Positions 1-64,000 of a DNA stretch of 64,000 nucleotides are shown here, piece after piece; within the stretch, counting starts at the first letter, position 1, and each line of letters begins with the position of its first letter. Location of the stretch: assembly GCF_030845995.1 (NCBI RefSeq), contig NZ_CP132719.1, positions 2,790,001 to 2,854,000 on the forward strand, given 5' to 3'. Made by a program: the position numbers and the translations under genes. The notes beneath the pieces were generated by a model. It was given only the letters and a program-made list of their open reading frames with translations, did not search any database and was not told the DNA's origin. Source of the DNA: Geothrix sp. 21YS21S-4. GTDB taxonomy: Bacteria > Acidobacteriota > Holophagae > Holophagales > Holophagaceae.

Positions 1-74
1 GGGGCATGAAGACCCCCGCGGAAGCGGCGGACCTCCCCTTCGCTCCGGCGGTGCTGATCGCGGACGGAATCTAG
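1..74 (+). CDS. 3' end of an unidentified gene (partial)
   Basis: The first 74 bases stay open in the frame that ends with TAG at 72-74, giving a short C-terminus ending in VLIADGI. The start lies outside the window. The stop overlaps the stop of the converging transporter gene by four bases, a common arrangement in this compact genome. No family can be recognised from about 24 residues, so this is only a probable gene end. Confidence 0.35.
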   Translation, partial: GMKTPAEAADLPFAPAVLIADGI

Positions 75-1357
75 CGGAGCTTCTTCCGCAGGCCCCCCAG
101 CCCCCACGCGGCGGCGGCCCACAGCGCGGAAGCGCCCATCGCCGCGGCGCCCAGGGGAAGGGCCATCAGCCGCAGGGCCGCGGGTGCCCACACGCCCAGC
201 AGGTCGCCGCCCCGGTAGACGAAGGTGTCGATGAACGGCTTCGACTTGTAGCGCTCCTCGGGGCCCAGCGGAATGTAGAGGATCTCGCGGGCGGGGCGGT
301 CCACGGCGTAATGCAGGCCGCGGCGCAGCACCTGGAACAGGGCCATCACGCCGAAGACGGGCCACGCCCACAGGGCGCCGAAGCCAGCGAGGGTGAGGAC
401 CGGCAGGATGGACAGGATCACCGGGATGCCCAGCGCGGTGATCAGGCGGCCCGTGAGGAAGATCTGCGTCACCAGGGTCAGGGCGTTCACCCAGAAGTCG
501 ATCCGGGCGAAAGCCGCGGTCCGCGCGGCGGTGCCCGCGAACGTGCGCTCCACGATGGCGCCCTGCTCCAGGTAGAGGAAGGTGCTGGTGATGGTGAACA
601 GCAGCATGTAGGCGCAGATGAGCTGGAGGTAGCGCGACGTGGCGATCAGGCGCAGCCCCTCCAGCAGGCCCGGACCGGGCTCCCGCTCGCCGTGGGCGGA
701 GTCCCCCAGGCGGAAGATTCCCGCCAGGCGGTTCACGCACTGCACCGCCAGCTCCAGCGAGACGGCCGACAGCAGCAGCAGGGACAGGGGATCCACCTTC
801 AGCCGGAACGCGCCGAACGCCATCCCCTTGGTCAGCGCCCCGGTGAGGGCCGCACCCGCCAGCGCGCCCAGCGTCCCGCCCGTGGCGATGAACCCGAACA
901 GCCGCCGGCCCTGGATCTCGGACCACACGTCCGACATCAGCCCCCAGAACACGGACACCACGAACAGGTTGAGCACGCTGAGCCAGATGTAGAACGCGTA
1001 GCCCAGCGCGGCGCCGCCGTGGCCCGGAAGCAGGCGGAAGGCCAGGAAGAAGCCCAGCATGTGCAGGGCGAAGAAGCGGTAGACGCGCGGGATGAAGCGG
1101 CGCCGCGGCAGCCGCGACACCAGCGCCGCGAAGGCCGGGTTCGCCAGGGCCATGGCGAGCAACGTGCCCGTCATCAGCCACGGCAGCTTGTCCGCGCCGC
1201 GGGCGATGCCCATGGCCTCGCGCACGGGCCGCAGCAGGTAGAGCCCGAACAGCAGGAGAAAGAAGTACAGGGCCGACCACAGCAGCGCCGGAGCCTCGCC
1301 TTCCTCCACGAGAACGAGACGGCCGAGCAGGCGGCGAAGCAGGCGGATGGGCGTCAT
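71..1357 (-). CDS. NTP/NDP exchange transporter-like membrane protein
   Basis: This 428-residue polytopic protein has about 12 hydrophobic segments. The N-terminal stretch with LRPVREAMGIARG, followed by a membrane helix with WLMTGTLLAMALANP, is typical of the MFS-like ATP/ADP (NTP/NDP) exchanger family that is scattered through free-living bacteria, including acidobacteria. Members in obligate intracellular bacteria swap nucleotides across the inner membrane; the substrate in free-living hosts is unproven. The gene stands alone, facing away from the epimerase gene. A generic MFS permease is the alternative. Family assignment is fairly good, substrate unknown. Confidence 0.6.
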   Translation of the reverse strand: MTPIRLLRRLLGRLVLVEEGEAPALLWSALYFFLLLFGLYLLRPVREAMGIARGADKLPWLMTGTLLAMALANPAFAALVSRLPRRRFIPRVYRFFALHMLGFFLAFRLLPGHGGAALGYAFYIWLSVLNLFVVSVFWGLMSDVWSEIQGRRLFGFIATGGTLGALAGAALTGALTKGMAFGAFRLKVDPLSLLLLSAVSLELAVQCVNRLAGIFRLGDSAHGEREPGPGLLEGLRLIATSRYLQLICAYMLLFTITSTFLYLEQGAIVERTFAGTAARTAAFARIDFWVNALTLVTQIFLTGRLITALGIPVILSILPVLTLAGFGALWAWPVFGVMALFQVLRRGLHYAVDRPAREILYIPLGPEERYKSKPFIDTFVYRGGDLLGVWAPAALRLMALPLGAAAMGASALWAAAAWGLGGLRKKLR

Positions 1358-1395
1358 GGGGCGTCCCGAAAGATGTTGCGTGTGCGAACGGAAGG

Positions 1396-1422
1396 AGTAT
1401 ATATCGATTCACGAGGTATCAA
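1396..1422 (-). promoter_or_regulatory. candidate promoter of the NTP/NDP-type transporter
   Basis: On the minus strand TTGATA (1417-1422) is followed 15 bases later by TATACT (1396-1401), about 40 bases before the transporter start. The spacer is shorter than the usual 17. The AT-rich patch sits in the divergent space shared with the epimerase gene, whose own promoter may overlap it. Confidence 0.35.
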
Positions 1423-1448
1423 CCCCCATCCATCCGCCGGAGGTTCTC

Positions 1449-2582
1449 ATGACCGTCTCCCGCCGCGAGTTCATCCAGTGGTCCGCCGGGGCCGCCGCCC
1501 TGGCCGCCACCGGCCTCGACCTGTCTGCCGCGCCCGCCAAGGCCGCCGGCAAGCCCAAGCGGATCCTCATCCTCGGCGGCACGGGCTTCCTCGGCCCCGC
1601 CACCATCGAGATCGCCCAGGCCCGGGGCCACCAGGTGGCGATGTTCAACCGCGGAAAGACGCGCCCCGACCTGTTCCCCGGCGTGGAGAAGCTGCACGGC
1701 GACCGCGATCCCAAGAAGGACGAGGGGCTGAAGGCGTTGGAGACGGGCACCTGGGACGCGGTCATCGACAACAGCGGCTATTACCCGCGCCTGGTCGGGG
1801 CCTCCGCCGCCCTGCTGGCGCCCCGGATCAAGCAGTACCTCTACATCTCCAGCATCAGCGCCTACAAGGAGCCCAGCCCCGAGGGCGGAACCGAGGACGC
1901 GCCGCTCGCCACCATGGCCGATCCCACGGTGGAGACCATGGGCAAGACCTACGAGAACTACGGGGCCCTGAAGGCCCTGTGCGAGCAGGCCGCGCAGAAG
2001 GCCATGCCGGGCCGCGCCACCATCATCCGCCCCGGGTTCATCGTCGGCCCCGACGATCCCACGGGCCGCTTCACCTACTGGCCCGTGCGCTTCGACAAGG
2101 GCGGCGAGATCGCCGTGCCCGGCGCCCCGGCGGATCCGCTCCAGATCATCGACGTGCGCGACCTCGCCGCGTGGCTCGTGCACCTCGTCGAGCAGGGCAC
2201 CATGGGCGTGTTCAATGCCTGCGGGCCCGAGAAGCGCCTGGCCTGGGGCACGGTGGTGGACGCCTGCGGGAAAGCGGGCGCCGCCAACGCCAAGCCCGTC
2301 TGGATCCCCGCCGACTTCCTCGCGAAGCGGGAGGACGTCGAGTTCCCCATCTGGGCGCCCTACCTGGGCGAGACCAAGGGCTTCCACACCTGGCGCAACG
2401 ACCGCGCCGTGAAGGCCGGCCTCCGCTTCCGCCCCGCGGCGGAGACCGTGAAGGACACCCTCGCCTGGTTCAAGACCCAGGAGAAGGCCGAGAAGGGCCG
2501 CACCAAGCTCGCCGGCCCCTCGCCGGAAGCCGAAGCCAAACTCATCGCCGCCTGGCGCGAGGCGTCGAAGCCCAAGGGCTGA
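1449..2582 (+). CDS. Tat-exported NAD-dependent epimerase/dehydratase family protein
   Basis: This 377-residue protein starts with a twin-arginine signal (SRREFIQWSAGAAALAATGL, residues 3-22), then a Rossmann nucleotide-binding loop GGTGFLG around residues 42-48, as in extended short-chain dehydrogenases. The ATG at 1449 follows GGAGGTTCTC, a good ribosome site. Export through Tat suggests it folds and binds its cofactor in the cytoplasm before secretion. The family includes sugar-nucleotide epimerases, reductases and isoflavone-reductase-like proteins. A YxxxK-like element (YENYGALK, about residue 168) is visible, but the substrate cannot be inferred. It is followed by an intergenic inverted repeat. 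Confidence 0.75.
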   Translation: MTVSRREFIQWSAGAAALAATGLDLSAAPAKAAGKPKRILILGGTGFLGPATIEIAQARGHQVAMFNRGKTRPDLFPGVEKLHGDRDPKKDEGLKALETGTWDAVIDNSGYYPRLVGASAALLAPRIKQYLYISSISAYKEPSPEGGTEDAPLATMADPTVETMGKTYENYGALKALCEQAAQKAMPGRATIIRPGFIVGPDDPTGRFTYWPVRFDKGGEIAVPGAPADPLQIIDVRDLAAWLVHLVEQGTMGVFNACGPEKRLAWGTVVDACGKAGAANAKPVWIPADFLAKREDVEFPIWAPYLGETKGFHTWRNDRAVKAGLRFRPAAETVKDTLAWFKTQEKAEKGRTKLAGPSPEAEAKLIAAWREASKPKG

Positions 2583-2596
2583 GAAAGAGCAAAGAT

Positions 2597-2677
2597 CACC
2601 ACCAAGACACGAAGGCACCAAGAACGGCGCGGGAATCGTCCCCTGCTTTTCTTGGTGCCCTTGGTGTCTTGGTGGTG
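2597..2677. repeat. intergenic inverted repeat, CACCAAG family, copy 1
   Basis: Left arm 2597-2622 (starts CACCACCAAGACACGAAGG) and right arm 2651-2677 are near-perfect reverse complements, separated by 28 bases. It lies between the convergent epimerase and HutX ends, and the right arm is followed by a T run at 2683-2689, so it could act as a terminator in the plus direction. Related copies occur near 25915, 56600, 57463 and 63775. Confidence 0.75.
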
Positions 2678-2688
2678 AAGAATTTTTT

Positions 2689-3213
2689 TCAGTTCCGTTT
2701 CTCGAACCGCCGCCGCAGGTTCAGGTAGCGGACCTTCACGTCGGGCAGGAGGGCGCGGTCGGCGCTACGGCCGACGTAGACGCCGAACATGGGCTGGCCT
2801 TCGCGGGTGTAGAACTGCACGCTGTGGCTCTCCTTCCCGAAGTGGGGCTTGGAGACGAACCAGATCGCGCCCAGGCGCTCGATCAGCAGGTGTCCGCCCA
2901 GGGGGTTGCCGGGCTCGTGGAGGTTGAACATCCCGTGGCCCTTCTGCCCGCGCGGGAGGGGGCCCGCCACTTCCACCACCGCGCCGGGCGTCACCGCCAG
3001 GAAGGTGGCCTTCTGCCAGCCGCGGAGATCCTCCCAGATCTCCTCGAAGGCCTCGACGGGCGCGGGCGTGGCCATCCCCGCGGGAAGGAGCGGGAGCACG
3101 TCCCCTTCGGGAAGGCCCAGCTGGGCGGCGAGGGCAGAGAGCATCACGCCTGGCTGCTGGTCGAGCGTGGCCTGGATCTGTTCGGTGAGCGCGGCGGCTT
3201 CGAGGGTGGTCAT
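2689..3213 (-). CDS. hutX: HutX/ChuX-like heme carrier module (possible separate gene)
   Basis: An ATG at 3213 preceded by GAGG gives a 174-residue product close to the usual HutX length. Family features are GHGMFNLHEPGNPLGGHL, an IWFVSKPHFGKESHSVQF stretch and MFGVYVGRSADRALLP, which match the HutX/ChuX/HugX family of cytosolic heme-binding proteins that hand heme to degradation enzymes. The frame is open upstream into the ECF ATPase, so it may be made as a fusion, separately, or both. The hutW partner lies in the same locus, which supports a heme function. HutX identity is strong; separate translation is uncertain. Confidence 0.7.
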   Translation of the reverse strand: MTTLEAAALTEQIQATLDQQPGVMLSALAAQLGLPEGDVLPLLPAGMATPAPVEAFEEIWEDLRGWQKATFLAVTPGAVVEVAGPLPRGQKGHGMFNLHEPGNPLGGHLLIERLGAIWFVSKPHFGKESHSVQFYTREGQPMFGVYVGRSADRALLPDVKVRYLNLRRRFEKRN

Positions 3214-4659
3214 GGGACCTCGGGAAGAAGAAGGGTGAAGGAGGGCGCCCAGATCCGCCCGGCACGTGCACACGCGCTCGAGCAGCTCCAGGTCGTGGCT
3301 GATGAGGAGGACGCACGCGCCCTCGCGGGCGGCGGCCTCCAGGTGGTCGGCGATCATGCCCATGTCCCCGCCGTCGAGCCCGCTGGTGGGCTCGTCGAGG
3401 ATGAGCAGCTCCGGCCGGCGCAGCAGGGACATGGCGAGGACCAGGCGCTGCTTCTCCCCCCCGGACAGGGACTGGGGATGGCGATGAGCGAGGGCGGCCA
3501 ATCGAAAGTCGGTCAGGAGGCCCTCCACCCGATCGCGGCACGCCTCATCCGCAGGATCCGCGCAGGCCAGGAGTTCCTCCCGCACGGTGCGCATGTGGAG
3601 CTGGTGGTCGGTGTTCTGGAGAACGAGGCCCACGCGCCCGGTCAGGTTCCGGACCTCAGCTCCGCCGATCCGCAGCGTGCCGCGCTTCAGGGGCAACAGC
3701 CCGCCCAGGAGCCGCGCGAGGGTGGTCTTCCCCGCCCCGTTGGGCCCGACAAGGCCCACCACCTGGCCCTTGGGCAGATCCAGGGACAGGCCGTCGAACA
3801 GCGGCGGGTGGCCGGGATAGCCGAAGGCGAGGTCCCGCAGCTCCAGCCAGGCCGGAAGGACCGAGGCGTCCGGCAGGCGGTTCCGGAGGTCCTCCACCCG
3901 GGCCTTGCGCAGCCCGCGGCCGGCGCGGAGGGCCTCCTCGTCCAGGCACTCGAAGGGAACGTCCAGAATCAGGCGCCCGTCCGCCATCACCAGGACGCGG
4001 TCCACCAGGTCCCGCAGCCAATAGAGGCGGTGGTCCACAATGAACAGGGTGAGGCCCGCGGCCTTGAGGTCCGCCAGGAGCCCGGCCAGGTCGCGCGTGG
4101 CCTCGGGATCGAGGTTGGCGCTGGGCTCGTCCAGGAGCAGGACGGCGGGCTCCAGGGACAGCAGGCCTGCGAGCGCCACCCGCTGCTTCTGCCCCTCGGA
4201 CAGTTCGTGGACGCTGCGCTCCAGCAGGTGCTGGATGCCCAGGCGCCGGGCGGCCTCCACGATGCGGCGGCGCACCAGGCCCGGTTCCGCGCCCCGCCAC
4301 TCGTGGGCGAAGGCCAGTTCGTCGGCCACGTTGAGCGCGAGGAACTGGTGCTCGGGGTCCTGGAACAGGGTGCCCACCTGGCGGGCCAGATCGCCCACGG
4401 AAATGGTCTGCGTATCGCGCCCGACGGCCGCCACGCGGCCCTCCAGCCGTCCCCGGTAGTGGTGGGGCGCCAGGCCGTTCAGCAGGCGGATCAGGGTGGA
4501 CTTCCCGCAGCCCGACGGCCCGGTGCAAAGTACCGCCTCCCCCGGGCGGATCCCAAAATCGAGCTCCTTCAGGGCGGGGCCGGCGGCGAAGGGATAGGCG
4601 TAGCCCACGCCTTCGACGTGGAGGATGGGGGCCGCGGCCAGGGTCGCTGCGTCACGCAT
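2689..4659 (-). CDS. ECF-type double ATP-binding protein, open in frame into a HutX-like domain
   Basis: One uninterrupted frame of 656 residues. Residues 1 to about 470 hold two ABC ATPase modules like EcfA-EcfA': Walker A GPSGCGKST (47-55), signature LSEGQKQR and Walker B VLLLDEP, then a second set GPNGAGKTT, LSGGEKQR and LLILDEP. The last 174 residues are HutX-like. The start at 4659 follows GTGAGG and lies two bases after the EcfT stop, so translation is coupled. The second ATPase ends abruptly after the His-switch SHDLELLERV. A one-base shift there would give a normal-looking tail (AGRIWAP...) stopping at a TGA that overlaps the HutX ATG. It is therefore either a true fusion or two genes hidden by a frameshift. 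Role: energising ECF import, probably of heme. Confidence 0.75.
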   Translation of the reverse strand: MRDAATLAAAPILHVEGVGYAYPFAAGPALKELDFGIRPGEAVLCTGPSGCGKSTLIRLLNGLAPHHYRGRLEGRVAAVGRDTQTISVGDLARQVGTLFQDPEHQFLALNVADELAFAHEWRGAEPGLVRRRIVEAARRLGIQHLLERSVHELSEGQKQRVALAGLLSLEPAVLLLDEPSANLDPEATRDLAGLLADLKAAGLTLFIVDHRLYWLRDLVDRVLVMADGRLILDVPFECLDEEALRAGRGLRKARVEDLRNRLPDASVLPAWLELRDLAFGYPGHPPLFDGLSLDLPKGQVVGLVGPNGAGKTTLARLLGGLLPLKRGTLRIGGAEVRNLTGRVGLVLQNTDHQLHMRTVREELLACADPADEACRDRVEGLLTDFRLAALAHRHPQSLSGGEKQRLVLAMSLLRRPELLILDEPTSGLDGGDMGMIADHLEAAAREGACVLLISHDLELLERVCTCRADLGALLHPSSSRGPMTTLEAAALTEQIQATLDQQPGVMLSALAAQLGLPEGDVLPLLPAGMATPAPVEAFEEIWEDLRGWQKATFLAVTPGAVVEVAGPLPRGQKGHGMFNLHEPGNPLGGHLLIERLGAIWFVSKPHFGKESHSVQFYTREGQPMFGVYVGRSADRALLPDVKVRYLNLRRRFEKRN

Positions 4660-4661
4660 GG

Positions 4662-5435
4662 TCAGTGCCTCACGACGGGCTGGTGGGGCGTGCGCGCATT
4701 CACCACGAAGGTGGCGGCCAGCAGGCCCAGGGAGAGGCCGAGGGCGGCGACGTCCAGCCGCCGGAAGCGCCCCTGGCGGTAGGGCGACAGGACGCTGCGC
4801 GCGTGGACGCCCTTCAGCTCCGCGGCGACGCCCAACTCGTCCGCCGTCCGCAGCGCCCGGAAGAGCATCGGGACGAAGAACACGCGCACGCTCCGCCACG
4901 GCCGCCGGAGGAGCGCGGCGGGGTTCAGCGGCAGGCCGCGGATCCGGGCCGCTTCCGCCACCTGGCGGAGGTCCTCCACCAGCGAGGGGATGAACCGCAC
5001 CATGATCGCGGCGGGGATGTAGATCCAGTACGGCAGCCGCAGCGACTTGAGGGCCGTGAGTATGCCCTGGATCCGCGAGGTCAGCGCCAGGGCCAGCAGG
5101 GCGTGGAGCAGGATCAGGATCCGCAGGAAGGGGACGCCGAGGCTGGCCCCGTCGCTCCGGCCCAGCTGCGGACTCACCTTGCGCAGGAGCATCGTGAAGC
5201 CCAGCGCCAGCAGCCACACAGCAAGCACCCCCGCGTGGGCCACGAGGATGATCCGCCAGCGGCGCGTCAGCGCCAGGTAGGTGCCGGTGGCCGCCGCCAG
5301 CAGCCCGAGCGCGGCGGGGCTGCCGAGGGCGATGACGGCCACGGAGCAGGCGAGGCTGAGCAGCATCTTGGTCCGCACGTCCAGGCGGTGCAGGGGCGTG
5401 AGCGGCCCGTCGCTAGACGTGAACGATGCCCGCAT
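4662..5435 (-). CDS. ECF transporter transmembrane (T) component, EcfT/CbiQ family
   Basis: This 257-residue membrane protein has about five to six hydrophobic segments. Two short coupling-helix motifs, EAARIRGLP (about 165-173) and ELKGVHARS (about 210-218), are the Ala-Arg-Gly-type motifs by which EcfT contacts the two ATPases. It starts inside the end of the S-component gene (23-base overlap) and ends two bases before the ATPase start, so S, T and A components form one translational unit. It should sit in the inner membrane and pair with the neighbouring S component. CbiQ of cobalt transporters is related, but no CbiM/CbiN is present. Confidence 0.85.
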   Translation of the reverse strand: MRASFTSSDGPLTPLHRLDVRTKMLLSLACSVAVIALGSPAALGLLAAATGTYLALTRRWRIILVAHAGVLAVWLLALGFTMLLRKVSPQLGRSDGASLGVPFLRILILLHALLALALTSRIQGILTALKSLRLPYWIYIPAAIMVRFIPSLVEDLRQVAEAARIRGLPLNPAALLRRPWRSVRVFFVPMLFRALRTADELGVAAELKGVHARSVLSPYRQGRFRRLDVAALGLSLGLLAATFVVNARTPHQPVVRH

Positions 5436-5967
5436 GGCGCAGCTCCTTCAGAAAGCCCAGCCCCGCCACCAGCCCCAGGAGGGAGCCGAGGTAGCCGATG
5501 GCGATGATCGCGGCGCTCATCACCAGGACCTGCGGCTGCTCCCTCACCACGGCCCAGGACACGGCCAGGGAGAGCGATTTCGACACCAGGTCGTAGAGCG
5601 CGACGCCGAGCAGGATGACCCAGGTGGAGCCCAGGCGGCGGAGGGCCAGCATCGCCAGTTCCGCCACCGCGCCCGCGACGAGGGAGGCGGGAATCAGCAT
5701 CAGGCCGGCGCCCAGCAGCATCACGGACAGGAGCGCGCTGACCACCAGGAACACCATCAGGGCGCCCGGCTTGCGGACCTTGCACAGCAGGATGAACAGG
5801 AGGCTGGTGAACACGAGGTTCTTGAGGATCAGGGTGAGGGGGTTCATCCCTCCGCCCAGGAGGGCCACCACCAGGCTCGACACCTTGACCACGGCGGCGA
5901 AGGTGCCGATCACCACGAGTTCGCGGACTTCCCAGTAGGCGGGCTTGGGCTGAGCGAGAGTTTCCAC
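5413..5967 (-). CDS. ECF transporter substrate-binding (S) component, MptD-like
   Basis: This small integral membrane protein of 184 residues has about six hydrophobic helices and an N-terminal charged segment YWEVRELVVIGTFAAVVK resembling MptD-family ECF S components. The S component determines the substrate of the complex. Because it is flanked by a TonB receptor, HutW and HutX, heme or a heme derivative is the most economical substrate. That is inference from context; cobalamin or another metal chelate cannot be excluded. It begins seven bases after the receptor stop. Confidence 0.7.
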   Translation of the reverse strand: METLAQPKPAYWEVRELVVIGTFAAVVKVSSLVVALLGGGMNPLTLILKNLVFTSLLFILLCKVRKPGALMVFLVVSALLSVMLLGAGLMLIPASLVAGAVAELAMLALRRLGSTWVILLGVALYDLVSKSLSLAVSWAVVREQPQVLVMSAAIIAIGYLGSLLGLVAGLGFLKELRHAGIVHV

Positions 5968-5974
5968 GGCGGCC

Positions 5975-8017
5975 TCAGAACGTGGAGCGGAGGCTGACGG
6001 ACACGCTGCGCCCCGCCATCAGCACGGTCTCGAAGGCCGTGCGGTAGCTGCGGTCCAGCAGGTTCTGGAGGTTGACGGCCACCTGGTGCTGGCCGTGGGC
6101 GCCGAAGTGGAGGCCCGTGGACAGGTTCAGGATGGTCCACCCGGGCACCGCCTCCACCGTGCCGTTGGAGGACGCCAGGTCCGCCCGGTCGGCGAAGCGC
6201 AGGAAGGCGTCGGCGTGGAATCCCAAGCCCGTCCGCGCCGCGGATTCGTAGCGGAGGCCCGCCTGGCCCAGGAACGACGGCGAGCCCGTCTTCCAGGTGG
6301 TGAAGCCCGTGGATTCGAACCGGCGGCGAAGCCACGTGAAGCTGGTGTAGGGGCTCAGGTGGGGCGTGGCCTGGAGCGTGGCGGCCGCTTCCAGCCCCTG
6401 GCTGGTGGCCCGGTCCACGTTCCGGAACTGGAGCGCATTGGGATAGGTGGGCGTGGGCGACAGCAGGGTGGTGATGTAGTCGCGGTTCTCGCTGCGGAAC
6501 AGCGCCACGTCCACGGCGGCGCGGTCCGTGTTGGTGCGCCAGCCCAGCTCCACGCTGCGGGAGGTCTCGGGCTTCAGGTCCGGGTTCCCGAAGGTGGGGC
6601 TGGAGCTGCCGTGGACCGTGCCCATGTAGAGCTGCTGGAGGGTGGCGAAGCGGTAGCCCTGGGAGACGTTCAGCCGCAGGGTGGACGGCGCCGCCACCTT
6701 CCACGCCACGCCCAGGGAGCCCACCAGGTTCTGGTCCCGGTTCGAGGCCACCTTGAGGGTGGGATCCGTCGTCTTCTCCAGCTCGGTCTTCACCCAGGTC
6801 TGGCGGAGGCCGCCGGTGAAGGTGAGGCCGTTCACGGGCTGCCACTCGTCCTGGACGAACAGGGCGGTGACGGTGGCTTCCGCCTCGTCGCGGTACTTCG
6901 ACAGCGAGAACGCCGGCATCATCGGGAGCATCCGAGAGCGGCGGGTCTCGTCGGCCCCCAGCCGGTCGCGGCTCCCCTCGAAGCCCGCGATCAGGTAGTG
7001 GCCGCCGGGCAGCGCCCAGTCCGACTGGAGGTGGAGGCCGTCGGAATCCAGGTCGTTCTGGGTGCGGTTGCGGGTCTGGACGGTCATGCCGGGCCCGGCC
7101 TGGATGTCCATGTCCATGAAGAAGTCCTTGTAGGTCGTCTGGTGGTAGACGTCCGCCGACAGCTTCGCGAGGGCGCCCGCGGCAGGGCGCCAGATCGTCC
7201 CCAGGGACGTCTTCTTCCGGGACCATTCGGGCAGGTCCTGGTGGAAGTAGGGAATCGCGGCGGAGATCACGCCGTCCGGCGTGAACACCCGCAGGTCGCT
7301 GATGTGGGTCTCGGCGCTGGCGAAGAGGGTCAGCCGCTCCCAGGCCTGTTCCACGTAGAGGCGCCCGCCCTTCTCCTGGAAGGAGGTGTCCGCGGCCACG
7401 CCGTCGGGCGTGCGGCGGTCGCCCTGGTTGGAGCGGTAGCCGGACACGTTGTAGCTGAAGCCCTGGATGCGGCCCGAGGCCATCAGGTGGCCCTTCCAGC
7501 CGTCGGTGGCGCTGTCGTAGGTGGTCCCGGCCTCCAGCTCCAGGGGCACCTGGGCGCCCTTGCGGGTGATGATGTTCACCACCCCGGCGATGGCCTCGGA
7601 TCCGTACAGCACCGAAGCGGGCCCCTTGATCACCTCGATCCGCTCCACGATGGAGGGATCCACCAGGAACACGGCGCCGGACATGGACTTCTGCTCGGAG
7701 ACCCGCTGCCCGTCGATCAGCAGCAGGACCCGGGCGGCGGATTCGCCGCGGAGGCCGATGCGCTTCTGGCCGGGAACGGCGCCGTCCTCCACCTGCACGC
7801 CCGGGATGTCGCGCAGCAGGTCGGCGATGGACGTGGTCCCCTTCCGGAGGATCTCCTCCCTCTCGACGACGCCCACGGAATGGGGAACTTCCTGAAGGCT
7901 GCGCTCCACCTTGGTGGCGGTGACGCGGACTTCCTTGAGCTGGACCTCGTCCGGGGCGTCGGCGAAAGCCGCGGAGGCGGAGCCGAGGGCGGCGAGGAAA
8001 AGGGCGATGCGGTTCAT
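5975..8017 (-). CDS. TonB-dependent outer membrane receptor, probably for heme
   Basis: This 680-residue protein has a signal peptide (MNRIALFLAALGSASAAFA), a plug domain starting near VRVTATKVERSL with the usual GLRGESAARVLLLIDG and VERIEVIKGPASVLYGSEAIAGVVNI segments, and a 22-strand-type barrel ending in an aromatic residue (SVSLRSTF). A NPDLKPETS element typical of barrel loops lies near residue 530. The start overlaps the hutW stop by four bases (ATGA), and GGAG sits just upstream. Such receptors import iron chelates using TonB energy, which must be encoded elsewhere. Heme is inferred from neighbours rather than from diagnostic residues; cobalamin is the alternative. Confidence 0.85.
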   Translation of the reverse strand: MNRIALFLAALGSASAAFADAPDEVQLKEVRVTATKVERSLQEVPHSVGVVEREEILRKGTTSIADLLRDIPGVQVEDGAVPGQKRIGLRGESAARVLLLIDGQRVSEQKSMSGAVFLVDPSIVERIEVIKGPASVLYGSEAIAGVVNIITRKGAQVPLELEAGTTYDSATDGWKGHLMASGRIQGFSYNVSGYRSNQGDRRTPDGVAADTSFQEKGGRLYVEQAWERLTLFASAETHISDLRVFTPDGVISAAIPYFHQDLPEWSRKKTSLGTIWRPAAGALAKLSADVYHQTTYKDFFMDMDIQAGPGMTVQTRNRTQNDLDSDGLHLQSDWALPGGHYLIAGFEGSRDRLGADETRRSRMLPMMPAFSLSKYRDEAEATVTALFVQDEWQPVNGLTFTGGLRQTWVKTELEKTTDPTLKVASNRDQNLVGSLGVAWKVAAPSTLRLNVSQGYRFATLQQLYMGTVHGSSSPTFGNPDLKPETSRSVELGWRTNTDRAAVDVALFRSENRDYITTLLSPTPTYPNALQFRNVDRATSQGLEAAATLQATPHLSPYTSFTWLRRRFESTGFTTWKTGSPSFLGQAGLRYESAARTGLGFHADAFLRFADRADLASSNGTVEAVPGWTILNLSTGLHFGAHGQHQVAVNLQNLLDRSYRTAFETVLMAGRSVSVSLRSTF

Positions 8018-9423
8018 GAGGCGAACTCCTTGGGAGGAACGGAAACGGGAGAGGGGACGAGCGCCCGGCAGGCGTCCACCAGCCCCTGGGCGAGGTTCAC
8101 TTGCCAGAACTCGCCCGCGCGGGTGAGGCGGGCCCAGCCGTCGCGGAGCTCCAGCAGGCCGCAGCGGGTCCACTGGTCGAGGAGGGGCTGGACGCGGGCG
8201 GCCACGGGCTCGCCCGCCCAGGCGTCCAGGCGGGCGACCTCCAGGCGGCCCAGGTCGCACCCGTCCGCGATGCGCGCCGCCAGGACGCGGAGGGGCGAGG
8301 GCCGGGTCATCATGGCCACCGGGGAGCGGCCCGCCTCCACCCGCTCCAGGTAGCGGCCGAATTCGCGGGTGTGCATGATCCCGTGGCCGTGGAGGTTGCC
8401 GCCCGCGCCGCAGCCGTAGGGCAGAATCGTCGCGCCGCCCTTCACGAGGCGGTTGTAGAGGCTCCGCTCGCGGGACGTGGCGCGCCAGTGGCAGACGGAG
8501 AGCCGGCTCCAGGCCATGGCCTCCATGGCGTCCACCCCGGCGCTGAACATCTCGGCCTGCTCGGGTAGCGAGGCCGCGGGCTCGCAGCGGCCCTCGGCGA
8601 TCATCCGGGCCAGGGTGGTGTGGGGCAGGACGTTCAGCTGGTAGAGGTCCACGCCGTCCAGGGGCAGGCGCTCCAGGGTCCGCACGTCCTCCACCCAGGA
8701 GGCCACGGTCTGGCCGGGGAACCCGTAGACGAGGTCGATCACCACCGACGCCTGATCCGGCGCCGCCAGCCGGGCGAGGGTCTCCAGAACGGTTTCGCGG
8801 TCGTCCAGGCGGCCCACCAGTCGGCGGCCGCGGGTGTCGAAGCTCTGGACGCCGATGGAGAAACGGTTCGCGCCGCCCTCCAACGCCGCCCCGAGGAGGG
8901 CTTCGTTCATCCCGTGAACGCGGCCCTCCAGGGTGATCTCGCAGTCGTTGGCCAGGGGCAGCTCCGCGCGGATGGCCCGCAGCAGGCGGAGAAGGTCCGG
9001 CGGTTCCAGGTCGGTGGGCGTCCCGCCGCCCAGGTAGACGGCGTGGACGGGACCGGACGCCACGGCGGGCGTTCCGGCCGTGGCCCGCAGCTCCCGGATG
9101 AGGGCGTCCGTGTAGAGGGCGCTGTCCCCGCCCTGGGTGAACCGGGAGAAGAAGCCGCAGTAGGTGCAGCGAGTCGAGCAGAAGGGGATGTGGAAATAGG
9201 CCGCGGTGGGGCCGGTGCGGGGCGTCTGGAGGAGTTCCGCCAGGTGGGCCTCCGCGGCGTCTGGCGCCACGGGTCCGGCCCCCAGTCCGGCGTGGATACC
9301 GGTCTTCCGGTCGAAGGCGAACCGGAGCGGATCGGCGCCCTCCCGGGCGAAGAAGGCGGAGGGCCCGTCCGCGGGAGCGGGCGAAGGCCGCCCAGGAGGC
9401 ATGAGGGCCCCTTGGCTGGTCAT
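8014..9423 (-). CDS. hutW: anaerobic heme-degrading radical SAM enzyme, HutW/ChuW family
   Basis: This HemN-like radical SAM protein of 469 residues carries the cluster motif CSTRCTYC (Cys82, 86, 89) in YFHIPFCSTRCTYCGFF and the SAM-binding YLGGGTPTDL. Features of the HutW/ChuW branch rather than HemN or HemW are the long N-terminus and the C-terminal GCGAGGNLHGHG segment. ChuW opens the heme ring without oxygen, making a linear tetrapyrrole and releasing iron. I chose the ATG at 9423 because GAGGA lies nine bases upstream; an ATG at 9432 would leave almost no spacer. It is the first gene of the transport operon and sits behind a Fur-like box. A true HemW lies at 50790, so this copy is specialised. 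Confidence 0.8.
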   Translation of the reverse strand: MTSQGALMPPGRPSPAPADGPSAFFAREGADPLRFAFDRKTGIHAGLGAGPVAPDAAEAHLAELLQTPRTGPTAAYFHIPFCSTRCTYCGFFSRFTQGGDSALYTDALIRELRATAGTPAVASGPVHAVYLGGGTPTDLEPPDLLRLLRAIRAELPLANDCEITLEGRVHGMNEALLGAALEGGANRFSIGVQSFDTRGRRLVGRLDDRETVLETLARLAAPDQASVVIDLVYGFPGQTVASWVEDVRTLERLPLDGVDLYQLNVLPHTTLARMIAEGRCEPAASLPEQAEMFSAGVDAMEAMAWSRLSVCHWRATSRERSLYNRLVKGGATILPYGCGAGGNLHGHGIMHTREFGRYLERVEAGRSPVAMMTRPSPLRVLAARIADGCDLGRLEVARLDAWAGEPVAARVQPLLDQWTRCGLLELRDGWARLTRAGEFWQVNLAQGLVDACRALVPSPVSVPPKEFAS

Positions 9424-9495
9424 GGTGGACATTCCTCGGTGCGAAGGTCTCCCGGCCGGGGCGGGAAGCCGCGTCCGGAAAAGCGCCTCAAAATT

Positions 9496-9514
9496 AAGAT
9501 CGCGTCTCAGTATC
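9496..9514 (-). promoter_or_regulatory. Fur-box-like operator upstream of hutW
   Basis: On the minus strand the 19-mer GATACTGAGACGCGATCTT matches the classical Fur box at 10 of 19 positions by my hand count. It shares the exact 13-mer GTCTCAGTATCTA (plus strand 9504-9516) with the inverse sequence upstream of the AraC gene. A TTGAAT lies just upstream on the minus strand, so a bound regulator would cover the promoter. Confidence 0.45.
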
Positions 9515-9516
9515 TA

Positions 9517-10398
9517 TTATTCAAACCCGCCCCGCTGCTCCGGGCCGGAGGAATGCTGCTCCAAACGGGAGGGGAGGCAGCCGAAGCGCTCCCGGAAGGC
9601 CCGCGCGAAGTGCCCGCAGTTCTCCCAACCCACGGCCCAGGCGACTTCGCTGACCTGCATCCCGGCGTTCAGCAGGACCTGGGCCCGCCGGAGGCGCTGC
9701 TCCTTCACGAAGCCGTGGACCGTGAAGCCGTAGGTGCGCTTGAACAGGGCCTTCAGCTTGCACTCGTTCAGCCCGCTCTGGCCGGCGAGCTGGGGAATGG
9801 TGGGCGGATCCGTCATCCGCTCCAGAAGGATGCGCCGCGCCTGGGCGACTCGGGCCGCATCGTCCCCGCCCGGTGCGGGATCCTGCTGGTACTGGAAGAC
9901 GTGGGCCAGCAGGTCGAGGCTCCGCCCGAACAGCGCCACCCGCCGGAGTTCCGGATCCAGCCGGCAGGCCTGGAGCAGGTCCAGCACCGGAAAGATGGGC
10001 GCGGCGCAGGCCACGGTCCGGCTGCGGTGGGAGAACAGCGGGCAGAAGCCGGGAAGTCCCGCCGGCACCTGGAACCACACCAGCTCGCCCTCCGCCGGCA
10101 GCCCCAGGGTGAAGGCCTGGTCCTGGCCGCACCAGAACCAGAGCTGCGAGTGGATGGGCCGGGGCGGCTCGCCCGGCAGCGCCACGGAGAAGCGGCCCTC
10201 CCAGGGCACCAGGAGCAGGCCGGGATTGGGATTGGCGAGGGCCAGCCCGGAAGGGCCGACTTCCTTCAGCCGCGCCCGGCCCAGCCGCAGGTCCAGGAGG
10301 AGCGTCTCCACGGACGCCTCCCGTCCCCGCAGCAGGGGAGCCAGGGCTCCCGCGGAGGACGACCGCTCCGGGGAACGGGCCTCAAGGAGCGCCGGCAC
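9517..10398 (-). CDS. AraC-family regulator, PchR-like
   Basis: This 293-residue protein has a C-terminal double helix-turn-helix of the AraC type. The segment LNECKLKALFKRTYGFTVHG, followed by VKEQRLRRAQVLL, is characteristic of the PchR/YbtA group, regulators that sense siderophores or heme-related ligands. The N-terminal about 190 residues form the ligand-binding half. It is upstream of and co-oriented with the hutW-receptor-ECF genes, and copies of one 13-mer flank it on both sides. It likely activates the locus when ligand is present and is itself iron-controlled. The ligand is unknown. Confidence 0.85.
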   Translation of the reverse strand: MPALLEARSPERSSSAGALAPLLRGREASVETLLLDLRLGRARLKEVGPSGLALANPNPGLLLVPWEGRFSVALPGEPPRPIHSQLWFWCGQDQAFTLGLPAEGELVWFQVPAGLPGFCPLFSHRSRTVACAAPIFPVLDLLQACRLDPELRRVALFGRSLDLLAHVFQYQQDPAPGGDDAARVAQARRILLERMTDPPTIPQLAGQSGLNECKLKALFKRTYGFTVHGFVKEQRLRRAQVLLNAGMQVSEVAWAVGWENCGHFARAFRERFGCLPSRLEQHSSGPEQRGGFE

Positions 10399-10457
10399 CG
10401 GTCACCGGCCCGCGAACGAACGGCCGGCGGCCAGAGGGTGAGGGCGGAGGATTTCTA

Positions 10458-10476
10458 GATACTGAGACACAGTCTC
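10458..10476 (-). promoter_or_regulatory. Fur-box-like operator upstream of the AraC gene
   Basis: The plus-strand 19-mer GATACTGAGACACAGTCTC matches the Fur consensus at 13 of 19 positions by my count and contains the perfect inverted repeat GAGAC-ACA-GTCTC (10464-10476). It lies about 60 bases before the AraC start, in promoter range. The same half site recurs before hutW and bfd. Confidence 0.5.
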
Positions 10477-10540
10477 GATAGTACGCATCCCTAAAACGGA
10501 TGCAAGACTCCAAAACCTCCGCCGCCGGGCGGGGCCCTTC

Positions 10541-10969
10541 TCAGTTCCGGATGTAGTAGACCAGCTGCTCGATGGTGAAGGTCTGCTCGGAGATGGTCTC
10601 CTTCACCAGGTCCCCGATGGACAGGATGCCCAGCACCTCCTGGTTCGGCCCCAGGACGGGGAGGTGCCGGATGTGCTTGTCCGTCATCAGGGCCATGCAC
10701 TCCTCCACCGTCTGGGCGGGGGTGACGCAGCTCACCTGGTCGCTCATGATCTCCCGCACGGGCGTGTCCTTGGAGGTCTTGCCCTTGAGGATCACCTTCC
10801 GGGCGTAGTCCCGCTCGGAGAAGATACCCACCAGCTTGTTCCCGTCCAGGACCACCAGGGCCCCGATGTCGTGATCCGCCAGCTGGGAGAGGGCGGTGAA
10901 GACCGAATCGTCGGGCCCCACGGACACCAGGGGGCGCTTGCCATCCAGGATCTGTTTCAGGGGCCTCAT
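10541..10969 (-). CDS. CBS-domain protein
   Basis: This 142-residue protein consists of two CBS motifs (about residues 10-65 and 75-132) with the typical VGIFSERDYARKV and LGILSIGDLVK endings. CBS pairs bind adenosyl ligands such as AMP, ATP or SAM and act as energy sensors. There is no attached catalytic domain, so its target is unknown. ATG at 10969 follows AGGAGACGCC. The 216 bases upstream, shared with the carboxylase gene, hold a plausible -10 (TATGGT on the minus strand) and no other gene. Confidence 0.85.
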   Translation of the reverse strand: MRPLKQILDGKRPLVSVGPDDSVFTALSQLADHDIGALVVLDGNKLVGIFSERDYARKVILKGKTSKDTPVREIMSDQVSCVTPAQTVEECMALMTDKHIRHLPVLGPNQEVLGILSIGDLVKETISEQTFTIEQLVYYIRN

Positions 10970-11185
10970 GGGCGTCTCCTCGCGAACGGTATCGATGGGG
11001 GGTCTGGCCCTGACCATACGGCCAGGGCGGCGGGGGCGGAAGGGGGAATGCGCGAAGGGAGTGTGGGGAACCGTGACGGATGCCGCAAGCTCTTCTCCCG
11101 GATCGGATTTTCTTGATGTAATGGTCGTCTTTCCGGGGGCCCGCCCAGGCCTCGACCGCTCCCGGGCTCTGCCGAGGATGTGCCG

Positions 11186-12727
11186 ATGTCCCTGCCCCGC
11201 AAGATGAAAGCCCACGCCCGGAAGCACGCGGAAGCCACGGAGCCCCACCCCGAGGCTGCCCGGAAGCAGGCCGCCCAGGGCAAGCTGCTGGCCCGGGAGC
11301 GGATCACGGCCATCCTCGATGCCGGTTCCTTCCACGAATACGATCTGTTCGTGGAGCACAAGTGCTCCGACTTCGGGATGGAGAAGAAGCAGCTCCCCGG
11401 CGACGGCGTCATCACCGGAACGGGCACGATCCTGGGCCACCCGGTGGCCATCTACGCCCAGGATTTCACCGTGGCGGGCGGCTCCCTGGGCCTAGCCCAC
11501 GCCCGGAAGATCACCAAGATCATGGATCACGCGGTGAAGCTGGGCATCCCGCTCATCGGGATCAACGATTCCGGCGGGGCGCGGATCCAGGAGGGGGTCA
11601 ACTCCCTGGCCGGCTACGGCGAGATCTTCTACCGCAACACCCTGGCCTCGGGCGTCATCCCCCAGATCTCCATCATCCTGGGCCCCTGCGCGGGCGGCGC
11701 CGTGTATTCCCCCGCCCTGACGGACTTCGTGTTCGTGGTGGACCGGATCTCCAAGATGTTCATCACCGGCCCCGAGGTCATCAAGACCGTGCTCGGCGAG
11801 GAGATCTCCATGGAGGACCTGGGCGGCGCCCGGGTGCAGTCCGAGATCTCGGGCAACGCCCACTTCTTCGCCGAGAGCGAGGCCGAGTGCTTCGAGCAGG
11901 TGAAGCGGCTGGTGACCTACATCCCCTGGAACAACCGCAAGAAGGCCGACGCCTTCGGCCCGGTGCCCCCCGCGGACGGGTCGGAGCTGGAGCGGATCAT
12001 CCCCGCGGAATCCAACCGCCCCTACGACGTGCGCGACGTGCTGCGGGCCGTGTGCGACGGGTCGGACTTCATGGAGGTCCAGGCCCTGTGGGCGGCCAAC
12101 ATCGTGGTGGGCTTCGCCCGCATGGGCGGGCGCACGGTGGGCATGGTGGCGAACCAGCCCATGGTCCTGGCCGGGGTCCTGGACGTGGACAGCTCGGACA
12201 AGGCCGCCCGGTTCATCCGCTTCTGCGACGCCTTCAACATCCCCCTCGTGACCTTCGTGGACCTGCCGGGCTACCTTCCGGGCATCGACCAGGAGCATGC
12301 CGGCGTCATCCGCCACGGCGCGAAGCTGCTCTACGCCTATAGCGAGGCCACCGTCCCCAAGCTCACGGTGATCCTCCGCAAGGCCTACGGCGGCGGCTAC
12401 ATCGCCATGTGCTCGCGCCACCTGGGCGCCGACTTCGTGTTCGCCTGGCCCTGCGCGGAGATCGCCGTGATGGGCCCCGAGGGCGCCGCCAACATCATCT
12501 TCAAGGGCGAGATCGCCGCCGCGGCGGATCCGGAGGCGTTCCGCAAAGAGAAGGTCCACGAGTACACCGAGAAGTTCGCCAGCCCCTACGTGGCCGCCGC
12601 CAACGGGCACGTGGACGCCGTCATCGCCCCGCACCAGACCCGCGACTTCCTTCTCCACGCCCTGGAGATCTCCGAGCAGAAGGCCGAGCAGCGGCCCGCC
12701 CGGAAGCACGGCGTCCCGCCCTTCTGA
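11186..12727 (+). CDS. acyl-CoA carboxylase carboxyltransferase subunit (propionyl/methylmalonyl-CoA type)
   Basis: This 513-residue protein belongs to the carboxyltransferase family of propionyl-CoA carboxylase beta, MmdA and transcarboxylase 12S. The paired crotonase folds show GINDSGGARIQEGVNSL (oxyanion hole region) and later FVDLPGYLPGIDQEHAGVIR and KAYGGGYIAMCSR. It moves carboxyl from carboxybiotin to an acyl-CoA. The ATG at 11186 has GAGG eight bases upstream. The biotin carrier follows 11 bases later. No biotin carboxylase gene is adjacent, so the pair may serve a transcarboxylase, a decarboxylase or a carboxylase completed elsewhere. Family assignment is secure, exact substrate not. 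Confidence 0.9.
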   Translation: MSLPRKMKAHARKHAEATEPHPEAARKQAAQGKLLARERITAILDAGSFHEYDLFVEHKCSDFGMEKKQLPGDGVITGTGTILGHPVAIYAQDFTVAGGSLGLAHARKITKIMDHAVKLGIPLIGINDSGGARIQEGVNSLAGYGEIFYRNTLASGVIPQISIILGPCAGGAVYSPALTDFVFVVDRISKMFITGPEVIKTVLGEEISMEDLGGARVQSEISGNAHFFAESEAECFEQVKRLVTYIPWNNRKKADAFGPVPPADGSELERIIPAESNRPYDVRDVLRAVCDGSDFMEVQALWAANIVVGFARMGGRTVGMVANQPMVLAGVLDVDSSDKAARFIRFCDAFNIPLVTFVDLPGYLPGIDQEHAGVIRHGAKLLYAYSEATVPKLTVILRKAYGGGYIAMCSRHLGADFVFAWPCAEIAVMGPEGAANIIFKGEIAAAADPEAFRKEKVHEYTEKFASPYVAAANGHVDAVIAPHQTRDFLLHALEISEQKAEQRPARKHGVPPF

Positions 12728-12738
12728 GCCGAGGCCCC

Positions 12739-13047
12739 ATGACCGCACGCCACACCCTGGAACTCGACGGCACCCTGTACGAGACCACCCTCACCCGGAA
12801 GTTCGCCCTCCGGAAGCCCTACGTGCCCAAGGATCCGAAATACCTGGGCGCGGTGATCCCGGGCCTCGTCCTGGATCTGCTCGTCGCCCCGGGGGATCCG
12901 GTCCGGCGCGGGCAGAGCCTTCTCGTCCTCGAAGCCATGAAGATGCGGAACTCCATCACCGCGTCCCATGACGGCACCATCGCCGCCGTCCACGTGGCCG
13001 CGGGCGACACCGTGGCGAAGGGCCAGGCGCTGCTCACCTTCGAATAG
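12739..13047 (+). CDS. biotin carboxyl carrier protein (biotin/lipoyl-attachment domain)
   Basis: This 102-residue protein ends in a biotinyl domain with EAMKM, Lys68 being the attachment site, and the paired GTIAAVHVAAGDTVAKGQALL strand pattern. The N-terminal 30 residues (through KPYVPKDPKYLG) are family-specific and not the Ala/Pro-rich linker of AccB. It lies directly downstream of the carboxyltransferase and surely serves it. GAGG precedes the ATG closely. Confidence 0.88.
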   Translation: MTARHTLELDGTLYETTLTRKFALRKPYVPKDPKYLGAVIPGLVLDLLVAPGDPVRRGQSLLVLEAMKMRNSITASHDGTIAAVHVAAGDTVAKGQALLTFE

Positions 13048-13149
13048 GGGCCTGACACTCTGTCAATTCCCGGGGCGGCCGCGCCGTTTGGAGGCCGCGG
13101 GACGCGGACCCGGCGCTACGCTGGCCCTGCATTCGCATCGGAGGGCACC

Positions 13150-14142
13150 ATGGCCGTCAATTTGAAGGGGCGCAGCTTTCTCACCCTGATGGACTTCACG
13201 CCGGAGGAGGTGCGCTACCTCCTGGACCTGTCGCGCGACCTGAAGGCCAAGAAGCGGATGGGCATCTCCGGCGGGCTGCTCAAGGGCAAGAGCATCGTGC
13301 TGCTGTTCGAGAAGACCAGCACCCGCACCCGCTGCGCCTTCGAGGTCGGGGCCATGGAAGAGGGCGCCAACGTCACCTTCCTGGATTCCGCCAGCTCCCA
13401 GGTGGGGAAGAAGGAATCCATTGAGGACAGCGCCAAGGTCCTGGGCCGCTTCTACGACGGCATCGAGTACCGGGGATTCAAGCAGGAGGTGGTGGAGGCC
13501 CTGGCCCAGCACAGCGGCGTGCCCGTGTGGAACGGGCTCACGGACGTGGACCACCCCACGCAAATCCTGGCGGACTTCCTCACGATCGAAGAGCACGTCG
13601 CCAAGCCCCTGAACAAGGTGAAGCTGGTCTTCTGCGGCGACATCCGCAACAACATGAGCTACGCCCTGATGTACGGCGCCGCCAAGACGGGCATGCACGT
13701 GGTGGCCCTCGGGCCCAAGGCCCTGGCGCCGGATCCCAAAGTGCTGGAAGCCGCCCGGGAGGCCGCAAAGCTCACCGGCGCCGTCATTGAAGTCACGGAC
13801 GACGTGGACGCCGCGGTGAAGGACGCCGACGTGCTCTACACGGACGTGTGGGCCAGCATGGGCGAGGAGGACCAGATCCCCGAGCGCGTGAGGCTGCTCA
13901 CGCCCTTCAAGGTCACGATGGAGATGATCCGGAGGACCGGCAATCCCGACGTGAAGTTCCTCCACTGCCTGCCCGCCTTCCACGACTTCGAGACCAAGCT
14001 CGCCAAGGAGCAGAAGGCCCTGGGCCACGACATCCGCGAAGTCACCGACGAGGTCTTCCGCAGCCGCCACAGCGTCGTCTTCGACGAGGCCGAGAACCGC
14101 ATGCACACCATCAAGGCCGTCATGGTGGCCACCATCGGATAG
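13150..14142 (+). CDS. argF: ornithine carbamoyltransferase
   Basis: This 330-residue enzyme condenses carbamoyl phosphate with ornithine to citrulline in arginine synthesis. The carbamoyl phosphate motif STRTR is at residues 57-61, with [10 protein letters not shown] and the ornithine-site HCLPAFHD. Length equals that of proteobacterial ArgF/ArcB. No arginine deiminase genes are adjacent, so the anabolic role is more likely, though the N-terminus ([16 protein letters not shown]) also resembles catabolic ArcB. A GCTACGCTGG -10-like box (13116-13125) and GGAGG before the ATG support its own promoter, and a terminator follows. Confidence 0.93.
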
Positions 14143-14166
14143 GGAGGCCGTCTTTCCCTGCGGACG

Positions 14167-14187
14167 CGGCCCTTCGGGGCCGTTTTC
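14167..14187 (+). terminator. Rho-independent terminator of argF
   Basis: CGGCCC and GGGCCG form a six-base stem around a TTCG tetraloop (14167-14182), followed by TTTT. It lies 25 bases after the argF stop. Confidence 0.75.
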
Positions 14188-14232
14188 GTCGGGGGGTGCT
14201 ATGGTGGGGGCCACCCCATCCCAGGAGCCCCC

Positions 14233-14730
14233 ATGCGCGCAGCCAGGCTGTTCCTCATCCCGATGCTCCCGGTCCTGTCCCTGGCCGCCCAGGACTCCGC
14301 GCTCAACGGCGCGTGGACCCAGACGAAGGCCGACGACATCCCCGCCGCCATCAACACCACCGTGGCGGACATGAGCTTCATCACGCGGCCCATCGCCCGC
14401 GCGCGCCTGACCAAGCTGAACCCCGCCTACAGGAAGCTGGCCCTCGCCGTGTCCGCCGGCGGCGTGGACGTGAAGTTCGACGACCGGGCGCCCATCCACA
14501 TGCTCCCCGGCGGGGCGGCTTCGCCCTGGACCCGCGAGGACGGCGACACGTTCATGGTGTCCGCCCAGGTCTCCGGGGACCAGCTCATCCAGACCTTCAA
14601 GAACAACGAAGGCGAGCGCACCAACGTCTTCAAGCTGGGCCCCGACGGCAAGTCCCTCACCCTCACCGCCACCATCAAGAGCGCCAAGCTGCCCAAGCCG
14701 CTGACCTACGCCATCCAGTTCGGCCGCTGA
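14233..14730 (+). CDS. exported hypothetical protein
   Basis: This 165-residue protein starts with a signal peptide (MRAARLFLIPMLPVLSLAAQ). The mature part has alternating beta-type segments, with GAWTQTKADDIPAAINTT near its start and a regular pattern towards VFKLGPDGKSLTLTATI, suggesting a small beta-barrel or lipocalin-like fold; I recognise no named family. A GCTATGGTGG -10-like box lies about 30 bases upstream. The next gene begins 13 bases later, so the two may be co-expressed in the envelope. Confidence 0.7.
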   Translation: MRAARLFLIPMLPVLSLAAQDSALNGAWTQTKADDIPAAINTTVADMSFITRPIARARLTKLNPAYRKLALAVSAGGVDVKFDDRAPIHMLPGGAASPWTREDGDTFMVSAQVSGDQLIQTFKNNEGERTNVFKLGPDGKSLTLTATIKSAKLPKPLTYAIQFGR

Positions 14731-14743
14731 GCCTTCAGCGCCC

Positions 14744-15169
14744 ATGAAGCGCGTCGCGCGGCTCGCCGTTTTCCCTGCGCTGGCGGCCCTCTTCGCCTGC
14801 CGGCCGGCGCCCTCCCCTTCGCCCGTTCCCCAACCCGCGCCCGCCTCGCCCGACGCGCGCACCGTCCTGGCCTTCCTCGACGCCTACGGCCGCCGGGATC
14901 TGGACGGGATGATGGCCCAATTGGATGAGGACGCCGTCTTCCGCGGATCCGGCGCCCCCTTGGCCAAGCCGCAGATCCGGGCGTTCTTCCAGGACACCTT
15001 CCGGAAGCACCCCGACCTCCGCGTGGAAGTGGGCTCCGTGACGGTGGTGCGGGGCGCCGTCCACGCCCGCGTGACCGTCCAGACCGATACCCTATGGGCC
15101 CGCACCTGGATCTTCGAGATGAAGGACCACCGCATCCGCGCCTACTCCCTGGCTGCGGGCAAGCGCTGA
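14744..15169 (+). CDS. SnoaL/NTF2-like lipoprotein
   Basis: This 141-residue protein has a lipoprotein signal (LAALFAC, Cys19) and a short Pro/Ser linker. Its NTF2-like fold begins at VLAFLDAYGRRDLDGMMAQLDEDAVF and ends with WIFEMKDHRIRAYS. Such cone-shaped domains bind small ligands or act in stress roles; no catalytic set is evident. No good ribosome site precedes the ATG, which fits translational coupling to the gene before it. Confidence 0.75.
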   Translation: MKRVARLAVFPALAALFACRPAPSPSPVPQPAPASPDARTVLAFLDAYGRRDLDGMMAQLDEDAVFRGSGAPLAKPQIRAFFQDTFRKHPDLRVEVGSVTVVRGAVHARVTVQTDTLWARTWIFEMKDHRIRAYSLAAGKR

Positions 15170-15187
15170 AGCCGCCGGTACGCGAAA

Positions 15188-15212
15188 GGCGGGGAGGGCG
15201 ATCCTCCCCGCC
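15188..15212. terminator. hairpin between convergent genes
   Basis: GGCGGGGAGG and CCTCCCCGCC form a perfect ten-base stem around GCGAT, between the lipoprotein and nuoF stops. No T run follows on either side, so termination is only probable. Confidence 0.5.
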
Positions 15213-15228
15213 AGTGAACCCGTAGGCG

Positions 15229-16599
15229 CTAGTGCGCCCCTGCCTTGGACAGCAGCTGCGCGCCGTGGGCGTAGCAGGTCTTGTGGGTGATGTGGTGTTC
15301 GAACTCGTGGCGGAACTTCTGGAGCGCGGAATCCATGGGGCCGCAGGCGGCGTCGCCCAGGGGGCACAGCGTCCGCAGTCCGATCCGCGGGGTCAGAGTG
15401 GCGAGGAGGTCCAGGTCCTCCATGCGGCCCTCGCCGTGCTCGATGCGGTGCAGGATCATGCTCATCCAGTTGCAGCCCTCGCGGCAGGGCGTGCACTGGC
15501 CGCAGCTCTCGTGGGCGTAGAAGCGGATGAGGCGTAGCGTGGCCTGCACCATGCAGATGTCCTCGTCCATCACGATGAGCCCACCGGAGCCGGCCATGGA
15601 GCCCCGCGCCTTGACCGTGTCGAAGTCGAGGGGGCAGTCGAAGTCCTTCTCGTCGAACATGGGCGCGCTGGCGCCGCCGGGGATGATCGCCTTGATCTTC
15701 TTGCCGGTGCTGGAACCGCCCGCCAGCTCGTTCACGACGAAGTCCATGGGCGTGCCCAGGGGCAGCTCGAACAGGCCGGGGCGCTTGACGTGCCCGCTGA
15801 CGCCGTAGATCCGCGTGCCCGTGTTCTTGGGCGTGCCCAGCTTGGCGTACTCCGCGCCGCCCATCCGGAGGATCGGCGGGACGGCCGCGAGGGTCTCCAC
15901 GTTGTTCACGGTGGTGGGCTGGCCGAAGGCGCCCTTGGCGGCCGGGAACGGCGGCTTGACGCGGGGCTCGCCGCGGCGGCCCTCCAGGGAGTTCAGCAGC
16001 GCCGTCTCCTCCCCGCAGATGTAGGCGCCCGCGCCGCGGTAGACGAGGATGTCGTAGTCCCAGCCCGTGCCGAGGATGTTCTTGCCGAGGTAGCCGGCAT
16101 CGCGGGCCTGCTGGAGGGCGGCCTCCAGCTTCTCGATCAGCCACAGGAACTCGCCGCGGATGTAGACGAAGCCCATGGCGCACTGCATGGCCCAGCCGCC
16201 GATGATCATCCCCTCGATCAGCTGGTGGGGGTTGTACTCGAGGATGGCGCGGTCCTTGAAGGTGCCGGGCTCGCCTTCGTCCCCGTTGCAGACCAGGTAG
16301 CGGGTGAATTTCCGGTCGGCCGTGTCCTTGGGCATGAAGGACCACTTCAACCCGCAGGGGAAGCCCGCGCCGCCGCGGCCCCGGATGCCGGAGGCCTTGA
16401 CCTCCTCGACCACCGCAGTGGGCTCCAGCTTCAGGGCGGCCTTCATCGCGGCGTAGCCCTCGTGCTTCTGCTCGTAGACCTTGAGGTGCCAGTTGTCCAG
16501 GTCGCCGGCGCCGCGGAGCATCAGATTCGGGTACTTGTCCGATCCGAAGCCGGGGAAGGTGTAGATCTGGGGATCGGGCTTGGTGCGGATGGCGGCCAT
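15229..16599 (-). CDS. nuoF: NADH-quinone oxidoreductase subunit F
   Basis: This 456-residue NADH-binding subunit of complex I binds FMN and cluster N3. The FMN/NADH glycine motif GRGGAGFPCGLKWSF lies near residue 72, NADH-site GEETALLNSLEGRRGEPR near 195, and the N3 cysteines are in ESCGQCTPCREGC with a later TLCPLGDAA. It follows nuoE by nine bases and forms the electron-input end. No nuoG or membrane-arm genes follow in the window, so the rest of the complex must be elsewhere. Confidence 0.95.
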   Translation of the reverse strand: MAAIRTKPDPQIYTFPGFGSDKYPNLMLRGAGDLDNWHLKVYEQKHEGYAAMKAALKLEPTAVVEEVKASGIRGRGGAGFPCGLKWSFMPKDTADRKFTRYLVCNGDEGEPGTFKDRAILEYNPHQLIEGMIIGGWAMQCAMGFVYIRGEFLWLIEKLEAALQQARDAGYLGKNILGTGWDYDILVYRGAGAYICGEETALLNSLEGRRGEPRVKPPFPAAKGAFGQPTTVNNVETLAAVPPILRMGGAEYAKLGTPKNTGTRIYGVSGHVKRPGLFELPLGTPMDFVVNELAGGSSTGKKIKAIIPGGASAPMFDEKDFDCPLDFDTVKARGSMAGSGGLIVMDEDICMVQATLRLIRFYAHESCGQCTPCREGCNWMSMILHRIEHGEGRMEDLDLLATLTPRIGLRTLCPLGDAACGPMDSALQKFRHEFEHHITHKTCYAHGAQLLSKAGAH

Positions 16600-16608
16600 C
16601 GATTCCCC

Positions 16609-17184
16609 CTACTGCGCCCAGGGGCGGTACTCGCCCCGCTTGCAGGCTTCCATGACTTCGACGAGCTTCGCCTCGTCCACGAACTCGTCGTAGACGTCGT
16701 GGTTCACCTGGACGCAGGGACCGCTGCCGCAGCCCGCCAGGCACTCCGCTTCCTCTACGCTCCACATCCCGTCGGGACTCGGGCCGTGACCCGGCTGGAC
16801 GCCGGCCTTCTCGCAGACCTTCTCCAGGAGCTGGGCCGCGCCGCGGAGGGCGCAGCTGATGTTGGTGCAGACCTGGAAGTGGAAGCGCCCCACGGGCGCC
16901 TTCTGATACATCGTGTAGAAGGTGGCGACGCCGAACACGTGGCTCTCGGGGATGCCGATGGCCCGCGCGACGGCCTTCATCGCGGCGAGGCTGACGAACC
17001 CGAATTCCCGCTGGGCGATGTGCAGGGCGGGCAGCGTGGCCGCCAGCTTGTCGGGAAACTTGGCCGCGATGGCCTGGATCTCGGCGACGGCCTCCGGGCT
17101 GAATTCCTTGCGCTCGGATTCGGGCAACCGCTGGCCGGGGGCCAGGGGCTCGTTCGACATGTCGGGAGGCAGAGGGTGATTCAT
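16609..17184 (-). CDS. nuoE: NADH-quinone oxidoreductase subunit E
   Basis: This 191-residue thioredoxin-like subunit carries the [2Fe-2S] cluster N1a, with Cys in CTNISC and CLAGCGSGPC, and the preceding helical domain with ALHIAQREFGFVS. I start at the ATG at 17184; a GTG lies two codons upstream and ATG codon 11 downstream. A TAAACT -10 box about 22 bases upstream (17207-17212) gives nuoEF its own promoter, separate from nuoABCD. With NuoF it forms the NADH dehydrogenase head. Confidence 0.93.
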   Translation of the reverse strand: MNHPLPPDMSNEPLAPGQRLPESERKEFSPEAVAEIQAIAAKFPDKLAATLPALHIAQREFGFVSLAAMKAVARAIGIPESHVFGVATFYTMYQKAPVGRFHFQVCTNISCALRGAAQLLEKVCEKAGVQPGHGPSPDGMWSVEEAECLAGCGSGPCVQVNHDVYDEFVDEAKLVEVMEACKRGEYRPWAQ

Positions 17185-17206
17185 GGGCACGCTCGCAGGT
17201 GGGGCC

Positions 17207-17212
17207 AGTTTA
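17207..17212 (-). promoter_or_regulatory. -10 box of nuoEF
   Basis: On the minus strand GCTAAACTGG contains TAAACT and matches the gCTAnnCTGG pattern seen before many genes here. It sits 12 bases after the yceI terminator and 22 bases before the nuoE ATG. No clear -35 is visible. Confidence 0.45.
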
Positions 17213-17223
17213 GCCCAAAGGGA

Positions 17224-17258
17224 ATGGGGGGCACCCGGCCAAAGCGGGTGCCCCCCAT
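17224..17258 (-). terminator. strong hairpin after yceI
   Basis: A perfect 14-base stem (ATGGGGGGCACCCG with its complement) around a seven-base loop lies 20 bases after the yceI stop and upstream of nuoE. It probably insulates nuoEF from yceI transcription; no long T run follows. Confidence 0.6.
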
Positions 17259-17278
17259 CACGAAACGCGGGATGCGGT

Positions 17279-17869
17279 TTACTTCTGCGCGGCGCCGGCC
17301 TTGCCCGCCTCGACGTTCAGGCTCACGGAAACCGTCTCGCCGATGACGCCGGGATAGGTCTTGATGCCGTATTCGTTCCGGTTGAGGGTGAGGGCGCCGT
17401 CCACGAAGCCCGCCACCACGGAGCCCGGCTGCATCCCAGGCTGGGTGCCGGCGTTGCTGATGGGGAAGGTGATCCGCTTGGTCACGCCGTGCAGCGTGAA
17501 GTCCCCGGTGACCTCCAGCTTGCCCTTGCTCACTTCCTTCACGGCGGTGCTCTTGAACGTGATGATGGGGAACTTCTCCACGTCGAAGAAATCGGGGGAC
17601 TTCAGGTGCTTGTCCCGGGCCTCGTTGTCGGTGGTGATGCTGGCGGCGTCGATGGACACCTCCACGCTGGACTTGGCGAGGTCGGCGGTGTCCACCTTGA
17701 TCGTTCCCTGGAACTTGGTGAAGCGGCCGCTGGTCTTGGCCAGAAGGTGACCGACCTTGAAGCTCACTTCGCTGTGCACCGGATCGATCTTGTAGACGTC
17801 CTCGGCGGCGAAGGCCGGCAGGGCGGCCAGCGAGAGGAGCGCGAGAAGGGCGCGGAAGGGGTGGCGCAT
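17279..17869 (-). CDS. YceI-family periplasmic protein
   Basis: This 196-residue protein has a signal peptide ending in PAFAAE and the YceI lipocalin-like barrel beginning YKIDPVHSEVSFKVGHL, with SGRFTKFQGTI and the closing NRNEYGI. Family members bind isoprenoid quinone-like or amphiphilic molecules in the periplasm; the ligand here is unknown. ATG at 17869 follows GGAGGTTCC. It is divergent from a MarR regulator and probably controlled by it. Its location between the two nuo blocks is notable given the quinone link of the family. Confidence 0.92.
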   Translation of the reverse strand: MRHPFRALLALLSLAALPAFAAEDVYKIDPVHSEVSFKVGHLLAKTSGRFTKFQGTIKVDTADLAKSSVEVSIDAASITTDNEARDKHLKSPDFFDVEKFPIITFKSTAVKEVSKGKLEVTGDFTLHGVTKRITFPISNAGTQPGMQPGSVVAGFVDGALTLNRNEYGIKTYPGVIGETVSVSLNVEAGKAGAAQK

Positions 17870-17886
17870 GGAACCTCCAGGGAATA

Positions 17887-17938
17887 GGTGTTTCACCATG
17901 CAACCAAGCCTAGGCCGTTTTTAACAAGTTGCAACACC
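17887..17938. promoter_or_regulatory. candidate MarR operator region
   Basis: The divergent space between yceI and the MarR gene contains the palindrome GTTGCAAC (17928-17935), a second TGCAAC at 17899, and an outer inverted pair GGTGTT (17887-17892) / AACACC (17933-17938). Such symmetric half sites next to a MarR gene are typical of autoregulated divergent promoters. Confidence 0.4.
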
Positions 17939-17985
17939 TTTTTTGGAGAAATCGTGTCACCCTTTTGAAGCGGGAGCGAATCGCA

Positions 17986-18474
17986 ATGCACCTCCGGGAA
18001 GAACTCCAGATCACCAAGCCCCTCGAGCCCGGCCACGAGGTGGCCCTGGCGCTGCTGCTCACCCGGGAGTACGTGGCGCGGCTGTTCGACCAGGCCCTCT
18101 ACGAGCGGGAGGACATCTCGGACCAGCAGTTCAACCTGCTCCGCATCCTCAAGGGCGGCCCCCGGGACGGCTATCTGGTGAAGGACCTCCGCTCGCGGAT
18201 GATCTACCGCTTCGCCGACGTTCCCCGGCTGGTGAACCGCCTGGAGGCCCGGGGCCTGGTGAAGCGCTGCGAGAACCCCGCCGACCGCCGCGGGAGCCGC
18301 GTCCAGATCACGCCCAAGGGGCTCGCCCTGGAGGCGCGGATGCACACCCAGCACCACGCCCTCTGCCAGCGGGTGGACGAGTGCCTGGAACCCGGCGAGC
18401 GGGACCTGCTCCTGTCCCTCCTGGAGCGCCTGCGGAACGACTTCCGGACGCAGGTGGAGGCCCTGGAGAAATAG
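17986..18474 (+). CDS. MarR-family transcriptional regulator
   Basis: This 162-residue winged-helix regulator shows the MarR pattern: ISDQQFNLLRILKGGPRDGY, then VKDLRSRMIYRFADVPRLVNRLEARGLVKR as recognition helix and the wing with ENPADRRGSRVQITPKG. The ATG at 17986 is preceded by GGGAG. It is transcribed away from yceI, its most likely target. The inducing ligand is unknown. Confidence 0.9.
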   Translation: MHLREELQITKPLEPGHEVALALLLTREYVARLFDQALYEREDISDQQFNLLRILKGGPRDGYLVKDLRSRMIYRFADVPRLVNRLEARGLVKRCENPADRRGSRVQITPKGLALEARMHTQHHALCQRVDECLEPGERDLLLSLLERLRNDFRTQVEALEK

Positions 18475-18478
18475 CCTC

Positions 18479-19231
18479 CTACTGCAGAAGGCGAAGGATC
18501 GACGGGCTGGCCGGACTGAAGGCCTGGACGCCGGCGTGGTGCAGCACCTGGAGGCGGGCCAGGGCCACCGCCTCGCGGGCCGTCACCTTGGTGCGGATTC
18601 CCCCCGCGGCGAGGGTGTTTTGCGCCCGGACCCCCAACACGTTCGAGGCCTGGATGAGCTGCCGCCGAATGTCCGTCAGCTCGCTTCTCAGCGCGGCCAC
18701 GCGGGCGAGCGCCTCCTGGAAGCGGGCGGGCTCCTCCTGCGGAGTCCCCGGGGTTCCCAGCAGCGTCTGCGCGTCCACCCGGCCCAAGGCGAAACGAAGG
18801 GGTGCCGCCCGGTCCAGAGCCACCTCCAGCGTGGCGCCGAACACGGGCGTGCCGTTGAAAGTCGTGCCCCCATCCAGCTCATCCAGCGTCCGCAGGAGAA
18901 TCTGGTGCTCGGCCCGGCGGAGGCGGGTAGAGCCGTCCTCCGGAACCGCGGCGTCGGCCAGGAGCGCCGCCAGCTCCGCGCCCCGGGTCAGCAGATCGCG
19001 CACTTCGAGGGCCGCATCGTCCGCCGCGCGCAGGAACAGCAGGCCGTCGCCCGCATTGCGCCGTCCCTGCTCGACCCGCCGCAGCCACCCCTCCAGCCCG
19101 GTCGCCGTGCCCCCCTCGGTGGCCCGCTCCGCCTCCAGGACCTCCAGGATCCCGTCCAGACCTTCGTCCGCGCCCCCCGCCTCGCGGCTAGCGCCCAGAA
19201 TGGCCACCGAATTGAGGAAGGACCTGACCAT
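18479..19231 (-). CDS. short flagellin-like protein
   Basis: This 250-residue protein shows the two conserved ends of flagellin-type proteins without a variable middle. The N-terminal half has RNAGDGLLFLRAADDAALEV and DELDGGTTFNGTPVF, the counterpart of the flagellin T-FNG element. The C-terminus AREAVALARLQVLHHAG, ending in SPSILRLLQ, mirrors the flagellin D0/D1 end. Divergence is strong and no flagellar genes are nearby. It could be a minor filament or hook-junction protein, or something derived from one. The start at 19231 has GGGAG upstream. It converges with the MarR gene with a four-base gap and sits between nuoEF and nuoABCD. Confidence 0.55.
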   Translation of the reverse strand: MVRSFLNSVAILGASREAGGADEGLDGILEVLEAERATEGGTATGLEGWLRRVEQGRRNAGDGLLFLRAADDAALEVRDLLTRGAELAALLADAAVPEDGSTRLRRAEHQILLRTLDELDGGTTFNGTPVFGATLEVALDRAAPLRFALGRVDAQTLLGTPGTPQEEPARFQEALARVAALRSELTDIRRQLIQASNVLGVRAQNTLAAGGIRTKVTAREAVALARLQVLHHAGVQAFSPASPSILRLLQ

Positions 19232-19617
19232 GACGCTCCCTGGAGGCAATTCTGGCACCGACCGCCGCCGGAACACGAATTCCGCAGGAGCTGCCGGGTG
19301 CCTTTCGGGAGGAGCTCAGCGGAGCCGCACGACTGGCTCGGCCCCCTCACGGCCCTGCACATTGCGCATGATGGGCCTCCCTCCCGCTATCGCACGCGGT
19401 GCGGGCTCCCGTTCGGCTCCGGCCGTAGGCTTCGCGCGCTCGCTGTGCTGGGCGCTTCAGCGATCCAGCTCGCCCGCAATGATGCTGACTCGGCCCTTCC
19501 TGGGCCTCGCCCCTGCGGGGCCATGCGCTTCGCGCACGGTCGGCCTCCGCTGCTGCTCCGGCCTCATCGCGCCCACCACGGTGCCGGGCTCCCGCCCGGG
19601 CCGCCGTCCTCGGCGCG
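19232..19617. other. gene-free stretch upstream of the flagellin-like gene
   Basis: These 386 bases lie between the nuoD stop and the flagellin-like start. No open frame in either strand looks like a real gene. The segment is GC-rich with several short self-complementary patches, for example CGTGCGCGAAGCGCATG-like pairing near 19525, and it contains a relic of the nuoD 3' end at 19457-19483. It should also hold the flagellin-like promoter, which I could not pick out. Confidence 0.5.
19457..19483 (-). pseudogene. relic of a nuoD 3' end
   Basis: On the minus strand these 27 bases encode IIAGELDR followed by a stop, identical in protein to the last residues of NuoD (19618-19644). Twenty-four of 27 bases agree, and all three differences are synonymous third positions. 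Upstream of it no NuoD similarity is evident. Confidence 0.45.
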
Positions 19618-20823
19618 TCAACGGTCCAGCTCGCCCGCGATGATATTCATCGCGCCGAGGACGGCGACGGCGTCGGCGATGAGGGTGCCTTTCACCTGCT
19701 CCTCGAAGCTGCTGAAGATGGGGAGGCAGGGGGGACGGACGCGGATGCGGTAGGGGTTCTTGCCGCCGTCGCTGACCAGGTAGAAGCCCAGCTCGCCGTT
19801 GGCGGCTTCGGTGGCGCTGTAGACCTCGCCGACGGGCATCTCGATCCCGTGCATGATCAGCTTGAAGTGGTGGATGAGGCTTTCCATCCGCGTGTAGACC
19901 TTCTCCTTGGGGGGAAGGGCCACCTTGTAGTCATCCACGATGATGGGGCCGGGCTCCAGGCGGTCGAGCACCTGGCGGATGATCCGCAGGCTCTGGCGCA
20001 TCTCCTCGATCCGCACCAGGTAGCGGTCGAACACGTCGCCGGTGGTGCCCACGGGGATGTCGAAGTCGTAGGTCTCGTAGCCGAGGTAGGGCTGGGCCTT
20101 GCGGAGGTCGTGGGGCACGCCCGCGGCGCGCAGGCAGGGGCCCGTGTAGCCCCAGCTCACCGCGTCCTCGGGGCTGATGGCGCCGATGCCCTTGGTGCGG
20201 TTGTACCAGATGGGGTTGTGGGTGAGGAGGCGCTCGCACTCGTCGATGGCCGCTTCGCACTCCACCAGGAAGCGCTCGCACAGGGGGGCGAAACCCTCGG
20301 GGATGTCGCGGAAGAGGCCGCCGATGCGGGTGAAGCTGGTGTGCAGGCGCTGGCCCGCGGCCATCTCGAACAGGTCGTAGGCGGTCTCGCGCTGGCGGAA
20401 GAGGTAGAGGAAGGCGGTGAAGGCGCCGATGTCCACGGCGTTCACGCCCACGCACACGATGTGGTCGGCCACGCGGGCGATCTCGGACATCAGCACGCGG
20501 ATCTGCTGGGCGCGGACGGGGATCTGGATCCCCATCAGCTTCTCCACGGCGCCCGCGTAGCCCACGTTGTTCATGATCGAACTGCAGTAGTTCAGGCGGT
20601 CCGTGAGGGGGATGAATTGCTGGTAGCTGAGGCTCTCGCCCAGCTTCTCCACGCCGCGGTGGAGGTAGCCCATCTCCGGCGTGGCCTTGACGATGGTCTC
20701 GCCCTCCAGCTCGAGGACGATGCGCAGGGTCCCGTGGGTCGTGGGATGGGAGGGGCCCAGGTTGACGATCATGCGGTCGCCGTCCGCCTGCTGCCGGGAA
20801 AGGGCGATGGAATCCATGGTCAT
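19618..20823 (-). CDS. nuoD: NADH-quinone oxidoreductase subunit D
   Basis: This 401-residue subunit lies at the quinone site in the peripheral arm. Diagnostic stretches are NLGPSHPTTHGTLRI near the N-terminus, GYLHRGVEKLGE and the C-terminal KGTLIADAVAVLGAMNII. It is separate from NuoC. The ATG at 20823 lies one base after the nuoC stop. It is the last gene of the nuoABCD block; nuoE is more than 2 kb away. Confidence 0.95.
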   Translation of the reverse strand: MTMDSIALSRQQADGDRMIVNLGPSHPTTHGTLRIVLELEGETIVKATPEMGYLHRGVEKLGESLSYQQFIPLTDRLNYCSSIMNNVGYAGAVEKLMGIQIPVRAQQIRVLMSEIARVADHIVCVGVNAVDIGAFTAFLYLFRQRETAYDLFEMAAGQRLHTSFTRIGGLFRDIPEGFAPLCERFLVECEAAIDECERLLTHNPIWYNRTKGIGAISPEDAVSWGYTGPCLRAAGVPHDLRKAQPYLGYETYDFDIPVGTTGDVFDRYLVRIEEMRQSLRIIRQVLDRLEPGPIIVDDYKVALPPKEKVYTRMESLIHHFKLIMHGIEMPVGEVYSATEAANGELGFYLVSDGGKNPYRIRVRPPCLPIFSSFEEQVKGTLIADAVAVLGAMNIIAGELDR

Positions 20824-20824
20824 G

Positions 20825-21313
20825 TCAGCCCCGCTGCCCGTTGTTGTAGGGAGCCGTGCAGCCCTCCATGCAGAAGGCATCCCCGCCATCGAGGGGGAAG
20901 TCCTTGCGGAGGGGGTGGCCCGGGAAGTCGTCCCAGGTGAGGAGGCGCTTGAGGTTGGGATGACCCTCGAAGGCGATCCCGAACAGGTCGAAGACCTCGC
21001 GCTCGAACCAGTCGGCGGTCTTGAAGCGGGCGGTGAGAGTCGGAATCGCCTCGCCCTCGGCGAGGGGCACCTTCACCCGCAGGCGCTCCTGGCTGGCCAG
21101 GTTCAGCCAGTGGTAGACGACGTCGAACCGGGGCTGGCGCTCCGGCCAGTCCACCGCCGTGATATCCACCAGCATCTGGAACCCTTCGCGGTGGAGCAGC
21201 TCCACCAGGGAAAGCAGGCGGTCCTTGGCCACGACCACGGTCTGGTCGCCCCGGAAGGCGTGGCGGTCGGCCACCGCTCCCGGGAGCTGCGCGTCGATGT
21301 GCTCGATGATCAT
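20825..21313 (-). CDS. nuoC: NADH-quinone oxidoreductase subunit C
   Basis: This 162-residue hydrophilic subunit supports NuoD. The 30-kDa-subunit signature ERLRVKVPLAEGEAIPTL ... WFEREVFDLFGIAFEGHPNL ... DDFPGHPLRKDFP is complete. The C-terminal tail with FCMEGCTAPYNNGQRG is slightly longer than usual. It is transcribed between nuoB and nuoD with short gaps. Confidence 0.95.
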   Translation of the reverse strand: MIIEHIDAQLPGAVADRHAFRGDQTVVVAKDRLLSLVELLHREGFQMLVDITAVDWPERQPRFDVVYHWLNLASQERLRVKVPLAEGEAIPTLTARFKTADWFEREVFDLFGIAFEGHPNLKRLLTWDDFPGHPLRKDFPLDGGDAFCMEGCTAPYNNGQRG

Positions 21314-21325
21314 GGTCCGCCCCGC

Positions 21326-21934
21326 CTAGAAGATCGCGCCCGCGCCGCGCTCCGCGGCGCCCATCAGCATCTCGCGGATGGCCTGCTGGCCCGTCAGCCC
21401 CTCCTTCTCCTGGAGGGCCTCCTGCCGCGCGAGGCTCTCGTAGAAGCGGGCGATGTGGTCCTTGCGCATGGAGAGCGATTCCTTCTCGATCTTCTCCTGC
21501 AGCTTCATCACGCCGTAGATCATGCTCTCGGGCCGGGGCGGGCAGCCGGGGACGTAGACGTCCACGGGGATGATCCGGTCGGCGCCCTGGAGGGTGGCGT
21601 AGGTGCGGTACATCCCGCCCGATGACGCGCACACGCCCACGCTGATCACCCACTTGGGCTCGGCCATCTGGGCGTAGATGGTGCGCAGGACCGGCGCCAT
21701 CTTGTTGGTGATGGTGCCCAGGATCAGCATCATGTCGCTCTGGCGCGGGCTGAAGCGCATGGCCTCGGCGCCGAAACGGCTGAGGTCGTAGCGGGACGAC
21801 ATCATGCTCATGAACTCGATGGCGCAGCAGGCCACGCCGAAGGGCATGGGCCACAGGCTGTTCTTGCGGCCCCAGTTGACCACCGCGTCCAGGCGCGTGG
21901 TCAGGACCGCGTCGTTGATGTTCAGTTCCGCCAT
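21326..21934 (-). CDS. nuoB: NADH-quinone oxidoreductase subunit B
   Basis: This 202-residue subunit carries cluster N2, the last electron carrier before quinone. The cysteines are in [17 protein letters not shown] and VPGCPPRPE, as expected. It begins one base before the end of the spacing to nuoA, in a tight operon. The C-terminal about 50 residues (after [13 protein letters not shown]) extend beyond the core fold. Confidence 0.96.
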
Positions 21935-21935
21935 C

Positions 21936-22316
21936 TCAGCGCTCCCACTCGAAGGCGCCCTTGCCCCAGGCGTAGACGAAACCCACCAGCAGGGTGGCCA
22001 TGAAGCTCAGCATGGCGCCGAAGGTCCACAGAGCGTGCTTGAAGTTCACGGCCCAGGGCAGCAGGAACGCGGCTTCCACGTCGAACAGGATGAACAGCAT
22101 CGCGGTCAGGTAGAACTTCACGGAGTACTTGTGGCGGGCGCCGTCCTGCTGCGCGGGAACGCCGCACTCGTAGGGCCGCAGCTTCGCCTCCTGCGGATTG
22201 TTGGGCTTCAGCAGCGGAAGCACCTTGCCCGACAGCACGAGAATCGCGATGGCCGTCACGGCGGCGATCGCAAGAAGGATCAGGACCGGGAGGAAGGGCG
22301 ATGCGGGATGGGCCAT
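21936..22316 (-). CDS. nuoA: NADH-quinone oxidoreductase subunit A
   Basis: This 126-residue membrane subunit has three helices; the conserved loop [20 protein letters not shown] and the following [12 protein letters not shown] segment are diagnostic. It is the first gene of the nuoABCD block. The 164-base space to the ACP gene carries divergent promoters; on the minus side GCTAAGCTGG lies about 35 bases upstream of the ATG. Confidence 0.95.
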
Positions 22317-22480
22317 GGCGCTCTCGGGCGGAGGGTTCCGCGAGCGTCCAGCTTAGCGCCCTTTGCGAAGCGGCGACCCCGGTCAAGATCACAAGCCCCC
22401 GGCCTTCCGGCTAGAATCTCCAGCCGGCGCCCGCGTCGGCTAGGATCGAGGGTGACCTCCACCCTTTCGCCGGGAACGCC

Positions 22481-22738
22481 ATGACCGACCTCAAGCTGCG
22501 CGCCAAAGAGATGATCATCGAGCGCCTCAAGCTGGAGGGGATGACGCCCGATCAGATCGACGACCAGGCTCCCCTCTTCGGCGACGGCCTCGGCCTGGAC
22601 TCCATCGACGCCCTGGAGCTGGTCCTGGGCATCGAGCAGAGCTTCGGCGTGAAGATCGAGGACGAGGCCGCGGGCCTGAAGGCGTTCCGCTCCGTCCAGG
22701 CCCTGACCGACTTCATCGCCGAGCACGCCAAGGCCTGA
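22481..22738 (+). CDS. acyl carrier protein
   Basis: This 85-residue acidic protein has the phosphopantetheine attachment motif GLDSIDALEL (Ser41). It is followed by hotdog and ketosynthase genes, so it is a dedicated carrier for that cluster rather than the housekeeping AcpP. Possible -10 boxes GCTAGAATC (22410) and GGCTAGGATC (22438) lie upstream. Confidence 0.9.
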   Translation: MTDLKLRAKEMIIERLKLEGMTPDQIDDQAPLFGDGLGLDSIDALELVLGIEQSFGVKIEDEAAGLKAFRSVQALTDFIAEHAKA

Positions 22739-22742
22739 GGTC

Positions 22743-23141
22743 ATGACGGACGTTCCGGCCCACCTGCCCCACCGCCGCCCCTTCCTGCTGGTGGACCGCG
22801 TGGTGGAGCGCGAGCCAGGCATCCGCGCGGTGGCGGAAAAGCTGGTGACGGGCCAGGAGCCCTGCTTCCGGGGCTCCAAAGGAGCCGTGCCCGCTCCCCT
22901 CCTGCTGGAAATGCTCGCCCAGACCGGCGGCTTCCTGGAATCGGACCCGCTCCACGGGTCGGCCGTCTTCCTGGCAGGGATCCGTGACGCCCGGTTCCCG
23001 GCCGCCGCCCATCCCGGCGACCGCCTCCGCCTGGAAGCGGTGGCGGATGGCGCCTTCGCGGGAATGATGAAAGTGCAGGGAACGGTGACCTGCGACGGGC
23101 GGGAACTGTGCACCGCCAGCCTCCTGGTCAAGCGCCTGTGA
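22743..23141 (+). CDS. FabZ-like hotdog protein with a degenerate active site
   Basis: This 132-residue single hotdog fold resembles 3-hydroxyacyl-ACP dehydratases: LPHRRPFLLVDRV at 8-20, then EPCFRG and LLLEMLAQTGGF. In FabZ the catalytic His lies in GHFP; here that position reads GSKG, while the partner Glu in LLLEMLAQ is kept. It may therefore have lost dehydratase activity or use another residue. The gene starts four bases after the ACP stop and overlaps the ketosynthase by four bases. Confidence 0.75.
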   Translation: MTDVPAHLPHRRPFLLVDRVVEREPGIRAVAEKLVTGQEPCFRGSKGAVPAPLLLEMLAQTGGFLESDPLHGSAVFLAGIRDARFPAAAHPGDRLRLEAVADGAFAGMMKVQGTVTCDGRELCTASLLVKRL

Positions 23142-24316
23142 AGCGCGTTGTCGTCACGGGCCTCGGCATCGTCTCCTCCCTGGCCCTGGACCGGGAAGGC
23201 ACCTGGGCCGCCATGCTGGCGGGCCGGGACGGGCTCGGTCCCCTCACCCGCCTCCACCTGCCCGCCGAGCCCGCCCAGATCGCGGGCGAAGTGCCCTTGG
23301 AACCGGAGCGGCATCGCACCCTGTGCGAAGTCATGGCGCGCCGGGCGCTGGAAGAAGCCCTCGACGGCCACCGGCCGGGCGGGGATCCCGCGCGCCTGGG
23401 CGTCTTCCAGGGGGCGGGCACCAGCGGCCTGCCCGTGGCGGAGGCCTACCTGGCGGATCGCCTCGCCGGACGGCGCGGTCGCGCGGCGGAACCCATCTAC
23501 CAGAGCCCCGCCACCGTCACCGACGCCCTGGCCCGGATGATCGGCGCCGAGGGCCCCCGGGGGACGGTGATGAACGCCTGCTCGTCGAGCCTGCTGGCCC
23601 TGGGCCAGGCCTGGGAGCGCCTCGCCGCCGGAGAACTGGACCTGGCCGTGGCCGGCGGCGCCGAAGGCCTGTGCCGCACCACCTACGCGGGCTTCTCCAG
23701 CCTGAAGGCCATGGACCGCGCCAAATGCCGCCCCTTCAGCCGCGACCGCGCGGGCCTCAACCTGGGCGAAGGGACCGTGCAGATGGTCCTGGAGCCCCTG
23801 GACTTGGCCCTCGCCCGGGGCGCGGCCATCTACGCCGAGGTCGCGGCCTACGGGGCCACCATGGACGCCCACCACCCCACCGCCCCCCATCCGGAGGGCG
23901 AGGGCGCGTTCCGGGCCATGGCGATGGCGCTGCGGACGGGCCGGATCGCCGCGGAGGACGTGGACCTCGTCTCCGCCCACGGGACCGCCACCCCGGCCAA
24001 TGATGCCGGGGAGTGCCTGGCCATCCGCCGGGCCCTGGGCGCCGCCGCCGATGCGGTCTCCGTCACCAGCACCAAGAGCCAGTTCGGCCACACCCTCGGC
24101 GCGGCCGGGGCCTTCGGAGCCGCCGCCGCCGTCCTGGCGCTGCGGGACCAGGTGGTCAGCCCCACCCTCCGGCTGGAGAACCCCGATCCCGCCTGCGACC
24201 TGGACTGCACGCCGCTCCACGCCAAATCCCGCCCTCTCCGGGCGGCGCTGGTGAACGCGTTCGCGTTTGGCGGAAATAACGTGGCGCTGGCCCTTCGCCG
24301 CTGGGAGGGAGTGTGA
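23138..24316 (+). CDS. beta-ketoacyl-ACP synthase (KS), catalytically complete
   Basis: This 392-residue thiolase-fold condensing enzyme keeps the full Cys-His-His set: Cys148 in NACSSSLLAL, His281 in SAHGTATPAND and His318 in FGHTLGAAG. It starts with GTG at 23138, overlapping the hotdog stop. It overlaps the next, Cys-less synthase by four bases, so they are probably a KS-alpha/KS-beta heterodimer as in aromatic polyketide or aryl-polyene synthesis. A stand-alone FabF role is less likely given the partner. Confidence 0.88.
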   Translation: MKRVVVTGLGIVSSLALDREGTWAAMLAGRDGLGPLTRLHLPAEPAQIAGEVPLEPERHRTLCEVMARRALEEALDGHRPGGDPARLGVFQGAGTSGLPVAEAYLADRLAGRRGRAAEPIYQSPATVTDALARMIGAEGPRGTVMNACSSSLLALGQAWERLAAGELDLAVAGGAEGLCRTTYAGFSSLKAMDRAKCRPFSRDRAGLNLGEGTVQMVLEPLDLALARGAAIYAEVAAYGATMDAHHPTAPHPEGEGAFRAMAMALRTGRIAAEDVDLVSAHGTATPANDAGECLAIRRALGAAADAVSVTSTKSQFGHTLGAAGAFGAAAAVLALRDQVVSPTLRLENPDPACDLDCTPLHAKSRPLRAALVNAFAFGGNNVALALRRWEGV

Positions 24317-25389
24317 CCGGCCTCGCGATCACCGGCCTGGGCCTGGTGCTGCCCTGCGGCGACGGGATCGACGCCGCCCGCGCGAGCCTGGAGGCGGGGC
24401 ACCCGGCCTTCTCCGACCTGCCGGAAGCCCTGGGGCGGGGCCGGGGCGCCGCCTGCACGGGCTTCGATCCCACGGGCATCATCCCGCCCATGCAGCTCCG
24501 CCGCCTCGACCGCCCTTCCCGCTTCGCCTGGGGCGCCGCCCACCAGGCGTTCCGCGACGCGGGGCTGGATCCGCGCCCCCTGGGCGAGCGCATCGGTGTG
24601 GCGGTGGGAACCCTCACGGGCGGCAGCGAGGCCAGCGAAGCCTTCCTGCGTCCCTACCTCCAGCGGGGACCGGCGGGCGCCTCGCCCCTGGTGTTCCCCA
24701 ACTGCGTGGCCAACGCCGCCAGCGGGCACCTCGCCCTCGCCTTCGGGCTGAAGGGCCCCAGCGCCACCTTCGTGGACCGGGAGAACGCGACCTTCGCGGC
24801 CCTGGAACAGGCGACCCGCTGGCTGCGAACGGGCTTGGCGGACGCGATCCTCGTCCTGGGAACCGACGGCCTCTTCCCCCTGCTCCTGGACCTCTGCCGG
24901 GGCGCGCGGCTGGTGGATCGACACGGCGATCCCGCGGTGGGATCCGGCCGGGGCTTCCTGCCCGGCGAGGGCGCCCAGGCCTTCGTACTGGAGCGCCGCG
25001 AAGCCGCCGACGCGCGGGGCGTCCGTCCCCGGGCGGTCCTGACGGATCTCGCCGCCCGTTCCGCCGCCAGCGATGACGAGGAAGCCCGGAGCCGGGCCCT
25101 GGCCGCGGCCGTCGCGGCCGTGAACGGACCGGTTCCCGAACGCCGGATCGGGGGCGGCAGCGGCCTCCCCCGCCTGGATGCCCTGGAAGCCCGCGTAGCC
25201 GCCGCCCATCCCCACTGGCCGCCGGTCCTCCATCCCAAGGCCCTGTGGGGGGAATTCGGCGGCGCGGGGGGTCAGCTTCTGGCAGCGGCCTGCCTGGCGC
25301 CGGCGGGCCGCGTCATCGTCACCGCCCCGGCCAGTTCGGGCGCCCAGTTCGCGGCCGCGCTGGAAGACGTTAGGCTGGATCGGCCATGA
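24313..25389 (+). CDS. ketosynthase-like chain-length-factor protein (KS-beta)
   Basis: This 358-residue condensing-enzyme homologue lacks the nucleophile. Aligned with the preceding KS, the catalytic Cys is replaced by Glu157 in ATFVDRENATFAAL, and the His motifs are not conserved (no HGT). Classical chain-length factors have Gln at this site. It likely heterodimerises with the upstream KS and shapes the product. GTG start at 24313. The product of this small cluster is unknown. Confidence 0.75.
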   Translation: MTGLAITGLGLVLPCGDGIDAARASLEAGHPAFSDLPEALGRGRGAACTGFDPTGIIPPMQLRRLDRPSRFAWGAAHQAFRDAGLDPRPLGERIGVAVGTLTGGSEASEAFLRPYLQRGPAGASPLVFPNCVANAASGHLALAFGLKGPSATFVDRENATFAALEQATRWLRTGLADAILVLGTDGLFPLLLDLCRGARLVDRHGDPAVGSGRGFLPGEGAQAFVLERREAADARGVRPRAVLTDLAARSAASDDEEARSRALAAAVAAVNGPVPERRIGGGSGLPRLDALEARVAAAHPHWPPVLHPKALWGEFGGAGGQLLAAACLAPAGRVIVTAPASSGAQFAAALEDVRLDRP

Positions 25390-25901
25390 ACGCCCGCGAC
25401 CAGATCAGCATCGGCAGCCAGTCCATCCTGTGGGTGGCCGGCGTGGGCGTGGGCCTGCTGACCCTGGCGTTCGTCCTCGGCGTGCAGGTGGGCAAGCAGA
25501 GCGCCGCCCTGCGCCGCCCGCTCCAGAAGGGCGTGGAGGAGGAGCTGAAGGACCTGCCGGAGCCGCTGGTGGACCAGCTGCGGATCTTCGAGGGCGACGG
25601 CCTCGACAAGCTCGTCCCCACCCCGAAGGTGGACGCCACGGCGCCGAAGGAAGAACCCAAGGCCGAAGCGGCCCCCGCGCCGGAGCTGTGGACCCTCCAG
25701 CTCCTGTCTACCGCCGATGCCGCCGAGGCCAAGCGCGTCGCCGACAAAGCCAAAGCCGCGGGTTTCCCCACCGTCACGGTGAAGGACAAGGGCCAGATCA
25801 AGGTCCGCCTCGCCAAGCCCGCGGACCGGGCGGCCATCGACAAGACCGCCGAGAAGCTCAGCAAGGCCGGGTTCAAGCCCTTCGCGGTGAAGGCGGAGTA
25901 G
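25386..25901 (+). CDS. SPOR-domain membrane protein
   Basis: This 171-residue protein has one membrane helix (about 14-35), a charged periplasmic linker and a C-terminal SPOR domain (about 100-171, starting WTLQLLSTADAAEAKRVADK). SPOR domains bind denuded peptidoglycan glycan strands at the septum. The ATG overlaps the KS-beta stop, so it is co-translated although functionally it looks like a division or cell-wall protein. A TAGGCT -10-like box nine bases before the ATG could also drive it separately. Confidence 0.8.
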   Translation: MNARDQISIGSQSILWVAGVGVGLLTLAFVLGVQVGKQSAALRRPLQKGVEEELKDLPEPLVDQLRIFEGDGLDKLVPTPKVDATAPKEEPKAEAAPAPELWTLQLLSTADAAEAKRVADKAKAAGFPTVTVKDKGQIKVRLAKPADRAAIDKTAEKLSKAGFKPFAVKAE

Positions 25902-25914
25902 GGCGAAAGGCTTT

Positions 25915-25941
25915 CACCACCAAGACGCCAAGGGCGCCAAG
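25915..25941. repeat. CACCAAG-family repeat arm, copy 2
   Basis: This 27-base arm (begins CACCACCAAGACGCCAAGG) matches the copy-1 arm apart from A-to-G changes. The expected complementary arm is not intact; it would fall in the area of the 71-base duplication. It lies between the convergent SPOR and NFACT genes. Confidence 0.65.
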
Positions 25942-25964
25942 AAAAGCAAAAAACTCCTTTGCCT

Positions 25965-26139
25965 TTCTGATGCTTGGCCCTGGCTCCGACGAAACCTACG
26001 GTTTTGGGTAGACGCGGATGCCCGTCCACTTCTTCTCGGTATCGCCTGCGGCGATACGCGAGACGCCGTTCTGATGCTTGGCCCTGGCTCCGACGAGACC
26101 TACGGTTTTGGGTAGACGCGGATGCCCGTCCACTTCTTC
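25965..26139. repeat. 71-base direct duplication covering the NFACT gene 3' end
   Basis: Bases 25965-26035 and 26069-26139 are identical except for one position (GAAACC versus GAGACC). The right copy contains the final 40 bases of the NFACT gene including its stop; the left copy repeats that end (VYPKP and stop) downstream. The 33-base spacer holds a hairpin. Confidence 0.9.
26039..26057. terminator. hairpin in the spacer of the duplication
   Basis: GTATCGCC and GGCGATAC form an eight-base stem around TGC. There is no T run. It lies about 40 bases beyond the NFACT stop and may end or stabilise its transcript. Confidence 0.4.
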
Positions 26140-27551
26140 AGGATCACCTTTCCGGGGGCGAAGCCGCGGGGCTTGCTGATGTCGGCGATGCGGGCGAGGT
26201 GGACTTCCACCTTGCCGCCGTCGCGGGCTTTGCTGTGGTAGGCGGCCAGTTCGGCGGCGCGTTCCAGGACGGTGCGGGGGAGCTCACTCAGCTTGTCGGG
26301 ATTGCGGATCACCACGTGGCTGCCGGGGACGCTGGCCACGTGCATCCAAAAATCGGTGTTGTCGGCCACTTTGAAGGTGAGCTGGTCGTTCTCCGCGTCG
26401 CCCTTTCCGATCAGGACCTCGAACCCGTCCACCATCACGCTCCGAAAGGCCATGCCTTTCCCGTCCTTGCGCCGGGTGTCGGGATTCATGCGCTTCGCCT
26501 CCTTGGCCTTGCCCTTGGGATCGGGGGTCCTCTTCCCCTTCGGTTGTCGCTCAGGGGGAAGCGGCGGCGCAAGGGCCTCCTCCGCCTGGCGGCGCTCCCA
26601 GGCCGCGCGTTCCCGCGCCAGTTCGCCCTCCAGCTCCGCCACGCGGCCCAGCCCGCGCTCGGCCTTCTTGGCCGCCGCGAACCAGGCCTGGGCCGCGGCT
26701 TCCGCGTTCTTCCCCTCCGGAAGGGGAATCCGCGTGCCGTCCAAAAGAACCGCTTCGCGGGTGGCGCCCTTCAGGCGGTACAGCTCCGCCGAGACGCGCT
26801 GGCCCTGGGCTTTGAGCGGCAGCAGCGCCTCGTGCTTGGCGCGATCCCGGGCCAGGGCCTGGGCCAATCGCTCCAGCCGCGCGGCCTCGGCCTGGCGCTT
26901 CCGGTCCACCGCCGCGCGGGCCGGTGCCAGGATGAGGGCCTCCGCCCGTTCCTGCGACCACGCGCGATGGCGGGCCAGCAGGTCGCCTTCCCCCTCCATC
27001 ACCTCGGGAATGAGCCCCTGCACGGCGCGGTCGAAGTCCTCCCCCCAGCGCTCCCGCCACCGGCGGTAGGGCGGCGGCTCCTCCGTGGGCTCGGGCGCCG
27101 CGGCCGGAAAGGGCGTGCCCAGCCCCAGGCGCGGCATCTGGACGTCCACCCCGTCCACGCGGATCCCCGCCCGGCCGGGAATCGCCTGAAACGCCACACG
27201 GACCGTCTCCAGCCGTCCGGTGATGGCCCGCCGCTGGAACTGGAGGCCGAGCCAGCGCTCGCGGGGATCGCCTTCCACCGCCTTCAGCCGGGCGCCCTGC
27301 ACCCAGGGGCCCCACACTTTCCCGCTGTCCCGGGGAGCCTCGCCCTGCAGGCGGACCCACGCGGGGTGGGCCATGTCCAGGAGCCACAGCTCCGGTTTCG
27401 GCTGGAGGAGGAGGACCCACCCCTCGGCGGCCTTCCGCCCCGCCCACCGCAGGCCCAGGGCCCGGCCGGAGGCCCAGGCGCTCTCCACCGGAATCTCGCT
27501 CCGCTCCCGCAGCCAGGTTCGGGCCAAAGCCAGGATCAGGGGCGCGTCCAT
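26100..27551 (-). CDS. NFACT-family RNA-binding protein, RqcH/FbpA-like
   Basis: This 483-residue protein has an N-terminal NFACT-N type half, a long Arg/Ala/Glu-rich coiled coil (about 190-320), a basic linker (KGKRTPDPKGKAKEAKR) and the C-terminal NFACT-R domain with FWMHVASVPGSHVVIRNP. RqcH recruits tRNA-Ala to stalled 50S subunits and adds Ala tails. Here the N-terminal half is divergent and shorter than in Bacillus RqcH (about 570), so an exact RqcH role is not proven. ATG at 27551 follows GGAGAAAGG; an upstream in-frame ATG has no ribosome site. Confidence 0.8.
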   Translation of the reverse strand: MDAPLILALARTWLRERSEIPVESAWASGRALGLRWAGRKAAEGWVLLLQPKPELWLLDMAHPAWVRLQGEAPRDSGKVWGPWVQGARLKAVEGDPRERWLGLQFQRRAITGRLETVRVAFQAIPGRAGIRVDGVDVQMPRLGLGTPFPAAAPEPTEEPPPYRRWRERWGEDFDRAVQGLIPEVMEGEGDLLARHRAWSQERAEALILAPARAAVDRKRQAEAARLERLAQALARDRAKHEALLPLKAQGQRVSAELYRLKGATREAVLLDGTRIPLPEGKNAEAAAQAWFAAAKKAERGLGRVAELEGELARERAAWERRQAEEALAPPLPPERQPKGKRTPDPKGKAKEAKRMNPDTRRKDGKGMAFRSVMVDGFEVLIGKGDAENDQLTFKVADNTDFWMHVASVPGSHVVIRNPDKLSELPRTVLERAAELAAYHSKARDGGKVEVHLARIADISKPRGFAPGKVILKKWTGIRVYPKP

Positions 27552-27691
27552 CCGCCGCCTTTCTCCCCCTGTCGCTCCGTCCCGCCACCGGTCATGCTGG
27601 ATGCCCTCTTCTTTCAGCATCCCACGGGCCGGCCCTCGGGCATGGGCATCTGAGTTCGTTCCGGACCTGAATTCATCGATACTGTGAATCT

Positions 27692-29149
27692 ATGAAGCAC
27701 GCCGCCCCCAAGGACGCCAAGGCGCTCCAGGTTCTCCTGGTGGACGACAATCCCATCCAGTTGAGCCTCCTCCACCACCTCTTCCGCCGCCACGGGCACA
27801 CCACCCTGGAGGCCAAGAACGGCGCGGAAGCGCTGATCCTCCTCGCCACCGAGTCGCCCGACGTGGTGGTGAGCGACTGCGTGATGCCGCTGCTCGACGG
27901 GTACCAGCTCTGCCGCCTGCTGAAGGACGACCGCGCCACCCGCCACCTGCCGGTGCTGCTGCTCACCGCCCAGGGCGCCGGCCTGGCCCGCTTCTGGGCG
28001 AAGACCTGCGGGGCGGACCGCTTCCTGGTGAAGGGTCGCGACCTGGATCATGTGGTGGAGGTCGCCGAGGCCCTGGTCCGCCAGGCCGACCGCCCCCGAG
28101 GCGCCCACGCGGTCCCCCGCTTGGCCCAGGAGAACTTCGGCGTGGACGCCATCCAGCGCCGGCTGGCCCAGGCGCTGGAGCAGCGTCTGGTCGAGACGGC
28201 GCTGCGCGATTCCATCGCCCGCCTCTACACCGCCGAGCACGACACCATGCGCCTGATCCGGGGCTTCGTGGAGATCCTCCAGGAACTGGTGCTTCCGGGC
28301 GCGCTGCTGGTGGCCTACCTGGGCGAGGACGGCACCTGGTGCCACGGCGTCCACGGCTCCTCCGCCAGCGAAGAGGACCGCCGCGCGCTGGAAGCCGCGG
28401 TGCGCCAGCAGGTCCTTCCCGATTCCCGCCAGGACTGCCATTGGCATCCGGTGCCGGACGACGACGAGCGCCGCCGCAGCCTGCGGGATCCCATCCTGCG
28501 CGTCCTGCCGGCCATCACCCCGGGCCATCCCGCGGTCAGCGCCCTCGGGTTCCTCACCGAGCGCCGCGCCGCCGAGGACTACGAGCGGCTGTTCGAGATC
28601 GGCGCCGAGGAACTGGGGCGCCTGCTCAGCCTGGAGGATTCCCGCCTCCGCCTCTACCGCCAGGCGGTCCGCGATCCGCTGACGGGACTGTACAACCGCC
28701 GCCACATCCTCGACATGCTGGAGCTGGAGCTGGAGCAGTGCGGCCGGTTCGGCCAGGATCTGTCCCTGATGCTCATCGACCTGGACCACTTCAAGGCCGT
28801 GAACGACCGGTTCGGCCACGCCGCCGGCGACCAGGTGCTCACCGTCATGGCCCAGCGGATGGCCTTCGGCCTGCGGAAGGTGGACCAGCTCGGCCGGATC
28901 GGGGGCGAGGAGTTCCTGGCCTACGGCCCCCAGACAGACCTGGAGGGCGCCCGCGCCCTGGCCGACCGCCTGCGGGAACAGGTGGCGGCGGAAGCCATCC
29001 CCGGGCTACCGGCGGGCGATCGCGTCACCCTCAGCATCGGCCTCGCCGCCTGGGACGGCCCCGAGGACACCGTGGAGAAGATGCTCTCCCGCGCCGACCG
29101 CGCCCTCTATCGCGCCAAGGCCGAAGGGCGGAACCGGGTCATCGGTTAA
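27692..29149 (+). CDS. response regulator with GGDEF diguanylate cyclase domain
   Basis: This 485-residue protein has a receiver domain (about 12-125; phosphoacceptor Asp62 in VVVSDCVMPLLDG), a helical and GAF-like middle (about 150-310) and a C-terminal GGDEF domain with DLDHFKAVNDRFGH and an intact GGEEF active site (404-408). It should make cyclic di-GMP on phosphorylation. The I-site RxxD is not obvious. TACTGT ends six bases before the ATG with no Shine-Dalgarno, suggesting a leaderless transcript. No histidine kinase is adjacent. Confidence 0.92.
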   Translation: MKHAAPKDAKALQVLLVDDNPIQLSLLHHLFRRHGHTTLEAKNGAEALILLATESPDVVVSDCVMPLLDGYQLCRLLKDDRATRHLPVLLLTAQGAGLARFWAKTCGADRFLVKGRDLDHVVEVAEALVRQADRPRGAHAVPRLAQENFGVDAIQRRLAQALEQRLVETALRDSIARLYTAEHDTMRLIRGFVEILQELVLPGALLVAYLGEDGTWCHGVHGSSASEEDRRALEAAVRQQVLPDSRQDCHWHPVPDDDERRRSLRDPILRVLPAITPGHPAVSALGFLTERRAAEDYERLFEIGAEELGRLLSLEDSRLRLYRQAVRDPLTGLYNRRHILDMLELELEQCGRFGQDLSLMLIDLDHFKAVNDRFGHAAGDQVLTVMAQRMAFGLRKVDQLGRIGGEEFLAYGPQTDLEGARALADRLREQVAAEAIPGLPAGDRVTLSIGLAAWDGPEDTVEKMLSRADRALYRAKAEGRNRVIG

Positions 29150-29220
29150 GATTCCGGCCGTATCGTTTGACTGGTTTCTGAGCGGGGGTGCATGATTTCG
29201 GTCATTCCCCCGGAGACAGC

Positions 29221-31011
29221 ATGGATCCCGAGATTCCGAAGGGTGAGGCCCTGCCGGAGAGCGTGGAAGCACGCGTGGCTCGCCTGGAGGCCCAGGTGGC
29301 ACAGCTTTACCACTCCCGTCCTGAAATGGTACCCGCGGCCCAAACGGCTCCTCATAGCACCTCACCCGCTCCCTTATCCACCCGACCTGCAGTTCCGCCC
29401 CCGGTACCGCCTACAGCCCAGACTGCAGCATCTTCCACTCCTCCCGGCCGCGAAGTTTCCCCAGTGATCTGGATCGCCGGCATCGGTGCGGCCCTCTTTC
29501 TTCTCGGGACCATCTTTTTTCTTCACTGGGCCATCCAGGCCGGATGGATGGGCCCCGAGATCCGTTTCGCCCTGAGCCTGTTAGCCGGCGCGGGGTTGTC
29601 GGTTCTTGCTGGAAACTTGCTCCTCGGCGATAGTCGCCGGCTGGGCGTGGCCCTCCTGCTGGCGGGCCTTGGCACTCTTCAGTTCGCCTTCAGGGCCGGA
29701 GCCATGGTTTACCACTTCTATGATCCCGCTCTGGGTCTGGGGGCGGTCGTCCTCATCACCTTGGTGGCAGGTGGACTCGCGGCGCGCAGCCGAAGCAGCG
29801 CGGCACTTACGGTCTCGCTGGCGTCTGGCCTCGCGGCACCTCTGATATTCAGTCAGGGTGGCCACCACGAGGTGGCTCTCGCCCTCTATCTGATTGCTCT
29901 TATGGCCGGGACCTTGGCCGTCCCCTACTTGTCAGGAACGGGAGAGGCCTGGCACGGATCCCGGTGGACAGCCTTGGGGGGCACCTGGGCCCTGCTGTCC
30001 CTGGCCTGCGCAAACGCAACGAAGCCCGACGCCCCCGCTCTCGCCACACTCCTCGCCCTTCACCTGCTCCTGGCGGGCCTGTGGACTTGGCTCCCGGGCT
30101 GCAGGGAGAAACCTGGAACCCCGACAACGATGTGGGTGGGGGTCTCCATCCTGGCTACTGCCTTGGGCTGGTTGCTGTGGAAATGCGCGAACCTCTCCTC
30201 TGAAGCTTTCGCCCTGCCCGTGCTCGTCGTAGCAGTTCTGAACTTGGCCCTGGTGAAACCCCTGCGAACCCGCCTGGGCTCCCGGCAAGCCGACTGGGGG
30301 CTGCTGGCGCTGGCGGTGGGACACCTGGCTCTGGCCGTGCCCATAGCTTTGGCTTGGCGATGGGTAGGGACCATGTGGGGGGTCTTCGCCGCAGCAATGA
30401 CCGGCGCATCCCTGAAGGCGGAGGAGGGCAAGTACGCCGATGAGGCCGAGGCGCTGCGCTGGCTGGCGGCGGGCTTGGCCTTTCTCACCACTCTGCGGTG
30501 GGTCTTCCATGGGCTGGAGACGGCCTTCTCCCTCAATCCCGGCTTCACACCTCTCCTGAATCCCGCCTTCGCGGAAGGAGCCTTGGCCTCCATCGCCTGG
30601 TTCCTCCTGACCCGTCGCGCGGGCCCCGTAGGAATGGCGGCCTTTCTGGCCCTCGAAGTGACCGCCAATATGACAATGGCCTTGGAGGCGGCGCGCCTGG
30701 TGCAGTCGATGCAAGGGCCGGGGGCCGCACGCGTGGGGTTCTCCCGGGCGGCTTCCATTTCCATGACTCTGGTGTGGGCTCTTTCCGGGGCCTGGCAGTG
30801 GATGCGTGGCCTGCGGGAGGAGGATTCGGCCGGCCGTGCCCTCCAAATTGCCGGCTACGTATGGATGGGCTTCGCCGGGCTGAAACTTCTCACCTCCGAC
30901 CTCGATCAAGCGGACACCCCTCTGCGGGCTTTGGCCTTTTTGGGCGTGGGCGGAATCGCCATGATTGCAGCCGTCCTCGCCAATCGTCGCCCCCGGAAAC
31001 AGACACCGTGA
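29221..31011 (+). CDS. DUF2339 multi-spanning membrane protein
   Basis: This 596-residue protein begins with a short coiled coil (VEARVARLEAQVAQLY), a Pro/Thr-rich linker and then many hydrophobic helices starting at PVIWIAGIGAALFLLGTIFFLHWAIQAGW, the hallmark of DUF2339 proteins. Function is unknown. The next gene is a DUF3999 protein overlapping by four bases, and this pair is a recurrent arrangement. ATG at 29221 follows GGAG. Base composition looks slightly less GC-rich than neighbours. It probably acts in the cell envelope. Confidence 0.85.
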   Translation: MDPEIPKGEALPESVEARVARLEAQVAQLYHSRPEMVPAAQTAPHSTSPAPLSTRPAVPPPVPPTAQTAASSTPPGREVSPVIWIAGIGAALFLLGTIFFLHWAIQAGWMGPEIRFALSLLAGAGLSVLAGNLLLGDSRRLGVALLLAGLGTLQFAFRAGAMVYHFYDPALGLGAVVLITLVAGGLAARSRSSAALTVSLASGLAAPLIFSQGGHHEVALALYLIALMAGTLAVPYLSGTGEAWHGSRWTALGGTWALLSLACANATKPDAPALATLLALHLLLAGLWTWLPGCREKPGTPTTMWVGVSILATALGWLLWKCANLSSEAFALPVLVVAVLNLALVKPLRTRLGSRQADWGLLALAVGHLALAVPIALAWRWVGTMWGVFAAAMTGASLKAEEGKYADEAEALRWLAAGLAFLTTLRWVFHGLETAFSLNPGFTPLLNPAFAEGALASIAWFLLTRRAGPVGMAAFLALEVTANMTMALEAARLVQSMQGPGAARVGFSRAASISMTLVWALSGAWQWMRGLREEDSAGRALQIAGYVWMGFAGLKLLTSDLDQADTPLRALAFLGVGGIAMIAAVLANRRPRKQTP

Positions 31012-32255
31012 GCCGCATCGCACCCCTGCTGCTGCTGAGCCTAAGCTTGGCCTGCGTTCTCAAGGACCGTGCGGCCCTCCAGCGGAGACCCATCGGCCCG
31101 GCCCTCGTCAGCGGATGGGCCTGCCTGCCCCTGGATGCCGATGCGCAACGCCAAATGGAAGGGGCTTGGATCGGGGACGCCGCGGGACGCAGCGTCCCCT
31201 TCGTCGAAGTTCGGGAGGGTCTGTGGGAATCTCGCTCGCTGCCTCTCGATCACCTGCTCACGGGCAGGGACACTGAAGGCCGACCTACGGCAGAGTTTGG
31301 ACTGAAGCTGCCAGAGAGCTGGGCGGTGGGAGAGCGTGAGTCGTTAAGGCTGGATCTGGACCTGGAGGGACAGGCTCCTTGGGTAGCTCAGTTGCAGGTC
31401 GAGCGCCAACGGGAGGGCGGCGCCTTCGTCGCCTTCGAACCTTCCACCCTCCCTTACCTCTACGACTTGCCGCCCTCCGGAAGTCAGCGGAGCCTCGACC
31501 TCCCCTGGGACAGTCACCGTTATCGCCTGACGCTCCTTGCCTCTCAAGGTGAAGCCCCCCGCATCCGCGGACTCACTGTCCACGCTCAGACCCGCCCCGA
31601 GGCTCTGGAGACAGAGCTGAGCCTCGACGGCATCTTGGCGTCCGACCCCGACCGCCCTCACACCTGGCGGTTGCGCTTGCCGGAAGCTCAGCACGTGGTC
31701 GGACTGGATCTGCTGCTGGCGCCTCCCGCCGCTCCCCTGGCCCCGGAGATCCGCCTAAGCGAAGCCGAAGGCGACGAGGCCAACACCCCCACTCGGCCTT
31801 GCGGCTCCGGCGATTTGGTATGGAACCTTCCAGCCCTAGGCAGCCGGGCCACCCGCATCGCGCTGACCCCTACCATGGCGAAGGCCATCGCTTTCACCCT
31901 GCCCGAAGGCTCTATGCCTCTTTCAGCGCGGGTTCTGGTGCGGCGGCAGACGTTGCTTTTCCCTGTGGAAGCGGGCCAGACCTATGCCCTGCATCTGGGC
32001 GGCATGGCAAAGCCCGCCCCCGGCAGCCTGGGGGCTCTGCCCTCCCCCCGCGCCCTGGCTGCCACCACGCCCCTGGCCCTGGGTGCAGCAGAAGTGGACG
32101 ACCAGGGTTTGCATCGACCCGTCCATGCGAATCAACAAATCCGCGTCTGGATGCCCTGGGTGGCCATCCTGGCCCTGCTGGGACTGAGCTACACAGCTTG
32201 GCGGCTCATGGCCCCTTCGGCCTCAGTTGCACCAGCGCCACCGCCGCCAGAATGA
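31008..32255 (+). CDS. DUF3999-type membrane-anchored protein
   Basis: This 415-residue protein starts with a signal (LLLLSLSLAC, possible lipobox Cys16), has a long beta-rich periplasmic part and a C-terminal membrane helix (about 388-407, WVAILALLGLSYTAWRLM). It starts with GTG overlapping the DUF2339 stop, and the two proteins probably form one envelope complex of unknown role. Its 3' end overlaps the converging EamA gene by about 50 bases. Confidence 0.75.
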   Translation: MSRIAPLLLLSLSLACVLKDRAALQRRPIGPALVSGWACLPLDADAQRQMEGAWIGDAAGRSVPFVEVREGLWESRSLPLDHLLTGRDTEGRPTAEFGLKLPESWAVGERESLRLDLDLEGQAPWVAQLQVERQREGGAFVAFEPSTLPYLYDLPPSGSQRSLDLPWDSHRYRLTLLASQGEAPRIRGLTVHAQTRPEALETELSLDGILASDPDRPHTWRLRLPEAQHVVGLDLLLAPPAAPLAPEIRLSEAEGDEANTPTRPCGSGDLVWNLPALGSRATRIALTPTMAKAIAFTLPEGSMPLSARVLVRRQTLLFPVEAGQTYALHLGGMAKPAPGSLGALPSPRALAATTPLALGAAEVDDQGLHRPVHANQQIRVWMPWVAILALLGLSYTAWRLMAPSASVAPAPPPPE

Positions 32256-33060
32256 CAACCATGCCGGCCGTTTCGCGGAGACCGAAGGCCTCGCCCAGAA
32301 GGCTGCTTCCCAGCAGGACGGCCACGACGGGGTTGAGGTAGGCGTAGGTGCCCATCTTGGCGGGGGGCCAGGCCTTGGCGAGGTAGATGTAGGCCGAGAA
32401 GGCCAGCACCGATCCGAACAGGGCGAGGTAGACGACGGCGCCGATGGCCTTGGATGACAGCGGCCCGCGCAGGAAGCCGCCCGTGAGCGGCGCGACCGCG
32501 AGGCCGATCACCGCCGCCGTGAGCATCTGGACGCCCACGTTGGTCATCAGCCCGCCGCCGTGGACGAAATGCTTCCCGTGGAGCGTGCCCCAGGACCAGA
32601 TGAGCGGCGCCGCCACCATGGCCGCGAGGGCGCCGCCGTGGACGCGCATCCCGTGCTGCGGCCACACCAGGGCCGCCACGCCCAGGATGCCCAGGGCGAG
32701 GCCGGCCCAGCCCTTGGTTCCCAGGGGCTCCTTCGCCGCCGACAGCACCGCCAGCCACAGGGGAACGAGGGCGGCGAGCACCGCCACCAGGCCCGAGGCC
32801 AAGTGCAGCTCAGCCCAGGAGACGAGCGCGTTGGAGCAGCCCAACAGGAGGGCGCCCACCACCATCAGATGGCCGGTTTCGCGGAGGGAAGGCCAGGGCT
32901 CCCGCCTCAGCCGACCCAATCCCAGCGCGAGGAGCGAGGCCACGGAGAACCGCGCCGCCACCATGCCGTAGGGCGTGAAGGCCTCCAGGCCCAGGGCGAT
33001 GGCGAAATAGGTGGAACCCCACACCACCGCCACGGTGAGGTAGGCGAGCCAGGGGAGCAT
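32206..33060 (-). CDS. EamA/RhaT-family drug/metabolite transporter
   Basis: This 284-residue protein has ten predicted helices in two EamA repeats; AVVWGSTYFAIALGLE at the start and YLNPVVAVLLGSSLLGEAF in the second repeat are typical. Members export amino acids, metabolites or drugs. A position behind an Lrp/AsnC regulator, on the same strand with 22 bases between, suggests amino acid export controlled by Lrp. Confidence 0.88.
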   Translation of the reverse strand: MLPWLAYLTVAVVWGSTYFAIALGLEAFTPYGMVAARFSVASLLALGLGRLRREPWPSLRETGHLMVVGALLLGCSNALVSWAELHLASGLVAVLAALVPLWLAVLSAAKEPLGTKGWAGLALGILGVAALVWPQHGMRVHGGALAAMVAAPLIWSWGTLHGKHFVHGGGLMTNVGVQMLTAAVIGLAVAPLTGGFLRGPLSSKAIGAVVYLALFGSVLAFSAYIYLAKAWPPAKMGTYAYLNPVVAVLLGSSLLGEAFGLRETAGMVVILAAVALVQLRPKGP

Positions 33061-33082
33061 CAGCGCTGGACTTCCCGCGCGG

Positions 33083-33586
33083 TCACTTCCGGGCCTTCCG
33101 GGCCTGGGCGTCCGAGGGGAAGGGGCTGGGACCGGCCTTCTCCCAGTGGGTCTCCAGGACGAGGGTGGTGCGGGTGGTGACCATGGGCCCCAGGGCGCGG
33201 ATCCGGCGGAGGCGCTCGGCGATCCCGGCCGGCGTGTCCGCCACCACCTTCAGCAGCAGGGCATCCTCGCCGGCCACGGTGTGGGCCTCCAGGATGTCCG
33301 GCTCCTCCTCCAGCGCCTTGATGAAGCGCTGCTCGATGGCCTCGTTGTTGTCCTTGTAGCGCACCGCCACGAAGGCCACGTTGGGCTTGTTCACCGAGGC
33401 CGGCGTCACGCGCGCGGCGTAGCCCCCCAGGATGCCCTCGGCCTCCAGGCGCTTCACGCGGTCGATGATGGTGGGCCGGCTCACGCCCAGGCGCTCGGCC
33501 AGCTCCGCGTGGCTCATGCGCCCTTCCTGCTGGAGGAGGGCCACCAGGCGCCGATTCAGGTCGTCTTCCATCAGCGTCTTCGCCAT
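33083..33586 (-). CDS. Lrp/AsnC-family transcriptional regulator
   Basis: This 167-residue protein has an N-terminal helix-turn-helix (LNRRLVALLQQEGRMSHAELAERLGVSRPTIIDRVKRLEAEGIL) and a C-terminal RAM ligand domain. The start at 33586 gives the standard Lrp length. It reads divergently from kdsA and in line with the EamA transporter. It likely senses an amino acid and controls the exporter downstream. Confidence 0.92.
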   Translation of the reverse strand: MAKTLMEDDLNRRLVALLQQEGRMSHAELAERLGVSRPTIIDRVKRLEAEGILGGYAARVTPASVNKPNVAFVAVRYKDNNEAIEQRFIKALEEEPDILEAHTVAGEDALLLKVVADTPAGIAERLRRIRALGPMVTTRTTLVLETHWEKAGPSPFPSDAQARKARK

Positions 33587-33704
33587 GCGGGACTCCGGGT
33601 AGCACGGGTTGGTTCGCTTCATTGAACACTGTGCTAGCTTCCACTTCAATACGGATGACAACCCGTCAATAGCCGCCAGCGGTAAAATGCGGAAAGAGGT
33701 GCAC

Positions 33705-34535
33705 ATGGACTTCGCCCGACCCTTCACCGACCGGAGTTTTTTCCTGATCGCGGGGCCCTGCGTCATCGAAAGCCGGGAGCACGCCCACCTGATGGCCGCC
33801 AGCCTGCGCGAATTGGCCGAGGCCCGCGGCATTCCCTTCCTCTACAAATCCAGCTTCGACAAGGCCAACCGGACCAGCCAGGGGAGCCACCGGGGACCGG
33901 GCATGGACGAGGGCCTGGACATCCTGGCCGAGGTCCGCAGCCGCTACGGCGTGCCCGTCCTGACCGACGTCCACGAGAGCGACCAGTGCGCCCCCGCCGC
34001 CCAGGCCGTGGACGTGCTCCAGATCCCCGCCTTCCTGTGCCGGCAGACGGACCTCCTCCTGGCCGCCGCCGCCACGGGCCGCACCGTCAACCTGAAGAAG
34101 GGGCAGTTCCTGGCGCCCTGGGACCTGAAGCACGGCGTGGAGAAGCTCCGGTCCGTCGAGGGCCACGGCCCCGTGTGGGTGACGGAGCGGGGATCCAGCT
34201 TCGGCTACGGCAACCTGGTGGTGGATTTCCAGAGCTTCCCGCACCTCCGCAAGACCGGTTGCCCCGTGGTGTTCGACGCCACCCACAGCGTCCAGAAGCC
34301 GGGTGCCCTGGGGAACGCCACCGGCGGCGCCCGGGAGATGATCCCCACCCTGGCCCGCGCAGCCGCCACCGCGGTGGACGGGTTCTTCTTCGAAGTGCAC
34401 GACTGCCCCGAGAAGGCCCACAGCGACGGGCCCAATGCGATGAGGCTCGAGGAGTTCGGCGCCCTGCTCGACGAGCTCCTCGTCCTGTGGCGGGCCGCCC
34501 GGGCCGGCGCGCTGCAGGATCCCGCCGGGAAATGA
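33705..34535 (+). CDS. kdsA: 3-deoxy-8-phosphooctulonate (KDO-8-P) synthase
   Basis: This 276-residue enzyme joins arabinose 5-phosphate and PEP for the KDO of lipopolysaccharide. Motifs are IAGPCVIES, FDKANRTSQGSHRGPG, LKKGQFLAPWD and TERGSSFGYGNLV. Cys in GPC, where E. coli has Asn, marks the metal-dependent class known from Aquifex. AGAGGTGCAC precedes the ATG. It overlaps the GNAT gene by four bases. The presence of gmhA at 49490 supports a full LPS core pathway. Confidence 0.95.
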   Translation: MDFARPFTDRSFFLIAGPCVIESREHAHLMAASLRELAEARGIPFLYKSSFDKANRTSQGSHRGPGMDEGLDILAEVRSRYGVPVLTDVHESDQCAPAAQAVDVLQIPAFLCRQTDLLLAAAATGRTVNLKKGQFLAPWDLKHGVEKLRSVEGHGPVWVTERGSSFGYGNLVVDFQSFPHLRKTGCPVVFDATHSVQKPGALGNATGGAREMIPTLARAAATAVDGFFFEVHDCPEKAHSDGPNAMRLEEFGALLDELLVLWRAARAGALQDPAGK

Positions 34536-35083
34536 ACGGCGAAGGGATCAGGGCCGGGCGCGGCCTGGAGCTGCGGCCCCTGGGGGTGCGGGACGCCGCC
34601 GCGCTCTTCGCGCTGGTGGAGGCGGAGCGGGAGCGGCTGCGCCGGTGGCTGCCGTGGCCCGACTCGCAGCGGGCCGTCCAAGATTCGCGCGTCTACATCC
34701 AGCACATGCGGCTCCAAGCGAAGCGGGGCGTGGCCCGCGCCTTCGGCCTGTGGTGGAAGGACCGGCTGGTGGGCGTGGCCAGCTTCGTGTGGATCGACGC
34801 CGTGAACCGGGCCGCGGCCATCGGCTACTGGCTGGCGGCCTCAGCCCAGGGCCACGGGCTGATGACCGCGGCGGTCGCCGCTCTCGTCCGCCACGGATTC
34901 CGCACCCTGGGGCTCAACCGCATCGAGATCCGCGCAGGGGTCCGCAACCGGCGCAGCCGCGCCATCCCCCAGCGCCTGGGCTTCCGGCACGAGGGCACCC
35001 TCCACCAGGCCGAGCGGCTGGCCGATCGGTTCGTGGACCACGCGGTCTACGGTCTGCTGGCCGCCGACTGGCGCGCCCGCTAA
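34532..35083 (+). CDS. GNAT-family N-acetyltransferase, RimJ/RimL-like
   Basis: This 183-residue protein shows the RimJ/RimL pattern: LELRPLGVRDAAALFALVEAERERLRRWLPW, then the acetyl-CoA segment GYWLAASAQGHGLMTAAVAAL and LNRIEIRAGVRNRRSRAIPQRLGF. Such enzymes acetylate protein N-termini, small molecules or antibiotics; the substrate is unknown. It is translationally coupled to kdsA. Confidence 0.88.
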   Translation: MNGEGIRAGRGLELRPLGVRDAAALFALVEAERERLRRWLPWPDSQRAVQDSRVYIQHMRLQAKRGVARAFGLWWKDRLVGVASFVWIDAVNRAAAIGYWLAASAQGHGLMTAAVAALVRHGFRTLGLNRIEIRAGVRNRRSRAIPQRLGFRHEGTLHQAERLADRFVDHAVYGLLAADWRAR

Positions 35084-35115
35084 ACCCTCCCGGAGGCGGA
35101 CGGGTAGCCCATTCC

Positions 35116-35577
35116 ATGCGCCGCGTTCTCCTACCCGCCCTCACCCTCCTCGCCGGGTCCTGCGTCCCATTGGCGGCCCAGTCGGCGATGGTCTCCCTCG
35201 TCCGCCAGCCCCGGGCCACCGCCCTGGAATTCACGGTCCCGATCACCGATCTGGAGGCCAAGAGCCATGGGGACTCCACCTACGCCCACCTGGGCGTGGG
35301 CCTGGGCCTCCGCCACTGGGACGACGGGGACACCGCCCTCCGGTTCGTGGCCGACGCCAACGCCTCCGGGGGCAAGTTCTTCGGCGCGCTCGGCGCCATC
35401 GTGGAGATCCCGCCGGGCGAAGGCGGATTCATCGGCCCCCGCCTTCGCCTCGGGTGGGCGTTCCAGCGCGCCTGGGCCCTCAGCCTCGAAGGCGAGCACC
35501 TGGAGCGCCCCTTCACCCACGGCCTCACCCCCCGCCGCCGAAGCAATCTGGGGCTGGCGCTGACGGTCCGGTTCTAG
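35116..35577 (+). CDS. exported beta-barrel-like hypothetical protein
   Basis: This 153-residue protein has a signal peptide ending in PLAAQ and alternating amphipathic strands (THLGVGLGLRHW-like, LGAIVEIPPGEGG, LRLGWAFQRAWALSLEGEHLER), with a final strand ending in RF, typical of small outer membrane barrels. I recognise no specific family. It follows the GNAT gene by 32 bases on the same strand and ends 13 bases from the converging dehydrogenase gene. Confidence 0.65.
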   Translation: MRRVLLPALTLLAGSCVPLAAQSAMVSLVRQPRATALEFTVPITDLEAKSHGDSTYAHLGVGLGLRHWDDGDTALRFVADANASGGKFFGALGAIVEIPPGEGGFIGPRLRLGWAFQRAWALSLEGEHLERPFTHGLTPRRRSNLGLALTVRF

Positions 35578-35590
35578 GGCGGAGCCGCCC
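35577..35590. terminator. short hairpin between convergent genes
   Basis: GGGCG and CGCCC pair around GAGC in the 13-base gap between two converging stops. The stem is short and lacks a T run. Confidence 0.3.
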
Positions 35591-36451
35591 CTACTCCACG
35601 CCCGCGGCGTAGGTCAGGTTCAGCAGGGCCATGGCCCGGGTGACCTTCCCGATGCTGTTGCGGGTGGTGTCGGTGTAGGGGATGCCCCGGGCGTCCAGGG
35701 CGTCGTAGTCGAAGTTGCCTTCGCCGCTGAGGTCGAAGCACAGGGCGCCATCCTTGATCCATTCGGTGGGAATCCGGTAGCCGGAGGCCGGCACGGCGCT
35801 GACGATGACGTCGGCGATCCGAATGAACCCCTGCAGGTGGTCCTTGTTGGTGTTCGCGTGGCAGAGGATGGGCGTGGCCTTCAGGTTGGCCACCATCGCG
35901 GTGAGGGGCCGGCCGATGCGGAGGCTGTCGTTGATCACCAGCACGGTCTTGCCCGCCAGCCAGTTCTCCCCGAAGCCCCGCTTCAGGGTCTTCACGATGG
36001 CGCGCGCGGTGCAGGGCGTCATGCAGCGGTGCTGGGTGCCGTCGTCCATCCGCTTCCGGTACTTGGTGAGGAACCCGATGTTGATGGCGTGGAGGCCCTC
36101 GATGTCCTTGCTGGGATCCACCAGGTCCATCACCTCGTCGTCCTTGATCTCCGGATAGCGCAGGGGATAGAAGATGAACACGCCGTGGGTCTTCTCGTCC
36201 TGATTGAGGCGGGCGACCAGCTTCACGATCTGCATCCCGTTCTCCACGCGCAGGTCCGCCGCGTTGATCCCCAGATCCTCGCAGTCCTTCATCAGCCAGC
36301 GCTGGTAGGTGACGCTGCCCGGATCGCCGCTACCCAGGATGACCCCCAGCCCCGGCGAAAAACCCAGCTTCTTCACGTTGGAACGCACCAGCTCCAGGTA
36401 ATGGCGGGCCGTTCCCTGGCAGTCGAGCTTTCCCGTCAGCGTGGTGGGCAT
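35591..36451 (-). CDS. methylenetetrahydrofolate dehydrogenase, MTD1-like (divergent FolD family)
   Basis: This 286-residue protein is a FolD-family member but lacks key bifunctional residues. In FolD the YxxxK lysine is catalytic; here the segment reads YQRWLMK with Leu at that place. The VQLPLP loop is FIFYPLR, and KDVDG is KDIEG. Instead VINDSLRIGRPLTAMVAN, TPCTARAIVKTL, GYRIPTEWIKDGALCF and KVTRAMALLN resemble the yeast MTD1 class, an NAD-dependent dehydrogenase without cyclohydrolase activity (comparison from memory). It should oxidise methylene-THF to methenyl-THF. Its leader has a TAAACT -10 and GAGG before the ATG. Confidence 0.78.
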   Translation of the reverse strand: MPTTLTGKLDCQGTARHYLELVRSNVKKLGFSPGLGVILGSGDPGSVTYQRWLMKDCEDLGINAADLRVENGMQIVKLVARLNQDEKTHGVFIFYPLRYPEIKDDEVMDLVDPSKDIEGLHAINIGFLTKYRKRMDDGTQHRCMTPCTARAIVKTLKRGFGENWLAGKTVLVINDSLRIGRPLTAMVANLKATPILCHANTNKDHLQGFIRIADVIVSAVPASGYRIPTEWIKDGALCFDLSGEGNFDYDALDARGIPYTDTTRNSIGKVTRAMALLNLTYAAGVE

Positions 36452-36519
36452 GAAGCACCTCGCCTGCCAGTTTATTCCATGCCCCCCCTATCCGCGCGGC
36501 GGGACTCTATTCTGGTTCC

Positions 36520-37998
36520 ATGCGCCCTTTCAAGCCCAATCCCGGCGAACTCCAGCGGCGGCTCCGCGCGGCCTATCCCGACGCCCACTGCGCCCTCGAC
36601 CACCGCGACCCGTTCCAGCTCGTGGTGGCCACCATCCTGAGCGCCCAGTGCACGGACGCCCGAGTGAACCTCACCACCCCCGCCCTCTTCGCCCGCTATC
36701 CCGACGCCGCCGCGCTGGCCGGTGCCCGGCAGGACGAGCTGGAGGGCCTGATCAAATCCACGGGCTTCTTCCGCAACAAGGCCAAAAACCTCATCGGCCT
36801 GGGCCAAGCCCTGATCGCGCGCCACGACGGCAAGGTGCCCTCGGATCCCGAGGCGCTGGGCGCCCTCCCCGGCGTGGGCCAGAAGACCGCCAACGTGGTG
36901 CTGGCCAATGCCTTCGGCGTGCCCGCTCTGGCGGTGGACACCCACATCTTCCGCGTGGCGCGGCGGCTCGGCCTGTCCCAGGGTTCCACCCCGGAAAAGG
37001 TGGAGGCGGACCTCCGCCGGCTGTTCCCCCGGGAGGACTGGATCGTCCTCCACCACCAGCTCATCTTCCATGGCCGCCGCGTGTGCGACGCCCGCCGCCC
37101 CGACTGCCCCGCCTGTCCCCTGCTGGACCTGTGCCCCACGGGCCTCGGGCTGATGGAGGATCCCCACCTCGGCGTGAAGCTGACGACGAATCCGGCGCCT
37201 CCCGCGAAGGGGCGCGAGCGGAAAGCCGCAGCCAGGAAGGCCCTGCCTGATCTCCCCCCGCTCTCGTCCGGCTTCCCCCGCCGCGTCATCAGCCTGGTGC
37301 CGTCGGTGACGGAGCTGCTGGCGCAATGGGGGCTGGCCACGCGGATCGCCGGCCGCTCCAGGTTCTGCGTGGAGCCCCGGTGGATCCGGAACACCGTCCC
37401 CTCGGTGGGCGGGACGAAGGATCCGGACCTCGACCGCATCCGCGACCTGGCGCCGGACCTGGTGATCCTGGAGCGGGACGAGAATCCAAAGTCGGTTGCC
37501 GACGCCCTGACGGCCCTGGGCATTCCCTGGCTGGCCCTGGAGATCCGCACGGTGAAGGATGCCGCCGCGGCGCTCCGCGACCTGGGGAAGCGCCTGGGCG
37601 TTCCCGAGGCTGCCGAGGCCCGCGCCGCGGCCGTGGAAACCGCCCTCAAGGGCCGCTCGCGAAAGAAGGGACCGCGCGCCCTCGCCCTGGTCTGGAAAGG
37701 TCCCTGGATGAGCGCCGGCCCGGATACCTACGTCGGCGACCTCCTGCGCCAGGGCGGCTTCACCGCCGTCGGTCCCGACCGCTATCCCGCGCTTACGGAC
37801 GAGGATCTGCAGGCCCTCGCGCCCGACCTCGTCCTGCTCCCCAGCGAGCCCTACCGCTTCACCCGCCGCCACCAGGCCGACCTCCAGAAACTCCTCCCCG
37901 ACACCGACATCCGGCTGGTCGACGGCAAGGCGCTGACCTGGTACCTCAGCCGGACGGAGATGGGGCTGGAGCTGGTGCGGAGCCTTCACGGCGACTGA
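36520..37998 (+). CDS. nth: endonuclease III fused to a BtuF-like helical-backbone metal receptor domain
   Basis: This 492-residue protein joins two domains. Residues 1-210 are complete endonuclease III: HhH LPGVGQKTANVV (116-127, Lys122), catalytic Asp140 in VDTHIF, and the iron-sulfur cysteines C189, C196, C199 and C205. It removes oxidised pyrimidines and cuts abasic sites. After a basic linker, residues about 254-492 form a periplasmic-binding-protein fold like BtuF (RVISLVPSVTELL, VGGTKDPDLDRIRDLAPDLV, WYLSRTEMG) but with no signal peptide. The frame is continuous. TATTCT lies six bases before the ATG with no ribosome site. What the second domain binds inside the cell (cobalamin, heme or a metal) is unknown. 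Confidence 0.85.
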   Translation: MRPFKPNPGELQRRLRAAYPDAHCALDHRDPFQLVVATILSAQCTDARVNLTTPALFARYPDAAALAGARQDELEGLIKSTGFFRNKAKNLIGLGQALIARHDGKVPSDPEALGALPGVGQKTANVVLANAFGVPALAVDTHIFRVARRLGLSQGSTPEKVEADLRRLFPREDWIVLHHQLIFHGRRVCDARRPDCPACPLLDLCPTGLGLMEDPHLGVKLTTNPAPPAKGRERKAAARKALPDLPPLSSGFPRRVISLVPSVTELLAQWGLATRIAGRSRFCVEPRWIRNTVPSVGGTKDPDLDRIRDLAPDLVILERDENPKSVADALTALGIPWLALEIRTVKDAAAALRDLGKRLGVPEAAEARAAAVETALKGRSRKKGPRALALVWKGPWMSAGPDTYVGDLLRQGGFTAVGPDRYPALTDEDLQALAPDLVLLPSEPYRFTRRHQADLQKLLPDTDIRLVDGKALTWYLSRTEMGLELVRSLHGD

Positions 37999-38050
37999 CC
38001 ATCGCTTATCGAGGTATCCTGTCCTCTGAGTGCGACGCTTCGGAGGATGT

Positions 38051-39091
38051 ATGCCGCTCCCCTTGCTCTGCGTGATGATGGCCGCCCCCGCCGTTCAGGC
38101 TCCCGCGCCCGCGACGGAGGCCCAGCGGGTGCTCGACGCCGCCCGCGCGAAGGCGAAGGAAGTGGCGGCTGCCCGTGCCGCCTTCACCAAGGCCGGCGGC
38201 AACACCAAGGACTTCAAGGGCGACTGCGCCAAGGAACTGGCTGCCCTGGAGGCGCGCCTGGCCGCGGATCCCCAGCCGGAGCTCAAGCAGGCGCTGCTGG
38301 TCAGCACCCTCTACCACCTGCAGTTGGCCAAGATCGAGCCCAGCCCGGCGCTGCTCGCCCGGGTCCAGAAGGACGTGCCGCCCACGGCCGCGGCCTGGAG
38401 CCTGGAACCGGGCCTCCTCGGCACGCGCCTCGAAGCGGATCCCAAGGGCTGGGGCGCCTACGTGGCCGAGGCGCGCACCAAGCACGCCGATCCGGATCTC
38501 CGCCGCTCGCTGACCTTCGATTACTTCTGGGAGCGCCTGGACGCCAAGGACGAAGCCGAGTGGAAGCCCGCCTTCGACGTCCTTCAGAAGGAGTTCCCCA
38601 CCAGCCGCGAAGCGAAGCTCGCCGGCGAGATCCTGGAGGGCGAGCGCAAGACCGGGATCGGCCGCCCCGCGCCGGCGTTCAGCCTGGCGGCCCTCGGTGA
38701 TTCCGCCACCACCTATTCCGTGGCGAGCTTCAAAGGCAAGTACGTGCTCGTCGACTTCTGGGCCACCTGGTGCCCCTCCTGCCGGGCCGAAATCCCCGCG
38801 CTGCACGCCGCCTGGGCGAAGTTTAAGACCAAGCCCTTCGAGATCCTGTCGCTCTCCTTCGACCGCCGCGTCGAGCACATCGCGCCCTACCGCAAGCAGG
38901 CGGCCACGCCCATGCCCTGGAAGCACGCGTTCGTCGAAGGCGGATTCCAGAGCCCCGTGGCGTCCGCCTACGGCGTGAAGGGCATCCCCAAAGCGGTGCT
39001 CATCGGCCCCGACGGCACCATCGTCGCCAATGGCGCCCAGCTCCGCGGCGAGAACCTGGAGAAGACCCTGGAGACGTTCCTGGGCAAGTAG
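38051..39091 (+). CDS. TlpA-like exported thioredoxin-family protein
   Basis: This 346-residue protein has a signal peptide (MPLPLLCVMMAAPAVQA), an alpha-helical N-terminal region (about 25-200) and a C-terminal thioredoxin/AhpC-TSA domain with the active site WCPSC in VLVDFWATWCPSCRAEIP and a cis-Pro loop GVKGIPKAVL. It probably reduces or isomerises periplasmic disulfides, and DsbD, encoded convergently next door, is the natural electron donor. ATG at 38051 follows GGAGG closely. Confidence 0.88.
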   Translation: MPLPLLCVMMAAPAVQAPAPATEAQRVLDAARAKAKEVAAARAAFTKAGGNTKDFKGDCAKELAALEARLAADPQPELKQALLVSTLYHLQLAKIEPSPALLARVQKDVPPTAAAWSLEPGLLGTRLEADPKGWGAYVAEARTKHADPDLRRSLTFDYFWERLDAKDEAEWKPAFDVLQKEFPTSREAKLAGEILEGERKTGIGRPAPAFSLAALGDSATTYSVASFKGKYVLVDFWATWCPSCRAEIPALHAAWAKFKTKPFEILSLSFDRRVEHIAPYRKQAATPMPWKHAFVEGGFQSPVASAYGVKGIPKAVLIGPDGTIVANGAQLRGENLEKTLETFLGK

Positions 39092-39111
39092 GCGCCACTA
39101 TCGAGAAAATG

Positions 39112-39139
39112 AAAGGGCCCGCATTCGCGGGCCCTTTTT
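39112..39139. terminator. bidirectional Rho-independent terminator
   Basis: AAAGGGCCCGC and GCGGGCCCTTT form an 11-base stem around ATTC, followed by Ts in the plus direction and preceded by As for the minus direction. It serves both the TlpA-like gene and the converging dsbD. Confidence 0.85.
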
Positions 39140-40878
39140 CATCGGCCTTCCAGCCAGGCTTTCATGGTCTCCGGCTTCTGGAAGCCGAGGATGCGCCTCA
39201 GCTCCCGACCCTCGGCATCCAATAGAAGCACGGTGGGATAGCTGCGGATCTGGAGCTTCCCGGCCAGGTCCTTCCGCCTGGCATCGGTGTCGATGCGGAT
39301 GGCCACGGCGTTCTGGGCGATCCACTGCTTCACGCCGGCGTCGGGCCAGGTCTTCTCGTCCAACTCTTTGCACTGGGCGCACCAGTCCGCATAGATGTCC
39401 ACGAGCACCAGCTTCTTCTCGGCCTTGGCTTTGGCGAGCGCGCCGTCGAAGTCCTGCTCCAGCCAGCCCGCGTGGTCCTCCTTCGCAGCCGCGGCGCCAC
39501 CCTTGGGGAGGAGTTCCACCTTCAGGAAGGTCTCCGTCGCCCGGACGCCCAGTAACATCGCCAGCGCCAGGCTCAGCAGGGCGATCCCCTTCCTCAACTG
39601 GCCCACCAGACCGGATGCCGCTTCGAAGGCCCCGAAGACCGCCGCGCCGGCGAGGGTCACGGCGGTCCACATGCCGAAGTTCGCCCAGTCGGGAACCACC
39701 AGCCGCACGTTCCAGGCCGCGAAGCCCAGCACCACCAGGCCCATGCCCTGCTTGAAGCGGGTGAGCCAGTCGCCGCTCTTCGGCAGCGCCGCGGAAAAGG
39801 TCCCCACGGTCAGGAACAGCACACCCATGCCCAGGGCGAACACGAAGAGCTGGAGGCCGCCGAGGAATACGTCCCCCTGCTGGGCGATGCGCACCAGGAC
39901 GGCGCCGATCACGGGCCCCACGCAGGGCGCCGACAGCGGTCCCAGGACGAGCCCCATCACGAAGGCGCCGCCGAAGCCCTTCCGGCCGCCGCTGCCCTGC
40001 AGCTTCATGGCGAGCGCCGGAGGCAGGGCGATCTCGAAGGCACCGAAGAGGGACAGGGCGAACGCCGCGAACAGCAGCGACACGGGCACGAGGAAGGCGG
40101 GCTTCTGCGCGAAGGCGCCGAACGCGGCGCCGCTCTTGGCGGCCAGCACGCCCAGGGTCGTGTAGGTCGCGGCCATGCCCAGAACCAGCGCCAGGGACAG
40201 CGCGAAGCCCCGGGACTTGCCGCCCCCCTTCGCCCCGACGATGGCCATGGTGATGGGGATCATCGGATAAACGCAGGGCGTGAGCGACGCGGCCATGCCC
40301 GCGAGGAAGGCCACCAGCAGCGACACCAGGAGGCCGGAGCGGGAGGCCGGTTCGGAAGCGGGCGCGGCGGGGGCTTGGATCTGGGGAGGAACGGGCGAAA
40401 CGGCGGCCTGGGGAGGGTTTTCCGCCGGGGAAGCCGCCGGGTGTTTCACGTCGGCCGCCAAAGAAAGGGCCGGGATCTCCGCCGCTTTCACGTCCAAGGT
40501 GCGCGTGGTGGGCGGGAAGCACACGCCGCCCTCGCCCTCCGTGCAGGGCTGGTAGGTCACCTCCACTTTCACGGTCCCGGTCAGGCCCTCGCCGCGGAGG
40601 GGGATCCGGACGGTGCCGTGCCAGATGCCGTCGCCGATCTCGTCCTTGGCGGTGGTGGCGGGCAGAGGTCCCGCCTTCAACGTCCCCGCGCCGCCCTTCT
40701 TCGCCACCTCCATGAACGCGGCTTTGAGGTGGGCGCCCTCGGGAACCGTGACCACCACGGCGCCCTTCTGGAAGGCCAGGGCCACGCTTCCCACGGGATC
40801 GAAGGTCGGGTCCGCCCGCTGGGCCCAGGCCGCTGCGGCCAGGCACAGGCTCCAGAGGAGGATCTTCAGGGTCCGCAT
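39139..40878 (-). CDS. dsbD: thiol:disulfide interchange protein DsbD
   Basis: This 579-residue protein has all three parts: a signal peptide, an N-terminal domain with the cysteine pair in CTEGEGGVCFPP, a CcdA-like membrane core of eight helices (about 175-440, FLAGMAASLTPCVYPMIPI and GPLSAPCVGPVIGAVL with its two cysteines) and a C-terminal thioredoxin domain with YADWCAQCKELDEKTW. It passes electrons from cytosolic thioredoxin to periplasmic partners, likely the TlpA-like neighbour and cytochrome c maturation. Confidence 0.95.
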   Translation of the reverse strand: MRTLKILLWSLCLAAAAWAQRADPTFDPVGSVALAFQKGAVVVTVPEGAHLKAAFMEVAKKGGAGTLKAGPLPATTAKDEIGDGIWHGTVRIPLRGEGLTGTVKVEVTYQPCTEGEGGVCFPPTTRTLDVKAAEIPALSLAADVKHPAASPAENPPQAAVSPVPPQIQAPAAPASEPASRSGLLVSLLVAFLAGMAASLTPCVYPMIPITMAIVGAKGGGKSRGFALSLALVLGMAATYTTLGVLAAKSGAAFGAFAQKPAFLVPVSLLFAAFALSLFGAFEIALPPALAMKLQGSGGRKGFGGAFVMGLVLGPLSAPCVGPVIGAVLVRIAQQGDVFLGGLQLFVFALGMGVLFLTVGTFSAALPKSGDWLTRFKQGMGLVVLGFAAWNVRLVVPDWANFGMWTAVTLAGAAVFGAFEAASGLVGQLRKGIALLSLALAMLLGVRATETFLKVELLPKGGAAAAKEDHAGWLEQDFDGALAKAKAEKKLVLVDIYADWCAQCKELDEKTWPDAGVKQWIAQNAVAIRIDTDARRKDLAGKLQIRSYPTVLLLDAEGRELRRILGFQKPETMKAWLEGR

Positions 40879-40951
40879 GGCGACTCCAGGCGTGCGCGAC
40901 GCACGCCTCCATGATCCCCCCGAGGGCCCTCCTCCCGCCAGCGGAGGAAAC

Positions 40952-41428
40952 CTAGGAGAGGCCGCCCGCCGCCCGCTGCACGAAGTTCTGGAGCCCCATC
41001 CGGTCGATGAGGTCGAGCTGCGTCTCCAGCCAGTCGACGTGCTCCTCTTCGCTTTCGAGGATGTCCTGGCAGAGGTCGCGGGTCACGAAATCGCGGATCC
41101 CCTCGGCGTGGACGATGGCTTCGCGCAGGTCCTGCATGGCCTCCATCTCCAGCGCCAGATCGCCCTCCAGCACTTCCTTGGGGTTCTGGCCGATGCGCAG
41201 CCGATTCAGCTCCTGCAGGTTGGGCAGGCCCTCCAGGAACAGGATCCGCTCCACCAGCTTGTCGGCATGCTTCATCTCGTCGATGGACTCGCGGTACTCG
41301 TGCTCTCCCATCTCCTTCAGGCCCCAGTTGCGGCACATGCGGGCATGGAGGAAGTACTGGCTGATGGCCGTGAGCTCGTTGCGAAGGATCCGGTTGAGGT
41401 GCTGGATGGCGGTCGCGTCGCCTTGCAT
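40952..41428 (-). CDS. bfr: bacterioferritin
   Basis: This 158-residue ferritin-like protein has the di-iron ligands (Glu18, Glu51, His54 and later Glu residues in [11 protein letters not shown]) and Met52 in DEMKHADKL, the heme ligand at the dimer interface. It stores iron as a 24-mer. GGAGG precedes the ATG. bfd, 62 bases upstream on the same strand, encodes the ferredoxin that releases the iron, so the two form a small operon. Confidence 0.95.
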
Positions 41429-41490
41429 GGGGCCTCCGGGGGGAAAGGGCCCCCACGGTAGCGAACCTGCCGCCCGCTCTACAACCTATT

Positions 41491-41775
41491 TCAACTGGCC
41501 TTAGCGATTCCGGCGCTTCCCCAGGAAGGTCGGCACCGGCCTCCGCAACCCCACGGCGTCGTTGCCGGTCCGGCGGCGGCGGGTTCGGGCATCAGACGCA
41601 CGGGCTCCCCCGCGCGTACGGCCAGGACGGCCTCCTCCAGCGACGCCACGCAGCGGAAGCAGTCGGGCCGCGCGGCCAGGATCTCGAAGACCGCCTCGGC
41701 CGAGTCCGCGCCGCGCTCCCGCACGGCCCAGTGGACCTGGTCCTCCGTGATGGCGCTGCAGATGCACAGGAACAT
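41491..41775 (-). CDS. bfd: bacterioferritin-associated ferredoxin-like protein
   Basis: This 94-residue protein begins with the Bfd [2Fe-2S] domain: Cys4, Cys6, Cys39 and Cys42 (CICSAIT ... CFRC), the expected C-x-C and C-x2-C pattern. Bfd reduces bacterioferritin heme to mobilise iron. The C-terminal about 30 residues (after LAVRAGEPVRLMP), with CGGRC, extend beyond the usual 64. The promoter has a Fur-like box, as expected for a gene needed in iron starvation. Confidence 0.85.
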   Translation of the reverse strand: MFLCICSAITEDQVHWAVRERGADSAEAVFEILAARPDCFRCVASLEEAVLAVRAGEPVRLMPEPAAAGPATTPWGCGGRCRPSWGSAGIAKAS

Positions 41776-41792
41776 GCCCGACCTCGCGCCTT

Positions 41793-41825
41793 AGATTACA
41801 ACAATAGATACGAAGTCTCAATATC
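41793..41825 (-). promoter_or_regulatory. bfd promoter with Fur-box-like operator
   Basis: On the minus strand TTGAGA (41816-41821) and TAATCT (41793-41798) are 17 bases apart, a good sigma-70 pair. The 19-mer at 41807-41825, plus strand GATACGAAGTCTCAATATC, matches the Fur box at 13 of 19 positions by hand count (read on the minus strand) and covers the -35. It shares GTCTCARTATC with the sites near 9504 and 10458. Confidence 0.55.
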
Positions 41826-41860
41826 AAACACTGCACCCCTCCCTGGACTAGCCTGGATCC

Positions 41861-42532
41861 ATGGCGCCGAACTTCCCCTTCCCCTGGTCCGACCCCCTCC
41901 TGGCGCGGCTGCGGGCCCATCTGGCCGCCGAGCCCTTCGCTCGGGACGCGGCCCACGACCTGGGCCACCTGCTCCGGGTGGCGCGGCTGGCGGGAAGGCT
42001 GGCCGCGGAGGAGGGCGCGGACGCGGAAACCTGCGTGGCGGCGGCCCTGCTTCACGATTTGGTCTACCGCCCCAAGAACCACCCCGAGTCGTCCCTGACC
42101 GCGGGAATGGCCGCGGAGCAGGTGCCGGAGTGGTGCCGGGCCACGCCGGGGCTGGAAGCGAAGGCCGAGGCCGTGGCCGCGGCGGTGGCCACGCACAGCT
42201 GGAGCGGCGGCGGCGAGCCCGCCACGCGGGAGGCCGCCGTGGTCCAGGACGCGGACCGACTGGAGGCGCTGGGCGCCATCGGGATCGCCCGGGTCTTCGC
42301 CACGGGCGCCAGCTTCGGCGCGGGCCTGTGGCACGCCGAGGATCCCTGGGCGGAAGCGCGCGACCTGGACGACAAGGCCTGGAGCCTCGACCACTTCGAG
42401 CGGAAGCTGCTCAAACTCGCAGCCGGCATGAAGACCTCCGCGGGCCGGCGCCTCGCGGAGGAGCGCCAGCGGACCCTCCTCGCCTACCTGGCCGCCCTCC
42501 GCAGCGAATTGCAGGTTCATTCCCAGCCGTAG
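41861..42532 (+). CDS. HD-domain phosphohydrolase
   Basis: This 223-residue protein has the HD signature: His in AHDLGHLLRVARLA, then ALLHDLVYRPKN and VVQDADRLEALG, giving the metal-binding H...HD...D set. Members hydrolyse nucleotides or phosphodiesters; the substrate is unknown. TAGCCT ends six bases before the ATG and there is no ribosome site, so it appears leaderless. It is divergent from bfd, and the Fur-like box lies about 36 bases upstream of this start. Confidence 0.88.
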   Translation: MAPNFPFPWSDPLLARLRAHLAAEPFARDAAHDLGHLLRVARLAGRLAAEEGADAETCVAAALLHDLVYRPKNHPESSLTAGMAAEQVPEWCRATPGLEAKAEAVAAAVATHSWSGGGEPATREAAVVQDADRLEALGAIGIARVFATGASFGAGLWHAEDPWAEARDLDDKAWSLDHFERKLLKLAAGMKTSAGRRLAEERQRTLLAYLAALRSELQVHSQP

Positions 42533-42566
42533 GCGGGCCGGCGGCGGCCGGACGCTATACTCGGAC

Positions 42567-42914
42567 ATGCCCTTCATCCTGTCCCTCCGGCGGCCCTTCG
42601 TGGCCGACCACTTCCATGACCTGCCCGGCTTCCAGGAGGAGCGCCACGGGCACAACTGGGAGGTGGAAGCCGCGGTGGAGCTGGACTCGGAGGCGCAGGA
42701 GCCGGCCTTCGCCGCCAGCCTGGACGCGTGGGTGAAGGCCATGGACTACCGCCTGCTGAACGCCCTGCCCGCCTGCGAAGGGCGGAACCCCACCGCCGAA
42801 GTGCTGGCGGAGCGCGCCCTCCGGCACCTCCAGGCGGACGGCCTGCGGCCGGGCTGGGTGAAGGTCCGCGAAAAGGCCAACTACTGGGCGCTCTGCCGCC
42901 CCGACGCTCCGTGA
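42567..42914 (+). CDS. 6-pyruvoyl-tetrahydropterin synthase / QueD-like protein
   Basis: This 115-residue PTPS-fold protein has the zinc histidines (His15, His27, His29 in ADHFH and HGHNWEVE) and NPTAEVLAE plus KVREKANYWAL. In QueD and PTPS a Cys lies four residues before HGH; here it is Gln23, so the usual nucleophile is missing. It may be a PTPS variant in folate or queuosine synthesis, or have another activity. No other queuosine genes are near. TATACT ends five bases before the ATG, with no Shine-Dalgarno. Confidence 0.8.
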   Translation: MPFILSLRRPFVADHFHDLPGFQEERHGHNWEVEAAVELDSEAQEPAFAASLDAWVKAMDYRLLNALPACEGRNPTAEVLAERALRHLQADGLRPGWVKVREKANYWALCRPDAP

Positions 42915-44590
42915 ACCGCGCCCTTCGGGGAGGCTCCGTCGCCCTCCTGCTGGTGTTGGCGGGGGTGGGGTGCGGCCGGCGGGACGCGGAAGCGCCGCCT
43001 CGCGTGGAAGAGGCCCCCACTCCCCTGGCGCCGTGGGCGTGGCATCCCCTGGGGGGCCTGGCGGTGGTGGAGGGCGAACTGGCCGAGCCGGCGGAGCTGA
43101 TCCTGGAGGGCCCGTCCATCCGGGAGCGCCGCTACGCCGAGCGGGGTCCCGTGCGGTGGGAGTTCTTCCGGCCGCCTGAAGGCGAGACCGCCGTCCTCCG
43201 GACCGCGGATGGCCGGGAACTGGCCCGCTTCGCCTTTTCGGTGGCCCCGCCTCCCTCGCCTCAAAGTTCCCCACGCATCGCCCGGCAGGCAGCCCCACCC
43301 GCTCCGGCAGCGGAACCTCGCACCCGCACCCTGGCGCGACTGGCGAGCGGCTTCGTCTCCGCCCTTTCCCCCCGGAAACAGCCGGGAGTCGGCCTGGCCC
43401 CCGCGGCGGAACCGCCACCTCCCGCCATTCCCCCGCGTCCGCCCCTCCAGCCCGCGCCGGAGCCGGAACCCCGTACCCGCACGCTGACCCAGTTGGCCAG
43501 CGGGTTCATCTCGGCCCTTTCCCCCCGGAAAGCCCCGGGCGTCGGGTTGTCCCCCGCCGCAGAACCCCCGCCCCCCGCGGTCCCCAGGCGCGCGCCCCTT
43601 GAACCCGCGCCGGAACCGGAACCCCGCACCAGCACTCTGGCGCGGCTGGCGAGCGGGTTCGTGTCGGCCCTTTCGCCCCGGAAAGCGCCGGGACTCGGCC
43701 TGGCCCCCACGCCGGAGCCCCCGCCTCCCGCGCTCCCCAAGCGCGCGCCCGTCCAGGCCGCGCCCGAGCCTCCGCCTCCTTCCCACACCCTCCCGCGCCA
43801 GGTTCCTCCTTCCTCCGCCGCGATCCCCTGGCCCGGGATGGGCGAGGCCTTCAACCTGACGCGCGGCCCCGGAGGCCACAAGCGCCTGCTGCTGAGCTTC
43901 GACGGCGGCTCCACGGCGGAAGTGGCCGACGAGGTCCTGGACATCCTCAAGGCGCGGGGCGTGCGCACCACCCTCTTCCTCACCGGCGCCTTCATCCAGC
44001 GCTTTCCCGCGGTGGTGAAGCGGATGGCCGCGGAAGGCCACGAGCTGGGCAACCACACCCTGTCCCATCCCCACTTCGCCCCGGGCATGAAGCGCGATCC
44101 CCACTGGACGCGCGAGCGGGTCCAGCGCGAACTGCTGGAGGCGGACGCCGCCCTCCTGCGCCTGCTGGGCCGGCCCATGGATCCCGTGTGGCGCGCGCCC
44201 TACGGGGAACACACCGCGGAGATCCGGCGCTGGGCGGAGGAACTGGGCTACCGCCACGTGGGATGGACCGAGGGCGCGGATTCCCTCGACTGGGCCACCC
44301 CCCACGAGCGCCGCCTCTACCGCAGCGGCGACGCGATCCTCCAGCGCCTGCACCAACGGCTGAACCGCGACGGCGACGGGCTCATCGTCCTGATGCACCT
44401 GGGCAGCGGCCGCACCGCCGCGGACCGCCCCTCCGCGGGACTCGGCGCGTTCATGGACCGTGCGCTGGGCGAGGGCTGGACCTTCGTCACCGCGGGCAGC
44501 TACCTCCGCGACCTGGGCAAACCCGCGTGGAATTCCCAGCAGCGGCTGGCCCTCCTCGCGGCGCCCGGAACCGCGCCGCAGGCCCGCTGA
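42911..44590 (+). CDS. polysaccharide deacetylase lipoprotein with tandem Pro-rich repeats
   Basis: This 559-residue protein starts with GTG, overlapping the QueD-like stop, and a lipobox (LAGVGC). Residues about 144-290 contain three 51-residue tandem repeats rich in Pro, each with LASGF-SALSPRK. A NodB/CE4 deacetylase domain follows (about 325-540): SFDGGSTAEV at motif 1, NHTLSHPHF at motif 2 and WRAPYGEHT at motif 3. The second Asp of the usual FDDG is Gly, as in a subset of CE4 enzymes. It probably deacetylates peptidoglycan or an envelope polysaccharide, with the repeats spanning the periplasm. Confidence 0.85.
   Translation: MNRALRGGSVALLLVLAGVGCGRRDAEAPPRVEEAPTPLAPWAWHPLGGLAVVEGELAEPAELILEGPSIRERRYAERGPVRWEFFRPPEGETAVLRTADGRELARFAFSVAPPPSPQSSPRIARQAAPPAPAAEPRTRTLARLASGFVSALSPRKQPGVGLAPAAEPPPPAIPPRPPLQPAPEPEPRTRTLTQLASGFISALSPRKAPGVGLSPAAEPPPPAVPRRAPLEPAPEPEPRTSTLARLASGFVSALSPRKAPGLGLAPTPEPPPPALPKRAPVQAAPEPPPPSHTLPRQVPPSSAAIPWPGMGEAFNLTRGPGGHKRLLLSFDGGSTAEVADEVLDILKARGVRTTLFLTGAFIQRFPAVVKRMAAEGHELGNHTLSHPHFAPGMKRDPHWTRERVQRELLEADAALLRLLGRPMDPVWRAPYGEHTAEIRRWAEELGYRHVGWTEGADSLDWATPHERRLYRSGDAILQRLHQRLNRDGDGLIVLMHLGSGRTAADRPSAGLGAFMDRALGEGWTFVTAGSYLRDLGKPAWNSQQRLALLAAPGTAPQAR
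43341..43790 (+). repeat. three 153-base tandem repeats in the deacetylase gene
   Basis: TGGCGAGCGG-type starts recur at 43341, 43494 and 43647, an exact 153-base period that keeps the frame (51 codons). The third unit is truncated. Units differ at scattered positions, so the expansion is not recent. Confidence 0.85.
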
Positions 44591-44634
44591 GGCCCGCCTG
44601 GGCTACACTGGAACAGGCACATCGGGGAGGCGCG

Positions 44635-47208
44635 TTGGAAGGAATCGGCCGTTGGTCGCTGCGGGCGGCGCTGGGTTTCACGGCCCTGGTGCTGCTGCTT
44701 TCGCTGGGCAGCTTCCATCCCCTCGATCCGCATCCCTTCACCCAGGGCGCCCCCGTCGCCGCCATCCAGAACGTGTGCGGGACCCTCGGCGCGGCCCTGG
44801 CCGGCATTCTCCAGACGATCCTCGGCGTGGGCGGCTGGATCGTCCCTCCCTATCTGTTGTGGGAGGCGTGGCCCCAGGAGGGCCGCCGCTGGCCGGGCCG
44901 CGTGGCCTGGGCCGGGCTCGCCTTCGCCTTCTGGACCGCCCTCGGCGCCTTCGGCACCCGCCTCTGGTCCGGCCTTCCGGACGGAGGCATCGTCCAGCTC
45001 CGATGGGGCGGGTGGGTCGGCAGCGCCCTGTGGCCGCCGCAGCACCGGTCCCTGGGCGTGGCCCTGCCCCTGCTGCTGGGGCTGATCACCCTCGTCTGCG
45101 CGCTGATCCTGGCACCCTCCCTCACCCGCGCCCTGGGGCGCCTCCTCCACCGCTGGCTGGGCGAGAAAGCCTGGCCGTGGGTCAAGCCCATGCCCGCCCG
45201 CGGCATCCGCGGCTTCATCGGGATGGTGAAGCGCCCCTTCCTCCGCGGACGGAATCCCGACCAGCCCGAACTCGACGCCGCCGACGCGGTCGCGCTGCAG
45301 GCGCTAGCCACGCGCCAGCAGGCCCTGGAGGCCCAGCGCGAGTCCCTGCTCCGCGCGGAGCTGGAGACCGCCGAAGCCCGCCGGAAGCAGGCGCGGATCC
45401 GCACCGAGGATCTCCTGCCCACCATCCACTCCATGCGCCTGGACGCCACGCCTTCCGGCCCGCTTCCCGAGGCCTCCCTCGCGGTGATCGACGCCCAGCC
45501 CATCCCCGCCGCGGGGCCCGTGCTCCCGCTGGACACCACCGCCCCCTTCCGCACCAAGCTGCTGGCGGAAGCGCCGGCGCCTCCGCCGCCCAAGGCGCCC
45601 TTGGCTCAGCCCCAGGTGGCGAAGGACCGCTTCGGGCGGGAGATCGTCCAGCCGCCGCTGCCGCTGACGGAGCCCACGCCCGCGCGCCCCCTTCCGCCCC
45701 TGCCCCCCGACCCGCCGAAGCCCTCCATCGCCGAGCGGGAGAGCCTGCCGCCGCGCCGCCTCTTCGATCCGCCGGGCCAGCACGCCAAGGCGGACCTGGC
45801 CCTGCTGGAGTCCATCAAGGAACGGATTGGACAGAAACTGTCCGAATTCAAGATCAAGGGCGCGGTCACCGGAATGCAGCCCGGCCCCGTGGTCACGGTC
45901 TTCGAGTTCCAGCCCGACGCGGGCATCCCCCTGTCGCGCATCCTGGGCATGGAAGAGGACCTGGCGCTGGCCCTGCAGGCCGAAGCCGTGCGGATGGACC
46001 GCATCCCCGGCCGGAACCTCGTGGGCATCGAGGTTCCCAATCCCAAGCGCGAGATCATCACCTTCCGCGAAGTCATCGACAGCCCGGCGTTCCGCGACGC
46101 GGGCGGGCTCCTGCAGATCGCGCTGGGCAAGGACATCGCGGGCCGGCCTGTGGTGGCCGACCTCACCAAGATGCCGCACCTGCTCATCGGCGGCAGCACC
46201 GGCAGCGGCAAGAGCGTCGGCGTGAACGCCATGATCTGCTCCTGCCTCGTCCGCGCCCTGCCCGACGAGGTGAAGCTCATCCTGGTGGATCCCAAGATGG
46301 TGGAGCTGGGCGTCTACGAGGACATCCCCCACCTGTGGGCGCCGGTGGTCACGGACATGAAGGAGGCGGGCCGCGTCCTGAAGTGGGTGGTGGCGCAGAT
46401 GGAGGACCGCTATCGCCGCCTGGCGCTCCTCAGCGTCCGCGACCTGAAGGGGTTCAACACCAAGGTGGCCGAAGCCGGCGGATCGCTGGACATCTCCGAG
46501 CGCACGCCCAATCCCCGCTGGCTGGACCGGCCGTCCGTCCTGGAGCCCATGCCCCACGTGGTGGTGGTCATCGACGAGCTGGCCGACCTGATGATGGTCG
46601 CCCGCAGCGAGGTGGAGGACAGCATCGCGCGCATCGCCCAGAAGGCCCGGGCCGTGGGCATCCACCTGATCCTCGCCACCCAGCGCCCCTCCGTGGACGT
46701 GGTCACCGGCGTCATCAAGGCCAACCTCCCCAGCCGCCTCAGCTACCGCGTTCGCACCAAGATCGACAGCCGCACCATCCTGGATTCCGGCGGCGGCGAG
46801 CAGCTGCTGGGCGCGGGCGACGCCCTGTTCCTGCCCAACGGCGCCAGCCATCCCAAGCGCATCCACGCGCCCTTCCTCACCGAGGACGAGACCCTGCGCC
46901 TTGTCACCTGGCTGCGCGAGCGGGGCCGCCCCGACTACAACCAGGCTCTGATCAGCGCCATGGAGGCCGAGGAAGACGCCCTGATCGACGATCCCGACGC
47001 GCCCAGCACCGGCGGCGACGACATCTACCAGCGCGCCGTCGCCGTCGTCACCCGCGAGCGCAAAGCCAGCACCAGCCTCCTCCAGCGCAAACTGAATCTC
47101 GGCTACGGCCGCGCCGCGAGGCTCATCGATCGGATGGAATCGGAAGGACTGGTCGGACCGGATCGGGGTGCGGGAAAACCGCGGGAAGTATTTGCTCCGG
47201 CGGAATGA
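44635..47208 (+). CDS. ftsK: DNA translocase FtsK/SpoIIIE
   Basis: This 857-residue protein has about four N-terminal membrane helices (residues 8-165), a long Pro/Ala-rich linker with a coiled part, then the motor: alpha and beta domains with Walker A GGSTGSGKSVG (about 518-528) and Walker B VVVIDELADLM, and the gamma winged helix at the end (ASTSLLQRKLNLGYGRAARLIDRME) that reads KOPS-like sites. It pumps the chromosome terminus through the septum. The TTG at 44635 follows GGGGAGG, and a GGCTACACTGG box lies about 30 bases upstream. Confidence 0.93.
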   Translation: MEGIGRWSLRAALGFTALVLLLSLGSFHPLDPHPFTQGAPVAAIQNVCGTLGAALAGILQTILGVGGWIVPPYLLWEAWPQEGRRWPGRVAWAGLAFAFWTALGAFGTRLWSGLPDGGIVQLRWGGWVGSALWPPQHRSLGVALPLLLGLITLVCALILAPSLTRALGRLLHRWLGEKAWPWVKPMPARGIRGFIGMVKRPFLRGRNPDQPELDAADAVALQALATRQQALEAQRESLLRAELETAEARRKQARIRTEDLLPTIHSMRLDATPSGPLPEASLAVIDAQPIPAAGPVLPLDTTAPFRTKLLAEAPAPPPPKAPLAQPQVAKDRFGREIVQPPLPLTEPTPARPLPPLPPDPPKPSIAERESLPPRRLFDPPGQHAKADLALLESIKERIGQKLSEFKIKGAVTGMQPGPVVTVFEFQPDAGIPLSRILGMEEDLALALQAEAVRMDRIPGRNLVGIEVPNPKREIITFREVIDSPAFRDAGGLLQIALGKDIAGRPVVADLTKMPHLLIGGSTGSGKSVGVNAMICSCLVRALPDEVKLILVDPKMVELGVYEDIPHLWAPVVTDMKEAGRVLKWVVAQMEDRYRRLALLSVRDLKGFNTKVAEAGGSLDISERTPNPRWLDRPSVLEPMPHVVVVIDELADLMMVARSEVEDSIARIAQKARAVGIHLILATQRPSVDVVTGVIKANLPSRLSYRVRTKIDSRTILDSGGGEQLLGAGDALFLPNGASHPKRIHAPFLTEDETLRLVTWLRERGRPDYNQALISAMEAEEDALIDDPDAPSTGGDDIYQRAVAVVTRERKASTSLLQRKLNLGYGRAARLIDRMESEGLVGPDRGAGKPREVFAPAE

Positions 47209-47233
47209 AGGTCCACCACGAAGGGGCCTTACT

Positions 47234-48355
47234 TCACGCAAGTTCCCGATCTATCGAGAGAAGATAAGTAAATGGATTATTTCGAAGCGACTCCTGCTTG
47301 TCAGCGTTGTAGATAACTCCGGTTGCTACCAGCGAGATCCCCACCCCAGCGAGCAGCGCTTTAGGCCCTGTCAGACCCGCCATCACAAGCATCGTTGAGG
47401 AACTGGCGGATAAGAATGTGACCTGCTGAAGACCACCACTCAGCCACTTAATTTTGCGACCACCGAGCGCAGCCCTTAAATTTGAGATGGCAGGTACAAC
47501 TTCTCCCGTATAGAGATCCATGATGTGCTGCCCAAGAGCTTCTACTGGGAGGTCCTGCTCAACAGAAGTGGCAAGCTGTTCGATCTTCGTTCGGAATTGG
47601 GCAAGCTCATCCCTATGCCTCTCTCGAAACTCTATTAATCGATCAATGGGCGTATCCGGTGCCACTCCAATTCGTTCGATCGCCAAGTTGGCCAGCATCC
47701 CCGGTGCAAGATGCCGTGGCATGCTGTGGCGTGGACCAAAGGCTTCGTACTCGCGCCGGTGGCGCCCGTGAGAATGCACACCCCACGGGATAGCTCCATT
47801 CAATTGGGCATCTAAACGCGCCCTTACCGCGAGTCTGTCCGCTGCAGCGAGCGAGGTGACCAACCTCGCTCCCACACGCTCTGAAAGCCGGGTTGCAAGT
47901 AATGTCATGTAGAAGTTGGCGAGCCTCTCATCCACGCGTAACCAGTCGCCGCCGCGATTAGATGATTCAGTCAAGTCACGCAGCATGTGACGTATTTCGT
48001 AAGGCAGCTTCTCCGAGTGAATGTCGGCGAGCCTCCCGAGCTGGTAAGGCAGTTTCTCCACATGAAGGTCATACCGACGCCCGCTGCGTTCGGCGATGAA
48101 AAGCTCTGCACTTTCGGCCGTGGCCAAGTATGCCAAAACATCCTCCACGAGTTCCTCAATCTCCCCCATGCCGGACTGCACACGCAGAGGAATAAGGAAC
48201 TCTGCCTCTTGCAGAGCCCGGCCAGTATCGGTGGAATAGGGCGCATCAACGGATTCAGGGACGATGGTTCGTACCGAGTCCCAGTAGAGAAGGGCGGTCT
48301 TGAGCCATGCGTCGTCCTGGATATCAATCCATGGATAGAAAAGTGCTTGGGTCAT
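47234..48355 (-). CDS. DUF6236-like hypothetical protein, likely acquired
   Basis: This 373-residue soluble protein begins MTQALFYPWIDIQDDAWLKTALLYWDSVRTIVP, a start typical of the DUF6236 family of unknown function, found sporadically in bacteria. The middle is helical with charged stretches; residues about 320-350 are hydrophobic (SSSTMLVMAGLTGPKALLAGVGISLVATGVIY) and may insert in a membrane. The gene is visibly poorer in GC and uses AT-ending codons unlike its neighbours, and it sits alone in the convergent space after ftsK, all signs of transfer. ATG at 48355 has GAGG upstream. No partner gene is present. Confidence 0.7.
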   Translation of the reverse strand: MTQALFYPWIDIQDDAWLKTALLYWDSVRTIVPESVDAPYSTDTGRALQEAEFLIPLRVQSGMGEIEELVEDVLAYLATAESAELFIAERSGRRYDLHVEKLPYQLGRLADIHSEKLPYEIRHMLRDLTESSNRGGDWLRVDERLANFYMTLLATRLSERVGARLVTSLAAADRLAVRARLDAQLNGAIPWGVHSHGRHRREYEAFGPRHSMPRHLAPGMLANLAIERIGVAPDTPIDRLIEFRERHRDELAQFRTKIEQLATSVEQDLPVEALGQHIMDLYTGEVVPAISNLRAALGGRKIKWLSGGLQQVTFLSASSSTMLVMAGLTGPKALLAGVGISLVATGVIYNADKQESLRNNPFTYLLSIDRELA

Positions 48356-48428
48356 TAGGCACCTCACGCTCACGGAAGGATTAACCGCATAACCTATTTT
48401 TGAGTGATATTAATCTACCTTATTAACC

Positions 48429-49400
48429 TTAACGTCCAAGGCTTTCGGTCGCTTCGATCTTGAGCTTCGGCACCCGCCACCGGCTGCGCTGGGCAGGGTC
48501 GGCCATGCCGGCGGCGTGGCAGGTGCGGCAGGCGTCCAATCCGGCGTCCTGACCGCGCCAGTACACCCGCGCTTGGCCGCCGGTTTCGCTCTGCCGTTCC
48601 GCCGGGACGCGGGGCCAGTAGAAGGTCAGGGAGGGGCCCGATTCCTTCATTTCCAGGGCGTAGACGGGACCGGGATCCGGGCCGGGGCGGCCCCAGCGGT
48701 CTTCCCAGGTGGACAGGACGATGAAGGCGCCGACGGGCAGGGGCTGTCCGGCGCGGTAGGCCGCGGCGGCTCCGGGGCTCGCCCAGGCGCGGATCCAACG
48801 GCCGCCATGGGCGGGGGACTTCACGGGGTCGGATTGGATGGGCTCCAGCGCGGCGAAATCCAGAGCCCGCAGCGGCGCGGCGGCTTCGGGATCGGGGGGA
48901 ACGGGCGCGGGCGGTGGGGGAAGAACCGCGACCGGCGCCGGTTCGGAGCGCGTCCGGTGGGCCAGGGTGAACCCGCTGTAGCCCGCGGCGAGGAGGGCGG
49001 CGCACCAGCCGAGCCCCAAGAAAAGGGCGAGGAGGCCCAGGCTCTGGTGGTCCTTCCGGCGGCGCGTCATGGCCCATACCGCGCCCGCTCCCAGGGGCAG
49101 CGAAGCCAGGGCCAGAACGGCGTGGCGGAACAGCAGCCCTTCCATCCCGTGGCCCGCGGCCGGCGCGGGGAAGAGGTGCCCGCGGGGAATGAGCGCCTGA
49201 TGCCATCCCGCGGCCACGCCGCTGACCAGGGCCGCCAGGAGGCCGACGGCCCCCGCGAGGCCCAGGTAGCGGGCGACGGTCCACCAGGGCCGGATCCCCC
49301 GCCCCGCCCGTTGGGAAGCGAGCAGCGCCCAGGGCAACAGCAGGCCCGTGGCCACCGGGAGGTGGGCCAGGAGGGCGTGTTTGAGGGCAGTCCATTCCAT
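48429..49400 (-). CDS. membrane-bound cytochrome P460-like c-type heme protein
   Basis: This 323-residue protein has four to five N-terminal helices (about 5-150, DUF2231-like in layout), a Pro-rich linker and a C-terminal cytochrome P460-type domain with [22 protein letters not shown] and the heme c motif CRTCH near residue 295. Heme c attachment would require export and the Ccm/Ccs system; DsbD is encoded in the window. It may act in respiratory electron transfer or detoxification. It is divergent from gmhA. Confidence 0.7.
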
Positions 49401-49489
49401 GGGATGTCGCGCTCAACAAGGGCAAGGCTTCCCGCAGTTTGCCAGCCCCTGCGGGATTCGGGGAGGGATTTGCTGTCACAATCGCGTCC

Positions 49490-50053
49490 ATGCGACAGAC
49501 CCTTCTCAGGCACGTCCAGGACTCCATCCAGCTGAAGCAGGCCTTCTTCGAGCAGGAGATGGACCGCATCCTCGCCCAGGCCGACGACATGGCCGAGCGG
49601 CTGCGCCGGGGCGCGCGGATCCTCGTCTGCGGCAACGGCGGAAGCGCTGCCGACGCCCAGCACCTGGCCGCCGAGCTAAGCGGACGCTACCTCAAGGAAC
49701 GCCGCGCCCTGGCAGGGATCGCCCTCACCACCGATACCTCCGCGCTGACAGCCATCGGCAACGACTACGGGTTCGACCAGGTGTTCTCCCGCCAAGTGGA
49801 GGCCCTCGGACGACCCGGCGACCTGCTGATCGGGATCAGCACCAGCGGCAACAGCCCCAACGTCCTCCGCGCCGTGGCCTCCGCCAAGGAGCTGGGCGTC
49901 CGAACCCTCGGCCTCCTGGGCCGGGACGGCGGCCAGCTGGCCGGGCTCATGGACGACGCGCTGGTGGTGCCTTCTTCCGTCACCGCCCGCATCCAGGAAG
50001 TCCACCAGATGATCTACCACTTCTGGTGCGAGGCCCTCGATGCCCATTTCTGA
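49490..50053 (+). CDS. gmhA: phosphoheptose isomerase (SIS domain)
   Basis: This 187-residue protein matches Gmh[28 protein letters not shown], then [14 protein letters not shown] and the C-terminal [17 protein letters not shown]. It converts sedoheptulose 7-phosphate to D-glycero-D-manno-heptose 7-phosphate for the LPS core. CACAAT seven bases before the ATG and absence of a ribosome site suggest a leaderless start. The related DiaA is the alternative; the residue pattern favours GmhA. Confidence 0.9.
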
Positions 50054-50062
50054 GGGGCGCCG

Positions 50063-50800
50063 ATGACCCTCGGGGCGGCGCTGCTGCTCCTGGCCCTCGC
50101 CGGTCCCTCCCCGCGCACCTACTACTGGCGCGATCCCGCGGGCCAGGTGCACATCACCAACACGCCGCCGCCGGCGGATGCCGAGATCCTGCAGGGCGCG
50201 CCTTCGCTGGCCATGGAATCGCGCAAGGCGGGCGCGGCCGAGACTCCGGCGCTCCGGAAGCCCGGAGCGGATCTTCTCCCTTCCCCTGAACTCAGCCCCG
50301 CCCAGGCGGAGACGTGGGCCGCGCTGGATGCCCATCTGGCGCGGGCCCGGGCGGAAGGCAACCGCCGCGCCCTGGAGGCCGCCGCGGATTCGCTGATCGA
50401 CGATTCGCTGTGGGGCGGAGGACTGTGGATGCGCCCGGCGCTTCCCCTCCTGTCCGTGGCCCTGCTCGGGCTGATGGGCTGGTGGCTCGCCCTGGGCGCC
50501 CAGCCCTCGGTCCGGCTTCCGCTGCTGGGGGGTTTCCTGCTCGCGGGCCTCGCCCTGGGACACCTCCTGCTGACCCTCTTCCTCTACCATCCCCAGGCCG
50601 TCCGCCTGCGCCGGAACCTGGAGCTGTTGGAGCGCCACATGGGCGCCGGTCGCCCCCCGAGTCCTGAGCGCCGGGCCCTGCTTCAGCGAGGCTACGGGGC
50701 CGTGGACCGCGCGGGGGAACCCACCGAAGTCCCCTGGCGGTTCCCGCAGGAAGTGGCGGTCCTGCGCGACACCGTGAAGCAGGTGATGGTTGAGCCCTGA
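50063..50800 (+). CDS. DUF4124-type membrane protein
   Basis: This 245-residue protein has an N-terminal signal, then a DUF4124-like segment (YYWRDPAGQVHITNTPPP, about 20-37), a variable linker and two C-terminal membrane helices (about 128-150 and 153-175) followed by a cytosolic tail. DUF4124 proteins are envelope proteins of unknown role. It lies nine bases after gmhA and overlaps hemW by 11 bases. Confidence 0.7.
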   Translation: MTLGAALLLLALAGPSPRTYYWRDPAGQVHITNTPPPADAEILQGAPSLAMESRKAGAAETPALRKPGADLLPSPELSPAQAETWAALDAHLARARAEGNRRALEAAADSLIDDSLWGGGLWMRPALPLLSVALLGLMGWWLALGAQPSVRLPLLGGFLLAGLALGHLLLTLFLYHPQAVRLRRNLELLERHMGAGRPPSPERRALLQRGYGAVDRAGEPTEVPWRFPQEVAVLRDTVKQVMVEP

Positions 50801-51980
50801 CCTGCCGCCGCCCCTGGCGGAGCGGATGCCCGCGCTTCGGGCGGCGGCGCAGGCCGAGCCCCTGGGCGTGTACCTTCACATCCCCTTCTGCCTGGACCGC
50901 TGCACCTACTGCTCCTTCACCACGACCCGGGACCGCGACCTCCAGCCCGCCACGATCGGACAGTTGGTGTCGCATATCCAGCGCTGGGGCGAGGCGCTGG
51001 GCCGCCCCGCGGTGGACACCCTCTACCTCGGCGGAGGCACGCCCTCCCTGCTCTCCGAGGAGGAGCTGGAAGAACTGACCATGGCCCTCCGCGGGGCCTT
51101 CGACCTCCGCCCCCTCGTGGAGGCCACCCTGGAGGCCAATCCCGGAACCATCGACCTCGGCTGGCTCCGCCATGCCCGGAACCTGGGCTGGGACCGCATC
51201 AGCCTCGGCGTCCAGGCCCTGGACGACGGCCTGCTGTCGCGGCTGGGCCGGATCCACGGCGCCGCGCAGGCGCTGGAGGCCCTGGAACTCGCGGAGCAGG
51301 CGGGATTCCTGCGCCGCAGCGCGGACTTGATGGTGGGAATTCCTGGACAGTCCCTGTCCAAAGTGGTGGAGGACGCCCGGACCCTCGCCGCCACCGGCAT
51401 CGACCACCTGAGCGTCTACCTGCTGGACCTGGACAAGGCGTGCCCGCTCCGCGCCGAGATCGACGCCGGGCGGCTGGCGCTCCCCTCGGAGGACGCGGTG
51501 GCCGACGCCTTCGAGGCCCTCCAGACCGAGCTGCCCGATCTGGGATTGGCCCCCTACGAGATCAGCAACTACGCCCGCCCGGGAGCCGAGTCCATCCACA
51601 ACACCCGCTACTGGGAGCGGCGGCCCTACCTGGGACTGGGGCCTGGTGCCGCCTCGCAGTTGGGCTCCTTCCGCTGGACCGAATCGGGCGTCATCGCTGC
51701 CTGGACGGCGGGCCGCGGCGCGGTGGACCTCCAGGAACTGGACGCCGCCGAAGCCCTGGCGGAGATCCCCCTCCTCGGCCTCCGCCTCCACCGCGGGGTG
51801 GACTGGAACGCCCTCCGCACGGAGGCGGAAGCTCGGAACCTGCGCCCCCTGGCGGACGGCTGGGAGGCCCGGCTGCGCGCGCTGGCGAAGGAGGGGCTGG
51901 TCGCGTGGGACGACGGACGGGTGAGCCTGACTTCCCGCGGGATGCTGGTCAGCAACGGGATCCTGGAGATGTTCACGTGA
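50790..51980 (+). CDS. hemW: HemW heme chaperone (radical SAM, HemN-like)
   Basis: This 396-residue protein has the radical SAM motif CLDRCTYC (Cys34, 38, 41) in YLHIPFCLDRCTYCSF, YLGGGTPSLLS and RISLGVQALDD. HemW lacks coproporphyrinogen oxidase activity and passes heme to respiratory proteins; length and single N-terminal motif fit HemW. It starts with TTG at 50790 overlapping the previous gene (AGGTGATGG upstream); ATG at 50826 is a possible alternative. It is distinct from the HutW protein at 8014. It overlaps the EamA gene by four bases. Confidence 0.88.
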   Translation: MSPDLPPPLAERMPALRAAAQAEPLGVYLHIPFCLDRCTYCSFTTTRDRDLQPATIGQLVSHIQRWGEALGRPAVDTLYLGGGTPSLLSEEELEELTMALRGAFDLRPLVEATLEANPGTIDLGWLRHARNLGWDRISLGVQALDDGLLSRLGRIHGAAQALEALELAEQAGFLRRSADLMVGIPGQSLSKVVEDARTLAATGIDHLSVYLLDLDKACPLRAEIDAGRLALPSEDAVADAFEALQTELPDLGLAPYEISNYARPGAESIHNTRYWERRPYLGLGPGAASQLGSFRWTESGVIAAWTAGRGAVDLQELDAAEALAEIPLLGLRLHRGVDWNALRTEAEARNLRPLADGWEARLRALAKEGLVAWDDGRVSLTSRGMLVSNGILEMFT

Positions 51981-52864
51981 GCCACGCGGGCGAGATCGCG
52001 GCCCTGCTCACCTCGGCCTGCTGGTCGCTCAATTCCGTGTGCTTCACCCTCGCGGGCCGCCGCGTGGGCTCCGCCTCCGTCAACCTGCTCCGCCTGTTGA
52101 TGGCCTGGGCGGTGCTGGTCCTCGTCCACTGGCTCCTTTACGGCAGCGCGTTCCCCTGGGGCGCGGGCGGAGCGCGGCTGGGCTGGCTCGGCGTGTCGGG
52201 GCTCATCGGCTTCGCGGCGGGCGACGCCGTGCTCTTCGAGGCATTCGTCCTCATCGGCGCGCGCCTGGCGATGCTGCTGATGACGCTGTCGCCGCTCTTC
52301 AGCGCCATCCTGGCCTGGGCATTCCTGGGACAGACCCTGGGCCTCGCCAAGGTCGCGGCCATGGCGCTCACCCTCGGCGGCATCGCATGGGTGGTGTGGG
52401 ATGGCGGCGAGCGGGAAACCCATCCCCAGCTGTGGCGCGGCATCCTGCTGGGCGTGGGTGGCGCGCTGGGCCAATCCGTGGGGCTGATCTTCAGCCAATT
52501 CGGCCTGGCGGGAGGCTTCCCTCCGATCTCGGCCAACCTCATCCGCGTGACCGCGGGCACGGTGGCGTTGCTCCTCAGCTTCGGCGCCACCGGCCGCTTG
52601 GAGGGCGCCCTCTCGGGGCTGCGCGACGGCCGGGCCACCGCCTTCATCGGCCTGGGCGCGGTCACGGGGCCGGTGCTGGGCGTGGTGCTGTCCCTGGTGG
52701 CCATCGCCCGCACGTCCATGGGCGTGGCGGCGACGCTGATGTCCCTTTCGCCCGTTCTGCTGCTGCCGATCTCCCACCTCGCGTTCAAAGAGAAGGTGGG
52801 AACCCATGCGATCCTCGGGACGCTGCTGGCGCTCGCCGGCGCTGCCGCGCTGTTCTTCGTCTAG
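51977..52864 (+). CDS. EamA-family transporter
   Basis: This 295-residue, ten-helix drug/metabolite transporter starts with GTG overlapping the hemW stop. The first repeat opens with SACWSLNSVCFTLAGRRVGS and the second has RGILLGVGGALGQSVGLIFSQFGL. A conserved central loop with WDGGERE links the halves. Substrate unknown; coupling to hemW is probably incidental. Confidence 0.88.
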   Translation: MSHAGEIAALLTSACWSLNSVCFTLAGRRVGSASVNLLRLLMAWAVLVLVHWLLYGSAFPWGAGGARLGWLGVSGLIGFAAGDAVLFEAFVLIGARLAMLLMTLSPLFSAILAWAFLGQTLGLAKVAAMALTLGGIAWVVWDGGERETHPQLWRGILLGVGGALGQSVGLIFSQFGLAGGFPPISANLIRVTAGTVALLLSFGATGRLEGALSGLRDGRATAFIGLGAVTGPVLGVVLSLVAIARTSMGVAATLMSLSPVLLLPISHLAFKEKVGTHAILGTLLALAGAAALFFV

Positions 52865-52873
52865 GAGTTTCCG

Positions 52874-53836
52874 ATGTCCCTGCGCAAGGACCCCCTCAGC
52901 TGGCTCTACCCGCCCGTCGAGCCCTACGCCGTCCACCGATTGAAGGTATCGGACCTCCACGAGCTGTACGTGGAGGAGAGCGGGAATCCCGCGGGCAAGC
53001 CCGTGGTCTTCCTCCACGGCGGCCCCGGCGGCGGCACCAGCCCCAAGCACCGCCGGTTCTTCGACCCGGAGAAGTACCGCATCGTCCTCTTCGACCAGCG
53101 GGGCTGCGGCCAGAGCGCGCCCTACGCCGAGGTGCGCGAGAACACCACCTGGGACCTGGTGGCGGATGTCGAGCGCATTCGGGAGCGCCTGGGCATCGAC
53201 ACATGGATGGTCTTCGGCGGCTCCTGGGGCGCCACCCTCGGCGTGGCCTACGCGGAAGCGCACCCGGAGCGCGTGACGGAGCTGATCCTCCGCGGCGTCT
53301 TCCTCCTGCGCCAGCGGGAAGTGGACTGGCTCTACCAGGAGGGCGCCAGCCGCCTGTTCCCGGACGCCTGGGAACCCTACCGCGACGCCATTCCCGAAGC
53401 CGAGCGCGGCGATTTCCTGCGGGCCTACGCGCAGCGGCTGATGAGCGAGGATCCCGCTGTGAACCTCCCCGCCGCCAAGACCTGGAGCATCTGGGAAGGG
53501 GCCACGAGCAAGCTGCTGCCCGATCCCGATTTCGTCGCCTCCTACGGCCAGGACGACACCACCCTCGCCTTCGCGCGAATCGAGTGCCACTACTTCCTGA
53601 ACAAGGGCTGGATGGAGGAGGCCCAGCTCCTGCGCGACGCCTCGAAGCTGCACGGAATCCCCGGCGCCATCGTCCAGGGCCGCTACGATGTGGTCTGCCC
53701 CGTGGAAAGCGCCTGGGCGCTGTCCCGAGCGTGGCCCGAAGCCGACCTGATCATCGTCCCCGACGCCGGCCACAGCGCCACCGAACCGGGCATTTCGCGC
53801 GCGCTGGTGGCGGCTACGGATCGGTTCGCGGGCTGA
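52874..53836 (+). CDS. pip: proline iminopeptidase (prolyl aminopeptidase)
   Basis: This 320-residue alpha/beta hydrolase has HGGPGGGTSP (oxyanion loop), nucleophile Ser117 in GGSWGATL, Asp in GRYDVVCP and His in DAGHSA. It removes N-terminal proline from peptides; length and motifs match the monomeric Pip family. It overlaps the converging TPR gene by 23 bases. Confidence 0.93.
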   Translation: MSLRKDPLSWLYPPVEPYAVHRLKVSDLHELYVEESGNPAGKPVVFLHGGPGGGTSPKHRRFFDPEKYRIVLFDQRGCGQSAPYAEVRENTTWDLVADVERIRERLGIDTWMVFGGSWGATLGVAYAEAHPERVTELILRGVFLLRQREVDWLYQEGASRLFPDAWEPYRDAIPEAERGDFLRAYAQRLMSEDPAVNLPAAKTWSIWEGATSKLLPDPDFVASYGQDDTTLAFARIECHYFLNKGWMEEAQLLRDASKLHGIPGAIVQGRYDVVCPVESAWALSRAWPEADLIIVPDAGHSATEPGISRALVAATDRFAG

Positions 53837-55406
53837 GCGAATCCAACGCGACGCCCACGTCGCGGATCACCGAGGCCCAGTCCCCCTGCATCGGCTGGCG
53901 GAACAACCGCACCGTCGGGTACCAGGGCGAATCGCTCCGCTGGCGCATCCATCGCCAGTCGGGCGTGGCATCCAGCAGGATCCAAGTGGGCTTCCCAAGC
54001 GCGCCGGCCAAGTGGGCGGGCATGGTGTCCACCGTCATCAGCAAATCCAGACAGGCGAGGGCCGCTGCGAGGTCCTCCGGATCGAGGCAGCGAGGAGCCC
54101 AGTCGCGGATCCGGAAATCGCCGTCCACCGCCGCGGCCGCCATTCCCTGCTGCAGGCTAAAGAAGGTGACCTCCCGCCGATCCAGTAACGGTCCGAACTC
54201 CGCAAACGGACAGGAGCGCATCCGGTCCCGCAGGTGACCGGGATTGCCCGCGAACACCAGCCCCACGCGTAATCCCTGAACGGCGGCCAGCTCCGCCTGA
54301 AACGGCGCGCGTCGTTCCGCGGAGGGATGCAGGTAGGGAATCCAGGACGGGATGCTCTCCTCTCGAGTCCCCAGCAGGCCCGGCAGCGACAGCAGAGGAA
54401 TCTGGAACCGGCAGCCGAAGTCCTCCGGCAGGGGCGCCCGAAGGTCGCAGGCCACCACCCGGGCGGCGCCGGGCACCCGCCCGAGCAGCCCCTCCAGCCC
54501 CGGCTGCACGACGAAGACGGGCTCCAGCGAGGGTGGCAGTTCGCGCAGGTAGCGGCAGAACTGGAGCGTATCGCCCAGTCCCTGCTCCGCCAACACCAGC
54601 AGCGGCCCCGCGCTCTCCCGGCCATCCCACCGGGGCGCCACTGCGGACCGGGGCGGATAGAACTGGGTCTGGAGCCGCGCCTCGAAAACGGCCCAGCCTT
54701 CTTCCCAATGCCCCATCCGCAGCAGGTGGGTGGCCAGATTGAACCGCAGGTCGGCCGAGGCTGGCTCCAGAGCGGCCGCCCGGCGGTAGGCCGCCAGGGC
54801 CTCCGGGTCCGCTCCCGCCTGTTCCAGCATGGCTCCCAGGGTGTTGTGGGCGGCCGCGCAGGCGGGCTCCCGGGCCAGGAGTTCGCGGATCAGTGCCTCC
54901 GCCTCAGCGGGCGCGCCATCCTCCAGGCGCAGGAAGGCCAAGTTGAGGGTGGCGTCCGTGAATCCGGGGTCGGCCGCGAGGGTCCGCCGGAAGCAGGCCT
55001 CGGCCTCGTCCGCCTGGCCGAGGCGCATCAGCACCACCCCCAAGTTGTGGCAGGCCCCCGCCTGGCCGGGATCGAGGATCAGAATCCGCTCGAAGGCCGC
55101 CCGGGCCTCCGCGAGCTGGCCCAGCTGGAGCCGAGCGGCGCCCAGGTTTTGGACGGCCGGGAGCAGGTCCCGCTGAACGGCGAGAACCCGCTCGAACCAG
55201 CCCGCCGCTTCGACCGCGTCCCCTCGATCGAGGGCCAAATTGCCCAGGTTGAACAGCGCCGGCACGCAGGCTCCATCCAAGGCGACGGCCTGCTTCATGG
55301 CCGCTTCCGCTCCGCGGAGGTCCCCCTGGTTCAAACAGGCCTGGGCTTCCTGGAGGGTCCGGCGCAGGGCCACGTCGGAAGTCATCTCCCGCCTGCGGTC
55401 GGCCAC
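53814..55406 (-). CDS. TPR protein with C-terminal glycosyltransferase-like domain
   Basis: This 530-residue protein has about six N-terminal tetratricopeptide repeats (20-235) and a C-terminal domain similar to family 9/41-like glycosyltransferases (LLVLAEQGLGDTLQFCRYL, LRVGLVFAGNP and LMTVDTMPAHLAGALGKPTWILL). Proteins of this build are thought to glycosylate surface or flagellar proteins, but evidence is limited. GTG at 55406 has GGAG six bases upstream; an ATG at 55385 would be too close to GGGAG. It follows the DedA gene immediately. Confidence 0.75.
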   Translation of the reverse strand: MADRRREMTSDVALRRTLQEAQACLNQGDLRGAEAAMKQAVALDGACVPALFNLGNLALDRGDAVEAAGWFERVLAVQRDLLPAVQNLGAARLQLGQLAEARAAFERILILDPGQAGACHNLGVVLMRLGQADEAEACFRRTLAADPGFTDATLNLAFLRLEDGAPAEAEALIRELLAREPACAAAHNTLGAMLEQAGADPEALAAYRRAAALEPASADLRFNLATHLLRMGHWEEGWAVFEARLQTQFYPPRSAVAPRWDGRESAGPLLVLAEQGLGDTLQFCRYLRELPPSLEPVFVVQPGLEGLLGRVPGAARVVACDLRAPLPEDFGCRFQIPLLSLPGLLGTREESIPSWIPYLHPSAERRAPFQAELAAVQGLRVGLVFAGNPGHLRDRMRSCPFAEFGPLLDRREVTFFSLQQGMAAAAVDGDFRIRDWAPRCLDPEDLAAALACLDLLMTVDTMPAHLAGALGKPTWILLDATPDWRWMRQRSDSPWYPTVRLFRQPMQGDWASVIRDVGVALDSLSPRTDP

Positions 55407-55407
55407 G

Positions 55408-56070
55408 TCACGCTCCGGAGCGCGTCCGGTGCTTGAAGTGGTCGTACACGAACCATGCGACGCCGGCGATGATCACCGCGCCGATGACGGCGTCCAGTTT
55501 GTGGAAGTAGGCGCCGAGGGTGTTCCACTTCTCGCCGAGCTTGTAGCCCACCCAGGCGAGGGCCAGGCACCAGGGCAGGCTGCCCAGGAAGGTGTAGATG
55601 TGGAAGCGGGTGCGGTCCATCTTCGCGATCCCGGCGGGGAGGGCGATGAAGGTGCGCACCACCGGCAGAAGGCGGCCGATGAAGATGGCGGCGCTGCCGA
55701 AGCGCTCAAAGAAGCGATGGGCCTGGTCGAGGTGGCCCGTGTGCAGCCAGATGTAGCGGCCGTACTTCTCGACGGCGCGGCGGCCGCCCCAGGCACCCAC
55801 CTCGTAGGCGGGGATGCTCCCCAGGTTGCAGCCCAGGGCGCCGAAGAATCCCGCGATCCAGATCTGGGTGATCGGATTGCCCGCGCCGAGGCCGAAGAAC
55901 GTGAGCTGGCCCTTGTAGGCGAGGTAGCCCGCGAAGGGCATGATCACTTCGCTGGGCAGCGGGATGCACGCGCTCTCGATGGCCATCAGCAGCATGACGC
56001 CGAGGGGGCCCATGGCGGCCATCACGGCCACCATCCAGGCGACGATCGGGGCGAGGATCTTCTGCAGCAT
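55408..56070 (-). CDS. DedA-family membrane protein
   Basis: This 220-residue protein has the DedA/SNARE-associated pattern: AIESACIPLPSEVIMPFAGYLA, then GGRRAVEKYGRYIWL, FFERFGSAAIFIGRLLPVVRTFIALPAGIAKM. DedA proteins are proton-linked membrane proteins that recycle undecaprenyl or phospholipid carriers. It is divergent from smpB. A TAGACTGG -10-like box lies about 20 bases before the ATG. Confidence 0.9.
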   Translation of the reverse strand: MLQKILAPIVAWMVAVMAAMGPLGVMLLMAIESACIPLPSEVIMPFAGYLAYKGQLTFFGLGAGNPITQIWIAGFFGALGCNLGSIPAYEVGAWGGRRAVEKYGRYIWLHTGHLDQAHRFFERFGSAAIFIGRLLPVVRTFIALPAGIAKMDRTRFHIYTFLGSLPWCLALAWVGYKLGEKWNTLGAYFHKLDAVIGAVIIAGVAWFVYDHFKHRTRSGA

Positions 56071-56116
56071 CGAGGCGTCCCAAAAGCTCCAGTCTACCGG
56101 CGGCTACAATGGCCTC

Positions 56117-56572
56117 ATGTCCGAGGATCTGGTCCGCAACCGCAAAGCCCTGCACGACTACCACGTCCTGGAGACGTGGGAGGCCGGGATCTCGCTCCAG
56201 GGCACCGAGGTGAAGGCCCTGCGGGCTGGCCTGGGCCAGCTTCAGGACGCCTACGTCGACGCGGTCGGCGGCGAACTGTGGCTGAAGCAGGCCCACATCT
56301 CGCCCTACGAATTCGGGACCTACGCCAACCACGAGCCCCTGCGCGCCCGCAAGCTGCTGCTGCACAAAGCGGAGATCACGAAGATGACCGCCAAAGTGGT
56401 GCGCAAGGGCCTCACCATCATCCCCCTGGCCATCTACCTGAACGACAAGGGGAAGATCAAAGTCAAAGTGGCCCTGGCGGAAGGCAAGGCCCACGGCGAC
56501 AAGCGCGAGGCCCTCAAGCAGCGCGAGCAGAAGCGCGAGATGGACCGCATCCGCAAGGGCGCGCGGGAGTAG
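56117..56572 (+). CDS. smpB: SsrA-binding protein
   Basis: This 151-residue protein binds tmRNA for rescue of stalled ribosomes. Signatures are GISLQGTEVKALRAG, QAHISPYEFGTYANHEP, ARKLLLHKAEI and the basic C-terminal tail (KREALKQREQKREMDRIRK). The start was chosen where the family begins. TACAAT ends six bases before the ATG with no ribosome site. No ssrA gene is visible in the adjacent space. Confidence 0.95.
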   Translation: MSEDLVRNRKALHDYHVLETWEAGISLQGTEVKALRAGLGQLQDAYVDAVGGELWLKQAHISPYEFGTYANHEPLRARKLLLHKAEITKMTAKVVRKGLTIIPLAIYLNDKGKIKVKVALAEGKAHGDKREALKQREQKREMDRIRKGARE

Positions 56573-56599
56573 CGGCACGCCCAGCCGAAAAAGACTTTC

Positions 56600-56676
56600 T
56601 CACCACCAAGACACCAAGACACCAAGTCAGAATCCAGAGATTCCCCATCGTTTTTCTTGGTGTCTCGGTGGGGGTC
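56600..56676. repeat. CACCAAG-family inverted repeat, copy 3
   Basis: Left arm 56600-56625 (CACCACCAAGACACCAAG plus CACCAAG) and right arm 56656-56676 are imperfect complements around about 30 bases. A T run follows the right arm. It lies between convergent smpB and ribE. Confidence 0.7.
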
Positions 56677-56682
56677 TTTTTA

Positions 56683-57327
56683 TCAGCCGCCCCACCCTTG
56701 GCGGGCGAAGCGGGCCAAGCGGTCGTCGCTGGTGCGGAGCGCCAGGGCCCGCGCCACGAAGCGGCCCACGGGATCGGCCTCCAGGTTGATGGGATCGCCG
56801 GGGCGCATGCCCTTCAGGGCGGTGACCGCCACGGTCTCGGGAATCAGCGCCACCGTGAACCAGTCGACGCCGCACTCGACCACCGTCAGCGAGATCCCGT
56901 CGACGGTGACGGAGCCCTTCGCCGCGGTCATGGGGGCCAGCGCCGCGGGCATGGCGAAGCGCCAGATGCCCTCGTCCGCGGTGCCATGGGGGCGCTCCAG
57001 GAGTTGGCCCACGCCGTCCACGTGGCCAGCCACCAGGTGACCATCGAGGGGATCGCCCACCCGCAGGGCGGGCTCCAGGTGAAGCAGCGCTCCCGGCGCC
57101 AGGCGGCCCAGGGTGGTCTTCGCCAGGGTCTCCTCGCTGAGATCCGCTTCCCACGCGCGGGCGTCCGCGTCGGCGCTGGTGAGGCAGGCGCCGTTCACGG
57201 CGATGCTGGCGCCGCGCTCCGCCCGGGCCAGAAGCTCCGCCGACGCCGTGATGCGCAGCCGAGCGCCGCCTCTCCGCGGGACGCGGGATTCGAGGGTGCC
57301 GAGGTGCCGGATCAGTCCCGTGAACAT
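56683..57327 (-). CDS. ribE: riboflavin synthase (alpha chain)
   Basis: This 214-residue protein has the two tandem lumazine-binding barrels: MFTGLIRHLGTLES at the start, NGACLTSADADARAW, and second-repeat GSVTVDGISLTVVECG. It forms riboflavin from two lumazines. The start at MFTGLI is the family start. Other rib genes are not in the window. No FMN riboswitch is evident upstream. Confidence 0.93.
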   Translation of the reverse strand: MFTGLIRHLGTLESRVPRRGGARLRITASAELLARAERGASIAVNGACLTSADADARAWEADLSEETLAKTTLGRLAPGALLHLEPALRVGDPLDGHLVAGHVDGVGQLLERPHGTADEGIWRFAMPAALAPMTAAKGSVTVDGISLTVVECGVDWFTVALIPETVAVTALKGMRPGDPINLEADPVGRFVARALALRTSDDRLARFARQGWGG

Positions 57328-57386
57328 CCCGTCAGGATGCGCGGAACCGCCTCCCCCGGGCAAGCCGGGAACCGCAGCAAAGATGG

Positions 57387-57603
57387 GAACCACGAAAAGC
57401 GCGAATCGCCCTGCGGGCGCGCGAAAAAAGGATCTAATGCCAAGTTGAATTCAAAAGATAAGGATCACCACCACGGCGAAGAACCGCATCTCCGATGGAG
57501 CTTTTCTTGGGTCTTGATCGCTCATTGGCCTAACGCCAGGGAAGTTCCCTTTCTTTTTTCGCGCCCATTCGCGCCTTTCGCGGTTTCCCTCTTTTCGCGG
57601 TTC
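57387..57603. repeat. nested intergenic repeats (GCGAAA family with a degraded CACCAAG copy)
   Basis: Outer arms 57387-57430 (GAACCACGAAAAGCGCGAAT ... GCGCGAAAAAAGG) and 57549-57603 (ending TTTTCGCGGTTC) are imperfect complements. Inside lies a weak CACCAAG-family pair near 57463-57480 and 57503-57520. The element fills the space between ribE and the permease stop. Confidence 0.6.
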
Positions 57604-59221
57604 ACTCCGCGCGGCCCAGGCGGCTGTGGCGGGCGCTGTAGAGGAAGTAGGCGAGAAGGCCCAAACCCAGCCAGACCCAGAACCGCTGCCAGGTGTGGCG
57701 CGGCAGGCCCAGGGCGAGCCACAGGCAGAACAGGATCCCCAGCGGCGCGGTGATCCACACGGCGGGGGCGCGGAAGCGGCGCTCGGCCCGGGGCCGCTTC
57801 ACCCGCAGGACCAGGATTCCGGCACACACCAGGATGAAGGCGAACAGGGTCCCGATGTTGGTCAGCTCGATGATCTCGTCGATGTTCATGAAGCCCGCGG
57901 GAAACAGGACGATGACGCCGGTCAGGAGGGTGGCGTTTACGGGTGTGCGGAAGCGGGGGCTCACCTTCCCGAACCACGGCGGCAGAAGACCGTCCCGGCT
58001 CATCACCATGAAGATCCGCGGCTGGGCCATCTGGTAGACGAGCAGGGCGCTGCCCAGCGCCACCACCGCGCCCACGCTGACCAGGGCGGAGATCCGGTTC
58101 ATCCCGATGGCGGTGAAGGCGTGGGCGATGGGATCGGCGATGCCGTGGTAGGCGGTGTAGGGCAGGATCCCCGCGACCACCGCGCACACGCCGACGTAGA
58201 TCACCGTGCAGATCGCCAGGCTCCCGATGATCCCCCGCGGCATGTCCCGGGCGGGATCGCGGCATTCCTCGGCCGTGGTGCTGACGGCGTCGAACCCGAT
58301 GAAGGCGAAGAAGATGATGGCGGCGCCGGCCTGGATGCCCTTCCACCCGTTGGGCGAGAAGGGGTGGAAGTTCGCCGGCTTGACGTAGAAGGCGCCCACC
58401 GCGATCACGACCAGGAGAAGGGCCACCTTCACCGTCACCATGATGTTGTTGGCGCGGACGCTCTCCTTGACGCCCCAGATGCACAGGGCGGTGATGGCGA
58501 TGGTGATCAGCATGGCCAGGAGGTTCATGCCGAGGGGGACTCCGCCCAGGCGGGGCGCGGTCCTCAGCACCTCCCAATTGGCGAAGGCCGCGGCGCCGTC
58601 GAGGGCGCCCGCATGGGCCTGGGCCAGGTAATGGAGTTTGTCGGAAAACGCCAGCGCGCCCGGGTGGGCCGCGGCGAAAGCCTCCGTGGGAAAGAGCATC
58701 GTCCGCGGATCCATGCTCAGCCAGCGGGGGATGTGCAGGCCCACGCCCTGGAGCAGGTTGTCCATGTAGCTGCCCCAGCTGATGGCCACGGCCACGTTGG
58801 AGACGGCGTACTCCAGCAGCAGGTCCCACCCGATGATCCAGGCCATCAGCTCGCCGAGGGTGGCGTAGGTGTAGGTGTAGGCGCTCCCCGAGGCGGGGAT
58901 CATGCTCGCGAATTCCGCGTAGCAGAGGGCCGTGAATCCGCACGCCAGGGCCGTCATCAGGAAGCTGATGATCAGGGCGGGACCCGCCGCCGGGCGCGTC
59001 ACGCCGAAGGTGGAATCGAACCCGCCGGCGAGCCCCGTACCCAGCGCCGACAGGATGCCCGCGCCGATGATCGCGCCCACGCCCAGCAGCGCCAGATCCC
59101 AGGCGGTCAGGGTGCGGCGGAGGCCGCCGTGATCCGGTTCCTCCGCGCGGGCCTGGATCTGCTCGATGGGTTTCGTGCGGAAGAGCCGGGAGATCATGGA
59201 AACCTTGGGAAGAAGGTTCAT
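57602..59221 (-). CDS. amino acid permease, cationic-amino-acid-transporter type (APC family)
   Basis: This 539-residue protein has 12-14 helices. The N-terminal FRTKPIEQIQARAEEPDHGG then LRRTLTAWDLALLGVGAIIGAGILSALG is typical of CAT-type APC permeases, and FFAFIGFDAVSTTAEECRDP is the family signature. It imports amino acids, perhaps cationic ones. The ATG at 59221 lacks a strong ribosome site; ATG at 59197, after CCAAGG, is a possible alternative. Divergent from the DUF58 gene. Confidence 0.88.
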   Translation of the reverse strand: MNLLPKVSMISRLFRTKPIEQIQARAEEPDHGGLRRTLTAWDLALLGVGAIIGAGILSALGTGLAGGFDSTFGVTRPAAGPALIISFLMTALACGFTALCYAEFASMIPASGSAYTYTYATLGELMAWIIGWDLLLEYAVSNVAVAISWGSYMDNLLQGVGLHIPRWLSMDPRTMLFPTEAFAAAHPGALAFSDKLHYLAQAHAGALDGAAAFANWEVLRTAPRLGGVPLGMNLLAMLITIAITALCIWGVKESVRANNIMVTVKVALLLVVIAVGAFYVKPANFHPFSPNGWKGIQAGAAIIFFAFIGFDAVSTTAEECRDPARDMPRGIIGSLAICTVIYVGVCAVVAGILPYTAYHGIADPIAHAFTAIGMNRISALVSVGAVVALGSALLVYQMAQPRIFMVMSRDGLLPPWFGKVSPRFRTPVNATLLTGVIVLFPAGFMNIDEIIELTNIGTLFAFILVCAGILVLRVKRPRAERRFRAPAVWITAPLGILFCLWLALGLPRHTWQRFWVWLGLGLLAYFLYSARHSRLGRAE

Positions 59222-59275
59222 GCTATCAGGCGGTTTCCGCCACGGGCCGGCAGCGCCGCCGCTAGGCTGGAGGCC

Positions 59276-60220
59276 ATGAAGCTGTGGAGCGACCGCCGCC
59301 TGCGCCTGTCCCTGACGGGGCTGGGCGTCCAGTACCTCCTCGCCCTGCTCGCCGTGGGCGCCTTTTCGGTGAATACGGGCAACAACCTGCTCTACCTGGT
59401 GTTCTCCCTCCTGCTCGGCGCCTTCCTGGTCTCCGGGGCCCTCAGCCGGCGCGCCCTCCAGGGCCTGCGGGTGGTGGGCGTGGAGGAAGGCAACCTCTTC
59501 GCCCGGGTGCGGGGCGGGCTCCGCCTGCGCCTCGCCGACGCGGGCCGGGGGCGGATCCGCGGGCTGGAGCTGGCCCTCACCCTGGAGGATGGCGAAGTCC
59601 AACCCACCTTCCTCGGTGCCGCGGAACGGGGCGGCGACACGGTGGTGGTCTTCCAGACCCGGGCCGCCCATCGCGGCTGGACCCGCGTCCGGCGCCTGGA
59701 GCTGCGCACCCGCTTTCCCTTCGGCCTGCTGGAGAAGTCCCGCTTTCTCGATCTGGACCACCGCGTCCTGGTGCTCCCCCATCCGCGCACGCCGCCCGCC
59801 GCGCCCACCGCCTGGCGCGGAGAAGGCCACCGCACCCTTTCGCAGGAGGGCGCCAGCAGCGCGGAAGGCGCGCGGCCCCTCCGCGCGGGGGATCCGCCCG
59901 GGCGGGTCCACTGGAAGCGCACGGCGCAGCGCCGCGAGCCCTGGGTGAGGACCTTCGAGGAGGAGCGCCCGCTGGGACTCCATTTGCGCCTCGACCTCTC
60001 CGCCTGGCCTCCGGGCGCCGCTTTCGAAGGCGAGCTGGAGCGGCTGTCGGGCGCGGTGCTCCAGGCCTGCCTCCAGAAGCGCGACGTCAGCCTGGAACTC
60101 CACGGCGCCGCGGGCGCCCGCGAGGTGCGCGGCCATACCGCCTGCTGGCGCGCGCTGGCCCAGGCCCGGGCGCAGCCCGCCGAGAACTCCCGGAGCGCTG
60201 CGGAAGCTCCGCTAGACTGA
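59276..60220 (+). CDS. DUF58 domain protein
   Basis: This 314-residue protein has two N-terminal helices (about 12-52) and a C-terminal DUF58 region including the GDPPGRVHWKRTAQRREPWVRTFEEE element. Such proteins usually accompany MoxR ATPases and transglutaminase-like genes, none of which are adjacent here. TAGGCT ends seven bases before the ATG. Function unknown; the fold resembles a VWA-like domain in related proteins. Confidence 0.82.
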   Translation: MKLWSDRRLRLSLTGLGVQYLLALLAVGAFSVNTGNNLLYLVFSLLLGAFLVSGALSRRALQGLRVVGVEEGNLFARVRGGLRLRLADAGRGRIRGLELALTLEDGEVQPTFLGAAERGGDTVVVFQTRAAHRGWTRVRRLELRTRFPFGLLEKSRFLDLDHRVLVLPHPRTPPAAPTAWRGEGHRTLSQEGASSAEGARPLRAGDPPGRVHWKRTAQRREPWVRTFEEERPLGLHLRLDLSAWPPGAAFEGELERLSGAVLQACLQKRDVSLELHGAAGAREVRGHTACWRALAQARAQPAENSRSAAEAPLD

Positions 60221-60240
60221 ACCCACCTCAGGAGGCACTG

Positions 60241-60657
60241 GTGTTCGACGATCCCCGTTCCGCGGCCTGGACCCCGCTCCTGGAGGCCGCCTGGAAGGCC
60301 CGGGGGAACGCCCACGCGCCCTATTCCCATTTCCAGGTGGGCGCCGCCCTGCTCACGGCTACCGGTGAGGTGGTGGGCGGGTGCAACGTCGAGAACGCCG
60401 CCTATCCCGTCACCCTGTGCGCCGAGCGGGGCGCCCTCAGCGCGGCGGTGGCCGCGGGGCTCCGGCCGGGCGGGCTGGTGGCCGCGGTGGTGGTGACGGA
60501 AGCGCCCCGGCTCACGCCGCCCTGCGGGGCCTGCCGCCAGGCCCTCGCCGAGTTTGCGGAAAGGCTGCCCATCCTGCTCGCCAACCGGGAGACGCGGGAG
60601 CTGCACCGGATCGAGGACCTGCTGCCCCACAGCTTCACGGGAAGCCATTTCCGGTAG
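60241..60657 (+). CDS. cdd: cytidine deaminase
   Basis: This 138-residue enzyme has the zinc motif CAER (Cys60, Glu62) preceded by NVENAAYPVTL and PPCGACRQ (Cys95, Cys98), as in tetrameric CDA. It deaminates cytidine and deoxycytidine for pyrimidine salvage. GTG start follows AGGAGG at good spacing; GCTAGACTGA lies about 30 bases upstream as -10. Confidence 0.93.
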   Translation: MFDDPRSAAWTPLLEAAWKARGNAHAPYSHFQVGAALLTATGEVVGGCNVENAAYPVTLCAERGALSAAVAAGLRPGGLVAAVVVTEAPRLTPPCGACRQALAEFAERLPILLANRETRELHRIEDLLPHSFTGSHFR

Positions 60658-60721
60658 GCCTGTTCACGGGGAATTCCCCCGCCTACACTTTCCGAACCCC
60701 GCAGGCATCCCGAGGCAGCGA

Positions 60722-63571
60722 ATGGCCATCGACCGCGTCAAAGTGAAGAAGGAGGCCGACAGGCTCCTCACGGCCGGCCGGGTCGAGCGGGCCATCGACG
60801 AGTTCCAGAAGCTGGTCGAGGACAATCCGAAGGACTACAACACCCTCAACCAGATCGGCGACCTGTGCATCCAGATCGGGCGCGTGAAGGAAGGGGTGGA
60901 GATCCACAAGCGGCTGGGCGGGGCCTACGAGCGCGACGGCTTCCACGCCCGCGCCGCCGCCATCTTCCAGAAGGTGGTGCGCAACGCCCCGGAGGACATC
61001 GACGCCGCCCAGCGCCTGGCGGACCTCTACCGCCAGATGAACAAGATCACGGACGCGGTGAAAGTCCACATGCAGGTGGCCGAGTACTTCCAGAAGAAGG
61101 GCCTGATCAAGCGCGCCCTGGAGGCCTTCAACAAGGTCGTGGACCTGGATCCCAAGAACCTGAAGATGAAGGTCCGGCTGGCGGACCTCTACAACAAGGA
61201 GGGGATGAAGGACCGGGCCGCAGGCATCTACCTGGAGGTGGCCGAATCCCTCGCCATGGAGCAGATGCACGGGGAGGCCAGCCAGATCCTGGAGCGGGCC
61301 AAGGCGATGGTCTCCACGCCCCAGGTCTTCCTGACCCAGAGCCGCCTGGGCGTCATCCAGGGCGACTACACCACCGCCGCCCAGCACCTGCGCGAGGGCC
61401 TCGCCAGCAATCCCCGCAACATGGAGCTGCTGGAGGCCCTGGCGGAGATCGAGCTGCGGAGCGGCCACCCCGACCGCGCCCTGGAGGCCCTGGCGGAAGT
61501 GGCCCAGCTTCCCGACAAGTCCCTGCCCCTCTGCGAGAAGGCGCTCCGCAACCTGGCCGCCTCCGGGCGCGGAGAAGAAGGGCTCCGCCTGTTCGCCCCC
61601 ATCGCCCGGGAATTGGCCCGCCGGGGCTCCGGCGACACCGTCGGCCGTACCCTCCGCACCGCCCTCCAGGGCCAGTTGGGAACCGAGGCCTGGCTCCTCC
61701 TGGCGGAAGTCGCCCACCAGAGCGGAAACCGCGCGGACCAGATCCACGCCCTCCAGAGCGCCTACGGGCTGGTTTCCGAGGGCAAGGACGAGAACCTCAC
61801 CGCCCAGTTGGCGAGCCAGATCCAGGCCCTGGGCGCCTCTCCGGGCGCCGCGCTGGCCGTGCCTTTCGGCGGGAACGCGGGATTCCAGGCGCCCGCCGCG
61901 CACGAGGTCACCCGTCACGGGGGCGAGACGGACCTGGATCCCGTCCGCCGCCTGCGGATCGACCAGCTCGCGCGGGAAGCCGAATCCCTTTTGCGGGGCG
62001 GCAGCCCCGAGCGCGCCGTGGAGACCTACCGGAAGGCGCTGGAGCTGGACCCGTCGGATCTCACCCTCATCGAAGCCGTGGTGGCGGTCCACCGGAGCAC
62101 GGGGCACCTCACCAAGGTCCAGATGCAGTACGTCCAGAGCGCCCAGGCCGTGGTGCAGCTCGGGAAGAAGCGGGAAGCCTCGCACCTGCTGGATCTCGCC
62201 GAGCAGCTGTTTCCCGGTTCCACCCGCATCCACCGGCTGACCCTGGGGCTGCCGGAACCCAACGCCTCGCGCCCGCCCGAGCCGCCCCAGCAGCAGCCCG
62301 TCCAAGCCGCGGCTCCCGCGCCCCTTCCGGCCCCCCCCGCGGTTCCACCGAGCGACCTGGACATCCTCATCGCGCTCGACCTTCCGGATTTCGAGCCTCC
62401 GCCGGTCCGGCTTTCGCCGCCCCTCTCCGCCCCGCTCCCGCCGCCCGCCCCGCTTCCGGCCTTCGACCTCATCCCCCTGGAGGAGCACCTTCCCCTCCTC
62501 CCGCCGGATCCCTTCGCGGTGGCCGCGGAACTGGCCGCTGCGGAACCCGCTCCCCCGCGCGAGCTTCCGCCGCCCGTCCCGCCGCCCGCGCCCCTCGACG
62601 ATGCCGACCTGAGCTGGATGGAGGACACCCTCACGGATCTGACGCCGCTGCCGGGTCCGCCGCCCTTCCTTCAGGAGGCCGCCGCGCCGCCGGAACCGGA
62701 CCTGCCGGTGCCCGTTCCCACCCAGGCGCTTCCGGATCCGTCCATCTTCTCCGCGCCCACGGCGCCCCTTCCGCCCATGCCCACGGAGATCCTGGCGCCG
62801 GACATCCTGGAGGCCCTGCCCTCCCTGTCCGCCGACGAGCCCGCGCCCTTGTCCGAGGAACTGGCGAGCTTCCTCGGCGACATCGACTTCCAGCTCGATT
62901 ACGGCAGCCCCGAGGAAGCCAAGATCGAGATCGAGAACGCCCTGCTGCAGTTCCCGGCCCATCCCGAGCTGAAGGCGCGGCTGGAGCGAGCGGAGGCTGC
63001 CCTGGAGCGCCTGGGCCTGGCCGCCAAGGCCGCCGGCGCCCTGGACGAGAGCGACTTCGCGAACTCCTTCTTCGACCTCACGGACGTCCTGGGCACCGCC
63101 CTCCTCGATTCCGGCGAGGGCGAGGAGATGCACGACGCCACGCGGGTGGTGGAGAAGGTCCAGAGCGTGGACGAGCTGTTCAGCGCCTTCCGCGAGGGCG
63201 TGGAGAAGCAGGTCAAGGGCGACGACTACGACACCCACTACAACCTGGGCATCGCCTACAAGGAGATGATGCTCATCGAGCCCGCCATCGAGGAGTTCAA
63301 GATCGCCATGGGCGATCCCGAGCGCACCCTGGAATGCTGCTCGATGCTCAGCATCTGCGAGCAGGCCCGCGGCGACCTGGACGCCGCCGTCGCGTGGCTG
63401 GCGCAGGGCATCGAAGCGCCCGGCTTCCCGCCCGAGGACAGCATCGGCCTCCGCTACGACCTGGCCGAGATCTACCTCCAGCAGGGCCACGCCGCCCTCG
63501 CCGCTGCCGAGTTCAAGACCGTCCACGGGATGGACCCCGACTACCGGGACGTGGCCGCGCGACTGGCCTGA
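60722..63571 (+). CDS. large TPR protein with Pro-rich linker
   Basis: This 949-residue protein has N-terminal TPRs (about 20-310), further repeats (410-520), a long Pro/Ala-rich acidic linker (about 525-720) and a C-terminal block with YDTHYNLGIAYKEMMLIEPAIEEF, typical of TPR proteins in Myxococcota and acidobacteria linked in places to motility and type IV pili. No such genes are adjacent, so the role is open. No signal peptide is visible, suggesting a cytosolic scaffold. TACACT -10 box and GAGG precede the ATG. Confidence 0.8.
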   Translation: MAIDRVKVKKEADRLLTAGRVERAIDEFQKLVEDNPKDYNTLNQIGDLCIQIGRVKEGVEIHKRLGGAYERDGFHARAAAIFQKVVRNAPEDIDAAQRLADLYRQMNKITDAVKVHMQVAEYFQKKGLIKRALEAFNKVVDLDPKNLKMKVRLADLYNKEGMKDRAAGIYLEVAESLAMEQMHGEASQILERAKAMVSTPQVFLTQSRLGVIQGDYTTAAQHLREGLASNPRNMELLEALAEIELRSGHPDRALEALAEVAQLPDKSLPLCEKALRNLAASGRGEEGLRLFAPIARELARRGSGDTVGRTLRTALQGQLGTEAWLLLAEVAHQSGNRADQIHALQSAYGLVSEGKDENLTAQLASQIQALGASPGAALAVPFGGNAGFQAPAAHEVTRHGGETDLDPVRRLRIDQLAREAESLLRGGSPERAVETYRKALELDPSDLTLIEAVVAVHRSTGHLTKVQMQYVQSAQAVVQLGKKREASHLLDLAEQLFPGSTRIHRLTLGLPEPNASRPPEPPQQQPVQAAAPAPLPAPPAVPPSDLDILIALDLPDFEPPPVRLSPPLSAPLPPPAPLPAFDLIPLEEHLPLLPPDPFAVAAELAAAEPAPPRELPPPVPPPAPLDDADLSWMEDTLTDLTPLPGPPPFLQEAAAPPEPDLPVPVPTQALPDPSIFSAPTAPLPPMPTEILAPDILEALPSLSADEPAPLSEELASFLGDIDFQLDYGSPEEAKIEIENALLQFPAHPELKARLERAEAALERLGLAAKAAGALDESDFANSFFDLTDVLGTALLDSGEGEEMHDATRVVEKVQSVDELFSAFREGVEKQVKGDDYDTHYNLGIAYKEMMLIEPAIEEFKIAMGDPERTLECCSMLSICEQARGDLDAAVAWLAQGIEAPGFPPEDSIGLRYDLAEIYLQQGHAALAAAEFKTVHGMDPDYRDVAARLA

Positions 63572-63634
63572 ACGGTTCCGCGTCGGCGAAGCCCCGTATC
63601 CCTGGCTTCCCGGCCCCTGGGAAAAGCCATTCCC

Positions 63635-63714
63635 AAAGCAGAGGAGCACCGAGGGACGGAGAAAAGCAGAGAAAAAATTCCGCTTCTCTCCGCCCTTCCG
63701 CGCTCCTCCGCTTT
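63635..63714. repeat. intergenic inverted repeat, GGAG-rich family
   Basis: Left arm 63635-63664 (AAAGCAGAGGAGCACCGAGG...) and right arm 63684-63714 are imperfect complements of about 30 bases around 19 bases. It lies in the convergent space between the TPR and cupin genes. Confidence 0.65.
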
Positions 63715-63774
63715 CATTCCTTGACCACGCGGATCCCCAACGCTCCGGGCCAAGAATCGCATCCATGAAGAGAG

Positions 63775-63800
63775 CTTTTCTTGATGTCTTGGTGGCGATC
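63775..63800. repeat. CACCAAG-family repeat arm, copy 5
   Basis: CTTTTCTTGATGTCTTGGTG matches the right arm of copies 1 and 3. The left arm is probably the degraded GGATCCCCAACGC stretch near 63731. It lies in the same convergent space as the GGAG-rich repeat. Confidence 0.55.
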
Positions 63801-63815
63801 CTTCTTTCTTGAACG

Positions 63816-64000
63816 TCAGATCCACGCGTCCTGGGCCGCCGTCAGTTCTCCGCCCGCTTCGCCCGTGTTGACCACGCCGCGGGGCTCGACCAGGAGCACC
63901 TGGCATTCCGAAGCGGCGCGGGTGATGTGCTCGCGGCCCTTCGGCACCACGAACATCTCCCCGGCCCGCAGGGTTACGGCGCCGTCCCGGAAGGCGATCT
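63816..64000 (-). CDS. cupin-domain protein (partial, C-terminus)
   Basis: The last 61 codons of a gene running off the window. They read [20 protein letters not shown], then [19 protein letters not shown], the second cupin motif (G-x5-P-x-G-x2-H) of mannose-6-phosphate-isomerase-like small cupins. The N-terminus is missing, so ligand and metal site cannot be judged. Confidence 0.7.

Follow-up and report, generated by a model that had tools for sequence, protein, structure and literature searches.

On the minus strand of the window, the stretch of 64,000 nucleotides of Geothrix sp. 21YS21S-4 that was analyzed here, six genes lie between positions 2689 and 10398 in the order AraC, HutW, TonB receptor, EcfS, EcfT and EcfA-EcfA'-HutX. 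The first gene of the cluster (9517..10398) encodes an AraC-family transcriptional regulator of 293 aa with an HTH_18 domain (PF12833, 69.6 bits). It is followed by the gene for a HutW/ChuW radical SAM anaerobic heme-degrading methyltransferase of 472 aa (8014..9432), which passed the equivalog cut-off of TIGR04107 (519.7 bits, cut-off 400) and in which the radical SAM motif CxxxCxxC is intact (CSTRCTYC). Downstream are encoded a TonB-dependent outer-membrane receptor of 680 aa with plug and barrel (5975..8017), an EcfS substrate-binding S component of 184 aa that starts with GTG (5413..5967; PF09605 Trep_Strep (MptD), 32.2 bits, cut-off 28.7) and an EcfT transmembrane coupling component of 257 aa (4662..5435; PF02361 CbiQ, 77.8 bits). 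The last ORF comprises 656 aa, of which residues 1-482 form an EcfA-EcfA' tandem ATPase half with two ABC_tran stretches (3214..4659) and residues 483-656 a HutX/ChuX cytoplasmic heme-carrier domain (2689..3213; PF06228 ChuX_HutX, 84.4 bits).

The hutW and receptor genes overlap by 4 bp and those of S and T by 23 bp, while gaps of 7 bp and 2 bp separate receptor from S and T from AA', respectively. A preliminary description of this DNA had listed the same gene set on one strand with overlapping or nearly touching ends, and all parts were found in place; the double ATPase and the HutX domain are among them, although the in-frame fusion of the two had gone unremarked. It had also called the regulator AraC/PchR-like, of which the AraC assignment holds, whereas nothing beyond the DNA-binding domain speaks for PchR and an NCBIfam search found no specific equivalog at cut-off. 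Every ORF of the cluster could be assigned and none encodes a periplasmic substrate-binding protein, HmuT or FecCD, in agreement with the earlier view that an ECF module here replaces the classical importer with its binding protein. An HmuF-like anaerobilin reductase is also absent from the cluster, and a search of the genome with one Geobacter query gave no match, which is a weak negative. At the 3' end of the cluster, before a convergent neighbor gene, an imperfect inverted repeat is located (2596..2678) whose 20-nt arms are 95% complementary; one additional copy of the arm is present within the window.

The best NCBIfam match of the receptor was TIGR01785 (TonB-hemin) with 228.2 bits, under the cut-off of 316.85, and its closest solved chain was the heme receptor PhuR (109 bits). 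In heme receptors the heme-ligating His sits between the FRAP and NPNL boxes, and both His and Met are capable of ligating heme. The receptor of the window has a His (GTVHG) between FRAP- and NPNL-like boxes; His is found at this position in 11 of 27 receptors, and nearly all others have Met-Gly.

Upstream of the AraC gene lies the palindrome GATACTGAGACACAGTCTCGATA (10458..10480), a putative iron (Fur-type) box, of which a degenerate copy with three mismatches was matched directly upstream of hutW (9492..9514, minus strand). When counted genome-wide, the box pattern gave 11 matches at up to three mismatches, compared with 0 for the reversed control; since two sites were each matched on both strands, these correspond to nine sites. 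Other boxes stand in front of genes for TonB, for a TonB-dependent receptor of the siderophore type, for Bfd and bacterioferritin (window positions 40955-41775), for a HemS-domain protein together with ferritin, and for a porin together with imelysin. Within the window alone the 15-bp core of the box was matched twice, with 0.97 matches expected, which is not significant; significance was reached only when the longer pattern was tested across the genome. Judged from the pattern, a box shared in this way would look like a Fur regulon, with Fur as the presumed binding protein.

Recurrence and origin of the cluster

A scan of GTDB genomes for HutW yielded 80 loci. ECF genes were located beside hutW in Sutterella, Duodenibacillus, Parasutterella, Aphodousia, Desulfovibrio, Desulfoluna, Adiutrix and other deltaproteobacterial genomes, mostly in the order hutW-receptor-S-T-AA'-HutX, and the cluster also recurs in Geobacter and further anaerobes. 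At HutW loci, an ECF importer and a FecCD importer never occurred together: in the 29 loci that had a visible importer or enough flank, ECF was present in 14, FecCD in seven and both in none. Neither importer was found within about 9 kb in the remaining eight, so hutW need not have an importer linked to it.

An S-profile search of 199 Desulfovibrionales genomes, chosen to remove the bias of seeding with HutW, gave a strong match in 17 genomes, well separated from the weak ones (21-27 bits). The 18 strong S loci all contain T and AA' (18/18) and all have HutX and/or HutW (HutX 17/18, HutW 16/18); an HmuF-like flavodoxin is encoded in 16 of 18. Of 375 genomes in a broader sample of the phylum, eight were S-positive, and at four further loci of this sample HutW stood beside the ECF genes in every case, with the flavodoxin present at three. 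HmuF of Fusobacterium is a heme-binding protein that reduces anaerobilin (PMC10404700), and the HmuF-like flavodoxin is therefore another pointer to heme.

The preliminary description had looked to Acidobacteriota for conservation of the neighborhood and had held that its lack in relatives would count against the proposal. The neighborhood is indeed lacking there: neither HutW nor an S component at the strength seen here was found in any of 92 further members of the class, and HutW was not found in 395 other genomes sampled across the phylum. However, the neighborhood is missing in relatives because it was horizontally acquired, and it is conserved in unrelated carrier lineages; for the same reason, Acidobacteriota were the wrong place for the conservation check. 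The cluster is flanked by transporter-epimerase genes to one side and by CBS protein-carboxyltransferase genes to the other. In eight of nine congeneric genomes examined these flanks adjoin each other with no such cluster between them, which identifies it as an acquired insertion. In a HutW tree the protein of the window grouped with that of Geobacter UBA6802 (SH-aLRT 100), inside an ECF-linked and mostly Desulfovibrionales clade. Its nearest relative is thus from Geobacter, but at 56-58% identity this relative is not equated with the true donor. No homolog of the S component was found on 72,556 plasmids. Composition was discarded as a sign of transfer, since the GC content of the cluster (0.69-0.73) is not clearly different from that of its flanks.

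The shared reading frame of the ATPases and HutX

EcfA-EcfA' and HutX are encoded in a single open frame of 656 codons (4659-2689) with no stop between them. The Walker A, signature and Walker B motifs each occur twice in EcfAA', and the HutX domain matched the solved chains of V. cholerae HutX (5exv, 98.6 bits) and ChuX (2ovi, 62.8 bits) and shares 55% identity with the HutX of Geobacter UBA6802, which is a separate protein. A stand-alone HutX, as present in every other locus that carries both genes, is not found here; no further ATPase-HutX fusion was detected in those loci, in which hutX is usually an overlapping or adjacent ORF. The ATPase of Geobacter sp. UBA6802, the closest relative, agrees at its end with that of the window up to HDLELLERVCTCRxxL, after which a short tail and a stop follow, and hutX begins in a different frame. 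Because a stop is missing here and hutX is separate elsewhere, including Geobacter sp. UBA6802, the fusion looks real and, within the loci compared, confined to this genome.

Alternatively, HutX could be made separately from an internal ATG at 3213, the in-frame fusion being a functionless accident of annotation or sequencing; such an origin of HutX would be compatible with heme import, and we regard it as rather doubtful but as deserving serious weight. In favor of a separate HutX are the GAGG just upstream of this ATG, a TGA in a different frame that overlaps it, and the separate, often overlapping hutX of the other loci with both genes. Against this, the absence of a stop between the domains means that ribosomes completing EcfAA' must continue into HutX, and the tail of AA' can be aligned with that of Geobacter in the same frame up to the shared HDLELLERVCTCRxxL. 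For a genuine fusion, the internal ATG could still be an additional source of free HutX. A single-base sequencing error or indel at the junction is possible.

The S component and its probable substrate

The hallmarks of an ECF transporter were found at the locus, namely an S component with a predicted six-helix fold, a T component and two ABC ATPases alongside it, and no periplasmic binding protein. An AlphaFold2 model of EcfS (pLDDT 86.9) has six helices, and its one significant fold match in the PDB was the ECF S component 5edl (prob 1.00, TM 0.61/0.57), whereas no solved structure related by sequence was found. EcfS thus resembles Trep_Strep/MptD (PF09605) in passing the Pfam cut-off and in its S-component fold, but the heme-linked members form a tight subfamily set apart by GG(G)MNP and ELRHA(G/S). 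Fifteen S proteins were aligned, the other 14 being 38-56% identical to EcfS of the window, and all have in common GGGMNP, an RE pair, Tyr159 and ELxHAG, which read GGGMNP, RE and ELRHAG in the window. Against the subfamily profile, more distant S proteins of the same genomes scored no more than 21-27 bits, and GGMNP was missing from them in the alignment. No strong match and one weak match to the S-profile were obtained in 399 sampled Bacilli genomes, a sample that may not include S. lugdunensis.

Both ends of S components are usually cytoplasmic. In the model, GGGMNP (loop 1), G86-P93 (loop 3) and RE (loop 5) would accordingly lie on the periplasmic or substrate side, with ELxHAG at the cytoplasmic end. 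Since the GGGMNP and RE loops would face the periplasmic, substrate-binding side, Met41 and Arg142 are candidate heme contacts.

Very probably the ECF module imports heme, and on the basis of the genes around it heme is the predicted ligand of EcfS. As a substrate heme had previously been put forward by inference, and it is strongly supported by the conserved neighborhood, by the mutual exclusion of ECF and classical importers, by the shared site that resembles an iron box and by the presence of a separate system for cobalamin in this genome. It is unlikely that the module imports another tetrapyrrole or iron-porphyrin (coproporphyrin, coproheme or a demetallated porphyrin) in place of protoheme: the neighborhood indicates a tetrapyrrole and cannot distinguish between tetrapyrroles, but protoheme is the known substrate of HutX and HutW (PMC12670364; PMC10404700). 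That the module imports cobalamin (or a corrinoid or cobalt) and that its adjacency to hutW is incidental is hardly credible, even though its T component is CbiQ-like (TIGR02454, 40.6 bits, under cut-off), since S, T and AA' travel with HutW/HutX across unrelated lineages, the receptor is closer to heme receptors than to BtuB (228 vs 146 bits in NCBIfam, 109 vs 81 bits among solved chains) and the genome has its own riboswitch-controlled B12 locus. In favor of cobalamin, B12 and cobalt are known substrates of TonB receptors and of ECF modules. In this genome, however, the only FecCD permease adjoins a BtuB-like TonB receptor behind a cobalamin riboswitch, whereas a search of the hut-ECF region yielded no riboswitch. 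Cobalamin was therefore rejected as substrate, and with the sole FecCD permease in the cobalamin-riboswitch locus no classical permease is left over for heme.

Known heme importers and the proposed pathway

A heme ECF transporter has been described in Staphylococcus lugdunensis, LhaSTA, of which LhaS binds heme as S component (PMC7299338). Like the module proposed here, LhaSTA is an iron-regulated ECF system of S, T and A components that imports heme for iron without a substrate-binding lipoprotein; unlike it, LhaSTA is Gram-positive, with neither an outer membrane and TonB receptor nor linkage to HutW/HutX. SiaFGH of group A Streptococcus is reportedly a further heme ECF system, with the same likenesses and differences.

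In V. cholerae, HutX hands heme to HutW under anaerobic conditions (PMC12670364). Classical hut/chu/hmu loci (Vibrio hutBCD-hutWXZ; Fusobacterium hmu) have in common with the ECF loci the TonB receptor, HutW/HmuW, HutX, ExbB-ExbD-TonB and the flavodoxin HmuF beside the importer (PMC10404700). They use a periplasmic protein, a FecCD permease and HmuV, however, where EcfS-EcfT-EcfAA' is present here without a linked FecCD. Among the papers listed from 5.39 million open-access articles, no description of ECF together with HutW/ChuW/HmuW, anaerobilin or HutX in Gram-negatives was found, and the gene set thus appears to be undescribed. Heme ECF transport in Gram-positives is already known from LhaSTA; new variants are the Gram-negative TonB-ECF-HutW/HutX version, its S subfamily (GGMNP...ELRHAG) and the joining of the ATPase to HutX, which was encountered at this locus alone.

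Most likely, the cluster is a horizontally acquired operon that imports heme via the ECF transporter and degrades it anaerobically for iron. Iron shortage would switch the operon on via the Fur-type box and the local AraC regulator, upon which the TonB-dependent receptor would carry heme through the outer membrane. EcfS would take heme in a pocket facing the periplasm, without a periplasmic binding protein, and EcfT with the EcfA-EcfA' ATPases would power its toppling and release. At the cytoplasmic mouth the HutX domain, fused to the ATPase pair, would receive heme and pass it on to HutW, which would open the ring without oxygen and thereby free the iron. Iron control, the binding of heme by EcfS and its hand-over to the fused HutX are the inferred parts of this scheme; gene content, order and families, the predicted fold of EcfS, the recurrence in unrelated lineages, the exclusion with FecCD and the insertion of the cluster were observed.

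Gram-negative heme uptake, as it is taught, consists of a receptor, a periplasmic protein and an ABC importer of the FecCD type. We tentatively propose, with confidence that falls a little short of even, a Gram-negative importer class that combines a TonB receptor with a distinct heme-binding S subfamily, does without a protein that binds the substrate in the periplasm and moves between anaerobes by horizontal transfer; in the genome studied here HutX would be covalently part of the ATPase, and heme would never be free in the cytoplasm. The inner-membrane step would thus be replaced by ECF, a transporter type for which heme import has until now been demonstrated in Gram-positives alone, in unrelated gut and sediment anaerobes (Sutterella, Desulfovibrio, Geobacter), and a subfamily of 'unknown' S components would obtain heme as a candidate substrate. 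The ATPase-HutX fusion would bear on how heme exits the importer without entering the cytoplasm free, and mutagenesis and structural work could be aimed directly at the GGMNP loop and at the carrier fused to the ATPases.

Iron-box genes and the cobalamin locus of the Geothrix genome

Upstream of the genes for bacterioferritin and bacterioferritin-associated ferredoxin (window 40955-41825, palindrome included), an iron-box-like palindrome was found at window 41803-41825, which is the same as that of the heme operon. The iron box also precedes a HemS/ChuX-domain gene that is followed by a ferritin gene (L107 9006-10810, G000:C1 about 895505-897309), and L107 is a second heme-handling locus of the Geothrix genome, probably a native one. 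The sole FecCD permease of the genome is encoded together with a cobalamin riboswitch and a BtuB-like TonB receptor (L106 3887-8100, G000:C1 about 2675886-2680099).

Inverted repeat and a possible mobile element

The operon is separated from the convergent gene next to it by an imperfect inverted repeat with the arm TTCTTGGTGCCCTTGGTGTCTTGGTGGTGA (window 2596-2678). A further copy of this arm was detected at window 25917-25943, and the repeat is possibly a dispersed palindromic element. In Duodenibacillus massiliensis, the hut-ECF cluster (L011) is flanked by two HEARO RNAs (7334-7573 and 17108-17347), which suggests that a mobile element adjoins it.

Composition of HutW loci in other genomes

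In ECF clusters, a pyridoxamine-oxidase-like (HutZ/HugZ-like) gene often follows the flavodoxin gene (L013, L018, L156, L157, L159). In deltaproteobacterial genomes, both ECF and FecCD were absent within about 9 kb of HutW at L009, L012, L014, L034, L045 and L047. At L124, L126, L129 and L130, a more divergent S component with GGMNP (82-88 bits to the S component of the window, phmmer) adjoins T, AA' and a divergent HutW. The deltaproteobacterial genomes harboring these loci carry the main type too, and the divergent loci may represent a second subtype of the hut-ECF system.

Follow-up and report, generated by a model that had tools for sequence, protein, structure and literature searches.

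A FolD-superfamily protein with an MTD1-type active site is kept beside FolD in Geothrix and its relatives

Besides an ordinary FolD, the genome of Geothrix sp. 21YS21S-4 (NZ_CP132719.1, a single contig of 3.08 Mb) encodes a second, divergent member of the tetrahydrofolate (THF) dehydrogenase/cyclohydrolase superfamily. The gene lies within the 64,000-nt stretch of DNA that we analysed, here called the window, and we refer to its product as the window protein. In our judgement this protein is, with fair probability, an NAD-linked and probably monofunctional methylene-THF dehydrogenase that has an MTD1-type active site and works beside FolD.

The mtd1-like gene (35591..36451, minus strand, as are all features of the gene given below) is an open and complete frame of 286 aa that starts with ATG, 4 bases behind a likely ribosome-binding site, AGGTG (36456..36460). 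The encoded protein passes the Pfam cut-offs for both domains of the superfamily and is thus a member of it: an N-terminal catalytic domain, PF00763 (THF_DHG_CYH; residues 10-118, 36098..36424; 68.1 bits, cut-off 32.8), is followed by a C-terminal NAD(P)-binding domain, PF02882 (THF_DHG_CYH_C; residues 140-282, 35606..36034; 66.6 bits, cut-off 27). None of the 25 NCBIfam FolD models listed among 30 matching reached its cut-off (best 121.8 against 401), a weak test given that the genome's own FolD passes one of its 25 listed models (354 against 333). Structure predictions from 9 and 38 aligned rows gave mean pLDDT values of 49.1 and 49.9, too low for a fold search. An nth fusion gene begins 68 bases upstream in the opposite direction, and the downstream genes, likewise on the opposite strand, are an ORF that ends at 35577, a GNAT-like gene and kdsA (named from sequence). 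Because the adjacent genes run the opposite way, the mtd1-like gene is apparently a single-gene unit. The 492-aa upstream ORF (36520-37998, plus strand) fuses endonuclease III with a helical-backbone metal receptor domain (TIGR01083, 261.1 against 211.7; NF038402, 154.9 against 30), and its likeness to BtuF is weaker. A match to this fusion ORF, counted regardless of whether the fusion is whole at each locus, adjoins the mtd1-like gene in 41 of the 48 loci examined; six of the remaining seven contigs start at or just before the gene, and one locus (L039) has room and no match. No Rfam family matched at the gathering score within the 64-kb window.

An earlier note on this DNA had claimed that the FolD catalytic Lys and the VQLPLP and KDVDG motifs are absent, and had likened the protein to MTD1. 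Alignment bears out the first claim, and the likeness of the active site holds against the sequence of yeast MTD1 (PDB 1edz). The residues by which we recognise a bifunctional FolD, namely the Lys of YxxxK, the Gln of VQLPLP and the second Asp of KDVDG, are all replaced. YQRWL (residues 49-53, 36293..36307) stands in the register of YxxxK, keeping the substrate Tyr as Tyr49 and carrying Leu53 for Lys; IFYPLR (residues 93-98, 36158..36175) replaces VQLPLP, with Phe94 for Gln; and KDIEG (residues 115-119, 36095..36109) replaces KDVDG, with Glu118 for the second Asp. The PGGVGPxT loop of FolD reads RNSIGKVT. In one alignment, all 12 Holophagaceae proteins carry Leu, Phe and Glu at the three positions, all 19 FolDs keep Lys, Gln and Asp, and yeast MTD1 has Thr, Tyr and Glu. 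Tyr49, Leu53, Phe94 and Glu118 are invariant in 38/38 aligned members, as is much of the nucleotide-binding domain, and dN/dS lies between 0.08 and 0.19 in six of six comparisons, the mark of purifying selection. The changed residues are therefore the product of neither sequencing error nor decay.

The Saccharomyces cerevisiae enzyme (PDB 1edz, 1ee9), which is monofunctional and NAD-dependent, has the same two domains, keeps the Tyr and, like the window protein, carries an aromatic residue for Gln and Glu for Asp along with a changed Lys. Despite this same kind of catalytic change, yeast MTD1 is an active dehydrogenase. The two proteins also have the stretches VIN.S...GRPL and GKVT.AM in common. 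They differ in that yeast MTD1 has an insert of about 27 residues ahead of the SDVVITGVP stretch and an Arg at the position of Asp175, whereas the window protein is bacterial and shares 34% identity with it.

Replacement of the three residues need not abolish the cyclohydrolase. In the silkworm enzyme, according to Table 2 of PMC6443876, alanine mutants of Lys, Gln and Asp kept this activity (k cat/K m 0.097, 0.22 and 0.097, against 0.13). The same paper describes Lys-Ala and Gln-Ala as retaining both activities and Asp-Ala as retaining cyclohydrolase with an undetectable dehydrogenase k cat/K m for the folate substrate; of the mutants it describes, Tyr-Ala alone lost all activity. The window protein has the still acidic Glu118 at the silkworm Asp position. 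Since the silkworm mutants kept cyclohydrolase, its loss in the window protein is uncertain, and the case for it depends on the likeness to MTD1 as a whole.

The cofactor positions point to NAD. According to PMC3368264, the 2'-phosphate of NADP is bound in the human and Leishmania enzymes by three residues, Arg, His and Ser. Aligned with these, the window protein has Asp175 in place of the Arg, within VINDSLRIGRP (residues 172-182, 35906..35938), and His198-Ala199 (35855..35860) in place of the His-Ser pair, so that the His is kept and the Ser replaced. Asp175 is invariant in 38/38 aligned members, and position 199 is Ala, Gln or His, never Ser, among the 12 Holophagaceae rows; the genome's own FolD retains Arg, His and Ser. 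An acid replacing the 2'-phosphate Arg argues against NADP, and Asp175 together with Ala199 suggests a preference for NAD. Yeast MTD1 keeps the Arg and has the other two positions changed; if both proteins prefer NAD, they would therefore have reached that preference by different routes.

If the window protein makes methenyl-THF without cyclohydrolase activity, a separate FolD or FchA should exist, as the earlier note had predicted. We found a normal FolD (L001, at G000:C1:457240) that keeps the usual catalytic residues as well as those for the 2'-phosphate. It belongs to the same superfamily and is 34% identical to the window protein, but the two differ at the three catalytic positions, the PGGVGP loop and the 2'-phosphate residues, and stand apart in all five trees described below. 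A stand-alone FchA was not found in the genome: the sole PF04961 (FTCD_C) match sits in a 615-aa formimidoyltransferase-cyclodeaminase fusion, which scores below cut-off with the FchA model (153.9 against 275). Three PurU matches in the genome likewise fall short of the cut-off. Matches over cut-off besides FolD were to Fhs, MTHFR, GcvT and FTCD. With neither a stand-alone FchA nor an over-cut-off PurU found, FolD is the expected source of cyclohydrolase activity. The Fhs (L109:1408-3348), 646 aa in length, matches a model of 556 positions over 615 residues, which suggests an insert of roughly 60 residues.

A profile of the MTD1-type proteins, searched against 396 Acidobacteriota genomes, gave at least 491 bits in all but three of the 39 that belong to the window's family (36 genomes), and at most 121.4 bits in the other 357. 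Across 93 genomes of the class, the gene was found in 0/16 outside the family. The 77 family genomes comprise 57 with both genes, 11 with FolD only, 6 with the MTD1 type only and 3 with neither; the corresponding numbers are 40, 5, 2 and 1 for the 48 good genomes (completeness at least 90%, contamination at most 5%). The two good genomes with the MTD1 type only fit the roughly 1.5 expected from incompleteness. Because most relatives keep the mtd1-like gene beside a normal FolD, a separate NAD-linked one-carbon step is probable.

The mtd1-like gene is absent from all genomes examined of genera g7 (4 genomes) and g9 (2 genomes). In g9, folD lies directly beside fhs (G308:C1:1868739-1871304; G332:C4:5638-8208), and the g9 FolDs (L089, L094) do not group with L001 and L095 in the tree, with modest support. 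The three g5 genomes (G174, G316 and G455), all Holophagaceae, measure 0.9-1.2 Mb with a completeness of 84-97% and may represent reduced or host-associated lineages. All three keep the MTD1-type gene and FolD, and in none was an Fhs or FTCD match found; two 1.2-Mb genomes without either match are among the 40 good genomes that have both genes. Comparing the window's genome with G316 gives identities of 68% for the MTD1-type proteins and 55% for the FolDs. We considered a tie of the mtd1-like gene to Fhs and rejected it, since an Fhs over cut-off is lacking from 20 of the 42 good genomes that bear the MTD1 type; a tie to FTCD was likewise rejected, since all three g5 genomes carry the gene and neither FTCD nor Fhs was matched in them.

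Beyond these genomes, a scan of named records with short exact peptides, which detects close relatives only, returned 44 loci titled Geothrix, Holophagaceae or, less exactly, Acidobacteria. Matches to the window protein occur in 296 of 72,556 plasmid records, all below 60% identity and at most 31.6% among the 30 listed. Yeast MTD1 as the query matched 260 plasmid records (15 listed), and L103, a second acidobacterial type discussed below, matched 91 (15 listed). Among all these plasmid matches, seven were read for catalytic residues, and all seven keep Lys, Gln and Asp; the remaining matches may include MTD1-type proteins. In phages, 52 of 50,697 records match, at no more than 29.2% identity among the 10 listed, and 29 pattern stretches in viral contigs included no relatives.

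With the window protein as the phmmer query, yeast MTD1 (1edz) scores 94.5 bits over two stretches (residues 30-200 and 209-279), and the best FolD in the PDB scores as high, at 95.5 bits. Yeast MTD1 as the query gives 92.7 bits with the window protein against 64.3 with its top-scoring FolD in the PDB. Two FolDs from other Holophagae, however, score 75.6 and 76.0 bits with it, above the 59.3 bits of the lowest full-length Holophagaceae members. Global identity does not discriminate, as it is 34% both to yeast MTD1 (274 aligned residues) and to the genome's own FolD (265 aligned residues). Five LG+C20 trees of 32 or 33 rows were built; they are unrooted, yeast MTD1 is their sole fungal sequence, and their rows include no bifunctional enzyme from eukaryotes. 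All five keep the proteins of Holophagaceae separate from the 19 FolDs. The branch between the 14 MTD1-type rows, yeast and L078 included, and the 19 FolDs has support of 98/97. Counting the Holophagaceae proteins with the yeast row or L078, where present, outside the grouping, support is 100/99 in two trees, and 97/98 and 99/98 with motif columns removed.

Whether the family is kin to fungal MTD1 is a separate matter, on which the likening to MTD1 holds in part. Yeast MTD1 falls on the Holophagaceae side with a support of 98/97 with L078 and 92/91 without it, in unrooted trees with long branches and one fungal sequence; after removal of the catalytic and nucleotide-motif columns, the join has 91/90, or 88/91 without L078, in trees that are again unrooted. 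A branch of 100/94 in the full tree sets L078 nearer the Holophagaceae proteins than yeast MTD1 is. Because the trees are unrooted, the branches long, the fungal sequence single and a eukaryotic bifunctional enzyme absent, shared ancestry with fungal MTD1 is plausible and no firmer than that. The competing account, on which the Holophagaceae protein descends independently from FolD and converged on its active site while being no particular relative of MTD1, is a real possibility, if somewhat short of probable. It draws on branches as long as 3.7-4.7 changes per column for yeast and 5.1-5.6 for L078, on the missing root, on an identity to yeast MTD1 no higher than that to FolD and on the drop of the join to 92/91 without L078. 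That the join nonetheless outlives the removal of L078 and of the motif columns argues against convergence, as do the stretches VIN.S...GRPL.A..AN and GKVT.AM, which the two proteins have in common beyond the three positions. Convergence concerns origin and is compatible with the function that we favour.

The remaining alternatives concern that function. A divergent FolD relative that is still bifunctional, its cyclohydrolase kept by another route, would accord with the silkworm mutants of PMC6443876 and with the two good genomes that hold an MTD1-like copy and no FolD match. We think it improbable in the face of the fixation of Leu53, Phe94 and Glu118 across the 38 aligned members, the replaced PGGVGP loop and the normal FolD retained in 40/48 good genomes. 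Quite unlikely, to our minds, is a folate- or NAD-binding protein without catalysis, such as a sensor or regulator: the loss of the catalytic Lys and the single-gene unit, with no one-carbon gene recognised alongside, would suit it, but Tyr49 and Glu118 do not vary, nor does much of the nucleotide-binding domain, and yeast MTD1 is an active dehydrogenase with similar changes.

A second, far-diverged MTD1-like protein occurs in another acidobacterial family. It is encoded in G187 (L078/L103) and G441 (L104), whose proteins are 74% identical to each other and are the sole strong matches among 61 genomes of their order. The three catalytic positions hold Met, Phe and Glu. Like the window protein, these proteins have a KDIEG (L103) or RDIEG (L104) motif and FNSS...G.PL; they differ from it in a longer N-terminus and an identity of 28-34%. 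PF00763 is below cut-off in L103 and unreported in L104, so proteins of this type are easily missed. Elsewhere in each of the two genomes lies a weaker match (22.2 and 24.8 bits), which is probably FolD. The type is patchy in its order and was perhaps transferred.

Under the favoured reading of an NAD-linked dehydrogenase beside FolD, the window protein would use NAD+ to oxidise serine- or glycine-derived methylene-THF to methenyl-THF, or run the reverse with NADH, and would have little or no methenyl-THF cyclohydrolase activity. The ordinary FolD would provide the cyclohydrolase step to 10-formyl-THF together with an NADP-linked dehydrogenase, leaving the cell with NAD-linked and NADP-linked ways through the same step. 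Where Fhs is present, 10-formyl-THF could drain to formate with a gain of ATP. Because Fhs does not reach the cut-off in 20 of the 42 good genomes with an MTD1-type gene, the general role would have to differ from this drain and may be, for example, formyl-THF supply or the redox link itself.

The proposed activity is not new in bacteria, as NAD-dependent and monofunctional dehydrogenases are known biochemically in acetogens, according to PMC9124964. The monofunctional enzymes of Clostridium formicoaceticum and Acetobacterium woodii, likened here by description only, would catalyse the same reaction; their cofactor is NAD by the titles of works cited in PMC9124964, and PMC6443876 names NADP+ as the cofactor of a monofunctional enzyme from Peptostreptococcus productus. 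Within the searches made, the apparent novelty is that Acidobacteriota have a sequence lineage of MTD1 type, retained alongside FolD; the titles and abstract openings listed from the open-licence literature contained no report of an MTD1-like protein in this phylum. PMC11064299, which surveys the family across the tree of life, treats MTD1 as fungal and regards its placement as difficult. One of its passages gives MTD1 a cyclohydrolase function only; the next sentence and the cited titles describe a dehydrogenase, and we follow these. According to the same survey, a single FolD is usual among prokaryotes, though there are exceptions, and the stems of major phyla show no ancient duplications.

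A second copy, MTD1-like and spread across a bacterial family, would count among the exceptions to the single-FolD pattern of PMC11064299; it may have arisen by duplication or by transfer. As a broader and more tentative proposal, possible rather than probable, Acidobacteriota may harbour an overlooked bacterial MTD1-type lineage of at least two types that shares ancestry with fungal MTD1, splits one-carbon oxidation into NAD and NADP branches beside FolD and is important enough to survive in genomes of 0.9-1.2 Mb in which neither Fhs nor FTCD was found. If our reading of the protein is right, it would be wrong for this common family to model all proteins with FolD domains as bifunctional, fungal MTD1 would gain bacterial relatives and cofactor partitioning in one-carbon metabolism would become testable in cultured Geothrix.
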